Below, in pieces: positions 1-64,000 of a DNA stretch of 64,000 nucleotides; within the stretch, counting starts at the first letter, position 1; every line of letters begins with the position of its first letter. Made by a program: the position numbers and the translations under genes. Location of the stretch: positions 2,096,001 through 2,160,000 of the forward strand of contig NZ_JAMXSR020000002.1 in the NCBI RefSeq assembly GCF_024124765.2, read 5' to 3'. Below the pieces are notes generated by a model. That model was not told where the DNA came from. It searched no databases and worked only from the letters and a program-made list of their open reading frames with translations. This DNA comes from Sphingomonas sp. H160509 (GTDB lineage Bacteria; Pseudomonadota; Alphaproteobacteria; Sphingomonadales; Sphingomonadaceae).

Positions 1-717
1 GCCGTCGTGCTGATTGCGGTCGGGCTGGTCGCAGGCGTGGCCTATATGCGCCACGCGAAGCATCGCAGCGATCCGATCCTCGACCTTTCGCTGATGCGCA
101 TCCCGACCTTCCGCCTTTCGGTGATCGGCGGATCGCTGACCCGCATCACGCAGGGCGCGCAGCCATTCCTGCTGCCAATGATGCTCCAGCTTGGGTTTGG
201 GATGACCGCGGCGGCTAGCGGCGCGATCACGATTGCGGGCGCGATCGGCTCGCTGATGATGAAGAGCCTCGCCCCGCGCGTGCTCAGGCGCTTCGGGTTC
301 CGCAACAGCCTGATCGTCGGCGGTCTCTGCGCGAGTTCGGGCTATGCGGTCGCCGGGTTGTTCCGCCCCGACTGGCCGATCCCGGTGATCTTCGGCGTGC
401 TGATGATCTCCGGCTTCTTCATGTCGTTCCAGTTCTCGGCGTACAACACGATCGCGTATGACGAGATTCCGTCGTCGCGGATGAGCAGCGCGACCAGCTT
501 CTACGCGACGTTCCAGCAACTGATGCTGTCGCTCGGCATCTGCGTCGGTGCAGCGTCGCTGCATGTCGGGATGCTCGGGACGGGCGCGACCCGGCCGGCG
601 CTGACGGACTTCACCCTGGCGTTCCTGGTGGTTACCGCGGTGTCGGCGTCGGCAACAATCTGGAACCGACGGTTCGCGGTGGATGCGGGTGCGGAGTTGA
701 GCGGACACCGGGCATAG
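1..717 (+). CDS. MFS multidrug transporter, C-terminal part (5' end outside window)
   Basis: The reading frame is open from the first base, so the gene starts upstream; 238 residues are visible. It looks like the C-terminal half of a 14-TM DHA2-type (EmrB/QacA) drug:H+ antiporter. Several hydrophobic helices alternate with short loops, and there is a PILDLSLMR-like stretch near residue 22, which is typical just before the last transmembrane block of this family. Its role would be proton-driven export across the inner membrane; the substrate cannot be told. It ends directly before a palindromic repeat and converges with opgH. Confidence 0.8.
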   Translation, partial: AVVLIAVGLVAGVAYMRHAKHRSDPILDLSLMRIPTFRLSVIGGSLTRITQGAQPFLLPMMLQLGFGMTAAASGAITIAGAIGSLMMKSLAPRVLRRFGFRNSLIVGGLCASSGYAVAGLFRPDWPIPVIFGVLMISGFFMSFQFSAYNTIAYDEIPSSRMSSATSFYATFQQLMLSLGICVGAASLHVGMLGTGATRPALTDFTLAFLVVTAVSASATIWNRRFAVDAGAELSGHRA

Positions 718-730
718 CAGGACCAACCTG

Positions 731-842
731 CCCCCCTCCCTGAAAGGGGAGGGGGTTGGGGGTGGGTAGGCCAGCTTGTGGCGCGACCGTTCGGCGATAC
801 GGAAATCGACCCACCCCCGGCCCCTCCCTTCCAGGGAGGGGG
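731..842. repeat. Family C palindromic repeat
   Basis: Two arms rich in CCCTCCC/GGGAGGG flank a spacer of about 45 bases. Each arm is itself a small hairpin (CTCCCTgaaaGGGGAG on the left, CTCCCttccaGGGAG on the right), and the inner GGGGGTGGGT pairs with ACCCACCCCC. It fills the gap between the convergent MFS and opgH genes and could act as a bidirectional transcript end. Similar elements occur near 25.2, 35.6, 38.5 and 43.0 kb. Confidence 0.75.
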
Positions 843-855
843 GAAGTATTCGGCG

Positions 856-2662
856 TCAGACCTGCGTCGCTGGCAGCGAAGGCCGCGAGAGCACCGATAC
901 ATGCTCGCCCGGCTCGACGAACATGCCGTGCGACAGCGCCCACCGCCCCGCCTTCTCGCTCGCCGTCAAAATTGTCAGGAACGGACTGAGCAACAGGCCC
1001 AGCGTCACCGGCGCGAGCCACGCCGCAGTGACCGGCGCGAACGGCGTCACTAGCAACAGTGCCACCCCCACCCCGACATGCCAGCGATAGCGCGGCATCA
1101 CGTCCGCCAGCGACAGTTCGTGCGCATCGCGGTTCTGCGGCGCCCAACCGGACTTCCGCCCCATCAGGATCCCCGCGAGGTCCATCGTCTGCGTCAGCGC
1201 GATCACCGGCGCGGACAGCATCGAGAACGGTACGTCGACCAGCACCGACCTGACGATCCCGCGCCGCCCGCCGAACCCCGCACGCCGCTCTGCATTCGAG
1301 AACGCCCAGATCACGCTCAGCAGCTTCGGCCCGAACAGCAGCAGCAACGTGACGAACAGCACCTGCAGCGAGGTCTGCGCCTCGACGATGTTGCGCTCGC
1401 CTATCAGCGCCTGCACCACGCTCGTCGCGATCATCAGCAGCCACACCGGCGACGTGATGAACGCCGATGCCCCCATCAGCAGTTGCAGCCGGCTGATCCA
1501 GTGGAACCCCGACGACGTCAGCAGGCTGAGATGCTGGATATTACCCTGCGCCCAGCGCCGATCGCGCACCGCCGCGTCGATCAGCGTCGGCGGATATTCC
1601 TCGAACGTCTCCTCGGTCATCAGCATGTGCACGCGCCAGCCGCGCCTGCGGAGCAGCGCCGCCTCGACCATGTCGTGGCTCATGATGACGCCGCCGAACG
1701 GTGCTCGGCCAGGGAGATCGGGAAGCCCGCAACTCGAAGCGAATGCCTCGATCCGGATCATCGCGTTATGTCCCCAGAAGGTCGCTTCCGAACCCGACCA
1801 CCATACGAGTCCGGCAGTCGAGATCGGACCATACAACCGGCTGGCGAACTGCATCCAGCGCTGGAAGAACGTCACGCCGTTGATCACCGCGGGCACGGTC
1901 TGGAGCAGCGCGACCGCGGGCCGCCGTTCGAGCACCTGCGCCATTCCGATGATCGTGTTGCCGCCCATCAGGCTGTCCGCGTCGAGCATCAGCATGTAGC
2001 GATAACCGCCGCCGAACCGCCGGATCCACTCGGCGACGTTGCCCGGTTTTCGCCCCACGTTCACGGTCCGGCGACGGTAATAGAGCGCGCAGTCGAGCGT
2101 CGGCGCGAGGCGCTCCCACGCCGCGACCTCGGCCGCCTCCGCCGCTTCGCCGGAATCGCTCAGGATGAAGATGTCGAACCGGTCGGCGACACCGCCCGCG
2201 GCGATCGCGCGCGCCATCCAGGCGATCCGCTCGAATACCGCATCGATGTCTTCGTTGTGGACCGGCATCAGGATCGCGGTGCGGCCCCTCGAGCGGTTCG
2301 GATTGGCGCGGCGTCGGGACGAACCCCGGATGCCCGCCGGTCATCAACAGCACGAAGCCGATCGCGGCGTTCATGAAGCCGAACGCGATCCACGCGAACA
2401 GCGGGAAGAACAGCGCGAGCAACGCCGCGTCCCAGAAGCTCAGTCCGTCGGCAAGCAGCGATTCCTGCACCGCCGACGACGCCGCGGTTGCGAGCAGCCC
2501 GGTCATCAGCACGAGGAGGATTCGGCGCGCGAGCATGTCGTCGGAGGATACGACCATGCCGGGGCCGGGCTCAGGCGCGGACCAGGGCGGCGGCGGGCCG
2601 TCGAAACGCTGCGGGGGCATCTCGATCGGTGTTTGGCCCGGCATCATGGGAAGCGCGGGCAT
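856..2662 (-). CDS. opgH: Glucans biosynthesis glucosyltransferase H (frame broken)
   Basis: Inner-membrane family 2 glycosyltransferase that makes the beta-1,2-glucan backbone of osmoregulated periplasmic glucans from UDP-glucose. Residues 1-125 carry two hydrophobic segments. The catalytic domain follows with DADS near residue 227 and the RDRRWAQGN (QxxRW-type) motif, then a C-terminal membrane block. The frame is interrupted at a C run (2285-2288); dropping one base joins PLEGRTAILMPVHNED and gives about 601 residues, shorter than E. coli MdoH (847) but normal for alphaproteobacteria. It starts at TGATG, overlapping the opgG stop, so the two are translationally coupled. Confidence 0.9.
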
Positions 2663-4156
2663 CAGAATATCGGGGTCAGGACGGTTTCGCTGAGCGCGCG
2701 ACCGCCGCGCGTAAGGAACAGCCTGACATCGGCGGGTCCTTGCGCGTCGGGGGCCACGTCGGCGGTGACACGCCAGCGGTTCTTCTGGCCCACGACGGGA
2801 TAGGCCGCGTTGGCAAGCACCTTGCCGCGGACGACATCGATCTTGGCGGTTACGCCGCTCTGCCGGTCGAGCCCGGCAAGACCCTCGCCGATGAAATCGA
2901 TCACGAGTTTCCGCGCGCCCTTGACCGGCTCGGCGCCCGGCCGGCCGGCGACGCCCTGCCAGCAATCGACGACGTGCGCCGTCGCGGCAACGGCGGTCGG
3001 ATCGGTCGATTTCCACGACAGCGAGTAATCGAACTGCAATTGCTGCCCCGCTTTCGCAGGCGCGGCCGGGGTCCAGAACGAGACGACATTGTCGACCGTC
3101 TCGCTGTTGGTCGGGAACGCATAGAGCATCACCGCACCCTTGCCCCAATCGCCCTGCGGCTGGACCCACAGGTTTGGCCGGCGATCGTAGAACGCACCGT
3201 CATCCTGGTAGTGATCGAAATTCCGGTCGCGCTGGATCAGCCCGAAACCCTTGGGCGCCTGGTCCGCGAAGCTGTCCAACGTATCGTGCGGCGGGTTGTT
3301 GAGCGGCCGCCAGATGCGTTCGCCGGCACCGGTAAGCAGCGCCAGACCGTCCGAATCATGGATCTCGGGACGCCAGTCGACCGCGGCGGCGCGGTTGCCT
3401 TCGCCGTACCAGAACATGCTGGTCGCCGGCGCGATGCCGAGCCGCTCGATGTCGCGGCGGATGTTGAGGACGGACGAGACCTGCTGCTCGACGCCCGCGC
3501 CCGCAACATGCCGCGACTGGAACCGGTACGCGCCGGTGACGCTCGCGCCGTCCATCAGCGCGTAGATCGTGTACGCGTCCGCGCCGGTCCGCTCGATCCA
3601 GAATTCGGTGAAGTCGGGAAATTCCTCGCGGCCCGGCAGCCCGGTATTGATTGCGAGCCCGCGCGCGGACAGGCCATATTGGTCCTGCGCGCCGGCGGTG
3701 CGGAAATAGGATGCGCCCTGGAACGCCATCCAGTCGCTGGTGCCGCCCGGTGCCATCGCGCGGAATCCGGCGATGCCCAGCGCGGCGGCGTGGCCCCTCT
3801 TCGGCCTCGAACAGGTCGCGCGAGAACTCGATGCGACGCGCCTGACCGCCCTCGACGACGTTGATCGCGACCGGCATCGGCGCATAGCGGCCCAGCGGGA
3901 ACAGGCGGATGCCACCGGCCAGCGTCTTATCGGCGCGGAAGCGGATGTTGCCGACCTTGTCGTAATCGATCGCGGCGGCGGCGGCGACCTTGGCGGGAGC
4001 GGCGTATGGCTTGGTGGCAAGCGTCGCGGCACGCTGCTGGAGCGTGTCCCAAGAGAACGGCTCGGCCTTGCCGGGCGCTGCACGCATTGCGGCTGCGGCC
4101 TGCGGGAGGACACCCAACAGACCCAGCGCGGTTACTACTTCGCGTCGACCGATCAT
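2662..4156 (-). CDS. opgG: Glucans biosynthesis protein OpgG/OpgD family (frame broken)
   Basis: Periplasmic protein needed to branch and complete osmoregulated periplasmic glucans. The start MIGRREVVTALGLLGV has a twin-arginine and a hydrophobic run ending in an AAAA cleavage zone, which suggests Tat export as described for OpgD; the overall order opgG-opgH and the length (about 497 residues after repair) fit either OpgG or OpgD. The frame is broken at 3794-3797, where the plus strand has CCCC; one base less rejoins FEAEEG to HAAALG. The C-terminal immunoglobulin-like part (SLSWKSTDP, VTADVAPD) is intact. It is the first gene of the pair. Confidence 0.88.
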
Positions 4157-4246
4157 GCAGAGCGCTCCCTTGTCGTCATCATGCTGCAGTGCGGTAGCAT
4201 AGTGACGTCACGCGCGCGCGTCGACAGGTCCCGCCGCGGGCGCGCC

Positions 4247-4492
4247 TTATCGCGCGGCGCGTCGCCAGCGGGCGCTGATCCTGACCGGGTCGTAGATGTG
4301 TCCGCCAACGACCACCAACATCGCGCCGGCACTCGCGCAAACGAAGCCGGTCATGGCGAGTAGGAACGCAAGCGGGTCGGTTGCCGGGTGGAGGCGAGCG
4401 AGTGTGTGGATCGCAATAACGGCAATTGCGAGCGACAAGACACCGCTCGCGCGGAGGCTGAGATCGGTACGGAGGTGGCGGGCGTCGGTCAT
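4247..4492 (-). CDS. Small two-TM membrane protein, unknown function
   Basis: An 81-residue protein with two clear hydrophobic helices: about residues 16-31 (VLSLAIAVIAIHTLA) and 41-64 (AFLLAMTGFVCASAG and following). It ends with a basic tail (ISARWRRAAR). No family is recognised. It lies alone between opgG and kdpE, with no strong Shine-Dalgarno sequence before its ATG. Coding character is judged from hydrophobicity pattern and codon use only, so it remains a hypothetical protein. Confidence 0.55.
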   Translation of the reverse strand: MTDARHLRTDLSLRASGVLSLAIAVIAIHTLARLHPATDPLAFLLAMTGFVCASAGAMLVVVGGHIYDPVRISARWRRAAR

Positions 4493-4578
4493 GCGACACG
4501 TCAGCTATCGCCTGCCGCATATGCGTTCGAGATCGATAACGAGGGGAGCCATAGTGTTCACATAGTGCGCAACCCCTT

Positions 4579-4603
4579 CATCCCGGCGAAAGCCGGGACC
4601 TCG
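4579..4603. repeat. Short palindrome resembling half of a family B element
   Basis: TCCCGGCgaaaGCCGGGA is a perfect hairpin with a GAAA loop, followed by CCTCG. It matches the left arm of the dispersed family B palindromes but lacks a right arm. It lies downstream of kdpE, in the region where its transcript should end. Confidence 0.5.
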
Positions 4604-4649
4604 CTCGGCAGGAGCGACCTGTTGCGGGGAGACACACTATCTTCTCGGT

Positions 4650-5339
4650 TCAGGCGTCGACGAGCAGCCGGTAGCCGATCCCGAGTTCGTTCGCGATGAC
4701 CGTGCCGACTCCCCCCGTCCCCTCCAGCTTCTGCCGCAGGTTGCGGACGACGATGCGCAGATATTCGATCCGGCGGTCATGATCGGTCGGCCACGCTGCC
4801 TCCAGTATCCGCTGGTGCGTCACCACCCGCCCCGGATGCGCCGCCAGAGCCGACAGCACGTCGAACTCTTTCCGCGTCAGATGCGCCTCCTCATTCCCGC
4901 GCCGGACGAGACGATGCTCGAAATCGATCTCCACCCCATGCGCGCGCAGGACCGTCGGCCGAGACGTCGCCTCTCCGCGGCCACGCAGCGCGACGCGGAG
5001 GCGCGCGAGCAGCTCCTCCGTATCGAACGGCTTGGTCACATAATCCTCGGCCCCCAGATCGAGCGCAGCGACCTTCTGGTCGGTCGCCTCACGCGCGGAA
5101 ACCACGAGGATGATCGGATCGCCCAGCTTCTTCAGCAACGGCACGAGTTCCAGCCCATCGCGGTCGGGCAACCCCAGGTCCAGCAGCACCGCAGTCAACG
5201 GCCGGCTCCCCGCGATCCGCAGCGCCTCACGCGCGTCGACCGCCTCGTCGACACCGTATCCCGCACGCTCCAGCGTATTCTTCAACAGCCGCCGGATGTG
5301 CAGTTCGTCGTCGACGATCAGCACCGTCTGCACGCTCAT
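4650..5339 (-). CDS. kdpE: Two-component response regulator KdpE
   Basis: OmpR-type response regulator of 229 residues that activates the kdp operon after phosphorylation by KdpD. The receiver domain (about 1-120) shows the acidic pair DDE at 10-12, the phospho-acceptor Asp in LLDLGLPDRDG, and the K of VTKPFD. The winged-helix DNA-binding domain follows (LTRKEFDVLSALAAHPG and the IEYLRIVVRNLRQKLE recognition region). The ATG at 5339 is chosen because it overlaps the kdpD stop as ATGA; the longer upstream frame is the displaced kdpD C-terminus. Last gene of the kdp operon. Confidence 0.95.
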   Translation of the reverse strand: MSVQTVLIVDDELHIRRLLKNTLERAGYGVDEAVDAREALRIAGSRPLTAVLLDLGLPDRDGLELVPLLKKLGDPIILVVSAREATDQKVAALDLGAEDYVTKPFDTEELLARLRVALRGRGEATSRPTVLRAHGVEIDFEHRLVRRGNEEAHLTRKEFDVLSALAAHPGRVVTHQRILEAAWPTDHDRRIEYLRIVVRNLRQKLEGTGGVGTVIANELGIGYRLLVDA

Positions 5340-8002
5340 AGATTCGCTCCATCGGTGTCGCGGACGAGCAGGGTTATGGGGAAACACAGGCTGAATTGCG
5401 CGCCCGTGAGGTCTTCGCGGTTGCTGGCTTCGACGGTCATCCCCATCGCTCCGGCGAACGCTTTCACGATCGCAAGCCCGGAGCCCGGTGCCGCCGACCG
5501 CGCGGTCGGAGCCTTCGAGGCGGCGGAACGTCTCGAACACCTCCTTCTCGCGGCCTGGGGGGCAGGCCCGGTCCCTGGTCGATCACCGACAGCCTGAGCA
5601 GCCCGAACCGGTGTTCCGCCCGCACGACGATCGGCGTGCCGGGGTCGGCATAGCGCCCCGCATTGTCGAGCAGGTTAAGCAGGCAATGATGCAACAGTTG
5701 CGGGTCAACGCGAACCAGCGGCAGGTTCGGCGCAACGTCGAGTTCAATCGCATGGCCCTCTAGTACACGCTTCGTGTCGTGCACCGCGCCCGCCACCGCA
5801 TCGGTGAGGTCGGTCGGTTCGAGCCGCAACCGGAGCGCGCCCGCCTCGACGCGCGCCATGTCGAGCAGATTGCCAACGAACCGATTGAGTCGCGCCGCCT
5901 CGGTCTCGATCGTGTCGATCAGCTCGGACGTGACGCCGCGGTGCAATTCCGCCGCCGCCGCCATCACCGACGTCAGCGGCGTGCGCAGGTCGTGGCTGAC
6001 CGACGACAGCAACGCCTGCCGCAACCGATCACGCTCGCGCACCGCATCGACATCGCGCATCTCGACCTCGAGCCGCGCGCGTTCGAGCACCAGCGACGCC
6101 TGGTCGACCAGGCTCATCAGCAACGGCAACTGGTCCGAGCGCACCGGATCACCCCCCGCTTCCCGAGCCAGCCCAAGCACCGCCAGCGTCCGCTCGCCCG
6201 AGCGCAATGGCTGAAAGAACCACTCCGACGCCGCCAGCGTACTCGACCCGCGGCCCGCCGGTGCGCCCGTATCATAGGCCCATTGCGCGGCCGCCATCTC
6301 CATCGTCTCGAGCCGGTAATCCGCACCGTTCGCCGCCTGCACCGCGAGCCCCGGATCCTCCGCGACGAGGATGACCGCGCGCACGCCGAACAACCGGCCA
6401 ATTTCCTCGCAGATCGCTCGGGCCAGCGCGACCGGGTCGTTGAGCGAGGTCAGCTGGCGCAGGAAGCCGGCAAGTGCTGCGTTGGTGCGCGCGCTGGCGG
6501 CGGCGATGTCGGCCTGCGCGCGGACCCGCGACGTAAGCTGGCTCGTCACGAACGCGATGCCGAGCAGCACGAGGATCGAGATCACGTTCTCGGGATTATT
6601 GATCGTCAGCGTGCCCGTCGGCGGCAGGAAGAAGAAGTTGTACGCGATCGACGAAACCACGCCTGCGAACAACCCGGTGCGCAGGCCGAACAGGCTCGCC
6701 GCAGCCATCACCGGCAGCAAATAGAGCAGCGCGACGTTGCCGAGGTTGAGGATGTGGAACAGCGCGCTCGCCACACCGGTGACACCCGCGACCATCGCCG
6801 TCGTCCAAGCGTACCCCGCCTTGCTGCCCCACCCGCCGGTCCGCACGCGCGTGCCACGGGGCGCGGTAGGCGGGTCCATCGGCAGGACGTGAACCGCGAT
6901 GCCCGGCGACTCGCGGACCATCTGGTCGACGACGGAGCCGTGGCGGAGTTCGAACCAGCGCGAGCGGGTGGACTTGCCGACGACCAGCTGCGTCGCGCGG
7001 GCCTCGGCGGTGAAGGTCTTGAGGCCGTCGACCACCGACGTCGCGGGGACGGTCGCGACGTCGCCGCCGAGTTGGGTCGCCAGGTTGAAGACCGCGGCGA
7101 GCTGGCGGTGCTCGGGCTCGCCGAAGGTCTGCGCGCGCGGCGTCTCGATATACACTGCGGTCCAGGGCGCGTGCATCGCGTCGGCGATCCGCTTGGTCGC
7201 GCGGACGAGGCCAAGCGCGCCGGGCAGTTCGCTGATCGCGACGACGATCCGCTCGCCGCCCGCCCATGTGCCGCCGACTCCCAATGCGCGGACGTGTTCG
7301 AGCATCTGCGCATCGACGGCTTGCGCGGCGCGGCGGAGCGCGAGTTCGCGTAAGGCCGACAGGTTGGACTTGGAGAAGAAGTGCGCGAGCGCTCGCGTGG
7401 CTTCGTGGGGGGAGATAGACCTTGCCCGCCTTCAGCCGCTCGATCAATTCGTCGGGCGGAATGTCGACGACCTCGATCTCGGCGGCCTCGACGATGCTGT
7501 CGGGAACGGTCTCGCGGACGCGGACGCGCGTGAACGAGGCGACGACGTCGTTGAGGCTTTCGATGTGCTGGATGTTGATCGTCGAATAGACGTCGATGCC
7601 CGCCGCCAGCAGTTCCTCGACATCCTGGTAGCGTTTGGGGTGGCGGCTGCCGGGGGGCGTTGGTGTGGGCGAGTTCGTCGACGAGGACGAGCGTCGGCGC
7701 GCGCTCTAGGATAGCGTCGAGGTCCATTTCGTCGAGCGTGCGGCCTTCGTAGGGGATCGCTTTACGCGGGACGATCTCATGGCCCCGCGTGAGCGCTTCG
7801 GTTTCGACGCGGCCGTGCGTCTCGACGACGCCGATGACAATATCGACGCCCGCGCGGCGGCGTTCGGCGCCTTCGGAGAGCATCTCGTAGGTCTTGCCGA
7901 CACCGGGGGGCGGCGCCGAGGAAGATCTTCAGACGGCCGCGCCCCCTCCTGCGACGCCTGTCGCAGAAGGGCCTCGGGTGATGGTCGTGTGTCGTCGTTC
8001 AA
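5336..8002 (-). CDS. kdpD: Osmosensitive K+ channel histidine kinase KdpD (six frame breaks)
   Basis: Membrane sensor kinase that controls kdp through KdpE. In order: a KdpD N-terminal domain with Walker-type GAAPGVGKT and DELAHTNAPGS, a universal stress protein-like domain (VAISELPGALGLVRATK), four close transmembrane helices, a GAF-like segment, then the kinase with the H box SHDLRTPLTSV, the N box NLLDNAGRYA and the G box GTGSGLAIVKAF. The frame breaks in runs at 7942-7946, 7905-7910, 7652-7657, 7407-7412, 5557-5562 and 5484-5486, each one base too long. Repaired length is 886 residues, close to E. coli KdpD (894). The TTG start at 8002 overlaps the kdpC stop. Confidence 0.92.
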
Positions 8003-8595
8003 CGTGCGCCCGCAGCCTGCTGTCCAGTTGCGTCCAGGGCGCGGTTGAGAGCGAGGACGTTCACGCGTGGCTCGCCGAGGATGCCGAGCAGCGGACCGTC
8101 GACGTTGGCGGTGACGAGCACGCGGACCTTGTCGGCGGGGAGGCCGCGGATGCGGGCGACGCGGGCGACCTGGGCATAGGCCGAGGCTGGCGACAGATCG
8201 GGGTCGAGACCCGAACCCGAGGCGGTGGCGAGATCGGCCGGCAGCGGTCCGGTCACGCCTTCCGCGCGACGTTTCGTGACGTCGGCCTTGGTGCGATCGA
8301 CGAGCGCCTGGCTGGTCGGGCCGTAATTCGAGCCCGACGAGGCCAGGCCGTCATAGCCCTTGCCGGCGGCGGAGGGGCGCGTCTGGAAATAGCGATCGGT
8401 GGTGAAGGCCTGGCCGACGACGGTCGATCCGATCGCCTTGCCGTTGGCCATGACGAGGCTGCCGTTCGCTTGGCTGGGGAAGATGGCCTGTCCGATCCCG
8501 GTCATGGCGAGGGGATAGACGATCCCGAGCAGCAGCGCGAACAGGATCGTCATGACGAACGCCGGGCGGAGGGCGGAGGTGAAATCGGAGGTCAT
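7999..8595 (-). CDS. kdpC: Potassium-transporting ATPase subunit C
   Basis: Single-span subunit that stabilises the KdpFABC complex in the inner membrane. It has 198 residues with one N-terminal helix (VMTILFALLLGIVYPLAM) followed by a periplasmic domain carrying the family sequences GSTVVGQAF, YFQTRPSAAGKGYD, SSGSNYGP, DLSPASAYAQ and VNVLALNRALD. The ATG at 8595 is chosen over an upstream in-frame start because that extension runs into a family B palindrome. The stop overlaps the TTG start of kdpD. The frame is intact. Confidence 0.96.
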   Translation of the reverse strand: MTSDFTSALRPAFVMTILFALLLGIVYPLAMTGIGQAIFPSQANGSLVMANGKAIGSTVVGQAFTTDRYFQTRPSAAGKGYDGLASSGSNYGPTSQALVDRTKADVTKRRAEGVTGPLPADLATASGSGLDPDLSPASAYAQVARVARIRGLPADKVRVLVTANVDGPLLGILGEPRVNVLALNRALDATGQQAAGAR

Positions 8596-8610
8596 TCTGT
8601 CGTCTCCATG

Positions 8611-8663
8611 TGTCCCTGCGAAGGCGGGGACACAGTCTGGGCACCCGCCTTCGCGGGTGAACA
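8611..8663. repeat. Family B palindromic repeat
   Basis: GTCCCTGCGAAGGCGGGGAC and ACCCGCCTTCGCGGGT are two hairpin arms around a CAGTCTGGGC centre; the arms are also complementary to each other. It lies between kdpB and kdpC, inside the operon, just upstream of the kdpC start. Confidence 0.8.
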
Positions 8664-8715
8664 TTGCTTTGGGGTGAGGTCACACGTCGCATCTCGGCCG
8701 TGCCCGCCAGGCACT

Positions 8716-8818
8716 TCCCCGGCGGAGGCCGGGGTCCAGCTGGGGAACGTCGCTAACGGCGGGTGCGCTTCGTTACAGCGACCTTTCCACCTGGGCCCCG
8801 GCCTCCGCCGGGGTGGTG
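8716..8818. repeat. Family A palindromic repeat
   Basis: About 100 bases. Outer arms CCCCGGCGGAGGCCGGGG and CCCCGGCCTCCGCCGGGG pair, and an inner segment (GCTAACG ... CGTTAC) can pair again. It sits with a family B copy in the 256-base kdpB-kdpC gap. Its presence within an operon suggests transcription can pass through it, although it could lower or process the downstream message. Confidence 0.85.
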
Positions 8819-8851
8819 CAAGCTCTTGTTGTAAAGTTGCCCGCTCGGTCA

Positions 8852-10884
<2,033 letters not shown>

Positions 10885-10898
10885 TTTGGCTTGTCCCG

Positions 10899-12601
10899 TC
10901 AAAGGTTTTGCCGCTGATCATCGCGAGATGATCGGCGATGGGACCGAGCGCGAGGCTCGGCAGGAAGGTCAGGCCACCGACGATCAGGATGATCCCGACC
11001 AGCAGGCCGACCCACAGTGCGCCCGTCGTCGGGAACGAGCCTGAGCTCTCCGGCGTGTACTTCTTGGCCGCGAGACCACCGGCGATGGCGAGCATCGGCA
11101 CGATGATGAAGAAGCGCCCGAGCCACATCGCGACGCCCAGCAAGCCGTTGTAATAGGGCGTGTTGGCCGTCAGACCGGCAAAGGCCGACCCGTTGTTACC
11201 GACCGCGCTGGTGAACGCGTAGAGGATCTCGCTGAACCCGTGCGGCCCCTTGTTGAGCGGCCCCGCGAGCCCGTCGGGCAGCACGGCGCTGAGCGCGGTG
11301 AAGCCGAGGATGACGAGCGGCAGGATGGCGATCGCCAGCACCGCCAGTTTCACTTCGCGCGATTCGATCTTCTTGCCGACATATTCGGGCGTGCGGCCGA
11401 CCATCAGCCCTGCGACGAACACGGCGAGGATGGCGAACAGCAGGAAGCCGTAGATGCCCGCGCCGACGCCGCCGATGACGACTTCGCCGAGCTGGATGTT
11501 GAGCAGCGGGATCATGCCGCCGAGCGCAGTGAAGCTGTCGTGCATGCCGTTGACCGCACCGCAGGATGCCGCCGTCGTGACGACCGAGAACAAGGCGGAC
11601 GCGGCGATCCCGAAGCGGACCTCCTTGCCTTCCATGTTGCCGCCAGCGACGCCGATATTGTGGAGGATCGGGTTCCCCGCGGCTTCCTGCCAATAGGTGA
11701 CGGTGACGCCGGCGAGGAACAGCACGAGCATCGCCGAGAGGATCGCCCAGCCCTGCCTGGTGTTGCCGACGGCCTTGCCGAACGTCCAGGTGAGGCCGAA
11801 GCCGATCAGGAAGATCGACAGCATTTGCACGAGGTTGACGAGCGCGGTGGGGTTCTCGAACGGATGCGCCGAGTTCGCGTTGAAGAAGCCGCCACCATTG
11901 GTGCCGAGCATCTTGATCGCTTCCTGGCTCGCCACCGGACCGAGCACCAGCGTCTGCTTGAGCCCTTCGAGCGTGGAGATGTCGACCGTGCCAGCCATCG
12001 TCTGCGGCACGCCGCTGGCGATGTAGAAGATCGTCACGACGACGCAGATCGGCAGCAGCAGGTACAGCGTGACGCGCGTCATATCGGCCCAGAAATTGCC
12101 GATCGTCGCGCTGGAGCGCCGCGCGAATCCGCGGAACAGTGCGAACGCGAGCGCGATACCGGTGGCTGCCGACAGGAAGTTGTGGATCGCCAGGCCGAAC
12201 ATTTGGCTGAAGTTCGACACAGTGGATTCGCCACCGTAGCTCTGCCAGTTGGTGTTCGTCGTGAAGCTGATCGCGGTGTTGAACGCGAGATGGGGGCTGA
12301 GCCCCGCCAAGCCCTGCGGATTGCCGGGGAGCACGCCTTGCAGACGCAACACCGCGTAGGTCAGCGCCATCAGCATCGCGTTGAACATGATCATGTGCAG
12401 CGCGTAACGGCGCCAGCCCTGCTCCGCCTTCGGATCGATGCCGCTGAGCTTGTAGAAGCCGGTCTCGACGGGGCCGAGGATCGCGTGGATCGGCGTGCGG
12501 CGGCCTTCGTACAAGGCGAACAGCCACATACCGACCGGTTTGGTCAACGCCAGCAATATGCCGACGAAGCCCAGGATGAGGATCCATCCTTCGAATGTCA
12601 T
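10899..12601 (-). CDS. kdpA: Potassium-transporting ATPase subunit A (3' frame uncertain)
   Basis: K+-selective channel-like subunit. The four selectivity-filter regions are all present: [34 protein letters not shown] and [10 protein letters not shown]. The open frame runs on for about 130 residues inside kdpB, which is implausible. A single missing base at the T run 10906-10909 would give the end ISGKNL at a TGA (10899-10901) and 567 residues, close to E. coli KdpA (557); this position is an inference. It has a good ribosome site (AGGAG) before the ATG and follows kdpF closely. Confidence 0.92.
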
Positions 12602-12613
12602 GAGGACGCGCTC

Positions 12614-12703
12614 CTAAAAGCGTTCGGGGCGGATGAGCACCGCCACGAGGTAAAACAGCAGCCCGAGCGCGACGATCGCGGCGAGCCAGAGGTCGAGGGT
12701 CAT
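12614..12703 (-). CDS. kdpF: KdpF, 29-residue subunit of the K+ ATPase
   Basis: A 29-residue single-helix protein starting MTLDLWLAAIVALGLLFYLV and ending LIRPERF, the classic KdpF pattern. A GAGGA ribosome site precedes the ATG. KdpF stabilises the KdpFABC complex in the inner membrane. It lies 12 bases before kdpA and just after a still smaller membrane protein gene. Confidence 0.9.
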   Translation of the reverse strand: MTLDLWLAAIVALGLLFYLVAVLIRPERF

Positions 12704-12721
12704 GATGGTGTCCTCATGGGC

Positions 12722-12805
12722 TCAGGCGTTGTCGCACAGGCGGACATAGGCGAGCGTCGCCGCCACCAGTCCGACCATGAACGCTATCCAGAGTAGATCC
12801 TGCAT
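12722..12805 (-). CDS. 27-residue membrane microprotein of the kdp operon
   Basis: ATG at 12805 with AAGGA seven bases upstream, then 27 codons: MQDLLWIAFMVGLVAATLAY followed by VRLCDNA and TGA. It forms one hydrophobic helix with a short C-terminal tail containing Cys. The gene is packed between the porin stop (11 bases upstream) and kdpF (18 bases downstream), so it is co-transcribed. It is not KdpF, which follows it. Similar small proteins ending in a CD motif are, as far as I recall, seen ahead of kdp genes in other bacteria, but I know of no assigned function. Confidence 0.75.
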   Translation of the reverse strand: MQDLLWIAFMVGLVAATLAYVRLCDNA

Positions 12806-12816
12806 CGGTCGATCCT

Positions 12817-13666
12817 TCAGAAGGCGGCGGTGAGCGAGGCGACGATCGTGCCGTCGGCGATCGATCCGGTTCCGTCCTGACCGCGGCTGAAGCTAGGCTG
12901 GAGATACGCAGCACTGCGACGCGTGATGTCTGTGTCGACATAGCTCACGTTCAGCGTCAGGTTTTTATACGTAGTGTCCGCACCGAGCGACCAATCCCAG
13001 TATTCGCCGGTGGGCGCCGCGCTGGTCGCGTTGGGGCCGAGGCCGTCATTGCCCCAGCTATGGCCGATATGCGCCTTGGCGGTGACTGGCGTACCGGCAA
13101 TCGCGAACGCGCCGTCGCCGGTCAGGTAGAGGTTGTCCTCCTTGTCGCCCGCGTCGGTGTAGACGCCCGCGGCGGCATCGGCGCCGGTGCGATACCATTT
13201 GCCAAGCGCCTGCTGCTTCGGCGCATAGAAGGCGCTCGCGGTCAGCGTCGCCGGGCCGGTCGTGCCGCTGAGCTTCACATAGGGCTCGGCGTAATCGGTC
13301 TTCGAGGCGCCGCCCGGATACGTGTACCAGGTCAGGCCGACGTCGATCGTCGCGTTGTCCGCGAGCTTGTGCTTGTAGCCGCCGATCAGGTCGAGCTCCA
13401 TGTTCGAGCCGCCGAACGTACCCCCAGCCCGACAGGTTCGATCCCCATGCGCCGACGTAGATGCCGCTCTGGTGCGCGATCGTCAGCCCGCCCTGGATCG
13501 CGCCGTCCTTGTCCGACTGCGACACGCCGCGCAGGCGGTAATCGGTCGCGAGCGTCGCCGAACCGGAGACGGTTACCGAAGACGGCGGCGCGGTGTCCTG
13601 TGCGAACGCGGGCGTGGCGATACCGGCGAGAAGTCCGGCGGCGGCGGTGAAACGAAGAATGTGCAT
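12817..13666 (-). CDS. TorF-family putative outer-membrane porin (frame broken)
   Basis: An outer-membrane beta-barrel candidate of 282 residues after repair. A Sec signal peptide (MHILRFTAAAGLLAGIATPAFAQ) is followed by a start typical of this family, VTVSGSATLATDYRLRGVSQS. Alternating beta strands and a C-terminal Phe (IVASLTAAF) fit a porin. The frame breaks at the C5 run 13421-13425; one base less joins SGWG to TFGGSNMELDL. An ATG at 13678 is also possible. As first gene of the kdp operon it probably helps K+ or counter-ion entry when K+ is scarce, but that role is an inference. Confidence 0.82.
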
Positions 13667-13824
13667 TGCGGTCCCCATGCGCGCGCCGCCGGAAGGATGG
13701 CGGTTCGCGAGGACTGGCAATTAGGCTCCGGCGACGTAGCAATTCGAGATCGATTGCCGTGCCGGAGCATATGTTTCGCGTAGTATTGTCGGAATTATCG
13801 ACGGCCACCGTACTGGCCGAGATG

Positions 13825-13932
13825 CACCACCCCGGCGGAGGCCGGGGCCCAGGTGATAAGGTCGCTGTGACGAAGCGCACACGCCGATGGCAACGTCGCC
13901 CAACTGGGCCCCGGCCTCCGCCGGGGTGGTGC
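13825..13932. repeat. Family A palindromic repeat
   Basis: CACCACCCCGGCGGAGGCCGGG pairs with its inverted copy ending GGGGTGGTG. It occupies part of the 294-base gap between the kdp operon 5' end and nhaA. The rest of this gap (13667-13824) should hold the kdp promoter, but I could not single out a convincing KdpE site. Confidence 0.85.
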
Positions 13933-13960
13933 CTGCCCAGCGCCGATCAGCATCACTGGC

Positions 13961-15173
13961 TCACTGTGCGGTGCGGCGAAGGATCAGCCAGCCCGCGATG
14001 CCCGACAGGATCGAGCCCGCGAACACGCCGACCTTCACCGCGTCCATCGCATGCGGCGCGCCGGCGAAGGCGAGCCCGCCGATGAACAGGCTCATCGTGA
14101 AACCGATCCCGCACAGCACCGCCATGCCGTACACCTGCGTCCAGCTTGCGTTCCTGGGCGCCTCGGCCAGCCGGAAGGTCACGAGCCCACGGATTGTCGC
14201 GAAGATGCCGATCTGCTTGCCGAGGAACAGCCCGAGCATGATCCCGACCGGCAGCGGCGAGATCACGTCCGCCGCCACCATCCCGCCGAACGCGATGCCC
14301 GCATTGGCGAACCCGAACGCCGGCACGATCAGGAAACTCGACCAGGGCTGGAGCGCGTGTTCAAGACGTTTCAGCGGCGGCTGGCCTTCTCCGGTCCGCA
14401 GCGGAATCGTCAACGCGACCGCCACGCCGGCGAGCGTCGCGTGCACACTCGACAACAAGACGCCGTACCAGATGCCGACACCGATCAGCAGGTACGGCAC
14501 CAGCGACCGCACGCCCGACAGGTTCAGGATGACGAGCACGCCGAGGCCCGGCGCCCGCCGCAAGCAACGGCAGCAGCGCGATATGACCGGTGTAGAACAG
14601 CGCGATGACGAGGATCGCGAGCAGGTCGTCGATCACCGCGATCGCCGTCAGCAGCACCTTCAACGAGGTCGGGACGCGCGATCCGAGCAGGGCCAGGATA
14701 CCGAGCGCGAACGCGATGTCGGTCGCCGCCGGGATCGCCCAGCCGCGCAGATTGGAAGGCGTTCCCATGTTGACGAGCACATAGAGGGCCGCCGGCACCG
14801 CCATGCCCGCGAGCGCCGCCGCACCGGGGAGAATGCGCTCGCCCCAAGTCGAGAGATGCCCCGAGACGAACTCGCTCTTCACTTCCAGCCCGATCAGCAG
14901 GAAGAACAGCGCCATCAAACCGTCGTCGATCCAGTGATGGACGCTCATCCCGCCGACGGCGTGGTGCAGTGTCGCGAAGTACGTTGGCGCGAGCGGTGAG
15001 TTCGCGACGATCAGCGCCGCTATCGCCGCCGCGAGCAGCACGATGGCGCCCGCCGCCTCGCCCGAAAAAAGCGCCGGATCGCGGTCAAAGACCTTCGCCG
15101 CCGACCCATTGCGCGTTGGACAGGCGCCGCGCGAGATCCCAGCTCTGGACGCGGATATCGGGCACCGCGACAA
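13961..15173 (-). CDS. nhaA: Na+/H+ antiporter NhaA (frame broken)
   Basis: Electrogenic inner-membrane antiporter exchanging two protons for one sodium ion. Helices include the family sequences [25 protein letters not shown] (the TDIAF region with catalytic Asp), [17 protein letters not shown] (the paired functional Asp residues) and LGKQIGIF. One base too many in the CCC at 14547-14549 breaks the frame; repair joins AAGAG to LGVLVILNL and gives about 403 residues. The start is uncertain: the only in-frame choice seen is a TTG at 15173, which overlaps the upstream gene by 89 bases. Confidence 0.92.
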
Positions 15174-16479
15174 CCTCCCACAGGCCGCCGCGAGTCATCG
15201 GCCCGATACAATGGATGCGGTCGTCGGGCGTCCCGTCTGCACGGATCGCGCGCGACTGCGCATCGACGTCGACGCCAAGCCGCAACGGATCGGGCCGGAT
15301 CGCACCCGCTGCCAGCAGGTGCTTCACGAGCGGTTCCTCAGAGCGCAGCAGGTCACCCTGCGGCCCGGTGCAGTTCACGATCCGTGCCGCGCGCGTGACG
15401 ACCGGGTCGGTCTCGCCGCGTGGTCGCCATGTCAGCTTCGCGTGCGTCCCGTCGGTGTCGGCGGACACGACCTTGCCCGCCGCGAAGGTAAGCCGCCCGG
15501 TCGCGACGAGTGCCTCGACCCGGTCCGCAACCGCCGGTGCGAGCCGGTGGCGGTGCACGTCCCAATACGGGCGTAGATGGCGAAGAAAGCGCCCGCGCAC
15601 CTCCTGCGAAGCCGCCGACCACAGCATCTGCGTGACCGGACGAAGCTCGTCGACTGCACAGCGCCAACCTTCCTCCGCAGCGCGTGCACGAACATGGCGG
15701 ACGAGGTCGGTCAGCCCGCCCTGCGGTTTGTCTGAGACACCGCGGTGCGCCGGCGCGCCATCGACATGCCGTCGCGGCGACAGCCCGCGTCGCGACATCG
15801 CCAGGATATGTCCGGCGAACCCCTGCGCATCGAGCAGCAACGCCGCGTCGATCGCGGTCAGCCCGGTCCCGACCAGCACGACGGTATCGTCCGCGCCCAG
15901 CCCCTCGGCGAGGTCGGCCGCCCAGGGGTCCGCGTAATAGACACCGGTCGGCAGCGCGTCCGGCTTCAGTCCCGGCGGGGTATGCGGTGGCAGGTTGCCG
16001 AGCGCGAGCACCGCGGTGTCGGCCGCGATCCTGCGCCCGTCCGCCATCGTCAGCGTCACGCCGTCGCCTTCGACCGGATCGATCGCGCAGACCTCGCCTT
16101 CGACATGCACCAGCCGGCCGTCCGACTCCGCGATCGCCGCATCGAGCAGTTCGCGCAGATACGCGCCATAAGTAGTGCGCGGGACGAAGGTCTTGCGGTC
16201 GCCCTTGCCATGCGCCTCCAGCCAGCGGACGAAGTGATCGGGATCATCGGGCAGCGCGCTCATGTTGCCCGCGCGGACGTTGAGCAGGTGATCCGGGTGC
16301 GCCGCGCTATACGCGACGCCCCGCGCAAGCTGCCGGTCGCGCCGCTCGATCAGCGTCACGCGCGGCCCCTCATGTCGCATCAGATTGACCGCGAACAGCG
16401 CGCCGGAAAAGCCGCCGCCGACCACGACGACATGATCCTCGGGCCCCGCAATACGCGGCATCGTCGCTCGGTCGTCCAT
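15085..16479 (-). CDS. FAD/NAD(P)-binding protein
   Basis: A 464-residue flavoprotein-like oxidoreductase of the NAD_binding_9 type. The N-terminal dinucleotide motif [16 protein letters not shown] lies at about residue 17, with the acidic end of the second strand at LIER. A second nucleotide fold begins at [17 protein letters not shown], and a C-terminal [12 protein letters not shown] motif is typical. The substrate is unknown; relatives are annotated as hydroxyacylglutathione- or siderophore-related only by guess. The start is fixed by GAGG six bases before the ATG at 16479. It is probably co-transcribed with nhaA. Confidence 0.82.
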
Positions 16480-16705
16480 CTGCTCGCTCACCTCGTTAGA
16501 CGCTGGACGCCATGCCTGATCGACAGCGCCTAGCCTACCCCCGAGCGACATCGCCACTTCCGAACCAGTCACAATGCCCCTGTCCGGTCGCGCATCCCGA
16601 GCCGATTTACGACCACGTGATATCTGGCATTCCAACTGCAAGCCGAGCATGCTTGCGGGTGAACACGGCGCCCGCGCGGCCTGAGCTTACGGAAGATACG
16701 ATACT

Positions 16706-19063
16706 ATGCCGACCCTCCCTTCTGCCGCGCGCCTCCTGTTGATCGGCACGTGCCTGACGTCGGCAATCATGACGCATGCAAAGGCCGATCCGCTCGCGAC
16801 GCTCGACCGCAACGGAAGCCTCGTCGCGATCGAGCCCTATGCGCCGAACATCGTCCGGGTCACCATCTCGCTCGACCGCGCGCTGGCCGATGCGCCACCG
16901 GGCGAAGGCCCCGACGCCAAGTCGGACGCGACTGGCTGGGCGCATCGCACAGATGCAAGCGGCGACGTATTCGCCTCAAGCGCAATGGCGTTGACGGTAA
17001 AGGCGCAGCCCTGGCCCAAGGCACCGTCGCAGATGCAACGCTATTTCGCGCCGTCGCTGCCACCCGTGTCCATCGCCGTGCGCAAGGCCGATGGTTCGAC
17101 GATCGCCGAGATGACCGGCTGGGAGATGTCGCCGCAGACCGTCAATGGCGAGAAGACGTTCCGCGTCGGTGCGAGCTTCGCCGTGCAGCCTAACGAGCAT
17201 TATTACGGGCTCGGCCAGAACCAGGAAGGCGTGCTCGATTTCAAGGGCCGGACGATCGATTGCCGCCATAATTACGACGCGCCTGCGGGCGAAACGGTGT
17301 GCGTGCCGTTCATGGTCACCAACAAGGGCTACGGCATCGTCTGGGACAACCCATCGGCGACCACCGTTTCCCCCGGCCTGTCAAACTCGACGCATTGGCA
17401 GTCGAACGTAGGCGAGCGCGTGTCGTTCTTCGTCATCACCGGCAACACCACCGACGAACTCTACGCCGGTTATGCCAAGCTGACCGGCGCGACGCCGCTG
17501 CCGCCAAAGGCCGCATTCGGGCTGATCCAGTCGAAGGCGCGCTACGAGACGCAGGCCGAACTGCTCGGAGTCGCCAACGGCTATCGCAAGCGCGGCCTGC
17601 CGCTCGACGTGATGGTGCTCGACTGGTTCTACTGGACGCGAATGGGCCAGCTCGACATCGACCGGACCTACTTCCCCGATCCCAAGGGCATGAACGACAC
17701 GCTGAAGAGCATGGGGATGCATTCGATCATCAGCGTGTGGCCGCGGTTCGAGAAGGAATCACGCTATTTCAACTTCCTCGGCACCAAGGGGTGGCTGCTG
17801 AAGGACAAGGACGGCGGCGTGGTGGACGGCCTGCCGATCCGTTCGGACCGTGCCGGCGCGCTGCTCGATTCGACCAATCCGGATGCGCGCGGCTGGTTCT
17901 GGGACCGGATCCGCGACAATATCGCGAGCCAGGGCTTCGACTGGTTTTGGCTCGACGAGACCGAGCCGGATCTCGTGCCGGACGGCAATTTCTTCTCGAT
18001 CGGGTCGGGCGACCGGTATCACAACCTCTATCCGCTGGTGCACACCAACAGTGTCGCGGAAGGCTCCGCGCGCGACCGGCCCGACTTCCGCAACCTGATC
18101 CTCGCGCGAGCCGCCTATCTTGGGACGCAGCGGAACGGCGCGCTGTTCTGGTCGTCGGACGTGCAGGCGAACTGGGAAACGCTGCACCGCCAGGTTCCCG
18201 CGGGGCTCGGCTTTACGGCGACCGGCATGGCGTATTGGAGCAGCGACACCGGCGGCTGGCAGTATCCGAACGGGCCGAAGGCGGAGCATGCGCCGTTGCT
18301 CGATCCGGGGGGTGCGACCGCGATGTCACCGAGCTACACCGACTATCCCGAACTGTTCACGCGCTGGTTCGCGTATAACAGCTTCACGCCGACGCTGCGC
18401 ATTCACGGCCAGCGTCCGGCGACGGCGATCTGGGATTATGGTGCGGCGGCCGAACCGGTGCTCGCAGGCTTTCTGAAGCTGCGATATGCGCTGATCCCGT
18501 ATCTCTATTCGCTCGGCTATCAGACCTACAAGACGGGCGCACCGTTCATGCGCGCGCTGTTCATGGACTTTCCGAACGACTCCGCCGTCGCAACGATCGG
18601 CGACGAATATATGTTCGGCCCGGCCTTCCTGGTCGCGCCGGTCACGGAACAAGGCGCCACCAGTCGCAAGGTCTATCTGCCGGCCGGGTCGGAATGGTAT
18701 GATTATTGGACGGATCAGCGGTTTGCCGGTGGTCAGACGATCGTCGCCGCGACTCCGATCGACCGCATTCCGCTGTTCGTCCGCGCGGGTTCGATCGTGC
18801 CGATGGGCGTGCAGGTGCCGAGCACTGCGACGAAGCAGGCGCTCGAGACGATCAAGGTCTATCCCGGCCGTAACGCGAGCTTCACGCTGTACGACGATGA
18901 CGGCGTGACCAATGGTTACAAGAAGGGCAGCGGATCCAGCGCTGTTCTTCGCTGGAACGATGCCGAGAAGACATTGACCACGTCCGGCCCCCTGCCGACC
19001 CGCCAGGCGGTCAATACGCTGGTGAAGATCGTGACGCCGCGCCAGCCGGCGGCGGCACGCTAG
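16706..19063 (+). CDS. Secreted glycoside hydrolase family 31 (alpha-glucosidase or alpha-xylosidase)
   Basis: A complete 785-residue protein with an N-terminal signal peptide (RLLLIGTCLTSAIMTHAKA), an N-terminal beta-sandwich, a TIM barrel and C-terminal beta domains. WFWLDETEPD places the likely nucleophile at Asp417, and YWSSDTGGW places the likely acid/base at Asp514; LDVMVLDWFYW is another barrel signature. GH31 enzymes cleave alpha-linked glucosyl or xylosyl residues; the LDETEP form is nearer alpha-xylosidase/oligosaccharide enzymes, but substrate cannot be fixed. No TonB receptor or other carbohydrate gene is adjacent. The frame is intact and a strong hairpin follows. Confidence 0.9.
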   Translation: MPTLPSAARLLLIGTCLTSAIMTHAKADPLATLDRNGSLVAIEPYAPNIVRVTISLDRALADAPPGEGPDAKSDATGWAHRTDASGDVFASSAMALTVKAQPWPKAPSQMQRYFAPSLPPVSIAVRKADGSTIAEMTGWEMSPQTVNGEKTFRVGASFAVQPNEHYYGLGQNQEGVLDFKGRTIDCRHNYDAPAGETVCVPFMVTNKGYGIVWDNPSATTVSPGLSNSTHWQSNVGERVSFFVITGNTTDELYAGYAKLTGATPLPPKAAFGLIQSKARYETQAELLGVANGYRKRGLPLDVMVLDWFYWTRMGQLDIDRTYFPDPKGMNDTLKSMGMHSIISVWPRFEKESRYFNFLGTKGWLLKDKDGGVVDGLPIRSDRAGALLDSTNPDARGWFWDRIRDNIASQGFDWFWLDETEPDLVPDGNFFSIGSGDRYHNLYPLVHTNSVAEGSARDRPDFRNLILARAAYLGTQRNGALFWSSDVQANWETLHRQVPAGLGFTATGMAYWSSDTGGWQYPNGPKAEHAPLLDPGGATAMSPSYTDYPELFTRWFAYNSFTPTLRIHGQRPATAIWDYGAAAEPVLAGFLKLRYALIPYLYSLGYQTYKTGAPFMRALFMDFPNDSAVATIGDEYMFGPAFLVAPVTEQGATSRKVYLPAGSEWYDYWTDQRFAGGQTIVAATPIDRIPLFVRAGSIVPMGVQVPSTATKQALETIKVYPGRNASFTLYDDDGVTNGYKKGSGSSAVLRWNDAEKTLTTSGPLPTRQAVNTLVKIVTPRQPAAAR

Positions 19064-19070
19064 GGCCCGA

Positions 19071-19112
19071 CGAAGGGCAGGTTCCGTCTCTTTAAAGGCG
19101 ACCTGCCCTTCG
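19071..19112. terminator. Hairpin between convergent GH31 and marR-like genes
   Basis: CGAAGGGCAGGT pairs perfectly with ACCTGCCCTTCG (12 bp) around an 18-base loop. There is no long T run on either side, so it is a candidate bidirectional terminator or processing hairpin rather than a classical intrinsic one. Confidence 0.65.
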
Positions 19113-19127
19113 CGTTCTCCTGCCCGG

Positions 19128-19529
19128 CTACGCGTCGATCAGGCGACCCAGCAGGTTCGCCATGCGCAGTCGACCGAGCGCGGTTAACTGAACATGCGAT
19201 CGGCGGCCGTCGCGCGCGTCGCGAATGCGTTCGACCAGATCCGCTTCCTGCAACATCGTCAGATAGCGTAGCGCGGTGGCCGACGGCGCGCGTGCGCCGA
19301 TGCAGACCGCCGAGACGCTCAGCCGGCGCTGCTCGTGTTCCGAAATGAACAGGTCGAGCAGGATGTCCCAGGCAGGTTCCGAGAACAGCGCGTCGCCGAG
19401 CATCGCATCCCGGACCTTGCGGAGTTCGTACAGCCGCCGGGCCATATCGACCAGAACGGTATCCGATACGGCGAACGGCGTCGCGCGCTTGGCGATATTG
19501 ATCGGCGCCATGGCAAGTGCGTAAGTCAT
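19128..19529 (-). CDS. MarR-like winged-helix regulator
   Basis: A 133-residue protein with a winged-helix core: EPAWDILLDLFISEHEQRRLSVSAVCIGARAPSA as helices leading to recognition helix ATALRYLTMLQEADLVERI, then a wing with RDARDGRRSHVQLTALGR. It resembles small MarR-type DNA-binding proteins. GGAAG precedes the ATG. It lies 19 bases after a 4-TM protein gene, so it is the last gene of the cassette that begins at 21057. Ligand and targets are unknown. Confidence 0.75.
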   Translation of the reverse strand: MTYALAMAPINIAKRATPFAVSDTVLVDMARRLYELRKVRDAMLGDALFSEPAWDILLDLFISEHEQRRLSVSAVCIGARAPSATALRYLTMLQEADLVERIRDARDGRRSHVQLTALGRLRMANLLGRLIDA

Positions 19530-19548
19530 AAACGTCTTCCGAATTCGC

Positions 19549-20007
19549 TTATCGGATCGTGCGGTCCTGGCGACTCCAGTCGAGATCCCAGCCCTGGGCC
19601 TGGATCCGCCGCGAATGCCTGACCGTCCCGATCACGAGAAGCAGAACGATGGGATAACTCCAGACGGCAGAGAGGACGGCGTAGACGAGCCGGATGACGT
19701 CGGGGCTGATCGCCTTGGCCAGATGAGCCCCCGTCCCCAATGCGTGGAGCGCGGTGACCCAGGCTGGCCAGAAGCGATCGGCATGCAACGTGATCATGAT
19801 CATCACGACAAGCAGGATCAGGTCGACGACCATGACACCGACCTCCATCCCGGCGAACAATACCGGGATGTCGCGCTGGATGACGCTGGTGGAAAGCGCT
19901 GCCAGCAACAGGGCCAGGCCCGTCAACCGCTCCGGTGCCCCGCCCCGCAGGAGCGCGTAGCCGGACGCGGTCAACTGTATCGCGTAGAACACCCAGACCC
20001 GATCCAA
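19549..20007 (-). CDS. Four-TM membrane protein, unknown function
   Basis: A 152-residue protein with about four hydrophobic helices: near 4-20, 28-40, 52-76 (EVGVMVVDLILLVVMIMITL) and 107-127 (LVYAVLSAVWSYPIVLLLVIG). It ends in a charged tail (RHSRRIQAQGWDLDWSRQDR). The TTG start is supported by GGAGG at the right distance. No domain is recognised. It lies between the 123-residue helical protein (32-base gap) and the MarR-like gene, and may be the membrane partner of the HTH protein. Confidence 0.7.
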   Translation of the reverse strand: MDRVWVFYAIQLTASGYALLRGGAPERLTGLALLLAALSTSVIQRDIPVLFAGMEVGVMVVDLILLVVMIMITLHADRFWPAWVTALHALGTGAHLAKAISPDVIRLVYAVLSAVWSYPIVLLLVIGTVRHSRRIQAQGWDLDWSRQDRTIR

Positions 20008-20039
20008 CTCTTACCTCCGCAGGACCGTCAGCCGGTCGT

Positions 20040-20411
20040 TCAGGCGACCGCGGCCAGATGGAACGGCGTGTCGAAGTCGGCTCCCACCCGCAGCGCGCCC
20101 TCGTTCGGCGGGCATTCCGCGGTATCGCCGTAGCCGTAGAACTGGCCGAGACCGATCTCGGTACGGACGTCGACCAGCGCACGGTGCGCTTCAATGAAGC
20201 GCTGCCGAACGGCGACCATCTCGAACGACGCCTGCGAGACCATCTGCAACGCCGCGGCGCCGGTGCCGAGCGGCAGGTTCGCAGCGACGCGTTGCTGCAT
20301 CAGCGTTGCCATACACGAGGCTGTGAGCATCGCAGCCTTGTCGACTGCCGCCTCTGCCTCGAGAAAGTCATTGGCTACCCTGTCGGCAGCGCGGCGGCGT
20401 TCTCTCAACAT
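20040..20411 (-). CDS. Alpha-helical protein of 123 residues, unknown function
   Basis: The protein is mostly predicted helix: a charged N-terminus (LRERRRAADRVANDFLEAEAAV), then Ala/Met/Gln-rich helices and a C-terminal GLGQFYGYGDTAECPPNEGAL segment. No signal peptide or membrane helix is seen. GGGGGAGGA precedes the ATG at 20411. The start overlaps the 3' end of the upstream HTH gene by 44 bases, so expression of the two is tightly linked. No family is recognised. Confidence 0.7.
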   Translation of the reverse strand: MLRERRRAADRVANDFLEAEAAVDKAAMLTASCMATLMQQRVAANLPLGTGAAALQMVSQASFEMVAVRQRFIEAHRALVDVRTEIGLGQFYGYGDTAECPPNEGALRVGADFDTPFHLAAVA

Positions 20412-21057
20412 CGAAATTCCTCCCCCTTGGCACCGACGTTGCGGCGCCGTGTACGGGAGCGCTCTGGTCTCGGTTCGATCGTAACAGCGTCGTCAACGTC
20501 ATCGCCATGTTGACGACCGCCATCGACGTGAAGGCAATCAGTCCCATGAGTGCGAGCAGTCGAAATATCCTGTCGCCGATCGAAAACCGGTTGCGCGCCA
20601 CCCCCGTCAATCCGCTGCCACCGGATAACCCGAGGAAGCGGCGAACAAACCCCCGCGGCTCGCTCTGATCACTGCTTGCAGGCTTGGAGGGGCCGGGGGG
20701 AACGTCGAGTGGTTCGGATGGTAGCCGTTCGTACGCGGCGGCCGGGTCGGAAAGTGATGCTGGCTCGGCACGGGCGGCGGGGTAGGTGGGAAGGCGGTCG
20801 CGAACGAGCAGGGCGTCTTCGGCCCCACCGCGCTCGTGCTCCTGCAGGCGACGCGCCGCCTCGAACCGCGTCCCGACGCCGAGGATCTGGATCGCACGCT
20901 CGATCCGCTTGTCGATCGCGGACGGCGACACGCCGACGATCAGCGCGATCTCCTTCGAGTTGTGATGGGTCAGTACGAGCCGGAGACAGGCGCGTTGGGC
21001 TTCGGTCAACTGATCGATGCGTCCTGCGGTCATGGCGCGATGGTAGCGGGAACCCAT
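20368..21057 (-). CDS. LuxR-type HTH protein with C-terminal membrane anchor
   Basis: A 229-residue protein. The LuxR/GerE-like four-helix HTH lies at about 15-70 (LTEAQRACLRLVL, NSKEIALIVGVSPSAIDKRI). A Pro/Ser-rich linker follows (about 90-140), then one transmembrane helix near 168-190 (LLALMGLIAFTSMAVVNMAM). There is no receiver or autoinducer domain, so this looks like a membrane-tethered one-component regulator. GGAAGGTG upstream supports the ATG at 21057. It heads the cassette and faces the lipoprotein hydrolase gene across about 120 bases. Confidence 0.8.
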   Translation of the reverse strand: MGSRYHRAMTAGRIDQLTEAQRACLRLVLTHHNSKEIALIVGVSPSAIDKRIERAIQILGVGTRFEAARRLQEHERGGAEDALLVRDRLPTYPAARAEPASLSDPAAAYERLPSEPLDVPPGPSKPASSDQSEPRGFVRRFLGLSGGSGLTGVARNRFSIGDRIFRLLALMGLIAFTSMAVVNMAMTLTTLLRSNRDQSAPVHGAATSVPRGRNFDVERTPPRCRQGSQ

Positions 21058-21178
21058 GACGGTTGCACCTTCCGCGTGAGAGCGGAAGAAACTGAATTAC
21101 AAACCTCTGAATTGGAAAGAATTTCTGGAGCCCAGTCGACGGACAGATCCTAGTATCGGCCCAAATAGAGAGGGTGCG

Positions 21179-22049
21179 ATGATCGATGCTGCGGCAAACG
21201 CCAGGCTGGGCCTGCGCGTGGGGGAAAAGCAACGACTGAGGCGGGGCGGATTTCCACTGATTGCGGCGGCAATACTGTCCACGATGCTTACTGGTTGCGT
21301 CAATCCGGTTGGCCGTTCGCTGTACCAGCCTGCCCCGCTCGCGGCGACGCCGATATGGACCGGACGGACGCCGAGGCTGATCGAAGCAATCGCGGCTGAC
21401 GGAGTTCATTTGCAGGGGCTGGTTCTGGCCGCCGGAAACACCGGACGGCGCGGTGCTGATCTATGTCCCAGGACGTGCGGGCAATCGCGACATCGCAGCG
21501 AGGGCCGCGCAGGCCTTCGCCCGTGACGGCCGAGGCGTGCTCGTCGCGTCGTATCGAGGCTATGGCGATAATCCGGGTGTTCCGGACGAACGCGGACTTT
21601 ACTAGGATGGCCGCGCGTTCGTGGATTTGGCGGAACGGCTGGTGCCAGACGGCAAGCACTTCCTGTTTGGCGACGGACTCGGTGCCGCAGTGGCGTTGCA
21701 CGTGGCCGCGGATCCATCGGCTGGAACAAGCGTCGACGGAGTCGTGACGCTCGGCGCGTTCGACTCTTTCGATCGGTTCGTGCCGAGTGTTGCGCGGGGG
21801 TTGTATGCGGATGCGTTCGACAATGCCGCGGCCATCCGGCGCGTGAAGGTGCCGGTGCTGCTAATGCATGGCCGCAAGGACGAGATCGTCCCGTTCGCGG
21901 CGGCGGAGCGGTTGCGTGCGGCGGCCGGCGGGAAGGCGATCGTCGTGCCGATCGACGGCGAGGCGTATCACAGCTTCGATTTGAGCCACATCGCGCCGGT
22001 GTGGCGAGCGCTGGACCAGATTGCGGCGGAGGAGGCGGTGGCCAAGTAG
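21179..22049 (+). pseudogene. Alpha/beta-hydrolase lipoprotein, disrupted by a frameshift and a stop codon
   Basis: The N-terminus has a lipobox (MLTGCVNP) after a hydrophobic stretch, so it is a predicted lipoprotein. The hydrolase core is visible: VLIYVPGRAGNRD, a FGDGLGAAVAL nucleophile-elbow-like turn with Asp in place of Ser, VLLMHGRKDEIVPF (acid) and YHSFDLSH (His). Four G at 21415-21418 are one too many, and in the repaired frame a TAG lies at 21603-21605 after DERGLY. The frameshift may be an error, but the TAG needs a separate substitution. Without these the protein would have about 289 residues. Confidence 0.65.
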
Positions 22050-22054
22050 CGAGT

Positions 22055-22640
22055 TTAGTCGCGAGCGAAAATTTCGCTGTTGGGGATCGTTAGGCCGAGC
22101 GAGGGAATGACGAGGTGCAGAGAGGTCGAGAACAACGTCTCGATCCAGCCGCCCTCGATCCGCTGATGAACCGACAACGCTTCGGCATCGACATCGACGA
22201 AGGCGAGCGTGTCGATGGAATCGATCGCGCGGTATTCGTCTCTCTTGACGGTCAGGTCGAAGTGTCGCGTCGAGGGGGGAGAGGATCTCGATTATGACGC
22301 GCGGATCAGACAGGGTTAGATCGTTGGGCTGGTCGCCGGGCGCGCCGCAGTCGATGGTGAGATCGGGGTAGCGCACCGACCGGTCCTGCGTGCGGACTGC
22401 CATGTCGGAGCCGTAGGGTGTGCAGCCTGAGCCGCGCAGGGCAGACCGAACGAACGCGGTCAGGTTCACTTGCACCCGAGAATGCTCGCGGGTGCCGCCG
22501 GCCATCATGCGGATGACGCCGTTGTCGAGTTCGGCCTTCATGTCGGCGCCGAAATCGATCTGGAGGAATTCCTCGGCTGTCAGCAGCCGGTAGTGCGGGT
22601 CGCTCGCCATGTCGGGGACATACGCTGGTTGGGTAGACAA
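22055..22640 (-). CDS. Uma2-family (DUF820) putative endonuclease (frame broken)
   Basis: A restriction-endonuclease-fold protein of the Uma2 family, about 194 residues after repair. Family features are LLTAEEFLQIDFGADMKAEL, the RYPDLTIDC segment with active-site-type Asp, and RVIIEILSPST. One base too many in the six-base run 22275-22280 displaces the C-terminus (DLTVKRDEYRAIDSIDTLAF). The start is uncertain: TTG at 22640 lies within the groEL terminator tract, and ATG at 22610 (MASDPHYR) is a sound alternative. The biological role of this family is unclear. Confidence 0.75.
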
Positions 22641-22670
22641 ACAAAGGGCCGGGGATTGCTCCCCGGCCCT
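22636..22670 (-). terminator. Intrinsic terminator of the groESL operon
   Basis: On the minus strand AGGGCCGGGG pairs with CCCCGGCCCT across a six-base loop, followed by TTTGTTTGTC. It lies about 140 bases after the groEL stop. The region between (22671-22811) holds a small GTAGCCA/TGGCTAC hairpin and no gene. Confidence 0.8.
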
Positions 22671-22811
22671 CTGCTTTGATCGGTGTTTGGCCTGGAACCG
22701 AGCATCGGCGAAGCCGCTGCTTTCGTCGAACGGGATCGGTGGCTTGCGCCGCCGACCCGCCGGCCGTCCTCGGCGAGTCCGTAGCCAGGGTGGCTACGGC
22801 CGCCCTTCGGA

Positions 22812-24536
<1,725 letters not shown>

Positions 24537-24575
24537 TCACGTCAGTAATATCTGACGATGCCGAGCCCGTTGGCG

Positions 24576-24864
24576 TCAGCCAACGATGCCAAGGATGTCC
24601 GATTCCTTCATGATGAGGGAGGTCCTCACCGTCGACCTTGACCTCGGTGCCCGACCATTTGCCGAACAGGATCTTGTCGCCGGTCTTGACGTCGAGCGGG
24701 GTGATCGTGCCGTTCTCGGCGCGAGTGCCGGTGCCGATGGCGACGACTTCGCCTTCCTGCGGCTTTTCCTTGGCGGTGTCGGGGATGATGATGCCGCCAG
24801 CCGTCTTCTCTTCGGCTTCGAGGCGCTTCACCAGCACGCGATCATGCAACGGACGAAAGTTCAT
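24576..24864 (-). CDS. groES: Co-chaperonin GroES (frame broken near 3' end)
   Basis: The 10-kDa heptameric lid for GroEL, 95 residues after repair. It begins [14 protein letters not shown] and carries the mobile loop [14 protein letters not shown]. The frame breaks at the GGG 24617-24619, one base too long; repair gives the conserved end [16 protein letters not shown]. The internal ATG at 24864 is chosen over one nine bases upstream because AAGGAC lies at suitable distance and GroES proteins begin MNxRPLHDR. A broken groES could not be tolerated, so this is strong evidence for sequence error. Confidence 0.96.
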
Positions 24865-24898
24865 GGGGTCCATGTCCTTTTGGATTGTGACAGATTTC

Positions 24899-24923
24899 TG
24901 GCACTCGAGGTTATCGAGTGCCA
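24899..24923. promoter_or_regulatory. CIRCE operator (HrcA binding site) of groESL
   Basis: TGGCACTC, nine bases, GAGTGCCA: a perfect inverted repeat matching the CIRCE consensus core GCACTC-N9-GAGTGC. It lies about 35 bases upstream of the groES start. HrcA bound here represses groESL until heat shock. No hrcA gene is in the window. Confidence 0.93.
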
Positions 24924-25030
24924 ACGGACGGCATATGTGCCTCGGGGTGGCCCATGTCAAAGGTTCCGGGGGGGCGAAATTTTTTCGGACGGGCGTGGTA
25001 TTCGGGCACCTGCGCGTGTTTACCCAAAGG

Positions 25031-25137
25031 ACCACCCCGGCGGAGGCCGGGGCCCAAGTGGCAAGGCTGCAGTAACGGCGCGCATCGCTCCATTAGCGAC
25101 GTTCCCCAACTGGGCCCCGGCCTTCGCCGGGGTGGTG
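25031..25137. repeat. Family A palindromic repeat
   Basis: It has outer arms ACCACCCCGGCGGAGGCCGG and the inverted CCGGCCTTCGCCGGGGTGGT, with inner GTAACGG and CCATTAGC segments. It lies in the 541-base space between groES and sppA, which otherwise holds the CIRCE/promoter region and a family C element. No gene is seen there. Confidence 0.85.
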
Positions 25138-25195
25138 GAATTGGAATGCGCCTGGGCGCTTGCATTCGCGGAGAACAAGGCTGGGCAAACTTTCC

Positions 25196-25302
25196 CTTCT
25201 GCTCCCCTTCCGCTTGCGGGAGGGGTCGGGGGAGGGGGTTTCTCGGGCGGGGTGCCTGTGGGACGCCCCTCCCCTAACCCCCTCCCGCAAGCGGGAGGGG
25301 GA
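25196..25302. repeat. Family C palindromic repeat
   Basis: CTCCCCTTCCGCTTGCGGGAGGGG and CCCCTCCCGCAAGCGGGAGGGG are self-complementary hairpin arms that also pair with each other. The spacer is about 60 bases. It is very similar to the copy at 42964-43072. It lies about 100 bases before sppA. Confidence 0.8.
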
Positions 25303-25405
25303 CTGCGTGGTGGTTGGGGTAGATGGGCGGGCTAGAATGCTTCCTGTGTTGGACGCGTAATACAGGGCATTTACCTGTGCGCCCCGTTGCTCTAGCTCTC
25401 GTCCC

Positions 25406-27351
25406 ATGACCGATACCGCTGCGCCGTCCTACGCCCCCCTCCTATGTCGACCCTGCCCGCCCGCCGCGGCGGAAATGGCGGCTCGTGCGGGGCGTGTGGA
25501 AGTTCCTCGTCGCGATCAAGGACGCGCTCGTCCTGATCGCGATGCTGTTGTTCTTCGGGCTGATCTTCGCGGCGCTCAATGCGCGGCAGAGCACGACGGC
25601 GATCAAGGACGGCGCGCTGGTGCTCGACCTCAACGGCTCGATCGTCGAGCAGCCCGAGGAACAGGCCGCGTTCGCAGCACTGTCGGGGCAAAGCCGGACG
25701 CGGCAGTTTCGCCTGCGCGATGTGGTCCGCTCGATCGACACCGCACGCACCGATGCGCGTGTGAAAGTGGTCGTGCTAGATCTCGACAGCTTCGGCGGCG
25801 CATATCCGGCAGCCCTCGGCGAAGTCGGCGATGCGCTGGCGCGGGTGCGGGCGAGCGGCAAGCCGGTGCTGGCTTACGCAACCGCGTACACCGATGGCGG
25901 CTATCGCCTCGCAGCGAACGCGAGCGAGATCTGGGTCAACCCGCTGGGTGGCACGATCTTCATGGGGCCGGGCGGCAACCAGCTCTATTACAAGGGCCTG
26001 ATCGACAAGCTCGGCGTCAACGCACACGTCTATCGCGTCGGCCGCTACAAGTCGTTCGTCGAGCCCTACACGCGGGCGGACCAGAGCGACGACGCGCGCG
26101 CCGCCAGCACCGCGCTGTACGGGACGCTGTTCGCGCAGTGGCGCGAGGCCGTCGCGAAGGCCCGCCCCAAGGCGCAGATCGCGCAGTTCATGACCGCGCC
26201 CGACAAGGTGATCCCTCGCGTCTAACGGCAACATCGCAGAGGCGAATTTGCGCGCGGGCATCGTCGACAAGCTCGGCGACCGGATCAGCTTCGGGCGGCG
26301 CGTGGCGGAATATGCTGGCAGCGACGCCACCAAGCCGGCGGGCAACTACACCGCGATCAAGTACGACGCGTGGGTAAAGGCCAACCCCCTCCCCACCGCG
26401 GGCGATTCGATCGGTGTGCTGACCATCGCCGGCGAGATCGTCGATGGCGAGAGCGGCCCCGGCAAGGCGGCGGGCAAGACGATCGAGAAGGCGGTGCTCG
26501 ACGGGCTCGCCAAGAAGACGCTGAAGGCGCTGGTGGTGCGCGTCGATTCGCCCGGTGGATCGGTGATGGCGTCGGAGCAGATCCGGCTCGCGATCCTCGA
26601 GGCCAAGCGGCAGAAGCTCCCCGTCGTCGTGTCGATGGGCGGACTCGCGGCTAGCGGCGGTTACTGGGTGTCGACGCCGGCCGACGTAATCTTTGCCGAG
26701 CCCGGCACGATCACCGGCTCGATCGGTATTTTCGGGGTGATCCCGACCTTCGAGAACGCGCTCGCCAAGATCGGCGTGACCAGCGACGGGGTGAAGACCA
26801 CGCCGCTTTCGGGCCAGCCCGACATCACCGGCGGCACCACGCCGATGTTCGACGCGATCGCGCAGGCAGGGATCGAGAACGGCTATCGCCAGTTCGTCTC
26901 GCGCGTCGCGGCATCGCGGAAAATGACGCCGGCGCGTGTGGATGAGATCGGCCAGGGACGCGTCTGGGATGGCGGCACCGCGCGCCAGATCGGGCTGGTC
27001 GACCGGTTCGGCACGTTGCAGGACGCGATCGACGAGGCCGCCAAGCGCGCCAAGCTCGATCCGGCGAAGGTGCATGCCGAGTATCTGGAGAAGAAGCCGG
27101 GCTTCCTCGCGACGATCGCGCAGGATTTCGGCACTGATGGCGACGATGATGCAGGTGGTGGCGATGCGTTCGCGCATGTCGCGGCGGACCGGCGCCAGAT
27201 GCTCGCGCGCGCCGTGGGCGACATGAAGCGGCTGGCGACGTCGGGCTCGATCCAGGTCCGCTGCCTGGAGTGCGGCGGGATGGGCCCCACGACCGCGGGC
27301 ATCGGCGACGCCAAGCTGCTCGATCTGCTGCTGGCGCGGATCGGGTTCTGA
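25406..27351 (+). CDS. sppA: Signal peptide peptidase SppA, 67-kDa type (two frame breaks)
   Basis: Membrane-bound serine peptidase that degrades cleaved signal peptides, 647 residues after repair. An N-terminal helix (LVLIAMLLFFGLIFAAL) precedes two tandem peptidase_S49 domains. The catalytic Lys is in RVGRYKSFVEPYTRADQS of the first repeat, and the nucleophile Ser in GGLAASGGYWVS of the second. Frame breaks are at the C6 run 25434-25439 and the CCC 26213-26215, each one base long; the second would otherwise stop translation at VIPRV. The stop shares a base with the next start (TGATG). Confidence 0.93.
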
Positions 27352-27962
27352 TGGTGGTCCCGACGTCTCGCGCCGCAACTGGCAACGGCGGCGGGATCGT
27401 CATCCGGGCGGCGGTGCCCGAGGACGCGGCGTCGATCGCGGCGATCTATGCGCCGCACGTGCTGGTCGGGACGGTGTCGTTCGAGACCGAGGCGCCCGAT
27501 GCGCGGCAGATGCGCGCGCGGATGGCGGCGTCGGACGGGCTGTACCCGTGGCTGGTCGCGACGATCAGGGTGGAGGGCGGCACCGAGGGTGGCGTGCTGG
27601 CCTACGCCTATGCCTCGGCGTTCCACAAGCGCGAGGCGTACCGGTTCGCGTGCGAGACCACGGTGTATGTCGCGGACGCGGCGCAGCGACAGGGTGCAGG
27701 GCGACTGTTGTACGAGGCGCTGATCGATACGCTGCGGGCTCAGGGGTTTACGCAGGCGATCGGGGCGATTGCGCTGCCGAACGATTCTTCGATCAAGCTG
27801 CATGAGGCGGTCGGGTTCCGCCGGGCGGGGGTGTACCGCGAGGTCGGGTACAAGAACGGGCAGTGGATCGATGTCGGGCATTGGCAGTGTGAGTTGAACG
27901 AACCGGCGGTGCCGCCGGTGGAGCCGAAGCGGTTTGCGGATGTTGGGGTTGTGCGGGGGTAA
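27351..27962 (+). CDS. GNAT acetyltransferase, phosphinothricin acetyltransferase-like
   Basis: A 203-residue Gcn5-type N-acetyltransferase. The fold is readable: IVIRAAVPEDAASIAAIYAPHV at the start, VSFETEAP, then the acetyl-CoA segment YVADAAQRQGAGRLLYEAL (with Q-x-x-G-x-G/A) and LPNDSSIKLHEAVGFRRAGVYREVGYKNGQWIDV. This C-terminus is typical of Pat/Bar-like enzymes that acetylate amino groups of phosphinothricin or methionine derivatives. The natural substrate is unknown. It is coupled to sppA by overlap. Confidence 0.85.
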   Translation: MVVPTSRAATGNGGGIVIRAAVPEDAASIAAIYAPHVLVGTVSFETEAPDARQMRARMAASDGLYPWLVATIRVEGGTEGGVLAYAYASAFHKREAYRFACETTVYVADAAQRQGAGRLLYEALIDTLRAQGFTQAIGAIALPNDSSIKLHEAVGFRRAGVYREVGYKNGQWIDVGHWQCELNEPAVPPVEPKRFADVGVVRG

Positions 27963-28018
27963 AGCCTTCCTTGGGGTGGCATTGACCGTCGTCGGAGTGG
28001 CGAACCCTGGCGGAGGCC

Positions 28019-28123
28019 ACCACCCCGGCGAAGGCCGGGGCCCAGTTGGGGAACGTCGCTGACGTGCGCTGCGCTCCGTTACTCCAACCTTTCCAACTGG
28101 GCCCCGGCCTTCGCCGGGGTGGT
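28019..28123. repeat. Family A palindromic repeat
   Basis: Outer arms ACCACCCCGGCGAAGGCCGG and CCGGCCTTCGCCGGGGTGGT pair perfectly. Together with the family B copy at 28231 it fills the 342-base space between the convergent GNAT and TRIC genes; no gene is seen there. Confidence 0.87.
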
Positions 28124-28230
28124 TTGGGGTGTTGGGTAGTGCTTTGCCAACCGACGGAGACCAGCCTCAGCATCAGAACGAGTAAGAGCGGGTCGTCCGT
28201 TCAAGTCCAACCACCAGCACTCCCCTCCTT

Positions 28231-28284
28231 GTTCTCCCGCGAAGGCGGGAGCCCAGACTGGGTCCCCGCCTTCGCGGGGACACA
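28231..28284. repeat. Family B palindromic repeat
   Basis: Two hairpin arms, CTCCCGCGAAGGCGGGAG and GTCCCCGCCTTCGCGGGGAC, sit around CCCAGACTGG. It ends shortly before the TRIC gene stop. Confidence 0.85.
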
Positions 28285-28304
28285 AACTGTTAGCGCGCGC
28301 GAAG

Positions 28305-28943
28305 TTAGCGGCGTCCACCATACGCAGGCAGCGCCAGATGAAAGCGAATCGCGGCCGCCCTCAACGTGAACCCTGCACTCGCCGCGATCACCGCCGCCAA
28401 GGCAAGCGGCACGCCCAGCAACACCAGCCCGACATAACTCGCCGCCGCGAGCGCCGCTGCGGTCACGTACAATTCCGGCCGCATTAGGATCGACGGCTCT
28501 CCCGCGAGCACGTCGCGGATGATACCGCCGACGCACGCCGTCATCACCCCCATCAGCGCCGCCGGTACCGGCGGCACGCCGTAGCCGAGCGCCTTCGCCG
28601 CGCCGTACACCGCATACGCTGCCAGCCCGACCGCATCGAACCAGCCGAGCGCCTCGTCCTTCCACCAGCGCTCGGGCGTCACCCAGATCAGCAGCGCCAC
28701 GCCCAGGCACATGCTCGCCGCCCGCGCGTCGTGGACCCAGAACACCGGCGCGCCGATCAGCAGGTCGCGCACGGTGCCGCCGCCGACGCCGGTGATCAGC
28801 CCGAAGAACACGAGCGTCACGAACGTCTGGCCTCGCTTGGCGGCCGCCAGCGCACCTGAAGCGGCGAACACGGCCAAGCCCGCGAGGTCGAACCACGGCG
28901 CGGCGACGGGCAGGATCTCGACGGGCAAGGGCACGGGCAACAT
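28305..28943 (-). CDS. TRIC cation channel family (UPF0126) membrane protein
   Basis: A 212-residue protein built of two repeated three-helix units, each with a glycine-rich motif: GLITGVGGGTVRDLLIG in the first and VMTACVGGIIRDVLAGE in the second. These GG-xx-RD motifs define the bacterial trimeric intracellular cation channel family. It probably conducts K+ or other monovalent cations across the inner membrane. Trp/Ala-rich helices account for seven spans. The ATG at 28943 is chosen because residues upstream do not look membrane-like. It is convergent with the acetyltransferase gene. Confidence 0.85.
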   Translation of the reverse strand: MLPVPLPVEILPVAAPWFDLAGLAVFAASGALAAAKRGQTFVTLVFFGLITGVGGGTVRDLLIGAPVFWVHDARAASMCLGVALLIWVTPERWWKDEALGWFDAVGLAAYAVYGAAKALGYGVPPVPAALMGVMTACVGGIIRDVLAGEPSILMRPELYVTAAALAAASYVGLVLLGVPLALAAVIAASAGFTLRAAAIRFHLALPAYGGRR

Positions 28944-29140
28944 CGCGGCGGCGTAACCGGCCTGCCATCCAGCGTAAAGCGGGACCGCGGAATGACGTCG
29001 CTCGTGCCGAAAACGCAGTGGCTCGAATACCGGCAGCGAAGATGAACGCCAGCATGAACGCGGTGTTGTTTTCGGTTCATGCAACTGGCGGTATAGGGAC
29101 ATCGTTACATCAGCAGATCAATTCACTAGGGAGTTACACG

Positions 29141-29446
29141 ATGCGTAAGTTCGTTCTGGCCATGGGCCTCAGCGCAATGGTCCTGCCGACCGTCCTCGTT
29201 CCCGTGTCGGCCGCCGATGCGCGCGATCGTCGCGAATGGCGTGGTCGTGACGGTCGGGTCTATTGCAAGAAGAACAACGGCACGACCGGCACGATCATCG
29301 GCGGCGTCGGCGGCGCATTGCTCGGTCGCACGGTCGACACCCGCGGCGACCGCACGGTCGGCACGCTGGGCGGCGCAGTCCTCGGCGGTCTCGCTGGTCG
29401 CGCGATCGACAAGGGCACGAGCAACAACAACCGTCGTTGCCGCTGA
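29141..29446 (+). CDS. Glycine-zipper 2TM domain protein
   Basis: A 101-residue protein with a signal peptide (MRKFVLAMGLSAMVLPTVLV, probable cut after VSAADA) and a glycine zipper built from TGTIIGGVGGALLGRTVD and VGTLGGAVLGGLAGRAIDKG. Such proteins sit in or near the outer membrane and are often stress-induced; exact function is unknown. AGGGAG supports the ATG. It is followed by a strong intrinsic terminator, so it is probably monocistronic. Confidence 0.85.
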   Translation: MRKFVLAMGLSAMVLPTVLVPVSAADARDRREWRGRDGRVYCKKNNGTTGTIIGGVGGALLGRTVDTRGDRTVGTLGGAVLGGLAGRAIDKGTSNNNRRCR

Positions 29447-29498
29447 CACTCATCGGCTAAATCAATGCCGCTATTTCGGTAGTTGCGCGTTGTGGAAG

Positions 29499-29528
29499 GG
29501 CGTCGTGGGAAACCGCGGCGCCTTTTTT
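29499..29528 (+). terminator. Intrinsic terminator after glycine-zipper gene
   Basis: GGCGTCGTGG pairs with CCGCGGCGCC (two G-U pairs) around a GAAA loop, followed by six T. It is a textbook Rho-independent terminator on the plus strand, about 50 bases after the stop. Confidence 0.9.
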
Positions 29529-29552
29529 CTTGTCCGATGAAGGATCAAAACG

Positions 29553-29981
29553 ATGACCACACGCAGCGGTTCGGCAAAGTATGAAGGCCTCGGCAAGAGC
29601 GGCAAGGGCCATGTCTCGACCCAGTCGGGCGTGCTGTCCGACAGCCCGTACGGCTTCAACACGCGGTTCGAGAACGAGCCCGGCACCAACCCCGAGGAGC
29701 TGATCGCGGCCGCGCATGCATCGTGCTTCACGATGGCGCTGAGCTTCGCGCTCGCCGGCAAGGGGTATGAGGCGGGGACGCTCGAGACGTCCGCCAAGGT
29801 GACGCTTGACAAGGATGGCGACGGGTTCAAGATCACCAAGTCGGCGCTGACGCTGAACGCCAAGGTCGATGGCATCTCGAAGGAAGAGTTCGAGGCGATC
29901 GCCGCGGACGCCAAGGCGAACTGCCCGGTTTCGAAGGTACTCAACGCCGAGATCACGCTGGAGCATAATCTCGCCGCATAA
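29553..29981 (+). CDS. osmC: OsmC-family peroxiredoxin
   Basis: A thiol-dependent peroxidase of 142 residues that detoxifies organic hydroperoxides. The two redox cysteines are in AAHASCFTMALSFAL (near 60) and AKANCPVSKVLNAEI (near 126), with the OsmC start features GSAKYEGLGKSGKGHVSTQSG and GTNPEELIAA. The GTNPEEL form favours OsmC over Ohr. It is a stand-alone gene with terminators on both sides. Confidence 0.9.
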   Translation: MTTRSGSAKYEGLGKSGKGHVSTQSGVLSDSPYGFNTRFENEPGTNPEELIAAAHASCFTMALSFALAGKGYEAGTLETSAKVTLDKDGDGFKITKSALTLNAKVDGISKEEFEAIAADAKANCPVSKVLNAEITLEHNLAA

Positions 29982-30006
29982 CCGCGGGTAATTATCGCAA
30001 TCAGGA

Positions 30007-30036
30007 GGGCCCGGTGGAAACGCCGGGGCCCTTCTT
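30007..30036 (+). terminator. Probable terminator after osmC
   Basis: GGGCCCGG pairs with CCGGGGCCC (one bulged base) around a loop of about eight bases, then TTCTTG. It serves osmC and may also end the convergent small gene. Confidence 0.7.
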
Positions 30037-30039
30037 GCG

Positions 30040-30261
30040 TCAGATGATGCCGCCGCCGAGACTGAGGCGGAGCGCGAAGATGATGATCAGGACGATGTTG
30101 AGATTGCGGCCGCCGCTGCTCGACGACAGCGCGCCGACCGCGGCGCCGACGATGCCGATCGGGATGACGAGCCAGTTCATCCAGCCGAGCAGCGGGATGA
30201 ACGCGACGAGGCCTAGCACCAGGGTGACGAGGCCGATGAGGATCGAGACGATGTTCAGCAT
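30040..30261 (-). CDS. Small membrane protein, 73 residues, unknown function
   Basis: Three hydrophobic segments are visible: VSILIGLVTLVLGLVAFIPLL, WLVIPIGIVGAAVGALSS and LNIVLIIIFALRLSLGGGII. The overall pattern resembles short DUF-type membrane proteins common in sphingomonads. There is no catalytic motif. It is convergent with osmC. Confidence 0.6.
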   Translation of the reverse strand: MLNIVSILIGLVTLVLGLVAFIPLLGWMNWLVIPIGIVGAAVGALSSSSGGRNLNIVLIIIFALRLSLGGGII

Positions 30262-30363
30262 AGAGTGAACATGGCGAGTCGCATGGGTTCGGGCAAGATC
30301 GGCGTCACGCGCTCGACTCGGGACATGCGGAAAACGCTTTCTTCACCGTCTTTCGCGCATAGG

Positions 30364-31103
30364 ATGGCGGTGATGAGTTTTCCCCCTGCGCCCCGCCCCT
30401 GATCCTTTTGCCGCTTGCGCTGGCCGCGTGCGACCGGTCGTCGACCGACCAGCAGGATCTCAACAGCCTCGATGCCGAGCTAACCAACGGCGCGGTGCGC
30501 GATCCGGCGCTGACGTCGTCGCTGGGGGGAGATCATGGTCGATCCGCGGCTGGCGCAGTCGTCGAACACCGATGCGGTGCGGCCACCGCCTCGGCCGGAT
30601 AGTGGCGCAGTGCCGCCGGAAGGTCCGCTCAAGGCCGATCCGGTCGATCCGCGGACGCTGAAGCGCGCGCCGACGGCGTCGAACGACTGTCCGGAGTGCA
30701 AGACCGCGAACGGTGCGCTGACGCTGGGGGCATTGGCGGAGCGGCAGACGACGCCGAATGCGGGAGTCTGTGCGCAGAAGATCGGCTATTCGGCGGGGTG
30801 GGCGAACCGGTTGCCGGCGGACCTGCCGCTGTATCCGGCCGCGCGGCTGACCGAGGCTGCGGGGGCGGATCGCGACGGGTGTCGGTTGCGCGTGGTGAGT
30901 TTTGCGAGCGCTGCGCCGATGCAGAAGATGCTCGACTGGTATTTTACGAAGGCGACCGCGGCGGGGTATTCGGCTGGGCATAGCACGGACGGCAAGCAGC
31001 ATGTGCTGGGCGGGGTTCGGGGAACGACGCTTATGTGGTGTATGTGACGGCGCGGGCTGGTGGCGGGAGCGATGTGGATCTGGTTTCCAACGCCGGGCGG
31101 TGA
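30364..31103 (+). CDS. Putative lipoprotein, unknown function (three frame breaks)
   Basis: After repair it has 246 residues, starting MAVMSFPPAPRPLILL and reaching a lipobox-like LALAACDR, so it is a predicted lipoprotein. The mature part is Pro/Asp-rich, then has SNDCPECKTANGAL, CAQKIGYSAGWANRLPADLPLYP and GCRLRVVSFASAAPMQKMLDWYF. Breaks are at 30396-30399 (one base short), 30524-30529 (one long) and 31019-31022 (one short or two long). The repaired end DAYVVYVTARAGGGSDV stops at 31101. No family is recognised, but the MQKMLDWYFTKA part resembles a common lipoprotein tail that compares fall-off pseudo-pilin-like domains only weakly. Confidence 0.65.
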
Positions 31104-31120
31104 GTTCGCCAGCTAGAGGC

Positions 31121-31229
31121 ACCACCCCGGCGGAGGCCGGGGCCCAATTGGAAAGGCTGATGTAATTGAGCGCCGTGCTCCGTTAGCGACGTCCCCCAAT
31201 TGGGCCCCGGCCTTCGCCGGGGTGGTGGT
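31121..31229. repeat. Family A palindromic repeat
   Basis: ACCACCCCGGCGGAGGCCGG and CCGGCCTTCGCCGGGGTGGT arms surround an inner part with CCGTTAGCG. It shares the 318-base gap before crcB with a family B element; no gene and no fluoride riboswitch were recognised there. Confidence 0.85.
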
Positions 31230-31260
31230 GTGTTGGGGTGGCGTCGTTTTCCCTCTCCTT

Positions 31261-31314
31261 GTTCTCCCGCGAAGGCGGGAGCCCAGACTGGGTCCCCGCC
31301 TTCGCGGGGAAACA
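31261..31314. repeat. Family B palindromic repeat
   Basis: CTCCCGCGAAGGCGGGAG and TCCCCGCCTTCGCGGGGA arms sit around CCCAGACTGGG. It is nearly identical to the copy at 28231-28284. Confidence 0.85.
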
Positions 31315-31421
31315 CTTTGGGACAGGCTCGCACGATGATCTCGAAGTAACCCTGACGAAGCGCACACCCCTACCTCCAACCCCACCTTTCCGTTTTGCCC
31401 AATTCACGCTAGGGCGCGAGA

Positions 31422-31796
31422 ATGCTTCCCCTTCTCTATGTCATGGTCGGTGGTGCGGTCGGATCCGGCGCGCGCTATCTGACTGGCCGCGCGATGCTGT
31501 CGTTGCTCGGCCCCGACTATCCCTTTGGTACGCTTGCCGTGAATTTGATCGGTGGGTTGCTGATGGGGGTGCTGGTTGGCGTGCTTGCCCGCAATACCGC
31601 TGCGGAAACGTGGCGGCTGTTGCTCGGCGTAGGCGTATTGGGGGGATTCACGACGTTTTCGGCGTTCTCGCTGGACGTCGTCACGATGATCGAGCGAGGC
31701 GCGATCGGCGTCGCGTTCGGGTATGTTTTGGTGTCGGTGATCGGTTCGGTCGCCGCGTTGTTCGCGGGTCTCTCCGCAGTAAGGGCCGTCGCATGA
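31422..31796 (+). CDS. crcB: Fluoride efflux channel CrcB/Fluc
   Basis: A 124-residue four-helix membrane protein that exports fluoride as a dual-topology dimer. Family sequences are GGAVGSGARYLTGR, FGTLAVNLIGGLLMG (with the channel Asn) and GVLGGFTTFSAFSLD (the central TTFS motif). The stop overlaps the rluC start as ATGA, so the two are coupled. No upstream fluoride riboswitch was recognised. Confidence 0.93.
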   Translation: MLPLLYVMVGGAVGSGARYLTGRAMLSLLGPDYPFGTLAVNLIGGLLMGVLVGVLARNTAAETWRLLLGVGVLGGFTTFSAFSLDVVTMIERGAIGVAFGYVLVSVIGSVAALFAGLSAVRAVA

Positions 31797-33088
31797 CTGC
31801 GGGCAAAAGCGATAGCGATTCCGGCTTTCGGGAATTCAACGTCGGGTTCGACGATGACGGCATCCGGCTGGACCGGTGGTTCAAGCGGCATCTGCCGGAT
31901 ACGAGCTTCACGACGGTGGCGATGTGGGCGCGCACCGGGCAGCTCCGCGTCGATGGCGCGCGTGCGACGCCGGGCGACCGCATCGCGGCGGGCCAGATGC
32001 TCCGCGTCCCGCCGCCCGAGGCCGACAAGGCCGCTGCGGACGTGGATAAGCCCAGGCGCGTCCGCGAACGCGTGATCCTGTCGGACGAGGAAACCGAACT
32101 CGCGCAATCCATGGTCATCCACAAGGATTTCCAGGCGTTCGTGCTGAACAAGCCGCCGGGTCTCGCCACGCAGGGGGGCACCAAGACGACGCAGCATGTC
32201 GACGGGCTGCTCGACGGATTGCAGTACGACAATGAGGGGCGGCCGAAGCTGGTCCACCGGCTCGACAAGGACACCTCCGGCGCCTTGCTGGTGGCGCGGA
32301 CGTCGCGCGCGGCGGCGTTCTTTGCGAAGGCGTTTTCGGGGCGGACCGCGCGGAAAGTCTATTGGGCGCTGGTGGTAGACGTGCCGTCGATCGAGGACGG
32401 CATGATCGAGCTGCCGATCGCCAAGCAGCCGGGCACCGGCGGCGAGAAGATGCACGTCGACGAGGCCGAGGGCGCGCCCGCGCGGACGCGGTACCGGGTG
32501 ATCGAGCGTGCGGGCAACCGTGCTGCGTGGGTCGAGTTGCAGCCGTTTACCGGGCGGACACACCAGTTGCGCGTGCACATGGCGGCGATCGGGCATCCGA
32601 TCGTTGGCGATGGCAAGTACGGTGGGGCCGCTGCGTTCCTGACGGGCGGGATCTCGCGGAAAATGCATCTGCACGCGCGGCGGATCAAGGTGGATCATCC
32701 GGATGGCGGATCGATCGACGTTACGGCCGAGCTGCCGACGCATTTCGCCGAGAGCCTCAAGCAATTGGGCTTCGAGGAGAAGCTGGGCGACGATCTGGTG
32801 CTCGACGAGAAGACCGCGCCGACGCGCGAGCAGATGAAGTCGCGGGCCAAGGCGCATGCGAAGTCGGTGCGGAAAGATCGTAAGGGTGAGCGGCGTGGGC
32901 GTGGGGTTGTCGAGGAGAAGGCTACGGGCAAGCCTGCGCCGAAGACGGGTGGGCCTCGGACCGGGGCTGGGTCGAAGTTCGGAGCGCCGCGGAGCGGGCC
33001 TCGGGTTGAAGGCGCCAAGCCTGCTGGGCGCGGGCGTCCGGGTGGAACTGGTAAGCCGGGTCCGCGGAGTGGGCCTGGGACCCGGTAG
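31793..33088 (+). CDS. rluC: RluC/RluD-family 23S rRNA pseudouridine synthase
   Basis: A 431-residue pseudouridine synthase. The S4-like RNA-binding domain lies at about 15-75 (IRLDRWFKRHLPDTSFTTVAMWARTGQLRVDG). The catalytic motif GRPKLVHRLDKDTSGALLVAR contains the active Asp, and FTGRTHQLRVHMAAIGHPIVGD follows. The last 80 residues form a Lys/Arg/Gly/Pro-rich tail (PAPKTGGPRTGAGSKFG) unlike RluC of E. coli, probably disordered and RNA-binding. Exact target uridines are not known here. The frame is intact. Confidence 0.92.
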   Translation: MTAGKSDSDSGFREFNVGFDDDGIRLDRWFKRHLPDTSFTTVAMWARTGQLRVDGARATPGDRIAAGQMLRVPPPEADKAAADVDKPRRVRERVILSDEETELAQSMVIHKDFQAFVLNKPPGLATQGGTKTTQHVDGLLDGLQYDNEGRPKLVHRLDKDTSGALLVARTSRAAAFFAKAFSGRTARKVYWALVVDVPSIEDGMIELPIAKQPGTGGEKMHVDEAEGAPARTRYRVIERAGNRAAWVELQPFTGRTHQLRVHMAAIGHPIVGDGKYGGAAAFLTGGISRKMHLHARRIKVDHPDGGSIDVTAELPTHFAESLKQLGFEEKLGDDLVLDEKTAPTREQMKSRAKAHAKSVRKDRKGERRGRGVVEEKATGKPAPKTGGPRTGAGSKFGAPRSGPRVEGAKPAGRGRPGGTGKPGPRSGPGTR

Positions 33089-33117
33089 TTGGTGACTGCC
33101 GCCTAACGTGCCCTCAC

Positions 33118-33176
33118 CCTTCCCACGGCCAAGCGGCCGCGGGCCCCTTCCCTCCCTCGAGGGGAGAGGGAGAAAT
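33118..33176. repeat. Family C-like hairpin repeat
   Basis: A pyrimidine-rich CACCCTTCCC is followed by GGCCAAGCGGCCGCGGGCC and a CCCTCGAGGGGAGAGGG hairpin. It is one of three repeats filling the 356-base gap between the convergent rluC and DUF1440 genes. Confidence 0.6.
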
Positions 33177-33208
33177 GGTCAGACTGGGCGCTCAGGCCTA
33201 ACCATTGC

Positions 33209-33313
33209 CCCACCCCGGCGGAGGCCGGGGCCCAGTTGGGGACGTTGCTAACGAAGGGCGGCGCTCCGTTATTGCCACCTTTCCAACTGGGCCCCGGCCT
33301 TCGCCGGGGTGGG
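33209..33313. repeat. Family A palindromic repeat
   Basis: The arms CACCCCGGCGGAGGCCGGGG and CCCCGGCCTTCGCCGGGGTG pair; the inner GCTAACG and CCGTTATTG segments are also partly complementary. Confidence 0.87.
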
Positions 33314-33348
33314 GGTGGTTGGTTAGCGGTAGCTGCTTAGCACATACC

Positions 33349-33425
33349 GTTCCCCCGCGAAGGCGGGGGTCCAGGGGCTACGACCGTAACGCTGCTTGGT
33401 CCTGGGCCCCCGCCTTCGCGGGGAA
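33349..33425. repeat. Family B-type palindromic repeat (long spacer)
   Basis: GTTCCCCCGCGAAGGCGGGG and CCCCGCCTTCGCGGGGAAC pair around a spacer of about 35 bases containing GTCCAGG and CCTGGGC. It is longer than the standard family B copies and like the one at 46634. Confidence 0.8.
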
Positions 33426-33444
33426 CTAGGTGAGCGCAGTTAGC

Positions 33445-33939
33445 CTACTTCAGCCAGCCCAGTAGCAACCGCCGCACGCCCTCCGTCACCGTCCCGAACA
33501 CGATGTGCGACGCTGCACTGTAGAGATGCGTCGTCGGCGCAGTGTTCCACGGCGCATCGCCAAGCCCCACCGCCGGCACCGCCGCCTCGTCGAGCAACGC
33601 CGTCGTCGCCGCGGCGAACGCGGTGCCGTAGCCCGCGGTCACCGAAGGCCGGTATTCCGCCGCCACCGCGTAGGCGATCCCCAGCCCTGCCCCGAGCGCA
33701 TAATGCACGACCTGTCCGGCGAGCGGCTTGCGATCGTCGGGGATGTCGTGGCCGACCACCGCCTGCGACACCTTGTCTGCCGCCTTCTCCGTCGCCGGTT
33801 CCGCATCGCTATCCGATGAGGACAGCGCGGCAATGCCGGCCTGGAACAGGTCCATCGCCAATGACGCGGCCAAGCCGGCGACGAGTCCCGCAGCGGCGGC
33901 GGCCCAGATGTTCGGGGTGTCGATCGGTGCGTGCGCCAT
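33445..33939 (-). CDS. DUF1440-like membrane protein
   Basis: A 164-residue protein. Hydrophobic segments are WAAAAAGLVAGLAASLAMDLFQ, VHYALGAGLGIAYAVAAEY and GTAFAAATTALLDEAAVP, followed by PTTHLYSAASHIVFGTVTEGV. The last part resembles DUF1440/YagU-type inner-membrane proteins. GGAGA before the ATG at 33939 decides the start over one nine codons upstream. Function is unknown; DUF1440 proteins have been linked to acid resistance only loosely. Confidence 0.7.
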   Translation of the reverse strand: MAHAPIDTPNIWAAAAAGLVAGLAASLAMDLFQAGIAALSSSDSDAEPATEKAADKVSQAVVGHDIPDDRKPLAGQVVHYALGAGLGIAYAVAAEYRPSVTAGYGTAFAAATTALLDEAAVPAVGLGDAPWNTAPTTHLYSAASHIVFGTVTEGVRRLLLGWLK

Positions 33940-34053
33940 CGTTGTGTCTCCAGAGCTATCCGACACGAACCGTTCGCAGGCGCGCGCGTTCCGGTTTGGC
34001 GTTTCCTCGCGTGCATGCGTGATCTACGAGGCGGCGATGCGTTGGAAAATCTC

Positions 34054-34714
34054 ATGATCCGTCTTGCCGTGTTCGATTGCGACGGGACGCTCGTCGACAG
34101 CCAGGCCAATATCTGCGTCGCATGCGAGCGTGCGTTCGAGGGGGCCCGGCTGACCCCGCCGCCGCGCGCGGACATTCGGCGGATCGTCGGGCTTAGCCTC
34201 GTCGAGGCGATGCAGGTGTTGCTGCCGGAGGCGGACGACGCGCTGCATCGATCGCTCGCCACCGACTACAAGAACGCGTTCCATGCGATGCGGGCGAGTG
34301 GCGAACTTGCCGACGAGCCGCTGTTCGAGGGGATCGCCGAAGTGCTGGGAACGCTCGCCAATGACGGCTGGGCGCTCGGCGTGGCGACGGGGAAGTCCGA
34401 CCGCGGGCTCGCGCATATCCTTACCGCGCACGGGATCACCGAGCGGTTCGTGACGTTGCAGACCGCGGACCGGCATCCGTCGAAGCCCGATCCGGCGATG
34501 CTGCTCGCGGCGATCGCGGAGGCTGATGCGAGGGTGGAGACGACCGCGATGATCGGCGATACGAGCTTCGACATGGCGATGGCCCGCGCGGCCGGTGTGC
34601 GCGCCGTCGGGGTCGCGTGGGGGTATCACGACGTGCACGAGCTTTCCGATGCGGGGGGCGGATGTCGTCGCGACGGCGGTGCCGGACCTGCTGCACATGG
34701 TGGCTACACGATGA
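34054..34714 (+). CDS. HAD-superfamily phosphatase, phosphoglycolate phosphatase-like (frame broken)
   Basis: A 219-residue HAD hydrolase after repair. Motif I is FDCDGTLVDSQ (nucleophile and acid Asp), motif II/III lie in VATGKSDRGL and HPSKPDPAML, and motif IV is MIGDTSFDMAMA. The cap is the small helical type seen in Gph and PpaX. The G6 run at 34653-34658 is one base long; repair gives LSDAGADVVATAVPDLL and a stop at 34714. That stop overlaps the next start (ATGA). The physiological substrate is unknown. Confidence 0.88.
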
Positions 34715-34929
34715 CCGACGCGGACAAATTGGCACAGCGACGCTGGTTCGTGCTGGTCGCAGTGCGGCTGGCGGGGGTTGCGGGTGCCCTGCTCGGGCTG
34801 ATCCTGATCGCGCGCGCACATGATCTCGGACCGAAGATCCTCGGGACGGCGATCGTGCTGTCGGCGATGGCGATGATCGCGATCGTGCCGCGCAGTCTGG
34901 CGCATCGCTGGCGGAGTCCTGACGCGTGA
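34711..34929 (+). CDS. Small two-TM membrane protein between HAD and ATP12 genes
   Basis: A 72-residue protein: a short charged start (MTDADKLAQRRW), helix 1 FVLVAVRLAGVAGALLGLIL, helix 2 ILGTAIVLSAMAMIAIV, and a basic end (RSLAHRWRSPDA). The start overlaps the HAD stop and its stop overlaps the GTG start of the ATP12 gene, so the three genes form one translationally coupled unit. No function is known. Confidence 0.75.
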   Translation: MTDADKLAQRRWFVLVAVRLAGVAGALLGLILIARAHDLGPKILGTAIVLSAMAMIAIVPRSLAHRWRSPDA

Positions 34930-35606
34930 AGCGGTTCTGGAAAGACGTCGCGATCGATGCGGATCGGGTGGTGACGCTCGATGGCAAGCCGGTGCGGACG
35001 CCCGGGCGGCGGCCGCTGGCGTTGCCGAGCGATGCGTTGGCCGAGGCGGTCGCGGCGGAATGGCGCGCGGTTGGGGAGACGATCGATCCGCGGACGATGC
35101 CGCTGACGGGCTTGGCGAACGCGGCGACCGATCCGATCGCGAACGATCCTGCGCAGTTCGCCGCGCGGCTGGCGGCGTATGGCGAGAGCGACCTGCTCTG
35201 CTACCGCGCGGAGGGGCCGCCTCTGCTGGTCGAGCGGCAGGCGGCGTCCTGGGATCCGCTGCTGACGTGGGCACGGGGGCGGTACGACGTGACGTTCGCG
35301 GTGACGGCGGGCGTGATGCACGTCGCGCAACCGGACGCGACGGTGGCACGGCTGCATGAGGCGGTGGCGGCGTATGACGATTTTCGGTTGGCGGGGTTGT
35401 CGCCGGTGGTGACGTTGACCGGGTCGCTGGTGATCGGGCTGGCGTTGATCGAGGGCGAGATCGATGCGGATGCGGCCTGGGCGGCCGCGGGGATCGACGA
35501 GGACTGGTCGGTCGAGATGTGGGGCGAGGACTGGCAGGCGACTCAGTTGCGCGAGTTGAAGCGCGAGGAGTTCGGGGTCGGGGTAGAGTTTCTGGGGCTA
35601 CTCTAA
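34926..35606 (+). CDS. ATP12-family F1-ATPase assembly chaperone
   Basis: A 226-residue protein of the ATP12 family, which in mitochondria helps assemble the F1 alpha subunit. Family features are MKRFWKDVAI, VVTLDGKPVRTPGRRPLALPS, EWRAVGETIDPRTMPLTGLANAA and ESDLLCYRAEGPPLLVERQ. The C-terminus SVEMWGEDWQATQLRELKREEF is typical of alphaproteobacterial members. It has a GTG start overlapping the previous stop. The bacterial role is assumed from homology. Confidence 0.9.
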   Translation: MKRFWKDVAIDADRVVTLDGKPVRTPGRRPLALPSDALAEAVAAEWRAVGETIDPRTMPLTGLANAATDPIANDPAQFAARLAAYGESDLLCYRAEGPPLLVERQAASWDPLLTWARGRYDVTFAVTAGVMHVAQPDATVARLHEAVAAYDDFRLAGLSPVVTLTGSLVIGLALIEGEIDADAAWAAAGIDEDWSVEMWGEDWQATQLRELKREEFGVGVEFLGLL

Positions 35607-35715
35607 CCCCCCTCCCTGAAAGGGAGGGGGTTGGGGGTGGGTTGGCCTGTTGTCTGACGCGGCGATCCCCCAGCGGCCGACCCACCTCCGGCCCCTCCCT
35701 TTCAGGGAGGGGTGA
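35607..35715. repeat. Family C palindromic repeat
   Basis: CCCTCCCTgaaAGGGAGGGGG and CCCCTCCCTttcAGGGAGGGG arms, with inner GGGGGTGGGT pairing to ACCCACCTCC. It fills the gap between the convergent ATP12 and gmk genes, and closely resembles the copy at 731-842. Confidence 0.82.
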
Positions 35716-35718
35716 AGA

Positions 35719-36369
35719 CTAGCGGGTCAGCCTGCGAATGAAGCCAATCAACCCGGTCTGCCGCGAACGCTTGAGGCGTTCCGCGGCCAGGATCGTCTTC
35801 ACCCCGCGGATGCAGCTGTCGACGTCGTCGTTGACCAGCACGTAATCATAGCCGTCCCAGTGGCTGACCTCGTTGGCCGCGCGCGACATGCGGGCCTCGA
35901 TCACCTCGGTCGAGTCGGTGCCGCGGCTAGTCAAGCGGCGGTGGAGTTCTTCCATCGAGGGCGGGAAGATGAAGACGCGGACGACGTCGCCGCCGGCGAT
36001 CTGGAACAGCTGTTGCGCGCCCTGCCAGTCGATGTCGAACAGCACATCCTTACCGGCGGCAAGTAGTTCCTCGACCTGCGCGCGCGGCGTGCCGTAGCGG
36101 TGGTTGAAGACGTGCGCCCATTCGAGGAACTCGTCCTTCGCGACCATGTCGCGAAAGCCCTCGAGGTCGGTGAAATGGTAATCTTTCCCATCGACTTCGC
36201 CGGGTCGCACCGACCGGGTGGTGACCGAGACCGACATTTCGAGTTCGTGCTCGTCCGCGAGCAATCTGCGCGCGATGGTCGACTTGCCGGCACCGGACGG
36301 TGAGGACAGGACGAACAGGACTCCGCGACGACGGAAACCATGCGGGTCGGACGGAAGTGTGTGGGGCAT
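35719..36369 (-). CDS. gmk: Guanylate kinase
   Basis: Cytoplasmic enzyme that phosphorylates GMP to GDP using ATP, 216 residues. The P loop is SSPSGAGKSTIARRLL (near 22), and the GMP-binding region includes VSVTTRSVRPGEVDGKDYHF and EWAHVFNHRYGTP. The following DVLFDIDWQGAQQL and SRGTDSTEVIEARM are standard. The ATG at 36369 is preferred over one eight codons upstream. The frame is intact; this is an essential gene. Confidence 0.97.
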   Translation of the reverse strand: MPHTLPSDPHGFRRRGVLFVLSSPSGAGKSTIARRLLADEHELEMSVSVTTRSVRPGEVDGKDYHFTDLEGFRDMVAKDEFLEWAHVFNHRYGTPRAQVEELLAAGKDVLFDIDWQGAQQLFQIAGGDVVRVFIFPPSMEELHRRLTSRGTDSTEVIEARMSRAANEVSHWDGYDYVLVNDDVDSCIRGVKTILAAERLKRSRQTGLIGFIRRLTR

Positions 36370-36441
36370 GCGCGCCCTTGCCGCGGACCGCATATGGGCG
36401 TCAACCCATGCGCGGCCCGCGCGTGGTATTACGAAGGCGGA

Positions 36442-36642
36442 TTAATAGCCGGCCTTGCGGGCCTTGTTACGGTCATACGCCTTCTTGGCCGCATATCCGC
36501 CGCCGAGGATCATGCTGAGCGGGCCCATGCGACGCATCAGGCCCATCGCCACGACGCCCTTCACTGCGCCCGAAGCGCCGCCCGAACCGTCGCGACGGCC
36601 CATCTCGCGGCCGACCAATGCGCTGATAATACGTCCGATCAT
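36442..36642 (-). CDS. Small Gly/Ala-rich protein, 66 residues
   Basis: It starts MIGRIISALVGREMGRRDGS, then has GGASGAVKGVVAMGLMRRMGP and a basic C-terminus (YAAKKAYDRNKARKAGY). It may be an amphipathic or peripheral membrane protein. The start overlaps the stop of the next gene (ATGA), so the pair is coupled. No family is recognised. Confidence 0.65.
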   Translation of the reverse strand: MIGRIISALVGREMGRRDGSGGASGAVKGVVAMGLMRRMGPLSMILGGGYAAKKAYDRNKARKAGY

Positions 36643-36851
36643 GCTTCTGACTCCCCGAAAACCTGGTCCTTGAGTTCCGCTGCACCGCGCAGCACTGCCC
36701 AGCCGATCGCGTATGTCACGGCTAGCGGCACGACGATCTTGAGTACGTTGGCGGTGATCGCACCGATGATCGCGCCGTCCGCGTTGCCGTCGTCGCCGCT
36801 GAGCGAGTCGATGCCTGCGCCGATCAGCGCGCCTATGGTCGTTGCGCCCAC
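36639..36851 (-). CDS. Small membrane protein, 70 residues
   Basis: The GTG start at 36851 is supported by AGGAGA six bases upstream. The protein starts with GATTIGALIGAGIDSLSGDD (glycine-zipper-like), then helix AIIGAITANVLKIVVPLAVTYAIGWAVL and the charged end AAELKDQVFGESEA. It is coupled to the 66-residue gene. Function is unknown; the two may form a small envelope pair. Confidence 0.65.
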   Translation of the reverse strand: MGATTIGALIGAGIDSLSGDDGNADGAIIGAITANVLKIVVPLAVTYAIGWAVLRGAAELKDQVFGESEA

Positions 36852-36921
36852 GTAATTTCTCCTGTCCGTGTGGCGGCTTAGCGTTTGACAAGGGATTGGG
36901 TTCCCGCGCGCCACCACCATC

Positions 36922-37005
36922 CGTCATCCTGACGAAAGTCAGGACCAGGATTGCCCAGCAGGCCGATCGTGGCTCTGGGTCCTGACTTTCGTCAGGATGA
37001 CGGAA
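36922..37005. repeat. Family D palindromic repeat
   Basis: GTCATCCTGACGAAAGTCAGGA and TCCTGACTTTCGTCAGGATGAC are perfect inverted copies around about 38 bases. Each arm also forms its own hairpin. It lies between the convergent-side end of fumC and the small membrane genes. Confidence 0.85.
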
Positions 37006-37018
37006 TGAGCGCGGAAGG

Positions 37019-38408
<1,390 letters not shown>

Positions 38409-38443
38409 GGGGGGTCAACCTTCCGGGGCTTGCGTGGGATCCC

Positions 38444-38592
38444 TCGCCCCTCCGGGGGAGAGGGGAGGGAGGAGCCGTAGGCGACGGAAGGGAGAGGGGC
38501 CGTTGGGATGAACCGTACCGAGCCTCACTCCCCTCTCCCTTCCCACCGCAAGTGCGGCGGGCCCCTTCCCCCTCTCCCCGTAGGGGCGAGGG
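38444..38592. repeat. Family C-like inverted repeat (long)
   Basis: CTCGCCCCTCCGGGGGAGAGGGG on the left and CCCCCTCTCCCCGTAGGGGCGAG on the right are inverted copies about 100 bases apart. Inside are GGAAGGGAGAGGGG and CCCCTCTCCCTTCC, giving a second nested pairing. It lies upstream of fumC and downstream of sspB. Confidence 0.75.
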
Positions 38593-38600
38593 AGTTTGGG

Positions 38601-39086
38601 TCACTTCTTCCGCTTGAAATCCACGGCTACGACGTTGGAGCCGTCTTCGATCGGCACCGCGGTCGGGCCGTCGTTCTCAGCTTCGTCGTGGTCGCCGAGC
38701 GCGTCGTCCGCACCCTCCTGCGCCTGGAAGCGGAGTTCGAAGCTTACCGCGGGATCCTGGAACGCGGTGATCGCCGAGTATGGGATCACCAGCTTCGACG
38801 GGACCTGATTGAACGACAGCCCGATCGAGAAGCGCTCGTCGTCGACGATGAGGTCCCAGTAGCGGTTCTGCATGACGATCGTCATCTCGTCCGGGAAACG
38901 CTCGATCAGGCGCTTGGGGATGTCGACTCCCGGCGCCTGCGTCTTGAAGGTGATGTAGAAATGATGCTCGCCGGGAAGCCCGCCGGCCTCCGCGACGGAG
39001 CCGAGCACGCGGCCGACCACGGCACGCAGGGCTTCTTGTACGATCTCGTCGTACGGAATCAGGCTATCGGGCAGTCCATCGGTCAT
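38601..39086 (-). CDS. sspB: ClpXP adaptor SspB (alphaproteobacterial type)
   Basis: A 161-residue adaptor that delivers ssrA-tagged proteins to ClpXP. The N-terminal dimer and peptide-binding domain shows HHFYITFKTQAPGVDIPKRL, FPDEMTIVMQNRYWDLIVDD and RFSIGLSFNQVPSKLVIPYSAI. A flexible acidic linker follows (GDHDEAENDGP), and the C-terminal VVAVDFKRKK is the ClpX-binding tail. It is divergent from hisB across 73 bases. Confidence 0.93.
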   Translation of the reverse strand: MTDGLPDSLIPYDEIVQEALRAVVGRVLGSVAEAGGLPGEHHFYITFKTQAPGVDIPKRLIERFPDEMTIVMQNRYWDLIVDDERFSIGLSFNQVPSKLVIPYSAITAFQDPAVSFELRFQAQEGADDALGDHDEAENDGPTAVPIEDGSNVVAVDFKRKK

Positions 39087-39159
39087 ATCCCTTGGGTAGC
39101 GCCATTCGGATGCCGGTCAAGATTGCATGCGTCGTGGCGGACGTTTTGTGGGGGGTGGC

Positions 39160-39747
39160 ATGCGCACCGCCACGATCACCCGCTCCACCGCCGAGACGGC
39201 GATCGACGTCACCGTGAACCTCGATGGGACCGGCGTGTACGACGTCGAGACCGGGGTCGGTTTCTTCGATCACATGCTCGAACAATTGTCGCGCCACTCG
39301 CTGATCGATCTCCGCGTACGGACCAAGGGCGACCTGCACATCGACGAGCACCATACGGTGGAGGATACCGGCATCGCGATCGGCCAGGCGTTCGCGCAGG
39401 CGCTTGGCGATAAACGCGGCATCGCGCGGTACGGCGATGCGTTGTCGCCGATGGACGAGACGCTGACTCGCGTTGCGCTGGATATTTCCGGGCGACCCTG
39501 GCTGGTTTGGAAGGACCTGTTCTCGCAGAAGCGTCTGGGCGGGATGGATACGGAGATGTTCGAGCATTTCTTCCACAGCTTTGCGCAGGCGGCGGGGATC
39601 ACGCTGCATGTCGAGACGCTGTACGGGTCGAACAACCACCACATCGCCGAGGCGGCGTTCAAGGGTGTCGCGCGCGCGCTGCGGACCGCGATCGAGATCG
39701 ATCCGCGCAAGGCCGACGCGATTCCGTCGACCAAGGGGATCTTGTGA
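39160..39747 (+). CDS. hisB: Imidazoleglycerol-phosphate dehydratase
   Basis: Histidine biosynthesis step 6 enzyme, 195 residues, single-function (no phosphatase domain). Metal-binding motifs are [29 protein letters not shown] and [13 protein letters not shown] with [14 protein letters not shown]. An internal ATG at 39160 fits family starts ([13 protein letters not shown]) better than one 11 codons upstream. It heads the his operon; its stop overlaps the GTG start of the yciI-like gene. Confidence 0.96.
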
Positions 39748-40061
39748 GCGAGCCGTTTGCGCGGACCGACGCGCCGTTGTGCGTGGTCGTACTGACCTAC
39801 GTCGCGCCACTGGACGCGATCGATGCGCAGATGAAGGAGCACGTTGCATGGCTCGCCAAGGGCTATGCGGAAGGCGTGTTCCTGGCGTCGGGTAGGCAGA
39901 TTCCGCGTACCGGCGGCGTCATCCTGATCCGTGGCGAGAAGGCGGCGGTCGAGGCGGTGGTTGCGACCGATCCGTTCGTGAGCGGCGGACTTGCGACGCC
40001 TGAGATCACCGCGTTCACCGCGAGCATGGTCCTGCCGGGGATTGCGGAGTTGCTGGCGTGA
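39744..40061 (+). CDS. YciI-like protein inside the his operon
   Basis: A 105-residue ferredoxin-like-fold protein of the YciI family. Features are [26 protein letters not shown] (with the conserved His) and [19 protein letters not shown], then [18 protein letters not shown] at 39744 overlaps the hisB stop, and its stop overlaps the hisH GTG, so it is translated as part of the his operon. Its biochemical role is unknown; some YciI proteins act as dehalogenase-like or peroxidase-related accessories. Confidence 0.85.
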
Positions 40062-40663
40062 CGCTCGCGCTGATCGATTACGGTGCGGGGAATCTGCATT
40101 CGGTCGAGAACGCGTTGCGGACGGCTGGGTGTGTCGATCTGATCGTGACGTCTGACGCCGATGTCGTTGCGAAGGCTGAGCGAATCGTGTTGCCAGGGGT
40201 CGGGGCTTATGGCGCTTGTGCAGCGGCTTTGCGTGCTGTGCCGGGGATGGTCGAGGCGCTGAACCGACGGGTGCGCGACGAGGGTACGCCGTTTCTCGGC
40301 ATTTGCGTCGGCATGCAGTTGATGGCCGATGCGGGGGAAGAGATGGGAACGCATGCAGGGCTCGGCTGGGTTTCGGGGCGCGTGCGCAGGCTCGAGCCAG
40401 GGACGATGGAGGCGAAGGTGCCGCATATGGGCTGGAACGACGTCGTTCCGTCCGTCGCGCATCCACTGATCGAGCCGGGCGAGGCGTATTTCCTGCATAG
40501 CTTCGCGTTCGAAGGCGCCGACGTCCTTGCGACCACCGATCATGCCGGTCCCGTCACAGCAGCGATCGGCCGCGACACGATGATCGGTGTGCAGTTTCAC
40601 CCTGAGAAGAGCCAGCGCTACGGCCTGGCCTTGCTCGAACGTTTCCTGGAGTGGCGGCCGTGA
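40058..40663 (+). CDS. hisH: Imidazole glycerol phosphate synthase glutaminase subunit
   Basis: Class I glutamine amidotransferase subunit, 201 residues, that supplies ammonia to HisF. It starts [18 protein letters not shown]. The catalytic Cys lies in [17 protein letters not shown], and the His/Glu pair in [17 protein letters not shown] start overlaps the previous stop, and the stop overlaps hisA. The frame is intact. Confidence 0.96.
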
Positions 40664-41395
40664 GCCTGATTATCTTTCCTGCGATCGACCTCAAGGCGGG
40701 TCAGGTGGTGCGTCTCGCCGAGGGCGATATGGACCGGGCGACCGTGTACGGCGACGATCCGGCGGCGCAGGCGATGTTGTTCGCCGAGGCGGGCGCGGAG
40801 CATCTGCATGTGGTCGACCTCGATGGCGCGTTTGCGGGAGCTTCGGTCAACGGCGATGCGGTGCGGTCGATCGTGGCGCAATTTCCGGGGCATGTGCAGC
40901 TTGGCGGCGGCATCCGGACGCGGGCTAGCGTCGAGGGCTGGTTCGATCTGGGCGTGTCTCGCGTGGTGATCGGGACGGCGGCGCTGGAGGACCCCGAGTT
41001 CGTGCGCGGCGTGGCGAAGGATTTTCCGGGCGGGATCGTCGTCGCGGTGGACGCGAAGGACGGCATGGTCGCGACCAAGGGCTGGGCGGACGTGTCGACC
41101 ACGAGCGCGGTCGATCTGGCGCGGCGGTTCGAGGATGCGGGGGGTGGCGTCGCTGCTGTTCACCGATGTCGGGCGCGACGGGATGCTGAAGGGGTGCAAC
41201 GTCGAGGCTACGGTCGATCTGGCGCGGTCGGTGGACATTCCGGTGATCGCTAGTGGCGGGGTGAAGGGGATTGCTGAGATCCACGTGCTGGCTTTGCATG
41301 TGCGGGATGGTGTCGAGGGCGTCATTACCGGGCGGGCGTTGTACGACGGGCGGCTCGATCTCGCGGCGGCTTTGAGCGTGGCTAAGGCCGCATGA
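40660..41395 (+). CDS. hisA: ProFAR isomerase (frame broken)
   Basis: Phosphoribosylformimino-5-aminoimidazole carboxamide ribotide isomerase, a (beta/alpha)8 barrel of 244 residues after repair. Features are [20 protein letters not shown] (catalytic Asp), VQLGGGIRT, and the second-half [19 protein letters not shown] (second catalytic Asp) and IASGGVKGI. The run of six G at 41139-41144 is one base long. GTG at 40660 overlaps the hisH stop. A large nested palindrome follows before hisF. Confidence 0.95.
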
Positions 41396-41400
41396 TGGTT

Positions 41401-41640
41401 CACGCGGAGACGCGGAGACGCGGAGATAGTGGTTTCGCGCAGAGGCGCGGAGTACGCAGAGCGACTTGTGGCGCCGCAGGCAGGGATTTGTTCACGCAAA
41501 GGCGCAAAGGCGCGAAGAGTGAGCAAAAGGTAGGTCTGCCTCACTCTCTTACTCTTCGCGCCTTTGCGCCTTCGCGTGAATCATTCTTAGCGGCTCCGCC
41601 GCGTCTCCGCGTCTCCGCGTCTCCGCGTGAACAAAACCTA
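41401..41640. repeat. Family E nested inverted repeat inside the his operon
   Basis: The outer arms are TTCACGCGGAGACGCGGAGA and the inverted TCTCCGCGTCTCCGCGTGAA, each made of tandem ACGCGGAG units. The inner arms are TTCACGCAAAGGCGCAAAGG and the inverted CCTTTGCGCCTTCGCGTGAA. Together they could fold into a cruciform or long RNA hairpin over about 240 bases, which separate hisA from hisF. No coding potential is seen. It is the only such element in the window. Confidence 0.88.
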
Positions 41641-41651
41641 CGGCGCAGCGC

Positions 41652-42432
41652 ATGACGGTCCGCGCGCGCGTCATTCCGTGTCTCGACGTTGCCGATGGGC
41701 GCGTGGTGAAGGGCGTGAACTTCGTCGAACTGCGCGATGCGGGCGATCCGGTCGAACAGGCGCGGGCGTATGATGCGGCCGGGGCGGACGAACTGTGTTT
41801 CCTGGATATCGGTGCCTCCCATGAGGGTCGGGGGACGATCCCTCGACGTCGTGCGACGGACTGCGGCGGTGTGCTTCATGCCGTTGACGGTCGGCGGCGG
41901 TGTACGGACGGCGGACGATGCGCGCGCACTGTTGCTGGCGGGGGCGGACAAGGTGGCGGTCAATTCCGCGGCGGTGGAGCGGCCGGAACTGGTGGCGGAT
42001 ATCGCGGAGCGGTTCGGCAGCCAGTGCTGCGTCGCGAGTGTCGATGCGCGGCGTTCCGGTGAAGGGTGGGAAGTGTTCACGCATGGCGGTCGGCGCGCGA
42101 CCGGGATCGATGCGATCACGCATGCGCTGAAGCTTGCCGAACTGGGCGCGGGCGAATTGCTCGTCACGTCGATGGACCGTGACGGCACGCGCAGTGGTTA
42201 CGACCTCGACCTGATCCGGGCGATTTCCGACCGGGTGAGCGTACCCGTGGTGGCGAGCGGTGGGGTCGGTGGGCTCGACGATCTGGTGGCAGGGATCCGC
42301 GACGGGCATGCGAGCGCAGTGCTAGCGGCGTCGATCTTCCATTTCGGGCAGGCATCGATCGGCGATGCGCACGCCGCGCTGGCGGCGGCGGGGGATTCCC
42401 GTGCGCTCGCCGATGCGTCCGGCCTGATCTAA
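41652..42432 (+). CDS. hisF: Imidazole glycerol phosphate synthase cyclase subunit (frame broken)
   Basis: Cyclase subunit that forms the imidazole ring with ammonia from HisH, 259 residues after repair. Features are [19 protein letters not shown] (catalytic Asp), [53 protein letters not shown] (second catalytic Asp) and [11 protein letters not shown]. The CCC at 41840-41842 is one base long. The stop shares a base with the ATG of a 58-residue gene. Confidence 0.95.
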
Positions 42433-42608
42433 TGATCGCACTGCCCTTCCTCGCGGTGCAATCGGGGCATAGCGGCATCGTTCATCCCCGCACCGGGCCC
42501 GAACTGTCGGACATCGCACTCTTCGGGTTTGCAGCGATCGGCGTGTGGCTGGTGCGGCGGGCGTTGCGGAAGCGGTTCGCGAAGACCAAACGACCCGCAG
42601 AGGATTGA
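42432..42608 (+). CDS. 58-residue membrane microprotein in the his operon
   Basis: ATG at 42432 overlaps the hisF stop (TAATG). The protein has [19 protein letters not shown], then one likely helix [20 protein letters not shown] and a basic end ([15 protein letters not shown]). It has one membrane helix with a positively charged cytoplasmic tail. It lies between hisF and hisE and must be co-transcribed. I do not recognise a function. Confidence 0.7.
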
Positions 42609-42640
42609 CCCGCCTGCGCACCTGCTCCAGCACGCCGCGC

Positions 42641-42959
42641 ATGGACCCCGTATTCGACCGCCTCGAGGCGACCATCCGCGCGCGTCGCGATGCGCCCGCC
42701 GACACCTCGTACACCGCGAGCCTGTTCGCCAAGGGCCGCCCCAAGATCGCGCAGAAGCTCGGCGAGGAAGCCGTCGAGACGGTGATCGCGGCGTGCTCGG
42801 GCGATGAGGCGAGCATCGTGCCGGAAGCGGCGGACCTCATGTTCCATCTGGCCGTGTTGCTGGCGGATGCAGGGGCTGAGCCTCGACGACGTGCGCGCGG
42901 AACTGGAGCGGCGCGAGGGTGTCGGCGGACTGATCGAGAAGGCTGGGCGGACGGGCTGA
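42641..42959 (+). CDS. hisE: Phosphoribosyl-ATP pyrophosphatase (frame broken)
   Basis: Second enzyme of histidine synthesis, 105 residues after repair. Typical features are [48 protein letters not shown] (the metal-binding EE-xx-E region) and [15 protein letters not shown]. Four G at 42872-42875 are one too many; repair gives [16 protein letters not shown] and a stop at 42959. HisI was not found, so the operon is not complete here. Confidence 0.95.
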
Positions 42960-42963
42960 CCTG

Positions 42964-43072
42964 CTCCCCTTCCGCTTGCGGGAGGGGTCGGGGGAGGGCA
43001 TGACGCACATGCTCCGCCGGGATCGGGATGGCCAAGCCCCCCCCCTAACCCCTCCCGCAAGCGGGAGGGGAA
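42964..43072. repeat. Family C palindromic repeat
   Basis: The arms CTCCCCTTCCGCTTGCGGGAGG and CCCCTCCCGCAAGCGGGAGGGG, with a spacer of about 60 bases, make it almost a copy of 25196-25302. It separates hisE from the HIT protein gene. Confidence 0.82.
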
Positions 43073-43075
43073 TAT

Positions 43076-43453
43076 ATGCCGATCGACGCCACGCAGCCTT
43101 ATGACGACCAGAACATCTTCGCGAAGATCCTGCGCGGCGAGATCCCGTCGAAGCGGGTCTATGACGACGACTTCGCGATCGCCTTCCATGACATCAATCC
43201 GCAAGCGCCGACGCACCTGCTCGTGATCCCCAAGGGTGCGTACGTGTCCTGGGACGATTTTTCCGCGCGTGCGCCAGACGCCGAGATCGCCGGATTCATC
43301 CGTGCGGTGGGCACCGTCGCACGCGCTGCGGGACTCGTCGAACCCGGCTATCGGCTACTCGCGAACATCGGGCAGGACGGACACCAGGAGGTGCCGCATC
43401 TGCATGTTCATGTCTTCGGCGGGCGCCCGCTCGGGCCGATGCTGGCGCGATAG
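43076..43453 (+). CDS. HIT-family nucleotide hydrolase (HinT-like)
   Basis: A 125-residue histidine-triad protein that hydrolyses aminoacyl- or other nucleoside phosphoramidates. The start NIFAKILRGEIPSKRVYDDD is typical, and the catalytic triad motif is EVPHLHVHVFGG. It lies downstream of hisE in many alphaproteobacteria, separated here by a family C repeat. The ATG follows the repeat directly (no strong ribosome site seen). Confidence 0.93.
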   Translation: MPIDATQPYDDQNIFAKILRGEIPSKRVYDDDFAIAFHDINPQAPTHLLVIPKGAYVSWDDFSARAPDAEIAGFIRAVGTVARAAGLVEPGYRLLANIGQDGHQEVPHLHVHVFGGRPLGPMLAR

Positions 43454-43565
43454 GCCAGCTTCACCGCACTAAAGGATTGCGCGTAATAAAATTGCCATTA
43501 GGCTCGGGCGCTTGAGCAAAGGGGGCCATTTGACCCGGCCCTCGCTATCCCCGGGGGACACCGCG

Positions 43566-45175
43566 TTGATTTTTGGTCGCGTAAAATCGCTGGATGCCAT
43601 TCTGGCGACGGCAGAGAAAAAGGGTCTGGCGCGAACGCTCAGCGCGTTCCAGCTGACTTTGCTGGGCGTCGGCGCGGTGATCGGCACGGGTATCTTCGTG
43701 CTGACCTCCGAAGCCGCGCAGAAGGCCGGGCCGGGCATGTTGCTGAGCTTCGTCGTCGCGGGCTTCGTCTGCGCGGTCGCGGCGCTCTGCTATTCCGAAC
43801 TCGCGTCGATGGTGCCGGTGTCGGGCTCGGCCTACACCTATACCTATGCGGTGACGGGTGAGCTGCTCGCGTGGATGGTCGGCTGGGCACTGATCCTTGA
43901 ATATGCGGTCGGCGCTAGCGCGGTCGCAGTCGGGTGGTCGAACCATCTGGCCGGGCTGCTCGACGGGATCGGCTTCCACATTCCCAACGGGTTGCGCAAC
44001 GCCGATGCGCTGATGGCGAACGTCCAGGTCGCGTTCGGCGCGACGCCCAACGCCGATCTGCAGACCGCGATGACGGTCGGTGGGTTCATCAACCTGCCCG
44101 CGGTGATCGTCATCGCACTCGTCACGTGGCTGCTGGTGGTGGGCACGACCGAGAGCGCGCGCGTCAATGCGGTGCTGGTGCTGATCAAGATCGCCGCGCT
44201 GACTGCGTTCATCGCGCTGACGATTCCGGTGCTGAAGGCGGATAATTTCCATCCGTTCCTGCCCTACGGCGTCGGCAACCCGTTGGCTCGTCGGGCGTCG
44301 GCGTGCTGGGTGCGGCGGCGTCGATCTTCTTCGCCTATGTCGGCTTCGACGCGGTCTCGACCGCGGCCGAGGAAACCAAGAACCCGCAGCGCAACGTGCC
44401 GATCGGGCTGATCGCCAGCCTCGGCATCTGTACGCTGTTCTACCTGCTGGTCGCATCAGGCGCGATCGGTGCGATCGGCGCGAACCCGGTGACGACCGCC
44501 GATGGCGGCATCCTGGCACCGGGCTCCGCCGAGATGGCCGGACGTTGCGCGGCTATCGTCGCCGGTGGCGCGATGGAGCCATTGGTCTGCTCGAAGGAAG
44601 CGCTCGTCCACGTGCTTCAGGTCATCAACTGGCCGATCATGGGTCGCCTGGTCGGCCTCGCCGCGGTGCTGGCGCTGCCGTCGGTCGTGCTGATGATGAT
44701 GTTCGGCCAGACCCGCGTGTTCTTCACGATGGCGCGCGACGGTTTGTTGCCGGCCAAGCTCGCGTCGATCCATCCTAAGTTCCGCACGCCACACGTCGTC
44801 ACGGTCGTGACGGGTATCGCCGCGGCGATCGCGGCGGCTGTGCTGCCGGTAGGCAAGCTCGCCGATTATTCGAACGCTGGGACGTTGTTCGCGTTCATGA
44901 TGGTGGCGATCTCGGTGATGGTGCTGCGCAAGACCGATCCCGGCCGCAAGCGTCCGTTCCGCACGCCGGCGGTGTACATCGTTGCACCGCTCGCGATCAT
45001 CGGTTGCGTCGGGCTGTATCTGTCGCTGCCGCTGACGGCCAAGCTGGTGCTGCCGGGTTGGGGCGCGATCGGGTTGGCAATATACTTCTTGTATAGCCGC
45101 TCGCGCAGTCATGTCGGGCTGGGGCTCGACGATGGTGTAGCCGAGGATGACCGGACGCCTCCGGGCAGCCACTGA
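43566..45175 (+). CDS. APC-family amino acid permease (frame broken)
   Basis: A 536-residue, about 12-TM cationic-type amino acid transporter. Family features are LGVGAVIGTGIFVLTSEAAQ (helix 1), FVCAVAALCYSELASMVPVSGSAYTYTY and FFAYVGFDAVSTAAEETKNPQRN. The frame is broken near the CCC at 44279-44281, where one base appears to be missing; this joins LPYGVGN to GSSGVGVLGAAASIFF. The TTG start at 43566 (IFGRVKSLDAIL) fits relatives better than a TTG at 43512. Substrate unknown; a strong terminator follows. Confidence 0.9.
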
Positions 45176-45190
45176 TCGAGCCCAAGAAAA

Positions 45191-45220
45191 AGGGCCGCGG
45201 GAGGAAACTCCCGCGGCCCT
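45191..45220. terminator. Bidirectional intrinsic terminator
   Basis: AGGGCCGCGGGAG pairs perfectly with CTCCCGCGGCCCT around a GAAA loop, with AAAA before and TTTA after. It can end transcripts of both the permease gene (plus) and the adenosine kinase gene (minus). Confidence 0.88.
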
Positions 45221-45240
45221 TTATGCCTTCGCACCAAGCT

Positions 45241-45295
45241 TGTTCTCCCGCAAAGGCGGGAGCCCAGTCTGGGTCCCCGCCTTCGCGGGGACACG
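45241..45295. repeat. Family B palindromic repeat
   Basis: CTCCCGCAAAGGCGGGAG and GTCCCCGCCTTCGCGGGGAC arms around CCCAGTCTGGG. It lies between the convergent permease and kinase genes. Confidence 0.85.
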
Positions 45296-45299
45296 TGCC

Positions 45300-46298
45300 T
45301 CAGCCGATGTGCTTGGCGGCGAGCGCCTTCATGTCGACCATCGGGCGGGCGCCGACGTGGCTGATGATCTCGGCTGCGCAGACCGCGCCGAGCTTGAGCG
45401 ATGCGTGCAGGTCGTAGCCCTGCGCCTGACCGTGGAGGAACCCCGCCGCGAACAAATCGCCGGCGCCGGTGGTGTCGACGACCTTGGCGATCGGCTCGGC
45501 CTTGACCTCGGCCCGCGCACCGTTCTGGATCGCGCAGGCGCCGTGCTCGCCGCGGGTGACGACCAGGGTCGGGACCTGGGCGGCAATCTTGGCGACCGCG
45601 GCGTCGAAGTCGTCGGTCTCGGCGAGCGCGGCGAGTTCGCTCTCGTTGGCGAACAGGATGTCGATCAGGCCGTCCGACAGCAGCTGGCGGAAATCGCCGC
45701 CGTGGCGCGAGATGCAGAACACGTCGCTGAGCGTGAAGGCGACTTTCCGCCCTGCCCCGCGTGCGCAGTCGATCGCGGCGCGCATCGCGGCGCGCGGCTC
45801 TTCGGGATCCCAGAGATAGCCTTCGAGATACAGGATCGCGCTGTCGGCGATCATCGCGGTGTCGATCGCCGCGGCGGGGAGGAACTGCCCCGCACCGAGG
45901 AACGTGTTCATCGTGCGCTGGCCGTCGGGAGTCACGAAGATCAGGCAGCGGCCGGTGGTCGGGTCGCCGGCGCGGACGGGGGTGGCGAACTCGATGCCGA
46001 TGCTGCGGACGTCATGCGCGAAGACCTGGCCGAGCTGATCGTCGGCGACCTGGCCGATGAACCCGCATTTGCCGCCGAGCGCGGCGATGCCGGCGACGGT
46101 GTTGGCCGCCGAGCCACCGGAGATTTCCATGCCCGGGCCCATCTTGGCGTAGAGCGCATCGGCTTCTTCCGACGAGAACATGAGCTGCATCGAGCCTTTG
46201 GCGACGCCGATCTCGGTGATGAACGCGTCGTCGGCGGTGCTGAGGATGTCGACGATGGCGTTGCCGATCGCGACGACGTCGTAAGTGGGTGTGCTCAA
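45300..46298 (-). CDS. Adenosine kinase / PfkB-family sugar kinase
   Basis: A 332-residue PfkB kinase. Motif 1 is SGGSAANTVAGIAALGGKCGFIGQV, and motif 2, the ATP/anion-hole signature, is VVDTTGAGDLFAAGFLHG with the catalytic Asp. Length and the start YDVVAIGNAIVDI fit bacterial adenosine kinase, which recycles adenosine to AMP (useful for S-adenosylmethionine use), but other sugar kinases of the family cannot be excluded. The frame is intact. Confidence 0.88.
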   Translation of the reverse strand: MSTPTYDVVAIGNAIVDILSTADDAFITEIGVAKGSMQLMFSSEEADALYAKMGPGMEISGGSAANTVAGIAALGGKCGFIGQVADDQLGQVFAHDVRSIGIEFATPVRAGDPTTGRCLIFVTPDGQRTMNTFLGAGQFLPAAAIDTAMIADSAILYLEGYLWDPEEPRAAMRAAIDCARGAGRKVAFTLSDVFCISRHGGDFRQLLSDGLIDILFANESELAALAETDDFDAAVAKIAAQVPTLVVTRGEHGACAIQNGARAEVKAEPIAKVVDTTGAGDLFAAGFLHGQAQGYDLHASLKLGAVCAAEIISHVGARPMVDMKALAAKHIG

Positions 46299-46417
46299 GG
46301 GGAAACTCCGGGGGTGCGGGAAAGCCCTGCCGTAAATCGCGGGGGGGATTGGTGCAACTGGTGTGGGAGTCGAGGGATGCGCTCTCGCTGTTAGGCGGCA
46401 GGCCCTCCGATGGCAGT

Positions 46418-46520
46418 ACCCCCGGCGGAGGCCGGGGCCCAGTTGGAAAGGTGGTTGTAATGAAACGTGATCCGTTATTACCGTCGTTTCCCAACTGGGC
46501 CCCGGCCTTCGCCGGGGTAG
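46418..46520. repeat. Family A palindromic repeat
   Basis: The arms CCCCGGCGGAGGCCGGGG and CCCCGGCCTTCGCCGGGG pair around an inner ATCCGTTATTACC segment. The 499-base gap 46299-46797 holds this, the next repeat and no visible gene; it should include the kinase promoter. Confidence 0.85.
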
Positions 46521-46633
46521 TGGCTTTGGTTGGGGGGCAGCGGTTACAACTGTTCGGACAGTTAGAGCGGCTCGCGCGGTTCTGACGGTCGTCGCGGCAC
46601 AAATACCTACATTTCAACCGCACCGTCCTCTCC

Positions 46634-46711
46634 TGTTCCCCCGCGGACGCGGGGGTCCAGGGTCTCGGGCGGTGGCCTTGGTTTAGCTGGGCCCCCGCAT
46701 CCGCGGGGGAA
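46634..46711. repeat. Family B-type palindromic repeat (long spacer)
   Basis: GTTCCCCCGCGGACGCGGGGG and CCCCCGCATCCGCGGGGGAAC are inverted copies around about 36 bases that contain GTCCAGG. It is like the long-spacer copy at 33349. Confidence 0.8.
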
Positions 46712-46797
46712 CGGTGAGGAGCGGTATCCGCAGACGGGCCGACCCGTGACCGCTCGAGTCGCGTTGACCTTCGCCTGCCTCCACGGCATCCCGAGCC

Positions 46798-47488
46798 ATG
46801 CTCCGCGCCCTCCCTCCTCTCGCTTGGCCAACTTACCGATCCGCCCGTGCTCCGGGTGTTCGTCAAGTCAATGGTCGTCACGCTGCTCGTCTTCGCGCTG
46901 CTCGGTGTCGGCACGTGGTGGGGTACGCAAGCCGCACTGGCTGCGTGGCTCGACTGGCATTCCGGCGAACTCGCGGCCGCGTTCGCGCTGTTCGTCACGA
47001 TCCTGGCGCTGTGGCTGCTGTTCCGTGCCGTCGCGATCGCGGTCGTCGGGATCTTCGCGGATGAGGTCGTGGAGGCGGTCGAGGCGCGGCATTATCCCGA
47101 AGCGCTGGGCACCGCCCGACCGGTGCCATTTGCACGGAGCATCGCGATGGGGCTCCGGTCCGCGGCGCGCGTGGTGCTCGTCAACTTGGTGATGCTGCCC
47201 ATCTATATCGCGTTGCTCGTCACCGGTGTCGGCACGGCGGCCGCGTTCTTCGTCGTCAATGGCTGGCTGCTGGGGCGCGATCTCGGTGACATGGTTGCGG
47301 CACGGCACATGGACGCGGCGGCGATGCGGGGCTGGCGTGCGACGACGCGGCCGGGGCGGTTCGTGCTGGGGCTTGCGAACACCGGGCTGTTCGTGGTTCC
47401 GGTCCTCAACATCGCCGCGCCCGTTCTAGGGGCCGCGATGGCGACGCATTACTTCCACAGCCAGTATTCTCGCAAAGGCCGACCATGA
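46798..47488 (+). CDS. EI24-domain membrane protein, CysZ-like (frame broken)
   Basis: A 229-residue membrane protein with several helices (VVTLLVFALLGVGTWWG, FALFVTILALWLLFRAVAI, RVVLVNLVMLPIYIALLVTG, LANTGLFVVPVLNIAAPVLGAAMATHYF). The end AAMATHYFHSQY is the EI24/CysZ signature; CysZ is a sulfate channel, but many EI24 proteins have no known substrate. The CCC at 46812-46814 is one base long; repair lets ATG 46798 continue to LSLGQLTDPPVLRVFVKS. The stop overlaps the next gene (ATGA). Confidence 0.82.
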
Positions 47489-47857
47489 CGCGATTGACCA
47501 CTATAGCCGTCGCGCTGACGCTGGGCGGCGGATTGGCCGGCTGCGCGGCCCCGGTCGCAAAACCCGCGGTCGGCCGCCCGGCCGTTCCCTATACCAGTGT
47601 CGGGTTGGAGCGCGTGCTGGGCCAGGATGCCGCCGGCCTGACCAAGCTGTTCGGCCAACCCGACGCCGACGTTCGCGAGGGCAGCGCACGGAAGCTTCAG
47701 TTCCAGAGCGGGATCTGCGTGCTCGACGCGTATCTGTACCCCAAGGGGTCCGATGCCCCCCCGCGTGACGTATCTCGACGCGCGAGAACCCGACGGGAGC
47801 ACGATCGACCGTGCGAGTTGCGTCGCGGCGCTGACGCGACGGGAAGGCGGGAAGTAA
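47485..47857 (+). CDS. Small lipoprotein (frame broken)
   Basis: A 123-residue lipoprotein after repair. The signal has a lipobox (GGGLAGCAAP). The mature part has VGLERVLGQDAAGLTKLFGQPDADVREGSARKLQFQSGICVLDAYLYPK, similar in style to small outer-membrane assembly or BamE-like lipoproteins, but no firm family is recognised. Seven C at 47756-47762 are one too many; the repaired end is VTYLDAREPDGSTIDRASCVAAL. Coupled to the EI24 gene. Confidence 0.72.
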
Positions 47858-48077
47858 AGCACGGTCGCGCAGTAGGCTTGCACTTCTGCGGTCAACGCAT
47901 CCGATAAAGATTAACCGCGCTGACCTCGTCGATGGGCAACGGGAGCGCGAGATCGGTTCACCGTGCCGTCGCGTGAAGCGATCGCATACGACCCGCCGAC
48001 ACTATGGACGTGCGCTCCATCACGCCGCACGACGGCGATCCACCCGGGGGCCGGAGTCAGTGATCGTGTTGAAGACC

Positions 48078-48305
48078 ATGTGGAATATGCCCGCACAGGT
48101 AGTGCGCGAGCATGCGGCGAACGAAGAGGACATCGGCAAGTCCGTCGCCAGCGGATCTCTGCAAGAGATGGTCCGGGCGTTCGACGGGTATGACGACGTG
48201 GAAGCGGCGGACCTGATCATCCAGTGCGCGGGCCGCGACCGACCGATCACCTGGGACGAAATCCGGGATCTACGGCGTATCGAGGCCAAGAGCGCGGGAG
48301 ACTGA
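48078..48305 (+). CDS. Hypothetical protein, 75 residues
   Basis: MWNMPAQVVREHAANEEDIGK is followed by SLQEMVRAFDGYDDVEAADLIIQCAGRDRPITWDEIRDL. It is acidic and mainly helical, with no signal or membrane segment. Alternative starts GTG at 48060 and GTG at 48066 are in frame. Codon use fits the neighbours. No family is recognised. Confidence 0.55.
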   Translation: MWNMPAQVVREHAANEEDIGKSVASGSLQEMVRAFDGYDDVEAADLIIQCAGRDRPITWDEIRDLRRIEAKSAGD

Positions 48306-48387
48306 CACACGTCAATATCCTGCTCGTCATGGACTTGGTGCGACGGAGCGTTATGGGCGCCTGGAGACCCGATAGCGAAAGACGATC

Positions 48388-48609
48388 ATGGCAACGACCG
48401 TAATTACCCCGAGCGGCCCCGGCGCGATGGAAGCCGGCCTGATTCTCGACGAAGACAGCCAGCGTTTCGTCGTGCTGACGTTCAAGGAACCGGAGGGCGA
48501 GCCGACGCTGGTCACCTTCACGGTTCCGATTTTCCAGCATTATGTCGAGCATCTTGTCCGCACTGCCGCATCGGCTGACGATGAGGCGAACTGGGCCATT
48601 CCCGGCTGA
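48388..48609 (+). CDS. Hypothetical protein, 73 residues
   Basis: A small acidic protein, MATTVITPSGPGAMEAGLIL then DEDSQRFVVLTFKEPEGEPTLVTFTVPIFQHYVEHLVRTAA, predicted beta then helix. It converges with egtD 40 bases downstream. Codon use looks coding. No family is recognised. Confidence 0.6.
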   Translation: MATTVITPSGPGAMEAGLILDEDSQRFVVLTFKEPEGEPTLVTFTVPIFQHYVEHLVRTAASADDEANWAIPG

Positions 48610-48648
48610 GCCTAGGCGGCGGGCAACTCGTCCGGAACAGGCCCTGCT

Positions 48649-49626
48649 TCAGGGCGCTGGCCGCTCCACCTGAGCCTCGGCCAGATACACGCCGAACAGA
48701 CCTTCGGGATCGGTCCATGCCGCTACCGGTGTCCATCCGCCCGACCGCAGCAGTATCCGGGCGTCGCGCGCGCCGTATTTGTGGCTGTTCTCGGTGTGGA
48801 TCGTCTCGCCCGCGGTCATTTCGAACGATCGCCCGTCGACGGTGAACGCGACGTCGCGCACCGCCTCCAGGTGCATCTCGATCCGAGCGCGATCATCGTT
48901 CCACACCGCCTTGTGGCGGAACGCGTCGACCGGAATTTCGCCGTCCAGTTCGCGGTTGATCCGCTCTAGCAGGTTCAGGTTGAACGCCGCCGTCACGCCC
49001 TGCGCATCGTCATACGCGGGCACCAGCACGTCCTCGCCCTTGATCCGGTCCATCCCGATCAACAGCATCGCGCCGACGCCGAGCGATGACCGCATCGCAC
49101 GCAGCAGATCGACCGCCATCAGCGGGATCATGTTGCCGATCGTCGACCCCGGAAAGAAGCCGAGCTTGGGCGTATCCGCGATGGTCTTCGGCAGGCTCAA
49201 CGGCCGCATGAAGTCCGCCTCGAACGGTAGTACCAGCAGATCAGGAAACTGCTCGCCCAGCACCTTCGACGACTCCCGCAGGAAATCGCCCGAGATGTCG
49301 ATCGGCACATAGACCGACGGCGCCACAGCATCGAGCAGGATCGGCGTCTTGGTCGACGATCCCGAACCGAACTCGACCACCGCACGCCCTGCGCCCGCAA
49401 GAGTCGCGACTTCGGGGCACGCAGTCTCAAGGATCGAACGCTCGGTCCGCGTCGGATAATATTCGGGCAGATCGGTGATCTTCTCGAACAGCTCCGAGCC
49501 GCGCCGGTCGTAGAACCACCGTGCCGGGATCGCCCGCGGGCGCCGCGCAAGGCCGTCCAGCACGTCGGCACGGAATTGCGGGTCGGCGAGCGTCTGCTGG
49601 CCGTCCTCGATCTCAGGCTTCAACAT
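48649..49626 (-). CDS. egtD: L-histidine N-alpha-methyltransferase EgtD
   Basis: SAM-dependent trimethylation of histidine to hercynine in ergothioneine synthesis, 325 residues. Features are RAIPARWFYDRRGSELFEKIT, the SAM-site GRAVVEFGSGSSTKTPILLD, VYVPIDISGDFL and FFPGSTIGNM. The C-terminal EMTAGETIHTENSHKY belongs to the histidine-binding domain. The ATG at 49626 overlaps the egtB stop, so egtB-egtD is one coupled unit. The frame is intact. Confidence 0.95.
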   Translation of the reverse strand: MLKPEIEDGQQTLADPQFRADVLDGLARRPRAIPARWFYDRRGSELFEKITDLPEYYPTRTERSILETACPEVATLAGAGRAVVEFGSGSSTKTPILLDAVAPSVYVPIDISGDFLRESSKVLGEQFPDLLVLPFEADFMRPLSLPKTIADTPKLGFFPGSTIGNMIPLMAVDLLRAMRSSLGVGAMLLIGMDRIKGEDVLVPAYDDAQGVTAAFNLNLLERINRELDGEIPVDAFRHKAVWNDDRARIEMHLEAVRDVAFTVDGRSFEMTAGETIHTENSHKYGARDARILLRSGGWTPVAAWTDPEGLFGVYLAEAQVERPAP

Positions 49627-50894
49627 CAGATATCTTTCGCGAGACGCACGCCAGTGAACTGCCACCGTTGGTGCGGATAGAAGAAATTACGGTAGCTCGC
49701 GCGTGCATGGCCGCGTGGCGTCGCACAGCTGCCACCGCGCAGGATGAACTGCGAGCTCATGAACTTGCCGTTGTATTCGCCGACGGCGCCGGCCGCGGTC
49801 ACGAACCCGGGATAAGGCCGGTACGCGCTGCCGGTCCACTCCCATACGTCGCCGAAGAACGCCGGGCCATTCGCCGCAGGCCGAGGCTCGACCGGACCCG
49901 CCACGTCCATCTGGTTGCCGCCGCGCGCATCATGCGACGCTGCCGCCGCCTCCCATTCGAACTCGGTCGGCAACCGCGCGCCAGCCCAGCTCGCATACGC
50001 ATCCGCCTCGAAGAAGCTGACATGCGTCACCGGCGCCGCCGGATCGATCGCGCGCCGGCCATCGAGACCGAACCGCGTCCAGCCAGCCTCACCCTGTTCC
50101 CAATACAGCGGCGCGACGATGCCCTCGGCCTTCACCCACGCCCAGCCATCCGCCAGCCAATGCCGCGCTTCGCTGTAGCCGCCATCCGCAATGAACGCCG
50201 CCCATTCGCCGTTCGTCACGGTCCGGTCGGCGATCGCATGCGGCACAAGCAAGGCGGCGTGACGCGGTCCCTCGCAATCGAACGCGAACCCGTCGCCGTC
50301 ATGCCCGACCTCGACGATCCCGCTCTCGCGCGCGATCCAGCCGATCGGGCCCGGCATCTCGACCGGCACTTTCCGCGGCGCCGGCCACATCGCGGGCTCC
50401 AGCGGGTTCTCAGAAAACATATGGAGAATGTCAGTAACCAGCAGTTCCTGGTGCTGCTCCTCGTGATGACACCCAAGCGCTACCAGTGCCTGCGCATCCG
50501 CCGACAACCCGGGCAACGCGTCGAGCAACGCCGCATCGACATGCGCGCGGTACGCCCGTACCTCGTCGAGCGACGGCCGCGTCACCATTCCGCGCCGATC
50601 GCGCGCGTGTCGCCGCCCTTCGGCCTCGTAATAGCTGTTGAACAAAAACGGAAACCGCTCGTCGTGCAGCGCATAGCCGGCGACATGATCGCGCAGCACG
50701 AAGGTCTCGAAGAACCACGTCGTATGCGCCAGATGCCACTTGGTCGGCGACGCGTCGTCCATCGACTGCACCGTCGCATCGGCATCCGACAATGGCGCGG
50801 CCAGCGCCAGCGTCAGCGCACGTACGGCGGAAAAGCGCTCGCTCAAATCCGATGATGGAGCGGCGTTTGGATCAGGACGAACAGGCTGCGGCAT
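49626..50894 (-). CDS. egtB: Ergothioneine sulfoxide synthase EgtB
   Basis: Iron(II)-dependent enzyme joining hercynine with cysteine or gamma-glutamylcysteine and oxygen, 422 residues. The N-terminal DinB_2-type domain has the iron-site histidines in [12 protein letters not shown] and [18 protein letters not shown]. The C-terminal formylglycine-generating-enzyme-like domain has [28 protein letters not shown] and [11 protein letters not shown]...[10 protein letters not shown]. Which thiol donor is used cannot be told. It is followed by egtD. Confidence 0.93.
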
Positions 50895-50942
50895 CGATTA
50901 TCCTTCAATGCGTCGCCCGGTACCGCAACGCTCGAACGCCGA

Positions 50943-51527
50943 TCACGCCTGCGCGCGCGTAGCCCCCGGTCGCCATAGAACGTCGCCAGCCCCGTTTTGG
51001 TTCACAGCGCGCGATACCACGAACAGGAAATCAGATAGCCGGTTAACATACGCTAATGCCGCGGGATTCAGCGGCATATCGTGCGTCGCCGCGACCGCGG
51101 ATCGCTCCGCGCGCCGCGAAATCGCCCGCGCCAGATGCAGCGCGGCGGCTTGCGGCGATCCGCCCGGCAGGATGAAACTGCGCAACGGCGCGAGATGCAC
51201 GTTCATCGCATCGATCTCGCGCTCGAGTCGCTCGACCTGCGCCGGCACGATCCGCAACACCATCTCCGACGGCGCAAACCCGTTGTCGATCGCAGGCGTC
51301 GCAAGGTCGGCACCGAGATCGAACAGGTCGTTCTGGATTCGCTCCAGCGCAGCGGCGAGCGGATCGTCGCCAAGCGCCACCACCGCTACGCCGATCGCGG
51401 AGTTCGCCTCGTCGACATCGCCGATCGCCTGCATCAGCGCGCTGGCCTTCGACACCCGCGAGCCGTCGACCAGCCCCGTCGTGCCGTCGTCACCCGTTCG
51501 CGTGTAGATCTTGTTGAGCTTGACCAT
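50943..51527 (-). CDS. PduO-type cob(I)alamin adenosyltransferase
   Basis: Transfers the adenosyl group of ATP to cob(I)alamin to make coenzyme B12, 194 residues. The ATP-binding N-terminus is VKLNKIYTRTGDDGTTGL, then DVDEANSAIGVAV and the helical bundle with FILPGGSPQAAALHLARAISRRAERS and YVNRLSDFLFVVSR. It is 48 bases upstream of egtB in the same orientation, possibly co-transcribed. Confidence 0.93.
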   Translation of the reverse strand: MVKLNKIYTRTGDDGTTGLVDGSRVSKASALMQAIGDVDEANSAIGVAVVALGDDPLAAALERIQNDLFDLGADLATPAIDNGFAPSEMVLRIVPAQVERLEREIDAMNVHLAPLRSFILPGGSPQAAALHLARAISRRAERSAVAATHDMPLNPAALAYVNRLSDFLFVVSRAVNQNGAGDVLWRPGATRAQA

Positions 51528-51568
51528 CGGTCGATTCCTTCTGTCCGACCATGCAGTGCCACAAGTCC

Positions 51569-51652
51569 GTCACCCCAGCGAAAGCTGGGGTATCCCTCGT
51601 GGCTCGCGACATCCGCCTAACGTCGAGATCCCAGCTTGCGCTGGGATGACGG
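51569..51652. repeat. Family D-type palindromic repeat
   Basis: GTCACCCCAGCGAAAGCTGGGG and the looser inverse CCCAGCTTGCGCTGGGATGAC lie about 35 bases apart. It fills the space between the two minus-strand genes; like the copy at 36922, each arm also makes a small hairpin. Confidence 0.75.
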
Positions 51653-51675
51653 TGGTTAGGAAAGCGCGTTAGACC

Positions 51676-51906
51676 CTAGTTCCGCCCCGCCGCGAATAGG
51701 ATCACCACCACGATCAGGATCGCCAGCGCCTGGAAGAATATCCGCTGCTGCATCATGCGGTTCGATTTCAGCGACGCCGCGCTGGGGCCATTGCCGTCGC
51801 GGACTTGCGCCGTCCCCTCCTGCAGGAACGACACGACGCCCCGCACCAGAGCCACGACGGTCGCGATCATCGCCGCGATCAGGAGGATGACGAGGAATGT
51901 GTTCAT
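51676..51906 (-). CDS. Twin-transmembrane small protein
   Basis: A 76-residue protein with two helices: MNTFLVILLIAAMIATVVAL and QQRIFFQALAILIVVVILFAAG, joined by a polar loop with SLKSNRMM. The pattern matches the small 'twin transmembrane' or HIG1-like proteins common in alphaproteobacteria and often near cobalamin or electron-transfer flavoprotein genes. The exact role is unknown. Confidence 0.78.
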   Translation of the reverse strand: MNTFLVILLIAAMIATVVALVRGVVSFLQEGTAQVRDGNGPSAASLKSNRMMQQRIFFQALAILIVVVILFAAGRN

Positions 51907-51989
51907 GAAGGGAATGTAAGCGCACCGGATGCTGCTAGCAATGGCCGTAGCAGTGTTGCGGAACCCTTCGTGATGCGCGCAAATGCTGC

Positions 51990-52340
51990 ATGTTATACTT
52001 GACGCTGAAAGCCTTGATTTCCGGCATTCTTATCGCCGCCGCCTCGGAGATCGCCAAGCGCTATCCCGGCTTCGGCGCGCTCGTGGCGTCGCTGCCGCTG
52101 GTGTCGGTGCTCGGCATGATCTGGCTCTGGCACGACAAGCCCGACCCACGGACGATGGCCGCACACGCCGGCGCGACCTTCTGGTACGTACTGCCGTCGC
52201 TGCCGATGTTCCTGCTGATCCCGGCGATGCTGCGCCACGGTGCCCTGTTCTGGGTGTCGCTGGTGGCAGGGTGCGTGCTGACGATCGCGCTGTATGTCGC
52301 GATGACGTGGGCCGCGCCAAGGCTAGGGATCGAGCTTTAG
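51990..52340 (+). CDS. DUF3147 membrane protein
   Basis: A 116-residue protein with about four helices: LTLKALISGILIAAASEIAK, ALVASLPLVSVLGMIWLW, YVLPSLPMFLLIPAMLRHG and WVSLVAGCVLTIALYVAMTWAA. The spacing and the KRYPG-ALVASLPL segment fit DUF3147 inner-membrane proteins. ATG at 51990. It is divergent from the twin-TM gene across 83 bases. Function is unknown. Confidence 0.8.
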   Translation: MLYLTLKALISGILIAAASEIAKRYPGFGALVASLPLVSVLGMIWLWHDKPDPRTMAAHAGATFWYVLPSLPMFLLIPAMLRHGALFWVSLVAGCVLTIALYVAMTWAAPRLGIEL

Positions 52341-52361
52341 GGCACCTACTCCAAGCAAGAG

Positions 52362-52469
52362 CACCACCCCGGCGAAGGCCGGGGCCCAATTGGGAAGGCC
52401 GAGGTACTAAGCGATAAGCCTCATTATCACCGTCCCCCAATTGGGCCCCGGCCTTCGCCGGGGTGGTGG
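52362..52469. repeat. Family A palindromic repeat
   Basis: CACCACCCCGGCGAAGGCCGGG and CCGGCCTTCGCCGGGGTGGTG arms around an inner part with TACTAAGCGATAAGCC. It lies between DUF3147 and gluQ with a family B copy; no gene is seen in the gap. Confidence 0.85.
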
Positions 52470-52498
52470 TACTGAGAGGACACCGCGCTTCCACCATG

Positions 52499-52551
52499 TT
52501 TCCCCGCGAACGCGGGGACCCAGACTGGGCTCCCGCCTTCGCGGGAGAACA
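52499..52551. repeat. Family B palindromic repeat
   Basis: TCCCCGCGAACGCGGGGA and CTCCCGCCTTCGCGGGAG arms around CCCAGACTGGG. Confidence 0.83.
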
Positions 52552-52612
52552 AGGAGGCACGGGCTACGCTCCGTTTCTCAGCACACCTTGCGGCTGACTC
52601 GGACGTTGACGA

Positions 52613-53468
52613 TCAGCACCGCGAGACAGCCGCGATCACCCCACTCCGTACCCGAGCCGCCAACGCCACCCCATCCTCCCCCCGCCGCCCGCATCTCAGC
52701 CAGCGACACTGCCCCTTCCCGCTTGGCCAACCGCCGCCCCGCCGCATCCACCACCAGCGGATGATGACGATACGCCGGCACCCCCAACCCCAGCAGCGCC
52801 TGCAAAACCCGGTGCACGTCGGTCGCCGCGAACAGATCCACCCCACGCACCACGTCCGTCACGCCCTGCGCCGCATCGTCCAGTGTCACCGCCAGATGAT
52901 AGCTCGCCGGCGCGTCCTTCCGCGCCAGCACGACGTCCCCCCTGCGCCAACGGATCCGCCACGACGGTCCTGGCAATCGCATCATGCCACGCAAGCACGC
53001 CGGTAACCGCCACAGCCTTCGCCATATCGAGCCGCCAGCAATGCGCCAAATCCCCCGCGCAGCGACCTCCTCCGCGCTCAGATGCCGACACGTCCCCGGA
53101 TAGACCGGCCCGACATCCCCCTGCGGCGCCGACGCGCTTGCCGCAATCTCCGCCCGCGTACAAAAACACGGATACACGAGCGCGCGTGCCTTCAACTGCT
53201 CCAGCGCAAGATCATACGTCGCCAACCGCTCCGACTGGAACACCAGCGAATCCCACCGCAACCCAAGCCACGCCAGATCCTCCAAAATCCCCGCCACGAA
53301 CTCAGGCCGACTCCGCGTCCCATCGATATCCTCGATCCGCAGCAGGAACCGCCCGCCCCGCTCCCGCGCATAGTCATGCGCGCGGATCGCGGACACCGCG
53401 TGGCCCAGATGCAGCCGCCCCGTCGGGCTCGGCGCGAACCGCGTTACGACCGGTCCGTCGCTCAGCAT
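52613..53468 (-). CDS. gluQ: Glutamyl-Q tRNA(Asp) synthetase (three frame breaks)
   Basis: Catalyses glutamylation of queuosine in tRNA-Asp. It resembles the catalytic core of GluRS without an anticodon domain, 284 residues after repair. Motifs are VTRFAPSPTGRLHLGHA (HIGH-like GHA) and the KMSKS-like LAKREGAVSL. A Cys/His zinc region is around CFCTRAEIAA. Breaks are at 53052-53056 (one base short or two long), 52937-52942 (one long) and 52678-52683 (one long). Between the first two about 38 residues are misread even though the frame stays open. Confidence 0.9.
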
Positions 53469-53557
53469 GCTTGACCGACCGCCACGCGGCGTGCTGTCAT
53501 GGCGGTGTCATCGCTGTCGTCCATAGGGCGCTCTGCGAAGCCTGAGTGGGAGGAGCC

Positions 53558-54123
53558 GTGTTTCACCCCGATCTGATGCGTCACCCGGATGGTTGTCCGG
53601 CGCTCGTGCTCAATGCCGACTACACGCCGCTCTCTTACTATCCGCTCAGCGTCTGGCCGTGGCAAACCGCGGTCAAGGCTGTCTTCCTCGACCGTGTCGA
53701 CATCGTCGCCACCTATGAACGCGAAGTCCGCAGCGCCAATTTCGCGCTGAAGCTGCCCTCGGTGATCGCGCTCAAGCAGTTCGTCCGACCGTCGCAATTT
53801 CCCGCCTTCACTCGCTTCAACCTGTTCCTGCGCGACAAGTTTACCTGCCAATATTGCGGCAAGTTGCGCGATCTTACCTTCGACCATGTCGTCCCCCGCG
53901 CGCAAGGCGGTCGGACCACGTGGGAGAACGTTGTTACCGCCTGCTCGCCCTGCAACCTTAAAAAGGGCGGGCGCACGCCGAAACAGGCGGCGATGCCGCT
54001 GCATATCGAGGCGATCCGCCCGACCAACTGGCATCTCCAGGAACACGGCCGCAGCTTCCCCCCAACTACCTGCACGACACGTGGCACGACTGGCTCTATT
54101 GGGACATCGAGCTCGAGGCCTGA
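53558..54123 (+). CDS. HNH endonuclease (frame broken near 3' end)
   Basis: A 188-residue HNH nuclease after repair. Zinc ligands and the active site are in DKFTCQYCGKLRDLTFDHVVPRAQGG and WENVVTACSPCNLKKGGRTP. The GTG at 53558 has GGGAGGAG just upstream. The six-C run at 54058-54063 appears one base short; repair gives FPPNYLHDTWHDWLYWDIE and a stop at 54121. Read as given, it would fuse to the next gene. Such genes are widespread in alphaproteobacteria and are not an obvious phage remnant. Confidence 0.88.
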
Positions 54124-54148
54124 CGGCGTCGACACGACGGGAGATTTT

Positions 54149-54523
54149 ATGCAGGTGAAACTGGTAGCGGCGCTCGCCGCGACGGGAATTCTGGTGTGCG
54201 CGTGCAGCGACAAGGACGCGCCGCGCGCGCAGGCTGATCGCAATGCGGCCGGCTTCGTCCCGCCGTCGGTAACATCGCGGCTGGATTTCGGCGCGAGCAT
54301 GGAACGCCGCTTCCGCACGCTCGACCGCAACGGCGACGACCGCATCACCAAGGACGAGCTCCCCTCGCCGAATGCACGGATCAAGGCGTTCGACCGCAAC
54401 AAGGACGGTATCATCACTGCAATCGAATGGAGCGAAGGCACGCTCGCCTGGTTCGACAGGATGGACCTGAACCATGACGGCACGGTCACCTCGGAAGAGC
54501 GGGCGGAGTCGCGCAAGCGCTGA
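54149..54523 (+). CDS. EF-hand calcium-binding lipoprotein
   Basis: A 124-residue protein. A lipoprotein signal ends in ATGILVCACS. The mature part has three EF-hand-like loops: DRNGDDRITKDEL, DRNKDGIITAIEW and DLNHDGTVTSEER, the D-x-N/D-x-D-G pattern. It is probably a periplasmic or outer-membrane calcium sensor or buffer. It follows the HNH gene by 26 bases. Confidence 0.85.
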   Translation: MQVKLVAALAATGILVCACSDKDAPRAQADRNAAGFVPPSVTSRLDFGASMERRFRTLDRNGDDRITKDELPSPNARIKAFDRNKDGIITAIEWSEGTLAWFDRMDLNHDGTVTSEERAESRKR

Positions 54524-54617
54524 TCAGCGCAATTAAGTGTCGACGACGACCGGTTCGACGCGACAAATATACCGCATGAGGTTGACCTGATCCCTGCCGC
54601 AGCGCAGCAGGGGAATC

Positions 54618-57293
54618 ATGGCAAGCCTCCCCGCAATCGCGAACAATTCCGACATCCGCTTCCTCGGCAAACTGCTCGGCGACGTCATCCGCGCCTATGG
54701 CGGCGAGCGTCTGTTCGCGGCCACCGAGACGATCCGAAAAGCCTCCGTCGAGCGCCACCGCGACGTGTCCGAAGGAAAGGCTGCCGACAACACTGCCGTC
54801 AATCTCAGCCTCGAAAAACTCAGCCTCGACGAGACGCTCGATTTCGTCCGCGGCTTCATGCTCTTCTCGATGCTCGCCAACCTCGCCGAGGACCGCCAGG
54901 GCATCGCCGCGGAGGACGGCGCCGACCTCGCCTCCGCGATCGCGCAGCTCGAATCCGAAGGCATCGACCGCGCCCAGATCCGCACGCTGCTCGACCACGC
55001 GCTGATCGCCCCCGTGCTCACCGCGCACCCGACCGAAGTGCGCCGCAAAAGCATGATCGACCACCGCAACCGCATCGCCGAGCTGATGGGCCTGCGCGAT
55101 CTCGGCCGCGATACCACGCCGGATGGCGACAGCGTCGACGACGCGATCCTCCGCCAGATCGCGCTGCTCTGGCAAACCCGCGTCCTGCGCCGCGACCGCC
55201 TCTACGTCACCGACGAAGTCGACACCGCGCTCAGCTACCTGCGCGACGTGTTCCTCCCCGCGCTCCCCGCGCTCTACCAGCGCTGGGACCGCGCCCTCGG
55301 CGAACGCACGCCTAGCTTCCTGCGCCCCGGCAGCTGGATCGGCGGCGACCGCGACGGCAACCCGTACGTCACCGCCGGCTCGCTCCGCACTGCGCTGTCG
55401 AAGGCAAGCGAAGCCGTGCTCGGCTATTATTGCGACGCAGTGCACGCACTCGGCGCCGAGCTCTCGATCTCGACCGAACACGCCCCCGCCGATGCCGCGG
55501 TGCAGGCGCTCGCCGACGCCAGCGGCGACGATGCCGCCAGCCGCAGCGACGAGCCCTATCGCCGCGCACTCTCCGGCATCTACGCCCGCCTGTCCGCGAC
55601 GCACGACGCGCTTACGGGCAAGCACGCCCCCCGCCCCGGCCGCCTCGTCGGCGAACCCTATGCCAACCCCGCCGACTTCCGCGCCGACCTCGTCACGCTC
55701 GCGCACGGCCTCGGCATCGCGCTGAAGACCGGCGGCGCGCTCGGCCGGTTGATCCGCGCGGTCGAGACGTTCGGCTTCCACCTCGCCACCTTGGATCTCC
55801 GCCAGAACAGCGCCGTCCACGAACGCGTCGTCGCCGAACTGCTGAAAGTCGCCGGCGTAGAAGACGATTACCTCGCACTAGACGAAGACGCCCGCGTCGC
55901 GCTGCTCCGCCGCGAACTCGCCAACGCTCGCCCCCTCACCTCGCGCTTCGCCGAATACACCGACGAGACCGCGGGCGAACTCGCGATCGTCCAGGCCGCC
56001 GCCGACGCGCACGCCGCCTACGGCCCCGCGTGCATCACCAACTACATCGTCTCGATGGCGCAATCGGTCAGCGACCTGCTCGAAGTGAACCTCCTGCTCA
56101 AGGAAGTCGGCCTCTACCGCCCAGGCGACACGCCCACGGCAGCGATCATGGCCGTCCCGCTGTTCGAGACGATCGGCGATCTCGAAGCCGCCCCCGCCGT
56201 CATGACCGCCTGGTTCGCGCTACCCGAGATCGCGACCATCTCGAAGGCGCGCGGCCATCAGGAAGTGATGATCGGCTATTCGGACAGCAACAAGGACGGG
56301 GGATATCTCACCTCCACCTGGCAGCTCTCGAAAGCCTCGACCGCGCTCAAACCCGTCTTCGCCGCCGCCGGCGTCGGCATGCAGCTGTTCCACGGCCGGG
56401 GCGGCGCGGTCGGGCGCGGCGGCGGTTCGGCGTTCCGCGCGATCCGCGCGCAGCCCTCGGGCACCGTCCAGGGCCGCATCCGCATCACCGAGCAGGGCGA
56501 AGTCATCGCCGCCAAATACGGCACGCGCGACGCCGCGATGACCAACCTCGAAGCGATCGCGTCGGCCACGTTGCTCGCAAGCCTCGAACCCGAACGCCTG
56601 TCAAACGCCGACAACGCCAGCTTCTCTGCGGCAATGGACACGCTCAGCGACACCGCCTTCCACAGCTACCGCGACCTCGTCTACGGTACGGAAGGCTTCC
56701 GCACCTTCTTCCGCCAGATGACCCCGATCGCCGAGATCGCCGGCCTCAAGATCGGCAGCCGCCCCGCCAGCCGCACCAAGTCCGACCGGATCGAGGACCT
56801 CCGCGCGATCCCCTGGGTGTTCAGCTGGGCGCAGGCGCGCGTCATGCTCCCCGGCTGGTACGGGGTCGGCCGTGCGATCGCCGATTTCGAGGACAAGGCG
56901 CTGTTGAAGGACATGGCGCAAGGCTGGCCGCTCTTCGCCTCCGCGCTGGCGAACCTCGAGATGGTCCTCGCCAAGTCCGACATCGGTATCGCCGAACGCT
57001 ATGCCGGGCTCGTCGAGGACGACAAGCTCCGCGAGATCTTCACCACGATCCGCGACGGCTGGCACCAGACCCACGACGGGCTCCTCACGGTAACAGGCCA
57101 GTCCCGCCTGCTAGAAAAGCACCCCGCCCTAGACGCCTCGATCCGCCTCCGCCTCCCCTACATCGAGCCGCTAAACCTCCTCCAGATCGAGCTAATCAAA
57201 CGCCGCCGAGCAGGCGAGGACGACCCGCGGATAGGCGAAGGCATCCTCCTATCCATCAACGCCATCGCCACCGCGCTAAGAAACAGCGGCTAA
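54618..57293 (+). CDS. ppc: Phosphoenolpyruvate carboxylase
   Basis: Anaplerotic enzyme forming oxaloacetate from PEP and bicarbonate, 891 residues, frame intact. The active-site histidine lies in LTAHPTEVRRKSM. Other signatures are VMIGYSDSNKDGGYLTSTW, LFHGRGGAVGRGGG (second catalytic His) and the Arg of RITEQGEVIAAKYG. It ends LLSINAIATALRNSG, the conserved C-terminus that binds the aspartate effector. It stands alone between palindromes. Confidence 0.97.
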   Translation: MASLPAIANNSDIRFLGKLLGDVIRAYGGERLFAATETIRKASVERHRDVSEGKAADNTAVNLSLEKLSLDETLDFVRGFMLFSMLANLAEDRQGIAAEDGADLASAIAQLESEGIDRAQIRTLLDHALIAPVLTAHPTEVRRKSMIDHRNRIAELMGLRDLGRDTTPDGDSVDDAILRQIALLWQTRVLRRDRLYVTDEVDTALSYLRDVFLPALPALYQRWDRALGERTPSFLRPGSWIGGDRDGNPYVTAGSLRTALSKASEAVLGYYCDAVHALGAELSISTEHAPADAAVQALADASGDDAASRSDEPYRRALSGIYARLSATHDALTGKHAPRPGRLVGEPYANPADFRADLVTLAHGLGIALKTGGALGRLIRAVETFGFHLATLDLRQNSAVHERVVAELLKVAGVEDDYLALDEDARVALLRRELANARPLTSRFAEYTDETAGELAIVQAAADAHAAYGPACITNYIVSMAQSVSDLLEVNLLLKEVGLYRPGDTPTAAIMAVPLFETIGDLEAAPAVMTAWFALPEIATISKARGHQEVMIGYSDSNKDGGYLTSTWQLSKASTALKPVFAAAGVGMQLFHGRGGAVGRGGGSAFRAIRAQPSGTVQGRIRITEQGEVIAAKYGTRDAAMTNLEAIASATLLASLEPERLSNADNASFSAAMDTLSDTAFHSYRDLVYGTEGFRTFFRQMTPIAEIAGLKIGSRPASRTKSDRIEDLRAIPWVFSWAQARVMLPGWYGVGRAIADFEDKALLKDMAQGWPLFASALANLEMVLAKSDIGIAERYAGLVEDDKLREIFTTIRDGWHQTHDGLLTVTGQSRLLEKHPALDASIRLRLPYIEPLNLLQIELIKRRRAGEDDPRIGEGILLSINAIATALRNSG

Positions 57294-57297
57294 TCCT

Positions 57298-57482
57298 CCC
57301 CGGAACGGGGGGGGGGGACCAGCGAAGCTGGTGGAGGGGGCGGGCGGCAAAAGTACCAGCCGTAAGACTCGCCTTACCCGATCGCAGCGCCCGGTATCGC
57401 TCCGAAACAGCCGTAACGCTTGCGGCGCTCCCCTCCACCACGCCGCTACGCGTCGCGGTCCCCCTCCCCGTTCCGGGGAGGA
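57298..57482. repeat. Family C-like inverted repeat with an 11-G tract
   Basis: TCCTCCCCGGAACGGGG at the left pairs with CCCCGTTCCGGGGAGGA at the right, about 150 bases apart. It includes an 11-base G run (57307-57317) and a CCAGCGAAGCTGG hairpin. The right end overlaps the 3' end of the thioesterase gene. No gene is seen in its centre. Confidence 0.72.
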
Positions 57483-57870
57483 TAGAACGGCGCAGCCACA
57501 TCCTCGCGCACCCGCATCAACCGCCCGGTCGCGCGATCCAGCAAAGCCCAAGTCGTAACCGCCTCGAGCTTCACCTTCCCGTCACCGCCCAAAAACCGAA
57601 CATGCCGATCGAACCGAGCCCCCCTTAGGCGCCCCCTCGACCCAGGTCTCGCCGACAACCGTCTCCCCCCGCGATCACACTCCCGCGGTAATCGATCTCA
57701 TGCCGCGTCACGACCCACACATACGCCAGCTTGTGCTCGGCCGGCGCCACAGCCTCCCAATGCGCAGTCGCGATGGCCTGGATCCACTGCACCCAGACCG
57801 CATTGTTCACATGCCCAAGCTCGTCGATATCCGCGTCCTGCGCCGTGATCGAGAGCGTGAACCGGCTCAC
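57446..57870 (-). CDS. Hotdog-fold acyl-CoA thioesterase (two frame breaks)
   Basis: A YbgC/4HBT-type thioesterase, 140 residues after repair. It starts SRFTLSITAQDADIDELGHVNNAVWVQW, which is the family fold and has the catalytic-type Asp/His region DELGHVNN. The next part is YVVTRHEIDYRGSVIAG-like. Six-C runs at 57665-57670 and 57619-57624 are each one base long; repair gives GETVVGETWVEGAPKGARFDRHVRFLG. The GTG start overlaps the oligopeptidase stop. The C-terminal PPRNGEGDRDA lies in a palindromic repeat, so the true end may differ. Confidence 0.83.
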
Positions 57871-59921
57871 CCCGCGACGCCCAGCTGCCACAGCACGAAC
57901 GCATGCTCCTCCGCGCCCTCCCGCAGCGATTCGAACCGCCCCGACTTGCCGCCATGCCCCGCGCCCATGTTGGTCTTGAGCAGCAGCACATTATCATCAG
58001 TCTTCATCAACCGCAGCTTGGCCGCCCACTTCGCCGGCTCCCAATAGGTCACGCGCGGATCGTTCAGCCCGCCAGAAATGAACATCGGCGGATAGTCCTG
58101 CGCCTTCACGTTGTCGTACGGCGAATACGACCGGATCAGCTCGAACGCCGCCTTATCCTCGATCGGGTTCCCCCACTCAGGCCACTCGCCCGGCGTCAGC
58201 GGCAGGGTCTCGTCGAGCATCGTATTCAGCACATCGACGAACGGCACGTCGGCGATCACCGCGCCCCACAGCTCGGGATCGGAATTGACCACAGCCCCCA
58301 TCAGCTCGCCGCCCGCGGACCGTCCGGCGATCGCGATCTTCCCCGCCGACGTCCACTGCGCATCGACCAGCGCCTTCGCCACATCGACGAAATCGTTGAA
58401 CGTGTTCGCGCGCTTCTCCAGCTTGCCATCGAGATACCATTGCTGGCCGAGATCGTCGCCGCCACGGATATGCGCGATCGCATAGGCAAACCCGCGATCG
58501 AGCAGGCTCATCCGCCCGGTCGAGAAGCCCGGCGGGATCGCATAGCCGTACGCGCCATACGCATAGAGGAACAAAGGCGCCGACCCATCGCGAACGAACC
58601 CGGCCGGATACACGATCGAGACCGGGATCTCCGTCCCGTCCCGCGCGACGATCTTGAGCCGCTCGGTCGCATATTTCGCCGCGTCATACCCGCTCGGGAT
58701 CTCCTGCACCTTGAGCATCGTCCGCTCACCGGTATCGACGTCATAGTCGTACACGGTGCCAGGCGTGACCATCGACTCATACCCAAGCCGCAGCACCGTC
58801 ATGTCGTACTCGGGATTATCCCCCAGCCCTGCGACATAGCTCGCCTCGGGGAAGTCGATCCGCTTGCCCTCGGTCGGCGTCTCGTACCGGTGGATCGCGA
58901 TCTGATCGAGCCCGTCCTCGCGCCCATCGACGACGAAGAAGTCCTGATAGCACTCGACCCCGGTCATGTAGAAATGCGGCGATGCCGGAATCAGCTCGCT
59001 CCACGCATCCGGCTCCTCGACCAGCGCAGTGCAAAGCCGGAAATTCGGATCGACGTCGTTGGTATGGATGAACAGCGTCCCGTCATGCTCGTCGACATCA
59101 TATTCGCGGCCCACCTTCCGCGCCGAAACGAGGATCGGCACCGCCAGAGGCTCATGCGCTGGCAGCAGATACAGTTCGCTCGTGACATGGTCGCTGGTCG
59201 CGATCACGATCCACTTGCGCGAACTCGTCTCGCCGACACCGACGCGAAAGCCCTCGTCTTCCTCGTGGAACAGCACGACGTCCTCGGAGATCGGCGTCCC
59301 CAGCCGGTGGAACCGCGCGTTGTCGGTGCGCCACTGCTCATTCGCCAGCCCGTACAGGAAGCCCGCATCGTCCGCGGTCCAGACGATCTCGCTGAGCATC
59401 CCCGGGATCACGTCGGGCAGATGCTCGCCGGTATCCAGGTCCTTGACCCGAACCTCGAACCGCTCGCTCCCATTGTCGTCGATCGCATAGGCGAGATAGC
59501 GCCCGTCATTGCTGATCGAGAACGCCCCGAGCCGGAAATACTCATGCCCCTCCGCCAGCGCCGGTTCGTCGAGCAACAGCTCGTCGTCACCGCCCGCAAC
59601 CGGCTTGCGCCACCATTTCTTGTACTGCCCGCCGGTCTCGTACGCAGTCCAGTAGAGCCAGTCGCCGTCCTTCTGCGGCACCGAGGATTCGTCCTCCTTG
59701 ATGCGCGCCTTCATCTCTTCGTAGATCGTATCGGTGAGCGCTTTATGCGGCGCCATCCGCTCTTCGAAATACACATTCTCGGCAGCGAGATACGCCAGCA
59801 CGTCGACGTCATCGACCTCCGGATAGTTCGGATCCTTCAGCCAGGCGTAGGGATCCTCGATCGTCACGCCATGCGTGGTGAAGCTGTGCGGGCGCTGTTC
59901 GGCGATGGGGGGCGTGGTCAT
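57867..59921 (-). CDS. ptrB: Oligopeptidase B (S9 peptidase)
   Basis: A cytoplasmic serine peptidase of 684 residues that cleaves after Lys/Arg in short peptides. An N-terminal beta-propeller (about 70-410) is followed by the alpha/beta-hydrolase domain. The catalytic Ser is in IAIAGRSAGGELMGAVVN, the Asp in MFISGGLNDPRVTYWEP and the His in NMGAGHGGKSGRFE. The frame is intact. It is followed immediately by the thioesterase gene. Confidence 0.96.
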   Translation of the reverse strand: MTTPPIAEQRPHSFTTHGVTIEDPYAWLKDPNYPEVDDVDVLAYLAAENVYFEERMAPHKALTDTIYEEMKARIKEDESSVPQKDGDWLYWTAYETGGQYKKWWRKPVAGGDDELLLDEPALAEGHEYFRLGAFSISNDGRYLAYAIDDNGSERFEVRVKDLDTGEHLPDVIPGMLSEIVWTADDAGFLYGLANEQWRTDNARFHRLGTPISEDVVLFHEEDEGFRVGVGETSSRKWIVIATSDHVTSELYLLPAHEPLAVPILVSARKVGREYDVDEHDGTLFIHTNDVDPNFRLCTALVEEPDAWSELIPASPHFYMTGVECYQDFFVVDGREDGLDQIAIHRYETPTEGKRIDFPEASYVAGLGDNPEYDMTVLRLGYESMVTPGTVYDYDVDTGERTMLKVQEIPSGYDAAKYATERLKIVARDGTEIPVSIVYPAGFVRDGSAPLFLYAYGAYGYAIPPGFSTGRMSLLDRGFAYAIAHIRGGDDLGQQWYLDGKLEKRANTFNDFVDVAKALVDAQWTSAGKIAIAGRSAGGELMGAVVNSDPELWGAVIADVPFVDVLNTMLDETLPLTPGEWPEWGNPIEDKAAFELIRSYSPYDNVKAQDYPPMFISGGLNDPRVTYWEPAKWAAKLRLMKTDDNVLLLKTNMGAGHGGKSGRFESLREGAEEHAFVLWQLGVAG

Positions 59922-59993
59922 CCCGGTGTGTTAGCCGTGCCCGGTGTGGATGCCAAACGCCGTGGCATCGGGGAGAACCGATCCCCGCCACAA

Positions 59994-60098
59994 CCACCAC
60001 CCCGGCGAAGGCCGGGGCCCAAATGGAAAGGTCGCAGTAACGGCGCGCAATCCCTCGTTACCACCGTCCCCCAATTGGGCCCCGGCCTTCGCCGGGGG
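59994..60098. repeat. Family A palindromic repeat
   Basis: ACCACCCCGGCGAAGGCCGGGG and CCCCGGCCTTCGCCGGGGG arms around an inner GTAACGG and CGTTACC pair. It and the next repeat occupy most of the 460-base gap between the divergent ptrB and aminopeptidase genes. Confidence 0.87.
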
Positions 60099-60125
60099 CT
60101 GGTCCTGCGAACCTGCACCAAGCTT

Positions 60126-60178
60126 GTTTGCCCGCGAAGGCGGGACCCAGACTGGGCTCCCGCCTTCGGGGAGAACAA
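60126..60178. repeat. Family B palindromic repeat
   Basis: CCCGCGAAGGCGGG and CTCCCGCCTTCGGGGAG arms around CCCAGACTGGG; the right arm has one difference from other copies. Confidence 0.8.
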
Positions 60179-60381
60179 GGGGGCCGGCAGAATCGGTTCG
60201 CTCGTCTAGCGAACGTGCGTCCGGCGAGGTGTCGCCCCTCGCCGCTGTCCTACAAACCGCGTTTCTGCCACAACGCCCGGCATGACCCGGCAAACCCCGC
60301 TGCAATACCAACGGGACGCGCATCGCAACCTCGCCAGACTGTGAACTTTGTGAACTTCGGCCCCAACGAGAGACCCAAGAC

Positions 60382-62182
60382 ATGCCCCCCGCTGACCGAC
60401 CGCCTCACCGCCCTCCGCACCCAACTCGCCGCGCAAAACCTCGACGGCTTCGTGATCCCGCTCACCGACGAGCATATGAGCGAATATGTCGGCGGCTATG
60501 CACAGCGCCTCGGCTGGCTCACCGGCTTTGGCGGATCGGCAGGCACCGCGGTTGTGCTGGCCGACCGCGCGGCGATCTTCACCGACGGGCGCTACACGAT
60601 CCAGGTTCGCGAGCAGGTCGATGGTGCGCAGTGGGACTATGAGCCCGTGCCGCAGACCAGCCCCGCTGCGTGGCTTGGCAAACACGCCCCCGAAGGCGGT
60701 CGGATCGGCTACGACCCGTGGCTGCATACCGGGACCTGGGTCGCAGAGGCCACCACCGCTCTCGCCGAACGGGGCGCAACGCTGGTCGCGGTCGACGCCA
60801 ACCCGATCGATGCGATCTGGACCGATCGCCCAGCCCCCTCGCCTGCAAAACTGACAGTCCAGCCGGACGAGTTCACCGGTGCATCTTCCGCCGAAAAGCG
60901 CGCGAAGATCGCCGACTGGCTGTCCGAGCAGAATGCCGACGCGGTCATCCTGTCCGCACTCGATTCGATCGCGTGGGCACTCAACGTCCGTGGCGGCGAC
61001 GTCGATCACACGCCCGTCGCGCTGTCCTATGCGATCGTCGGCGCGGACGGCACGACCGACCTGTTCGTCGCACCCGACAAGCTCGACGACGCGGTTCGCC
61101 AGCATCTGGGCAACGCGGTCCGCCTTCATGACCGCACCGTGTTCGCCGCTGCGCTGGGCACCTATGCCGGCAAGCGCGTCGCCGCCGATCCCGAACGCGC
61201 GGTCGCCGCGATCACGCAGGCGCTGCAGGCGGGCGGCGCCAAGATCCTGCCGCTGCGCGATCCGGTCGTGCTCGCCAAGGCGATCAAGAACCCGGTCGAG
61301 ATAAGCGGCCACCGGGCTGCCTCGGCCCGCGACGGTGCTGCGCTCGCGCGCTTCCTGCGCTGGGTCGAGAGCGAGTGCGTGAAGGGCGGCCAAACCGAAC
61401 TCAGCGCCGCCGCCAAGCTGCTCGCCTTCCGCGAACAGACCGGCGTCCTCAAGGACACCTCGTTCGACACGATCTCCGCCACCGGTCCGCACGGTGCGAT
61501 CCCGCACTACCACGTCACCGAGGAATCGAGCGCGCCGATCGAACCCGGCCAGCTCTACCTGATCGATTCAGGCGGCCAATATGCGGACGGCACCACCGAC
61601 GTCACGCGCGTCATGCCGATCGGAGAACCGACCGAAGAGATGCGCGACCGCTTCACCCGCGTCCTGAAGGGGCATATCGGCATCGCCACCGCGGTCTTCC
61701 CCGACGGCACGATGGGCGGCCAGATCGACGCCTTCGCGCGCCGTCCGCTCTGGAAAGCCGGCCTGGATTTCGCGCACGGCACCGGCCACGGCATCGGCGC
61801 CTATCTGGCCGTCCACGAAGGCCCGCAGCGGATCGCCGCGCCCAACTACCCCGGCGGAGCCGCGATGGAGCCGCTACGCGCCGGCATGATGCTCTCCAAC
61901 GAGCCCGGCTATTACAAGGCCGGCGAATACGGCATCCGCATCGAGAACCTCATCCTGATCGAACCCCGCACGATCCCCGGTGCGGACCGCGCAATGCTCG
62001 GCTTCGAGACGCTCACCTTCTGCCCGATCGAACGCACGCTGATCGAGCCGACGCTGCTGACGACCGAAGAGCGCCAATGGGTCGACGACTATCACGTAAA
62101 GGTGCTGGCGGTGCTGGCGCCAGAAATGACCGATGCGGAAGATCGTGCCTGGCTCATCGCAAAATGCGCGCCTCTCAGGTAG
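60382..62182 (+). CDS. pepP: M24 aminopeptidase P (Xaa-Pro aminopeptidase) (frame broken at start)
   Basis: A 599-residue M24 metallopeptidase removing N-terminal residues before proline. Two creatinase-type N-terminal domains (SEYVGGYAQRLGWLTGFGGSAG...) precede the pita-bread domain. Metal ligands are in YLIDSGGQYADGTTDVTRVM (two Asp), DFAHGTGHGIGAYLAVHEGP (His) and the Glu of NEPGYYKAGEYGIRIEN. The C6 run 60385-60390 right after the ATG is one base long; repair gives PPLTDRLTALRTQLAAQ. GAGAG precedes the ATG. Confidence 0.94.
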
Positions 62183-62312
62183 ACGACTCATCCTTGGTCG
62201 CAGGCGCTGCCCCGACGGCACGCGCCTGCGCCTTACGCCGCCGCAGGTTCTCGCGCAGCGCGGCAGCCATGCGTTCGGCCTTCTCCGCCGCCTTTCGATC
62301 CCGATCATCCAT
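62175..62312 (-). CDS. Basic microprotein, 45 residues
   Basis: The ATG at 62312 gives MDDRDRKAAEKAERMAAALR and then ENLRRRKAQARAVGAAPATKDESST, a very basic helical peptide. It lies tail-to-tail with the aminopeptidase gene with an 8-base overlap. Sphingomonads carry many similar short Arg/Ala-rich proteins as far as I recall, perhaps RNA- or ribosome-associated. Support is from sequence character only. Confidence 0.6.
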   Translation of the reverse strand: MDDRDRKAAEKAERMAAALRENLRRRKAQARAVGAAPATKDESST

Positions 62313-62401
62313 AAATACGCCCTACATTGTGGCGGGACGCCTTGACAATCGTCCCGCCCTCGTCTCTTAGCCCCACTCCGCCGGCAGCGATGCCAGCGAG
62401 T

Positions 62402-62476
<75 letters not shown>

Positions 62477-62563
62477 TTTTTCAACATTTGATCGTCGTGA
62501 CAAGCATCCCCTGCGGGGACACCGACTTCCGTCGGGGTCTGTATTGACGCTTCCGCGAACGTT

Positions 62564-63653
62564 CTAGAGCCCTAGCTCAGCCATCGTCACGACGCGGTGC
62601 TCGCGGGCACTGATCTCGGCGGCGGTGCCGATCGCGACGGCGCGCAGGCCATCCTCCGCGGTGACCTGAACCGGCCCCTCCCCGCGGACCGCGGCGGCGA
62701 ACGCGGCGTGCTGGTAATAGGTCGCGCCTTCGTGCGAGCCGGCGGCCTTGGCAGCGGGGTCTACGGCAACGTGGGCACGCTCGACCTGCTTCGCGTTCAG
62801 GAAGCCGACACGGGGGGAATAGACCAGTTCGCCCGCGGGGATCAGCACGTCGAGGCGGGCGGCATCGCCGGTGGCGGACATCTCCCTCCTGATTCTCGGC
62901 ACCGTCGGCGAACATGCTGAGGTCGAGCATCGCGCGCACCCCGTTGGCGAAGTCGACCGTGGTGAAGCTGTTGTCGATGATGTCGGGGCGCTGGCCGTCA
63001 TAGCGCTCGTCGAGATGGTTCACGTCCATCGCGCCCGAGCAATACACGCGCACCGCTTCGGAGCCGACGATGAGACGCATCAGGTCGAAGAAATGGCAGC
63101 ATTTCTCGACCATCGTGCCGCCGGTATTGGCCGAGAAGCGGTTCCAGTCACCGACCTTGGGCAGGAACGGGAAGCGGTGTTCGCGGATCGAGAGCATCTG
63201 GAGCCGGCCGACGCGGCCTGCGCGCACCTGATCGATGAACGCGGCGGCGGGGGGCATGAAGCGATATTCCATGCCGGTCCAGAACGGCTTCGCATGAGCG
63301 GCGGCGCGCTCGACGATCCAGCGCGCATCCTCGATCGTGGTCGCCAGTGGCTTCTCGCAGAGGATCGCGGCGTCCATGTCGAACAGTCGTTCGAGCACGT
63401 CGCGGTGCGTGTTGTTGGGCGAGGCGATGACGATCGCGTCGACGTCAGCACCCTTGGCGAACGCCTCGACGCTGTCGAACCGCGCGACAGTGGCGGCGCG
63501 GTCGCCAAGGGCATCGGTCGCCCAGTCGATCGAGGTCGCGACCGGATCGGCGATCGCGACGATCTCCGCGCCCGGCAGGATCGCCAAGTTGCGAAGGTGT
63601 TCGACGCCCATCATACCCGTTCCGACGACGCCGTATCTGATCGTGGCTACCAA
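62564..63653 (-). CDS. Gfo/Idh/MocA-family oxidoreductase (frame broken)
   Basis: A 362-residue NAD(P)-dependent sugar or inositol dehydrogenase-like protein. The Rossmann motif is YGVVGTGMMGVEHLRNL, the family signature ILCEKPLATTIEDA, and the C-terminal substrate domain has EYRFMPPAAAFIDQVRAG and GGTMVEKCCHFFDLMR. One base too many in CCC 62884-62886 displaces the end; repair restores AENQEEMSATGDAARLDV. The start is probably TTG at 63653. Substrate unknown. It is divergent from an aldo/keto reductase across 30 bases. Confidence 0.9.
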
Positions 63654-63683
63654 GCTGTCATTCCCTATGCCATGGCCGCCTGC

Positions 63684-64000
63684 ATGACGACGATCCGCCT
63701 TTCCAACGACCTTCGCCCGCTCGGCAAGAGCGAAATCCTTGTTTCGCCGATAGCCTGGGGCATGTGGCGGCTGGCCGGAGAGGTCGCCCCGGTCCACGCC
63801 ATGATTGAGGCGGCCTTGGGGGCCGGGATCAACTTCTTCGATACCGCCGATATCTATGGCTGCGACGTGCCCGCCGGGTTCGGCTCGGCGGAGGAACTGT
63901 TCGGGCGTGCGCTGGCCGAAGACCGGTCATTACGTGCGAAAATGGTGATCGCGACCAAGGCGGGCATCCGTCCCGGCATCCCGTATAATTCGAGCGCGAC
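63684..64000 (+). CDS. Aldo/keto reductase, N-terminal part (runs off window)
   Basis: An open frame from ATG 63684 to the window end. It starts TTIRLSNDLRPLGKSEILVS and has INFFDTADIYG, the catalytic Asp/Tyr motif of the aldo/keto reductase barrel, then MVIATKAGIRPGIPYN. It would reduce carbonyls with NADPH. Next to a Gfo/Idh gene it may take part in sugar or inositol metabolism, but that is only neighbour evidence. Confidence 0.85.
   Translation, partial: MTTIRLSNDLRPLGKSEILVSPIAWGMWRLAGEVAPVHAMIEAALGAGINFFDTADIYGCDVPAGFGSAEELFGRALAEDRSLRAKMVIATKAGIRPGIPYNSSA

Follow-up and report, generated by a model that had tools for sequence, protein, structure and literature searches.

Co-component systems of transmembrane transcription regulators (TTRs), for example those of ToxR and TcpP, consist of a TTR and an associated protein, and the single-pass TTR is described as the commonest form (PMC10269533). 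In E. coli, CadC is held inactive by the permease LysP, according to PMC6320335. In the LytTR regulatory systems (LRS), of which HdrRM and BrsRM are examples, a membrane protein inhibits the regulator that is encoded with it; as portrayed in PMC6193735, many LRS copies are uncharacterised, and LRS-like operons of Bacteroides have regulators with TM segments.

These systems were compared with a cassette of four genes, A to D, from Sphingomonas sp. H160509. The window, which is the whole stretch of 64,000 nucleotides that was analysed, lies on contig C1 of an assembly of 4.8 Mb in 5 contigs with an estimated completeness of 80.57%. Two further cassettes are present in the same genome, one on contig C5 (L004) and one elsewhere on C1 (L005). 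The closest named relative at the cassette locus is Sphingomonas sp. Leaf208 (L085), whose A protein is 96% identical to that of the window.

Gene layout and the junction of A and B

All four open reading frames were found on the minus strand in the order that a previous, sequence-only reading had given. Gene A (20368-21057, minus strand) encodes an HTH of the GerE/sigma-r4 type followed by a low-complexity Pro-rich linker and a predicted C-terminal TM helix; gene B (20040-20411, minus strand) encodes a protein of 123 amino acids that is predicted to form a two-helix hairpin and in which no signal peptide was seen by eye; gene C (19549-20007, minus strand), which begins with a TTG codon, encodes a polytopic membrane protein of 152 amino acids; and gene D (19128-19529, minus strand), which encodes a MarR-like winged-helix protein, often closes the cassette but is optional. 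Searches of Pfam and NCBIfam found no receiver, kinase or known ligand domain in the cassette proteins, as had been noted from the sequence, and the HTH of A and the winged HTH of D were the only parts to receive a usable name from these collections.

Judging from an alignment, the true start of A is likely the methionine codon at 21033. Just 5' of it is a promoter-like block, GGTGCAAC-N14-GCTACCAT (21040-21069, minus strand), which is probably the promoter of A. The block was largely conserved in 18 aligned sequences, least so in L104 and L105, while the sequence further 5' diverged among them. The exact pattern occurred a single time in the genome, so no regulon was obtained from it. Just upstream of the block, at 21092-21118, there is an imperfect 12-nt direct repeat (83%, 15 nt from start to start), which only the nearest relatives recognisably share. 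Upstream of 78 distinct cassettes, k-mers and dyads were not above shuffled sequences in a search for a shared operator; perfect 7-base inverted repeats were found upstream of 25 of the 78 cassettes, compared with 10.6 (sd 5.1) in shuffles.

It had also been proposed that B is a helical protein and that its gene overlaps that of A. The helical part agreed with the structure model, which gave a hairpin. The overlap was set aside, because in most of the closest named loci, 17 of 21 (L085-L105, the best 21 of 38), a single reading frame runs through A and B without a break, and because the window is rich in indels. In the other four of these loci (L097, L098, L099 and L103), A stops just before the ATG of B. 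The 3' frame boundary of A at 20368 hinges on a doubtful G-run at 20422-20426, which has five Gs in the window compared with four in the nearest relatives; the extra G lies inside the Shine-Dalgarno-like run of B, GGGGGAGG (20419-20426, minus strand), and shifts A out of frame with B. In comparison with four close relatives, reading frames between 8800 and 31100 of the window were split by many single-base indels. Stop-to-stop open reading frames of L085-L088, some of which are not genes, were each spread over at least two frames in the window, for example at about 9570, 10184, 10902, 13422, 14545, 20422, 21416, 25435 and 26213, and an alpha/beta hydrolase frame at 21179-22049 was among those broken. 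Such a high density of frame breaks points to assembly indels, and the assembly of the window probably has homopolymer errors, so that the reading frames there need caution. The apparent overlap of A and B is probably an indel artefact of the assembly over a continuous A-B frame. The five-G state could be a true strain variant; L097, L098, L099 and L103 carry five Gs too, together with the stop just before B.

The same relatives differed next to the cassette. A glycosidase gene at 16706-19063 of the window, GH31-like by eye, was covered by the match of L085, and about 2.07 kb of it was absent from L086, L087 and L088, in which the match jumped from about 16953 to 19026.

Read-through of the continuous A-B frame would place B on the far side of the membrane, a position that suits a cytoplasmic adaptor badly. 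In that case A and B would be one receptor in this clade, similar to ToxR, with B as its extracytoplasmic sensor domain. The single frame in most of the closest loci is what such a receptor would require, and the joint between A and B had no stop codon even where identity to L085 dropped to 55% (L105). However, all 17 fused loci kept the G-rich Shine-Dalgarno-like run and the ATG of B, features that B in the window has as well, and other lineages have a separate B gene in which no signal peptide was seen by eye. Moreover, the joint was as loosely constrained (pN/pS 0.69) as the linker (0.71), whereas the HTH (0.28), the TM segment (0.37) and B (0.24) were under stronger constraint. We therefore consider a fused receptor improbable.

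Conservation of the A-B-C order

The claim that the genes stay together in relatives held, with A, B and C as the core and D as an optional member. With A as the query, 42 of 151 genomes of the genus had a match at 1e-10. Among the 36 best A loci, 32 had A, B and C in order, and 29 of these 32 also had D; the other four (L002, L003, L006 and L007), which were recovered at E up to 1, were other HTH proteins, encoded in the same genome as the window. C was found in at least 176 of 298 genomes of the family (Sphingomonadaceae) and in 60 of 96 genera (1e-4), in at least 82 of 196 genomes of the order (1e-4), and in at least 6 of 385 genomes of the class (1e-3), two of the six being outside the family. 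These counts of C are lower bounds, because scoring was limited to the 10-20 best candidates in each genome. All 28 of the loci at the best new C places (L049-L076) carried A and B upstream.

B was found in 158 of the same 298 family genomes and in 58 of the 96 genera. Among the matches listed, C lay no more than 400 bp downstream on the same strand in at least 112 of 150 B places, and the median B-C gap among the B and C places listed was 97. Ten of the 38 B places with no listed C, and one of the 38 C places with no listed B, were inspected, and all 11 turned out to be A-B-C cassettes with one diverged member. These data indicated that the gene order is conserved in relatives, which excludes a chance arrangement.

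Outside the family, one genome contained B-B-C-C (L142, 8940-10719) with no A detected beside it; the same genome had A and C with no detected B at another locus (L046) and an ordinary A-B-C cassette elsewhere (L047). The B-B-C-C group was followed by a gene that by eye resembles an XRE/S24-type repressor. The second genome outside the family had B-B-C at L040, a locus with short flanks, also with no A detected beside it. Some genomes held several, diverged copies of the cassette.

D was confirmed as MarR-like: its winged helix scored above the cut-off of Pfam HTH_27 (24.8 bits versus 22.2), and chains of the MarR family in the PDB matched it with a best E of 1.7e-8. The 3' side of C held D, a gene for a RadC-like JAB protein, both of these or neither, the JAB gene standing in place of D or preceding it. 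The JAB gene was present in 36 of 138 chains, a count in which overlapping loci enter some places at least twice and short flanks hide genes. JAB and D were fused in two plasmids (L080:9503-10345 and L082:9630-10415). In L083, the region that matched D sits in a protein with a MazE-type domain, ahead of a VapC gene. Apart from JAB and D, no neighbour held a fixed place across lineages in 49 representative loci and the window, a survey that used heuristic gene calls, included some loci that are the same place twice, and discounted the local synteny of close relatives.

Tree distances were correlated among the cassette proteins. For 56 loci, rho was 0.40 for A and B, 0.41 for A and C and 0.48 for B and C, with none of 2000 permutations as high. 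The correlations of D were weak in 34 loci (0.16 with A, 0.12 with B and 0.25 with C), and 184, 321 and 34 of 2000 permutations, respectively, were as high. JAB correlated with A, B and C at 0.51, 0.41 and 0.45 in 24 loci (1, 7 and 8 of 2000 permutations). This indicates a constant A-B-C unit, with JAB optional but seemingly travelling along and D the most loosely attached. Because JAB correlates about as well, tree correlation does not set A, B and C apart, and the correlations among these three may reflect shared descent rather than contact.

A proposed membrane-to-gene switch and other readings of the cassette

The architecture that had been read from the sequence of A, an N-terminal HTH, a Pro-rich linker and a C-terminal hydrophobic helix, was recovered with Pfam, PDB profiles, hydropathy and a structure model. 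The HTH matched Pfam Sigma70_r4_2 above the cut-off (E 3.7e-7, 30.1 bits versus 25.7) and GerE below it (E 0.0028, 17.7 bits versus 23.5). The top PDB profile match of A was GerE (1fse), and the Foldseek rows for A were LuxR-type HTHs, none of which reached E 0.001. A continuous A-B model of L085 (AlphaFold2, 32 sequences, mean pLDDT 76.1, pTM 0.37) showed the HTH and an extended helix over 152-190, and folded B as a two-helix hairpin.

Membrane anchoring of A, which was part of the same reading, is likewise predicted here: when 78 A proteins, made non-redundant by a k-mer cut, were scored for hydropathy beyond residue 60, a C-terminal TM segment was predicted in 74. Sixty-eight of these had one such segment and six had two, and the remaining four of the 78 were fragments from L058, L068 and L109, three loci whose A is divided between two frames. 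The tail beyond the first TM window was short in the 72 unfused A proteins, with a median of 16 residues and a 90th percentile of 22.9. Mean charge was 1.4 in the 15 residues before the TM segment and 0.4 in the 15 after it; it was higher before the segment in 44 of the 74 proteins, equal in 14 and lower in 16. The more positive charge before the segment mildly favours a cytoplasmic HTH. Since next to none of A extends beyond the membrane, sensing falls by elimination to C, to B or to the membrane, and the signal probably enters through one of these.

Two proteins of the same genome, encoded at L002:511-1902 and L003:1420-2367, combined a related HTH with a hydrophobic segment and extensive C-terminal parts, and that of L003 matched NtrY_N. 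They may be sensor-bearing relatives of A.

C had been read as a protein with four TM helices, and the structure model (AlphaFold2, 27 sequences, mean pLDDT 82.7, pTM 0.79) instead predicted five helices of membrane-spanning length. Its conserved stretches included RGGxPER and RFWPxW. In a scan of 21 members, no convincing Pfam or PHROG family was found for C. The C profile gave weak matches only against PDB sequences (best E 0.73), and Foldseek with the C model returned no match at E 0.001 or below, which is not proof of a new fold. VIA-align rows for C were generic helix bundles, with Z of at most 10.4 compared with the value of about 13 that is advised for helical bundles. Cytochrome b561, with Z 8.4, was below that value as well and was rejected as a relative of C.

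A scan of 21 members likewise gave no convincing Pfam or PHROG family for B. DUF6244 (best E 0.0025, three of the 21 members) and phrog_4039 (E 0.0072, one of the 21) were judged to be chance matches of a coiled-coil protein, and the B profile had weak matches at most among PDB sequences (best E 0.073). Thus, two of the three core proteins had no family model that we found, though both are widespread in the family.

It is a reasonable inference that the four-gene set serves as a signalling route, as had been suggested. Our preferred reading, to which we give a probability of about one half, is that A-B-C is a self-contained membrane-to-gene switch in which a membrane-tethered transcription factor is gated by a polytopic partner. 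A would be a tail-anchored transcription factor, with a cytoplasmic GerE-type HTH on a flexible linker and a TM helix. As no sensor domain can be recognised in A, its activity would most likely be set in the membrane by C, the putative five-helix integral membrane protein, and the hairpin of B may serve as a cytoplasmic adaptor or assembly factor. Only on release by C or B would the DNA-binding domains of A be able to dimerise on an operator, which may be the cassette's own promoter and perhaps other sites as well. D and the RadC-like JAB protein would be optional add-ons. Against this reading speak the lack of a shared operator upstream of the 78 distinct cassettes, the absence of LRS-like direct repeats above chance, the tree correlation of JAB, and the B-B-C-C and B-B-C groups with no detected A, although one of the two genomes has an A-B-C cassette elsewhere. 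If the switch operates as proposed, it would be a minimal case of reading the membrane with no sensor domain, its transcription factor having only a bare anchor and a polytopic partner of its own.

A-B-C was found on chromosomes, on plasmids and in P2-like prophages, so labelled from their tail genes. C matched ten plasmid records of Sphingomonas, Sphingopyxis, Sphingobium and Blastomonas, and A-B-C was present in all seven of those that were inspected. On plasmid L080 the cassette lies between trb and mobF genes, and on a Sphingomonas parapaucimobilis plasmid (L081, NZ_CP155752.1) it lies in a prophage, flanked by a repressor-like gene on one side and tail genes on the other. A phage record from human faeces (L077, MT835592.1) begins inside a cassette and contains B-C-D and P2-like tail genes; its C is 99.4% identical to that of the L081 prophage, which suggests a sphingomonad host for this phage. 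Directly after the L081 cassette is a DUF2939-type gene (9978-10478) that matched the PADLOC candidate PDC-S55 at E 7.9e-36, and a gene similar to it by eye was seen at 1556-2143 of L077. Two other plasmid cassettes, L079 and L083, had lasso-peptide genes (isopeptidase, TonB receptor and FecR) no more than about 10 kb away, which was taken as coincidence. Sphingomonads are known for pollutant degradation and plant association, and carriage of the cassette on plasmids and prophages suggests a role in the mobile-element biology of these bacteria.

Mobile carriage bears on a different reading, in which C is the effector, A (with D) regulates it, and the whole is mobile membrane cargo for superinfection or entry exclusion or for phage defence. 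The position between trb and mobF and the prophage copies (L081 and L077) would suit such cargo, as would the neighbouring match to a candidate defence model. C sometimes occurs in tandem (four copies in L133, two each in L136, L140 and L142), and within the window's genome the three copies of C share only about 30% identity. Yet no model of the 2023 PADLOC release matched A, B or C of the window at E 0.1, D having weak matches with a best E of 0.0069; a soluble repressor would do for such a cargo, which leaves the membrane anchoring of A unexplained; and several copies are on multi-megabase contigs, away from obvious mobile genes. We regard C as effector as possible, though on the unlikely side. 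Somewhat more speculative is a further reading: A-B-C, with JAB, D or both, would be a mobile membrane-sensing unit of sphingomonads whose tail-anchored, sensorless factor reads the five-helix protein, and the unit may detect phage entry, mating or membrane damage. Were this unlikely reading true, conflict between mobile elements would be coupled to gene expression from the membrane.

Carriage on plasmids, prophages and chromosomes, together with an HTH on a bare TM helix, would also suit a protein that tethers DNA (a replicon, a prophage or a locus) to the membrane with C as the anchor site, rather than one that controls transcription. The frequent RadC-like neighbour is in keeping with this, the RadC family being thought to process nucleic acids (PMC5512222). 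On the other side, the HTH of A is of a type that belongs to transcription regulators, some genomes have several cassettes, and a partition-like gene was never recurrent beside the cassette in the heuristic gene calls of the 49 representative loci and the window. A tethering role is very improbable in our judgement, and the gated transcription factor remains the reading that we prefer.

Comparison with known membrane-linked regulators

The sequence-only reading had found no known system to which the cassette could be matched. That stood at the family level in Pfam, PHROGs, NCBIfam and PADLOC, and it did not stand at the level of class, because the cassette fits TTRs with co-components. The open-licence PMC literature, to which the search was confined with subscription journals outside its scope, gave no description of the A-B-C cassette.

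As in co-component TTRs (PMC10269533), A is predicted to have a DNA-binding domain and at least one TM region in one chain, and genes for candidate partners, B and C, adjoin the regulator gene. Unlike the co-component TTRs, A has almost no extracytoplasmic part, and the A-B-C unit is also found on plasmids and prophages. The partners differ as well, being a predicted helical hairpin and a five-helix membrane protein, whereas many of the associated proteins of known TTRs are described as lipocalin-like (PMC10269533).

The relationship of CadC and LysP resembles the one proposed for A and C, in that a transcription factor with a single TM segment is restrained by a polytopic membrane protein (PMC6320335). 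CadC, however, has a periplasmic sensory domain, which was not seen in A, and LysP is a transporter (PMC6320335), whereas C resembled no transporter family in Pfam or Foldseek. The HTH of CadC is also of a different type from that of A.

Like the LRS (PMC6193735), the cassette pairs a regulator gene with one for a membrane protein in what is probably a single operon, and neither system includes a kinase, a receiver or a recognised ligand domain; in the cassette the membrane protein is C, and its co-transcription with A is inferred from spacing. The regulators of LRS belong to the LytTR family and are soluble in the S. mutans type (PMC6193735), whereas Pfam identified a sigma-r4/GerE HTH in A. 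The direct repeats found upstream of LRS operons (PMC6193735) were not enriched at the cassettes: 9-mers at a distance of 9-14 nt with at least eight matching positions were present in 14 of 78 cassettes, compared with 10.3 (sd 3.0) in shuffled sequences, and the repeat at 21092-21118 of the window was outside this spacing.

Two features of ToxR-like receptors were also absent from A. The median tail of 16 residues leaves no periplasmic sensory domain after the TM segment, and it is doubtful that B serves as the sensor following A in the fused clade. The OmpR-type winged helix is the DNA-binding domain of ToxR-like receptors, and A matches an HTH of the sigma-r4/GerE type instead. Stand-alone regulators of the GerE/LuxR type share that HTH with A; GerE is a soluble single domain, to which A adds a linker and a TM segment. 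With features of TTRs present, and lacking features that define ToxR-like receptors and LytTR systems, the cassette is set apart within the TTR class: by its predicted membrane anchor it falls in this broad class, and it matches no known family that was found there.
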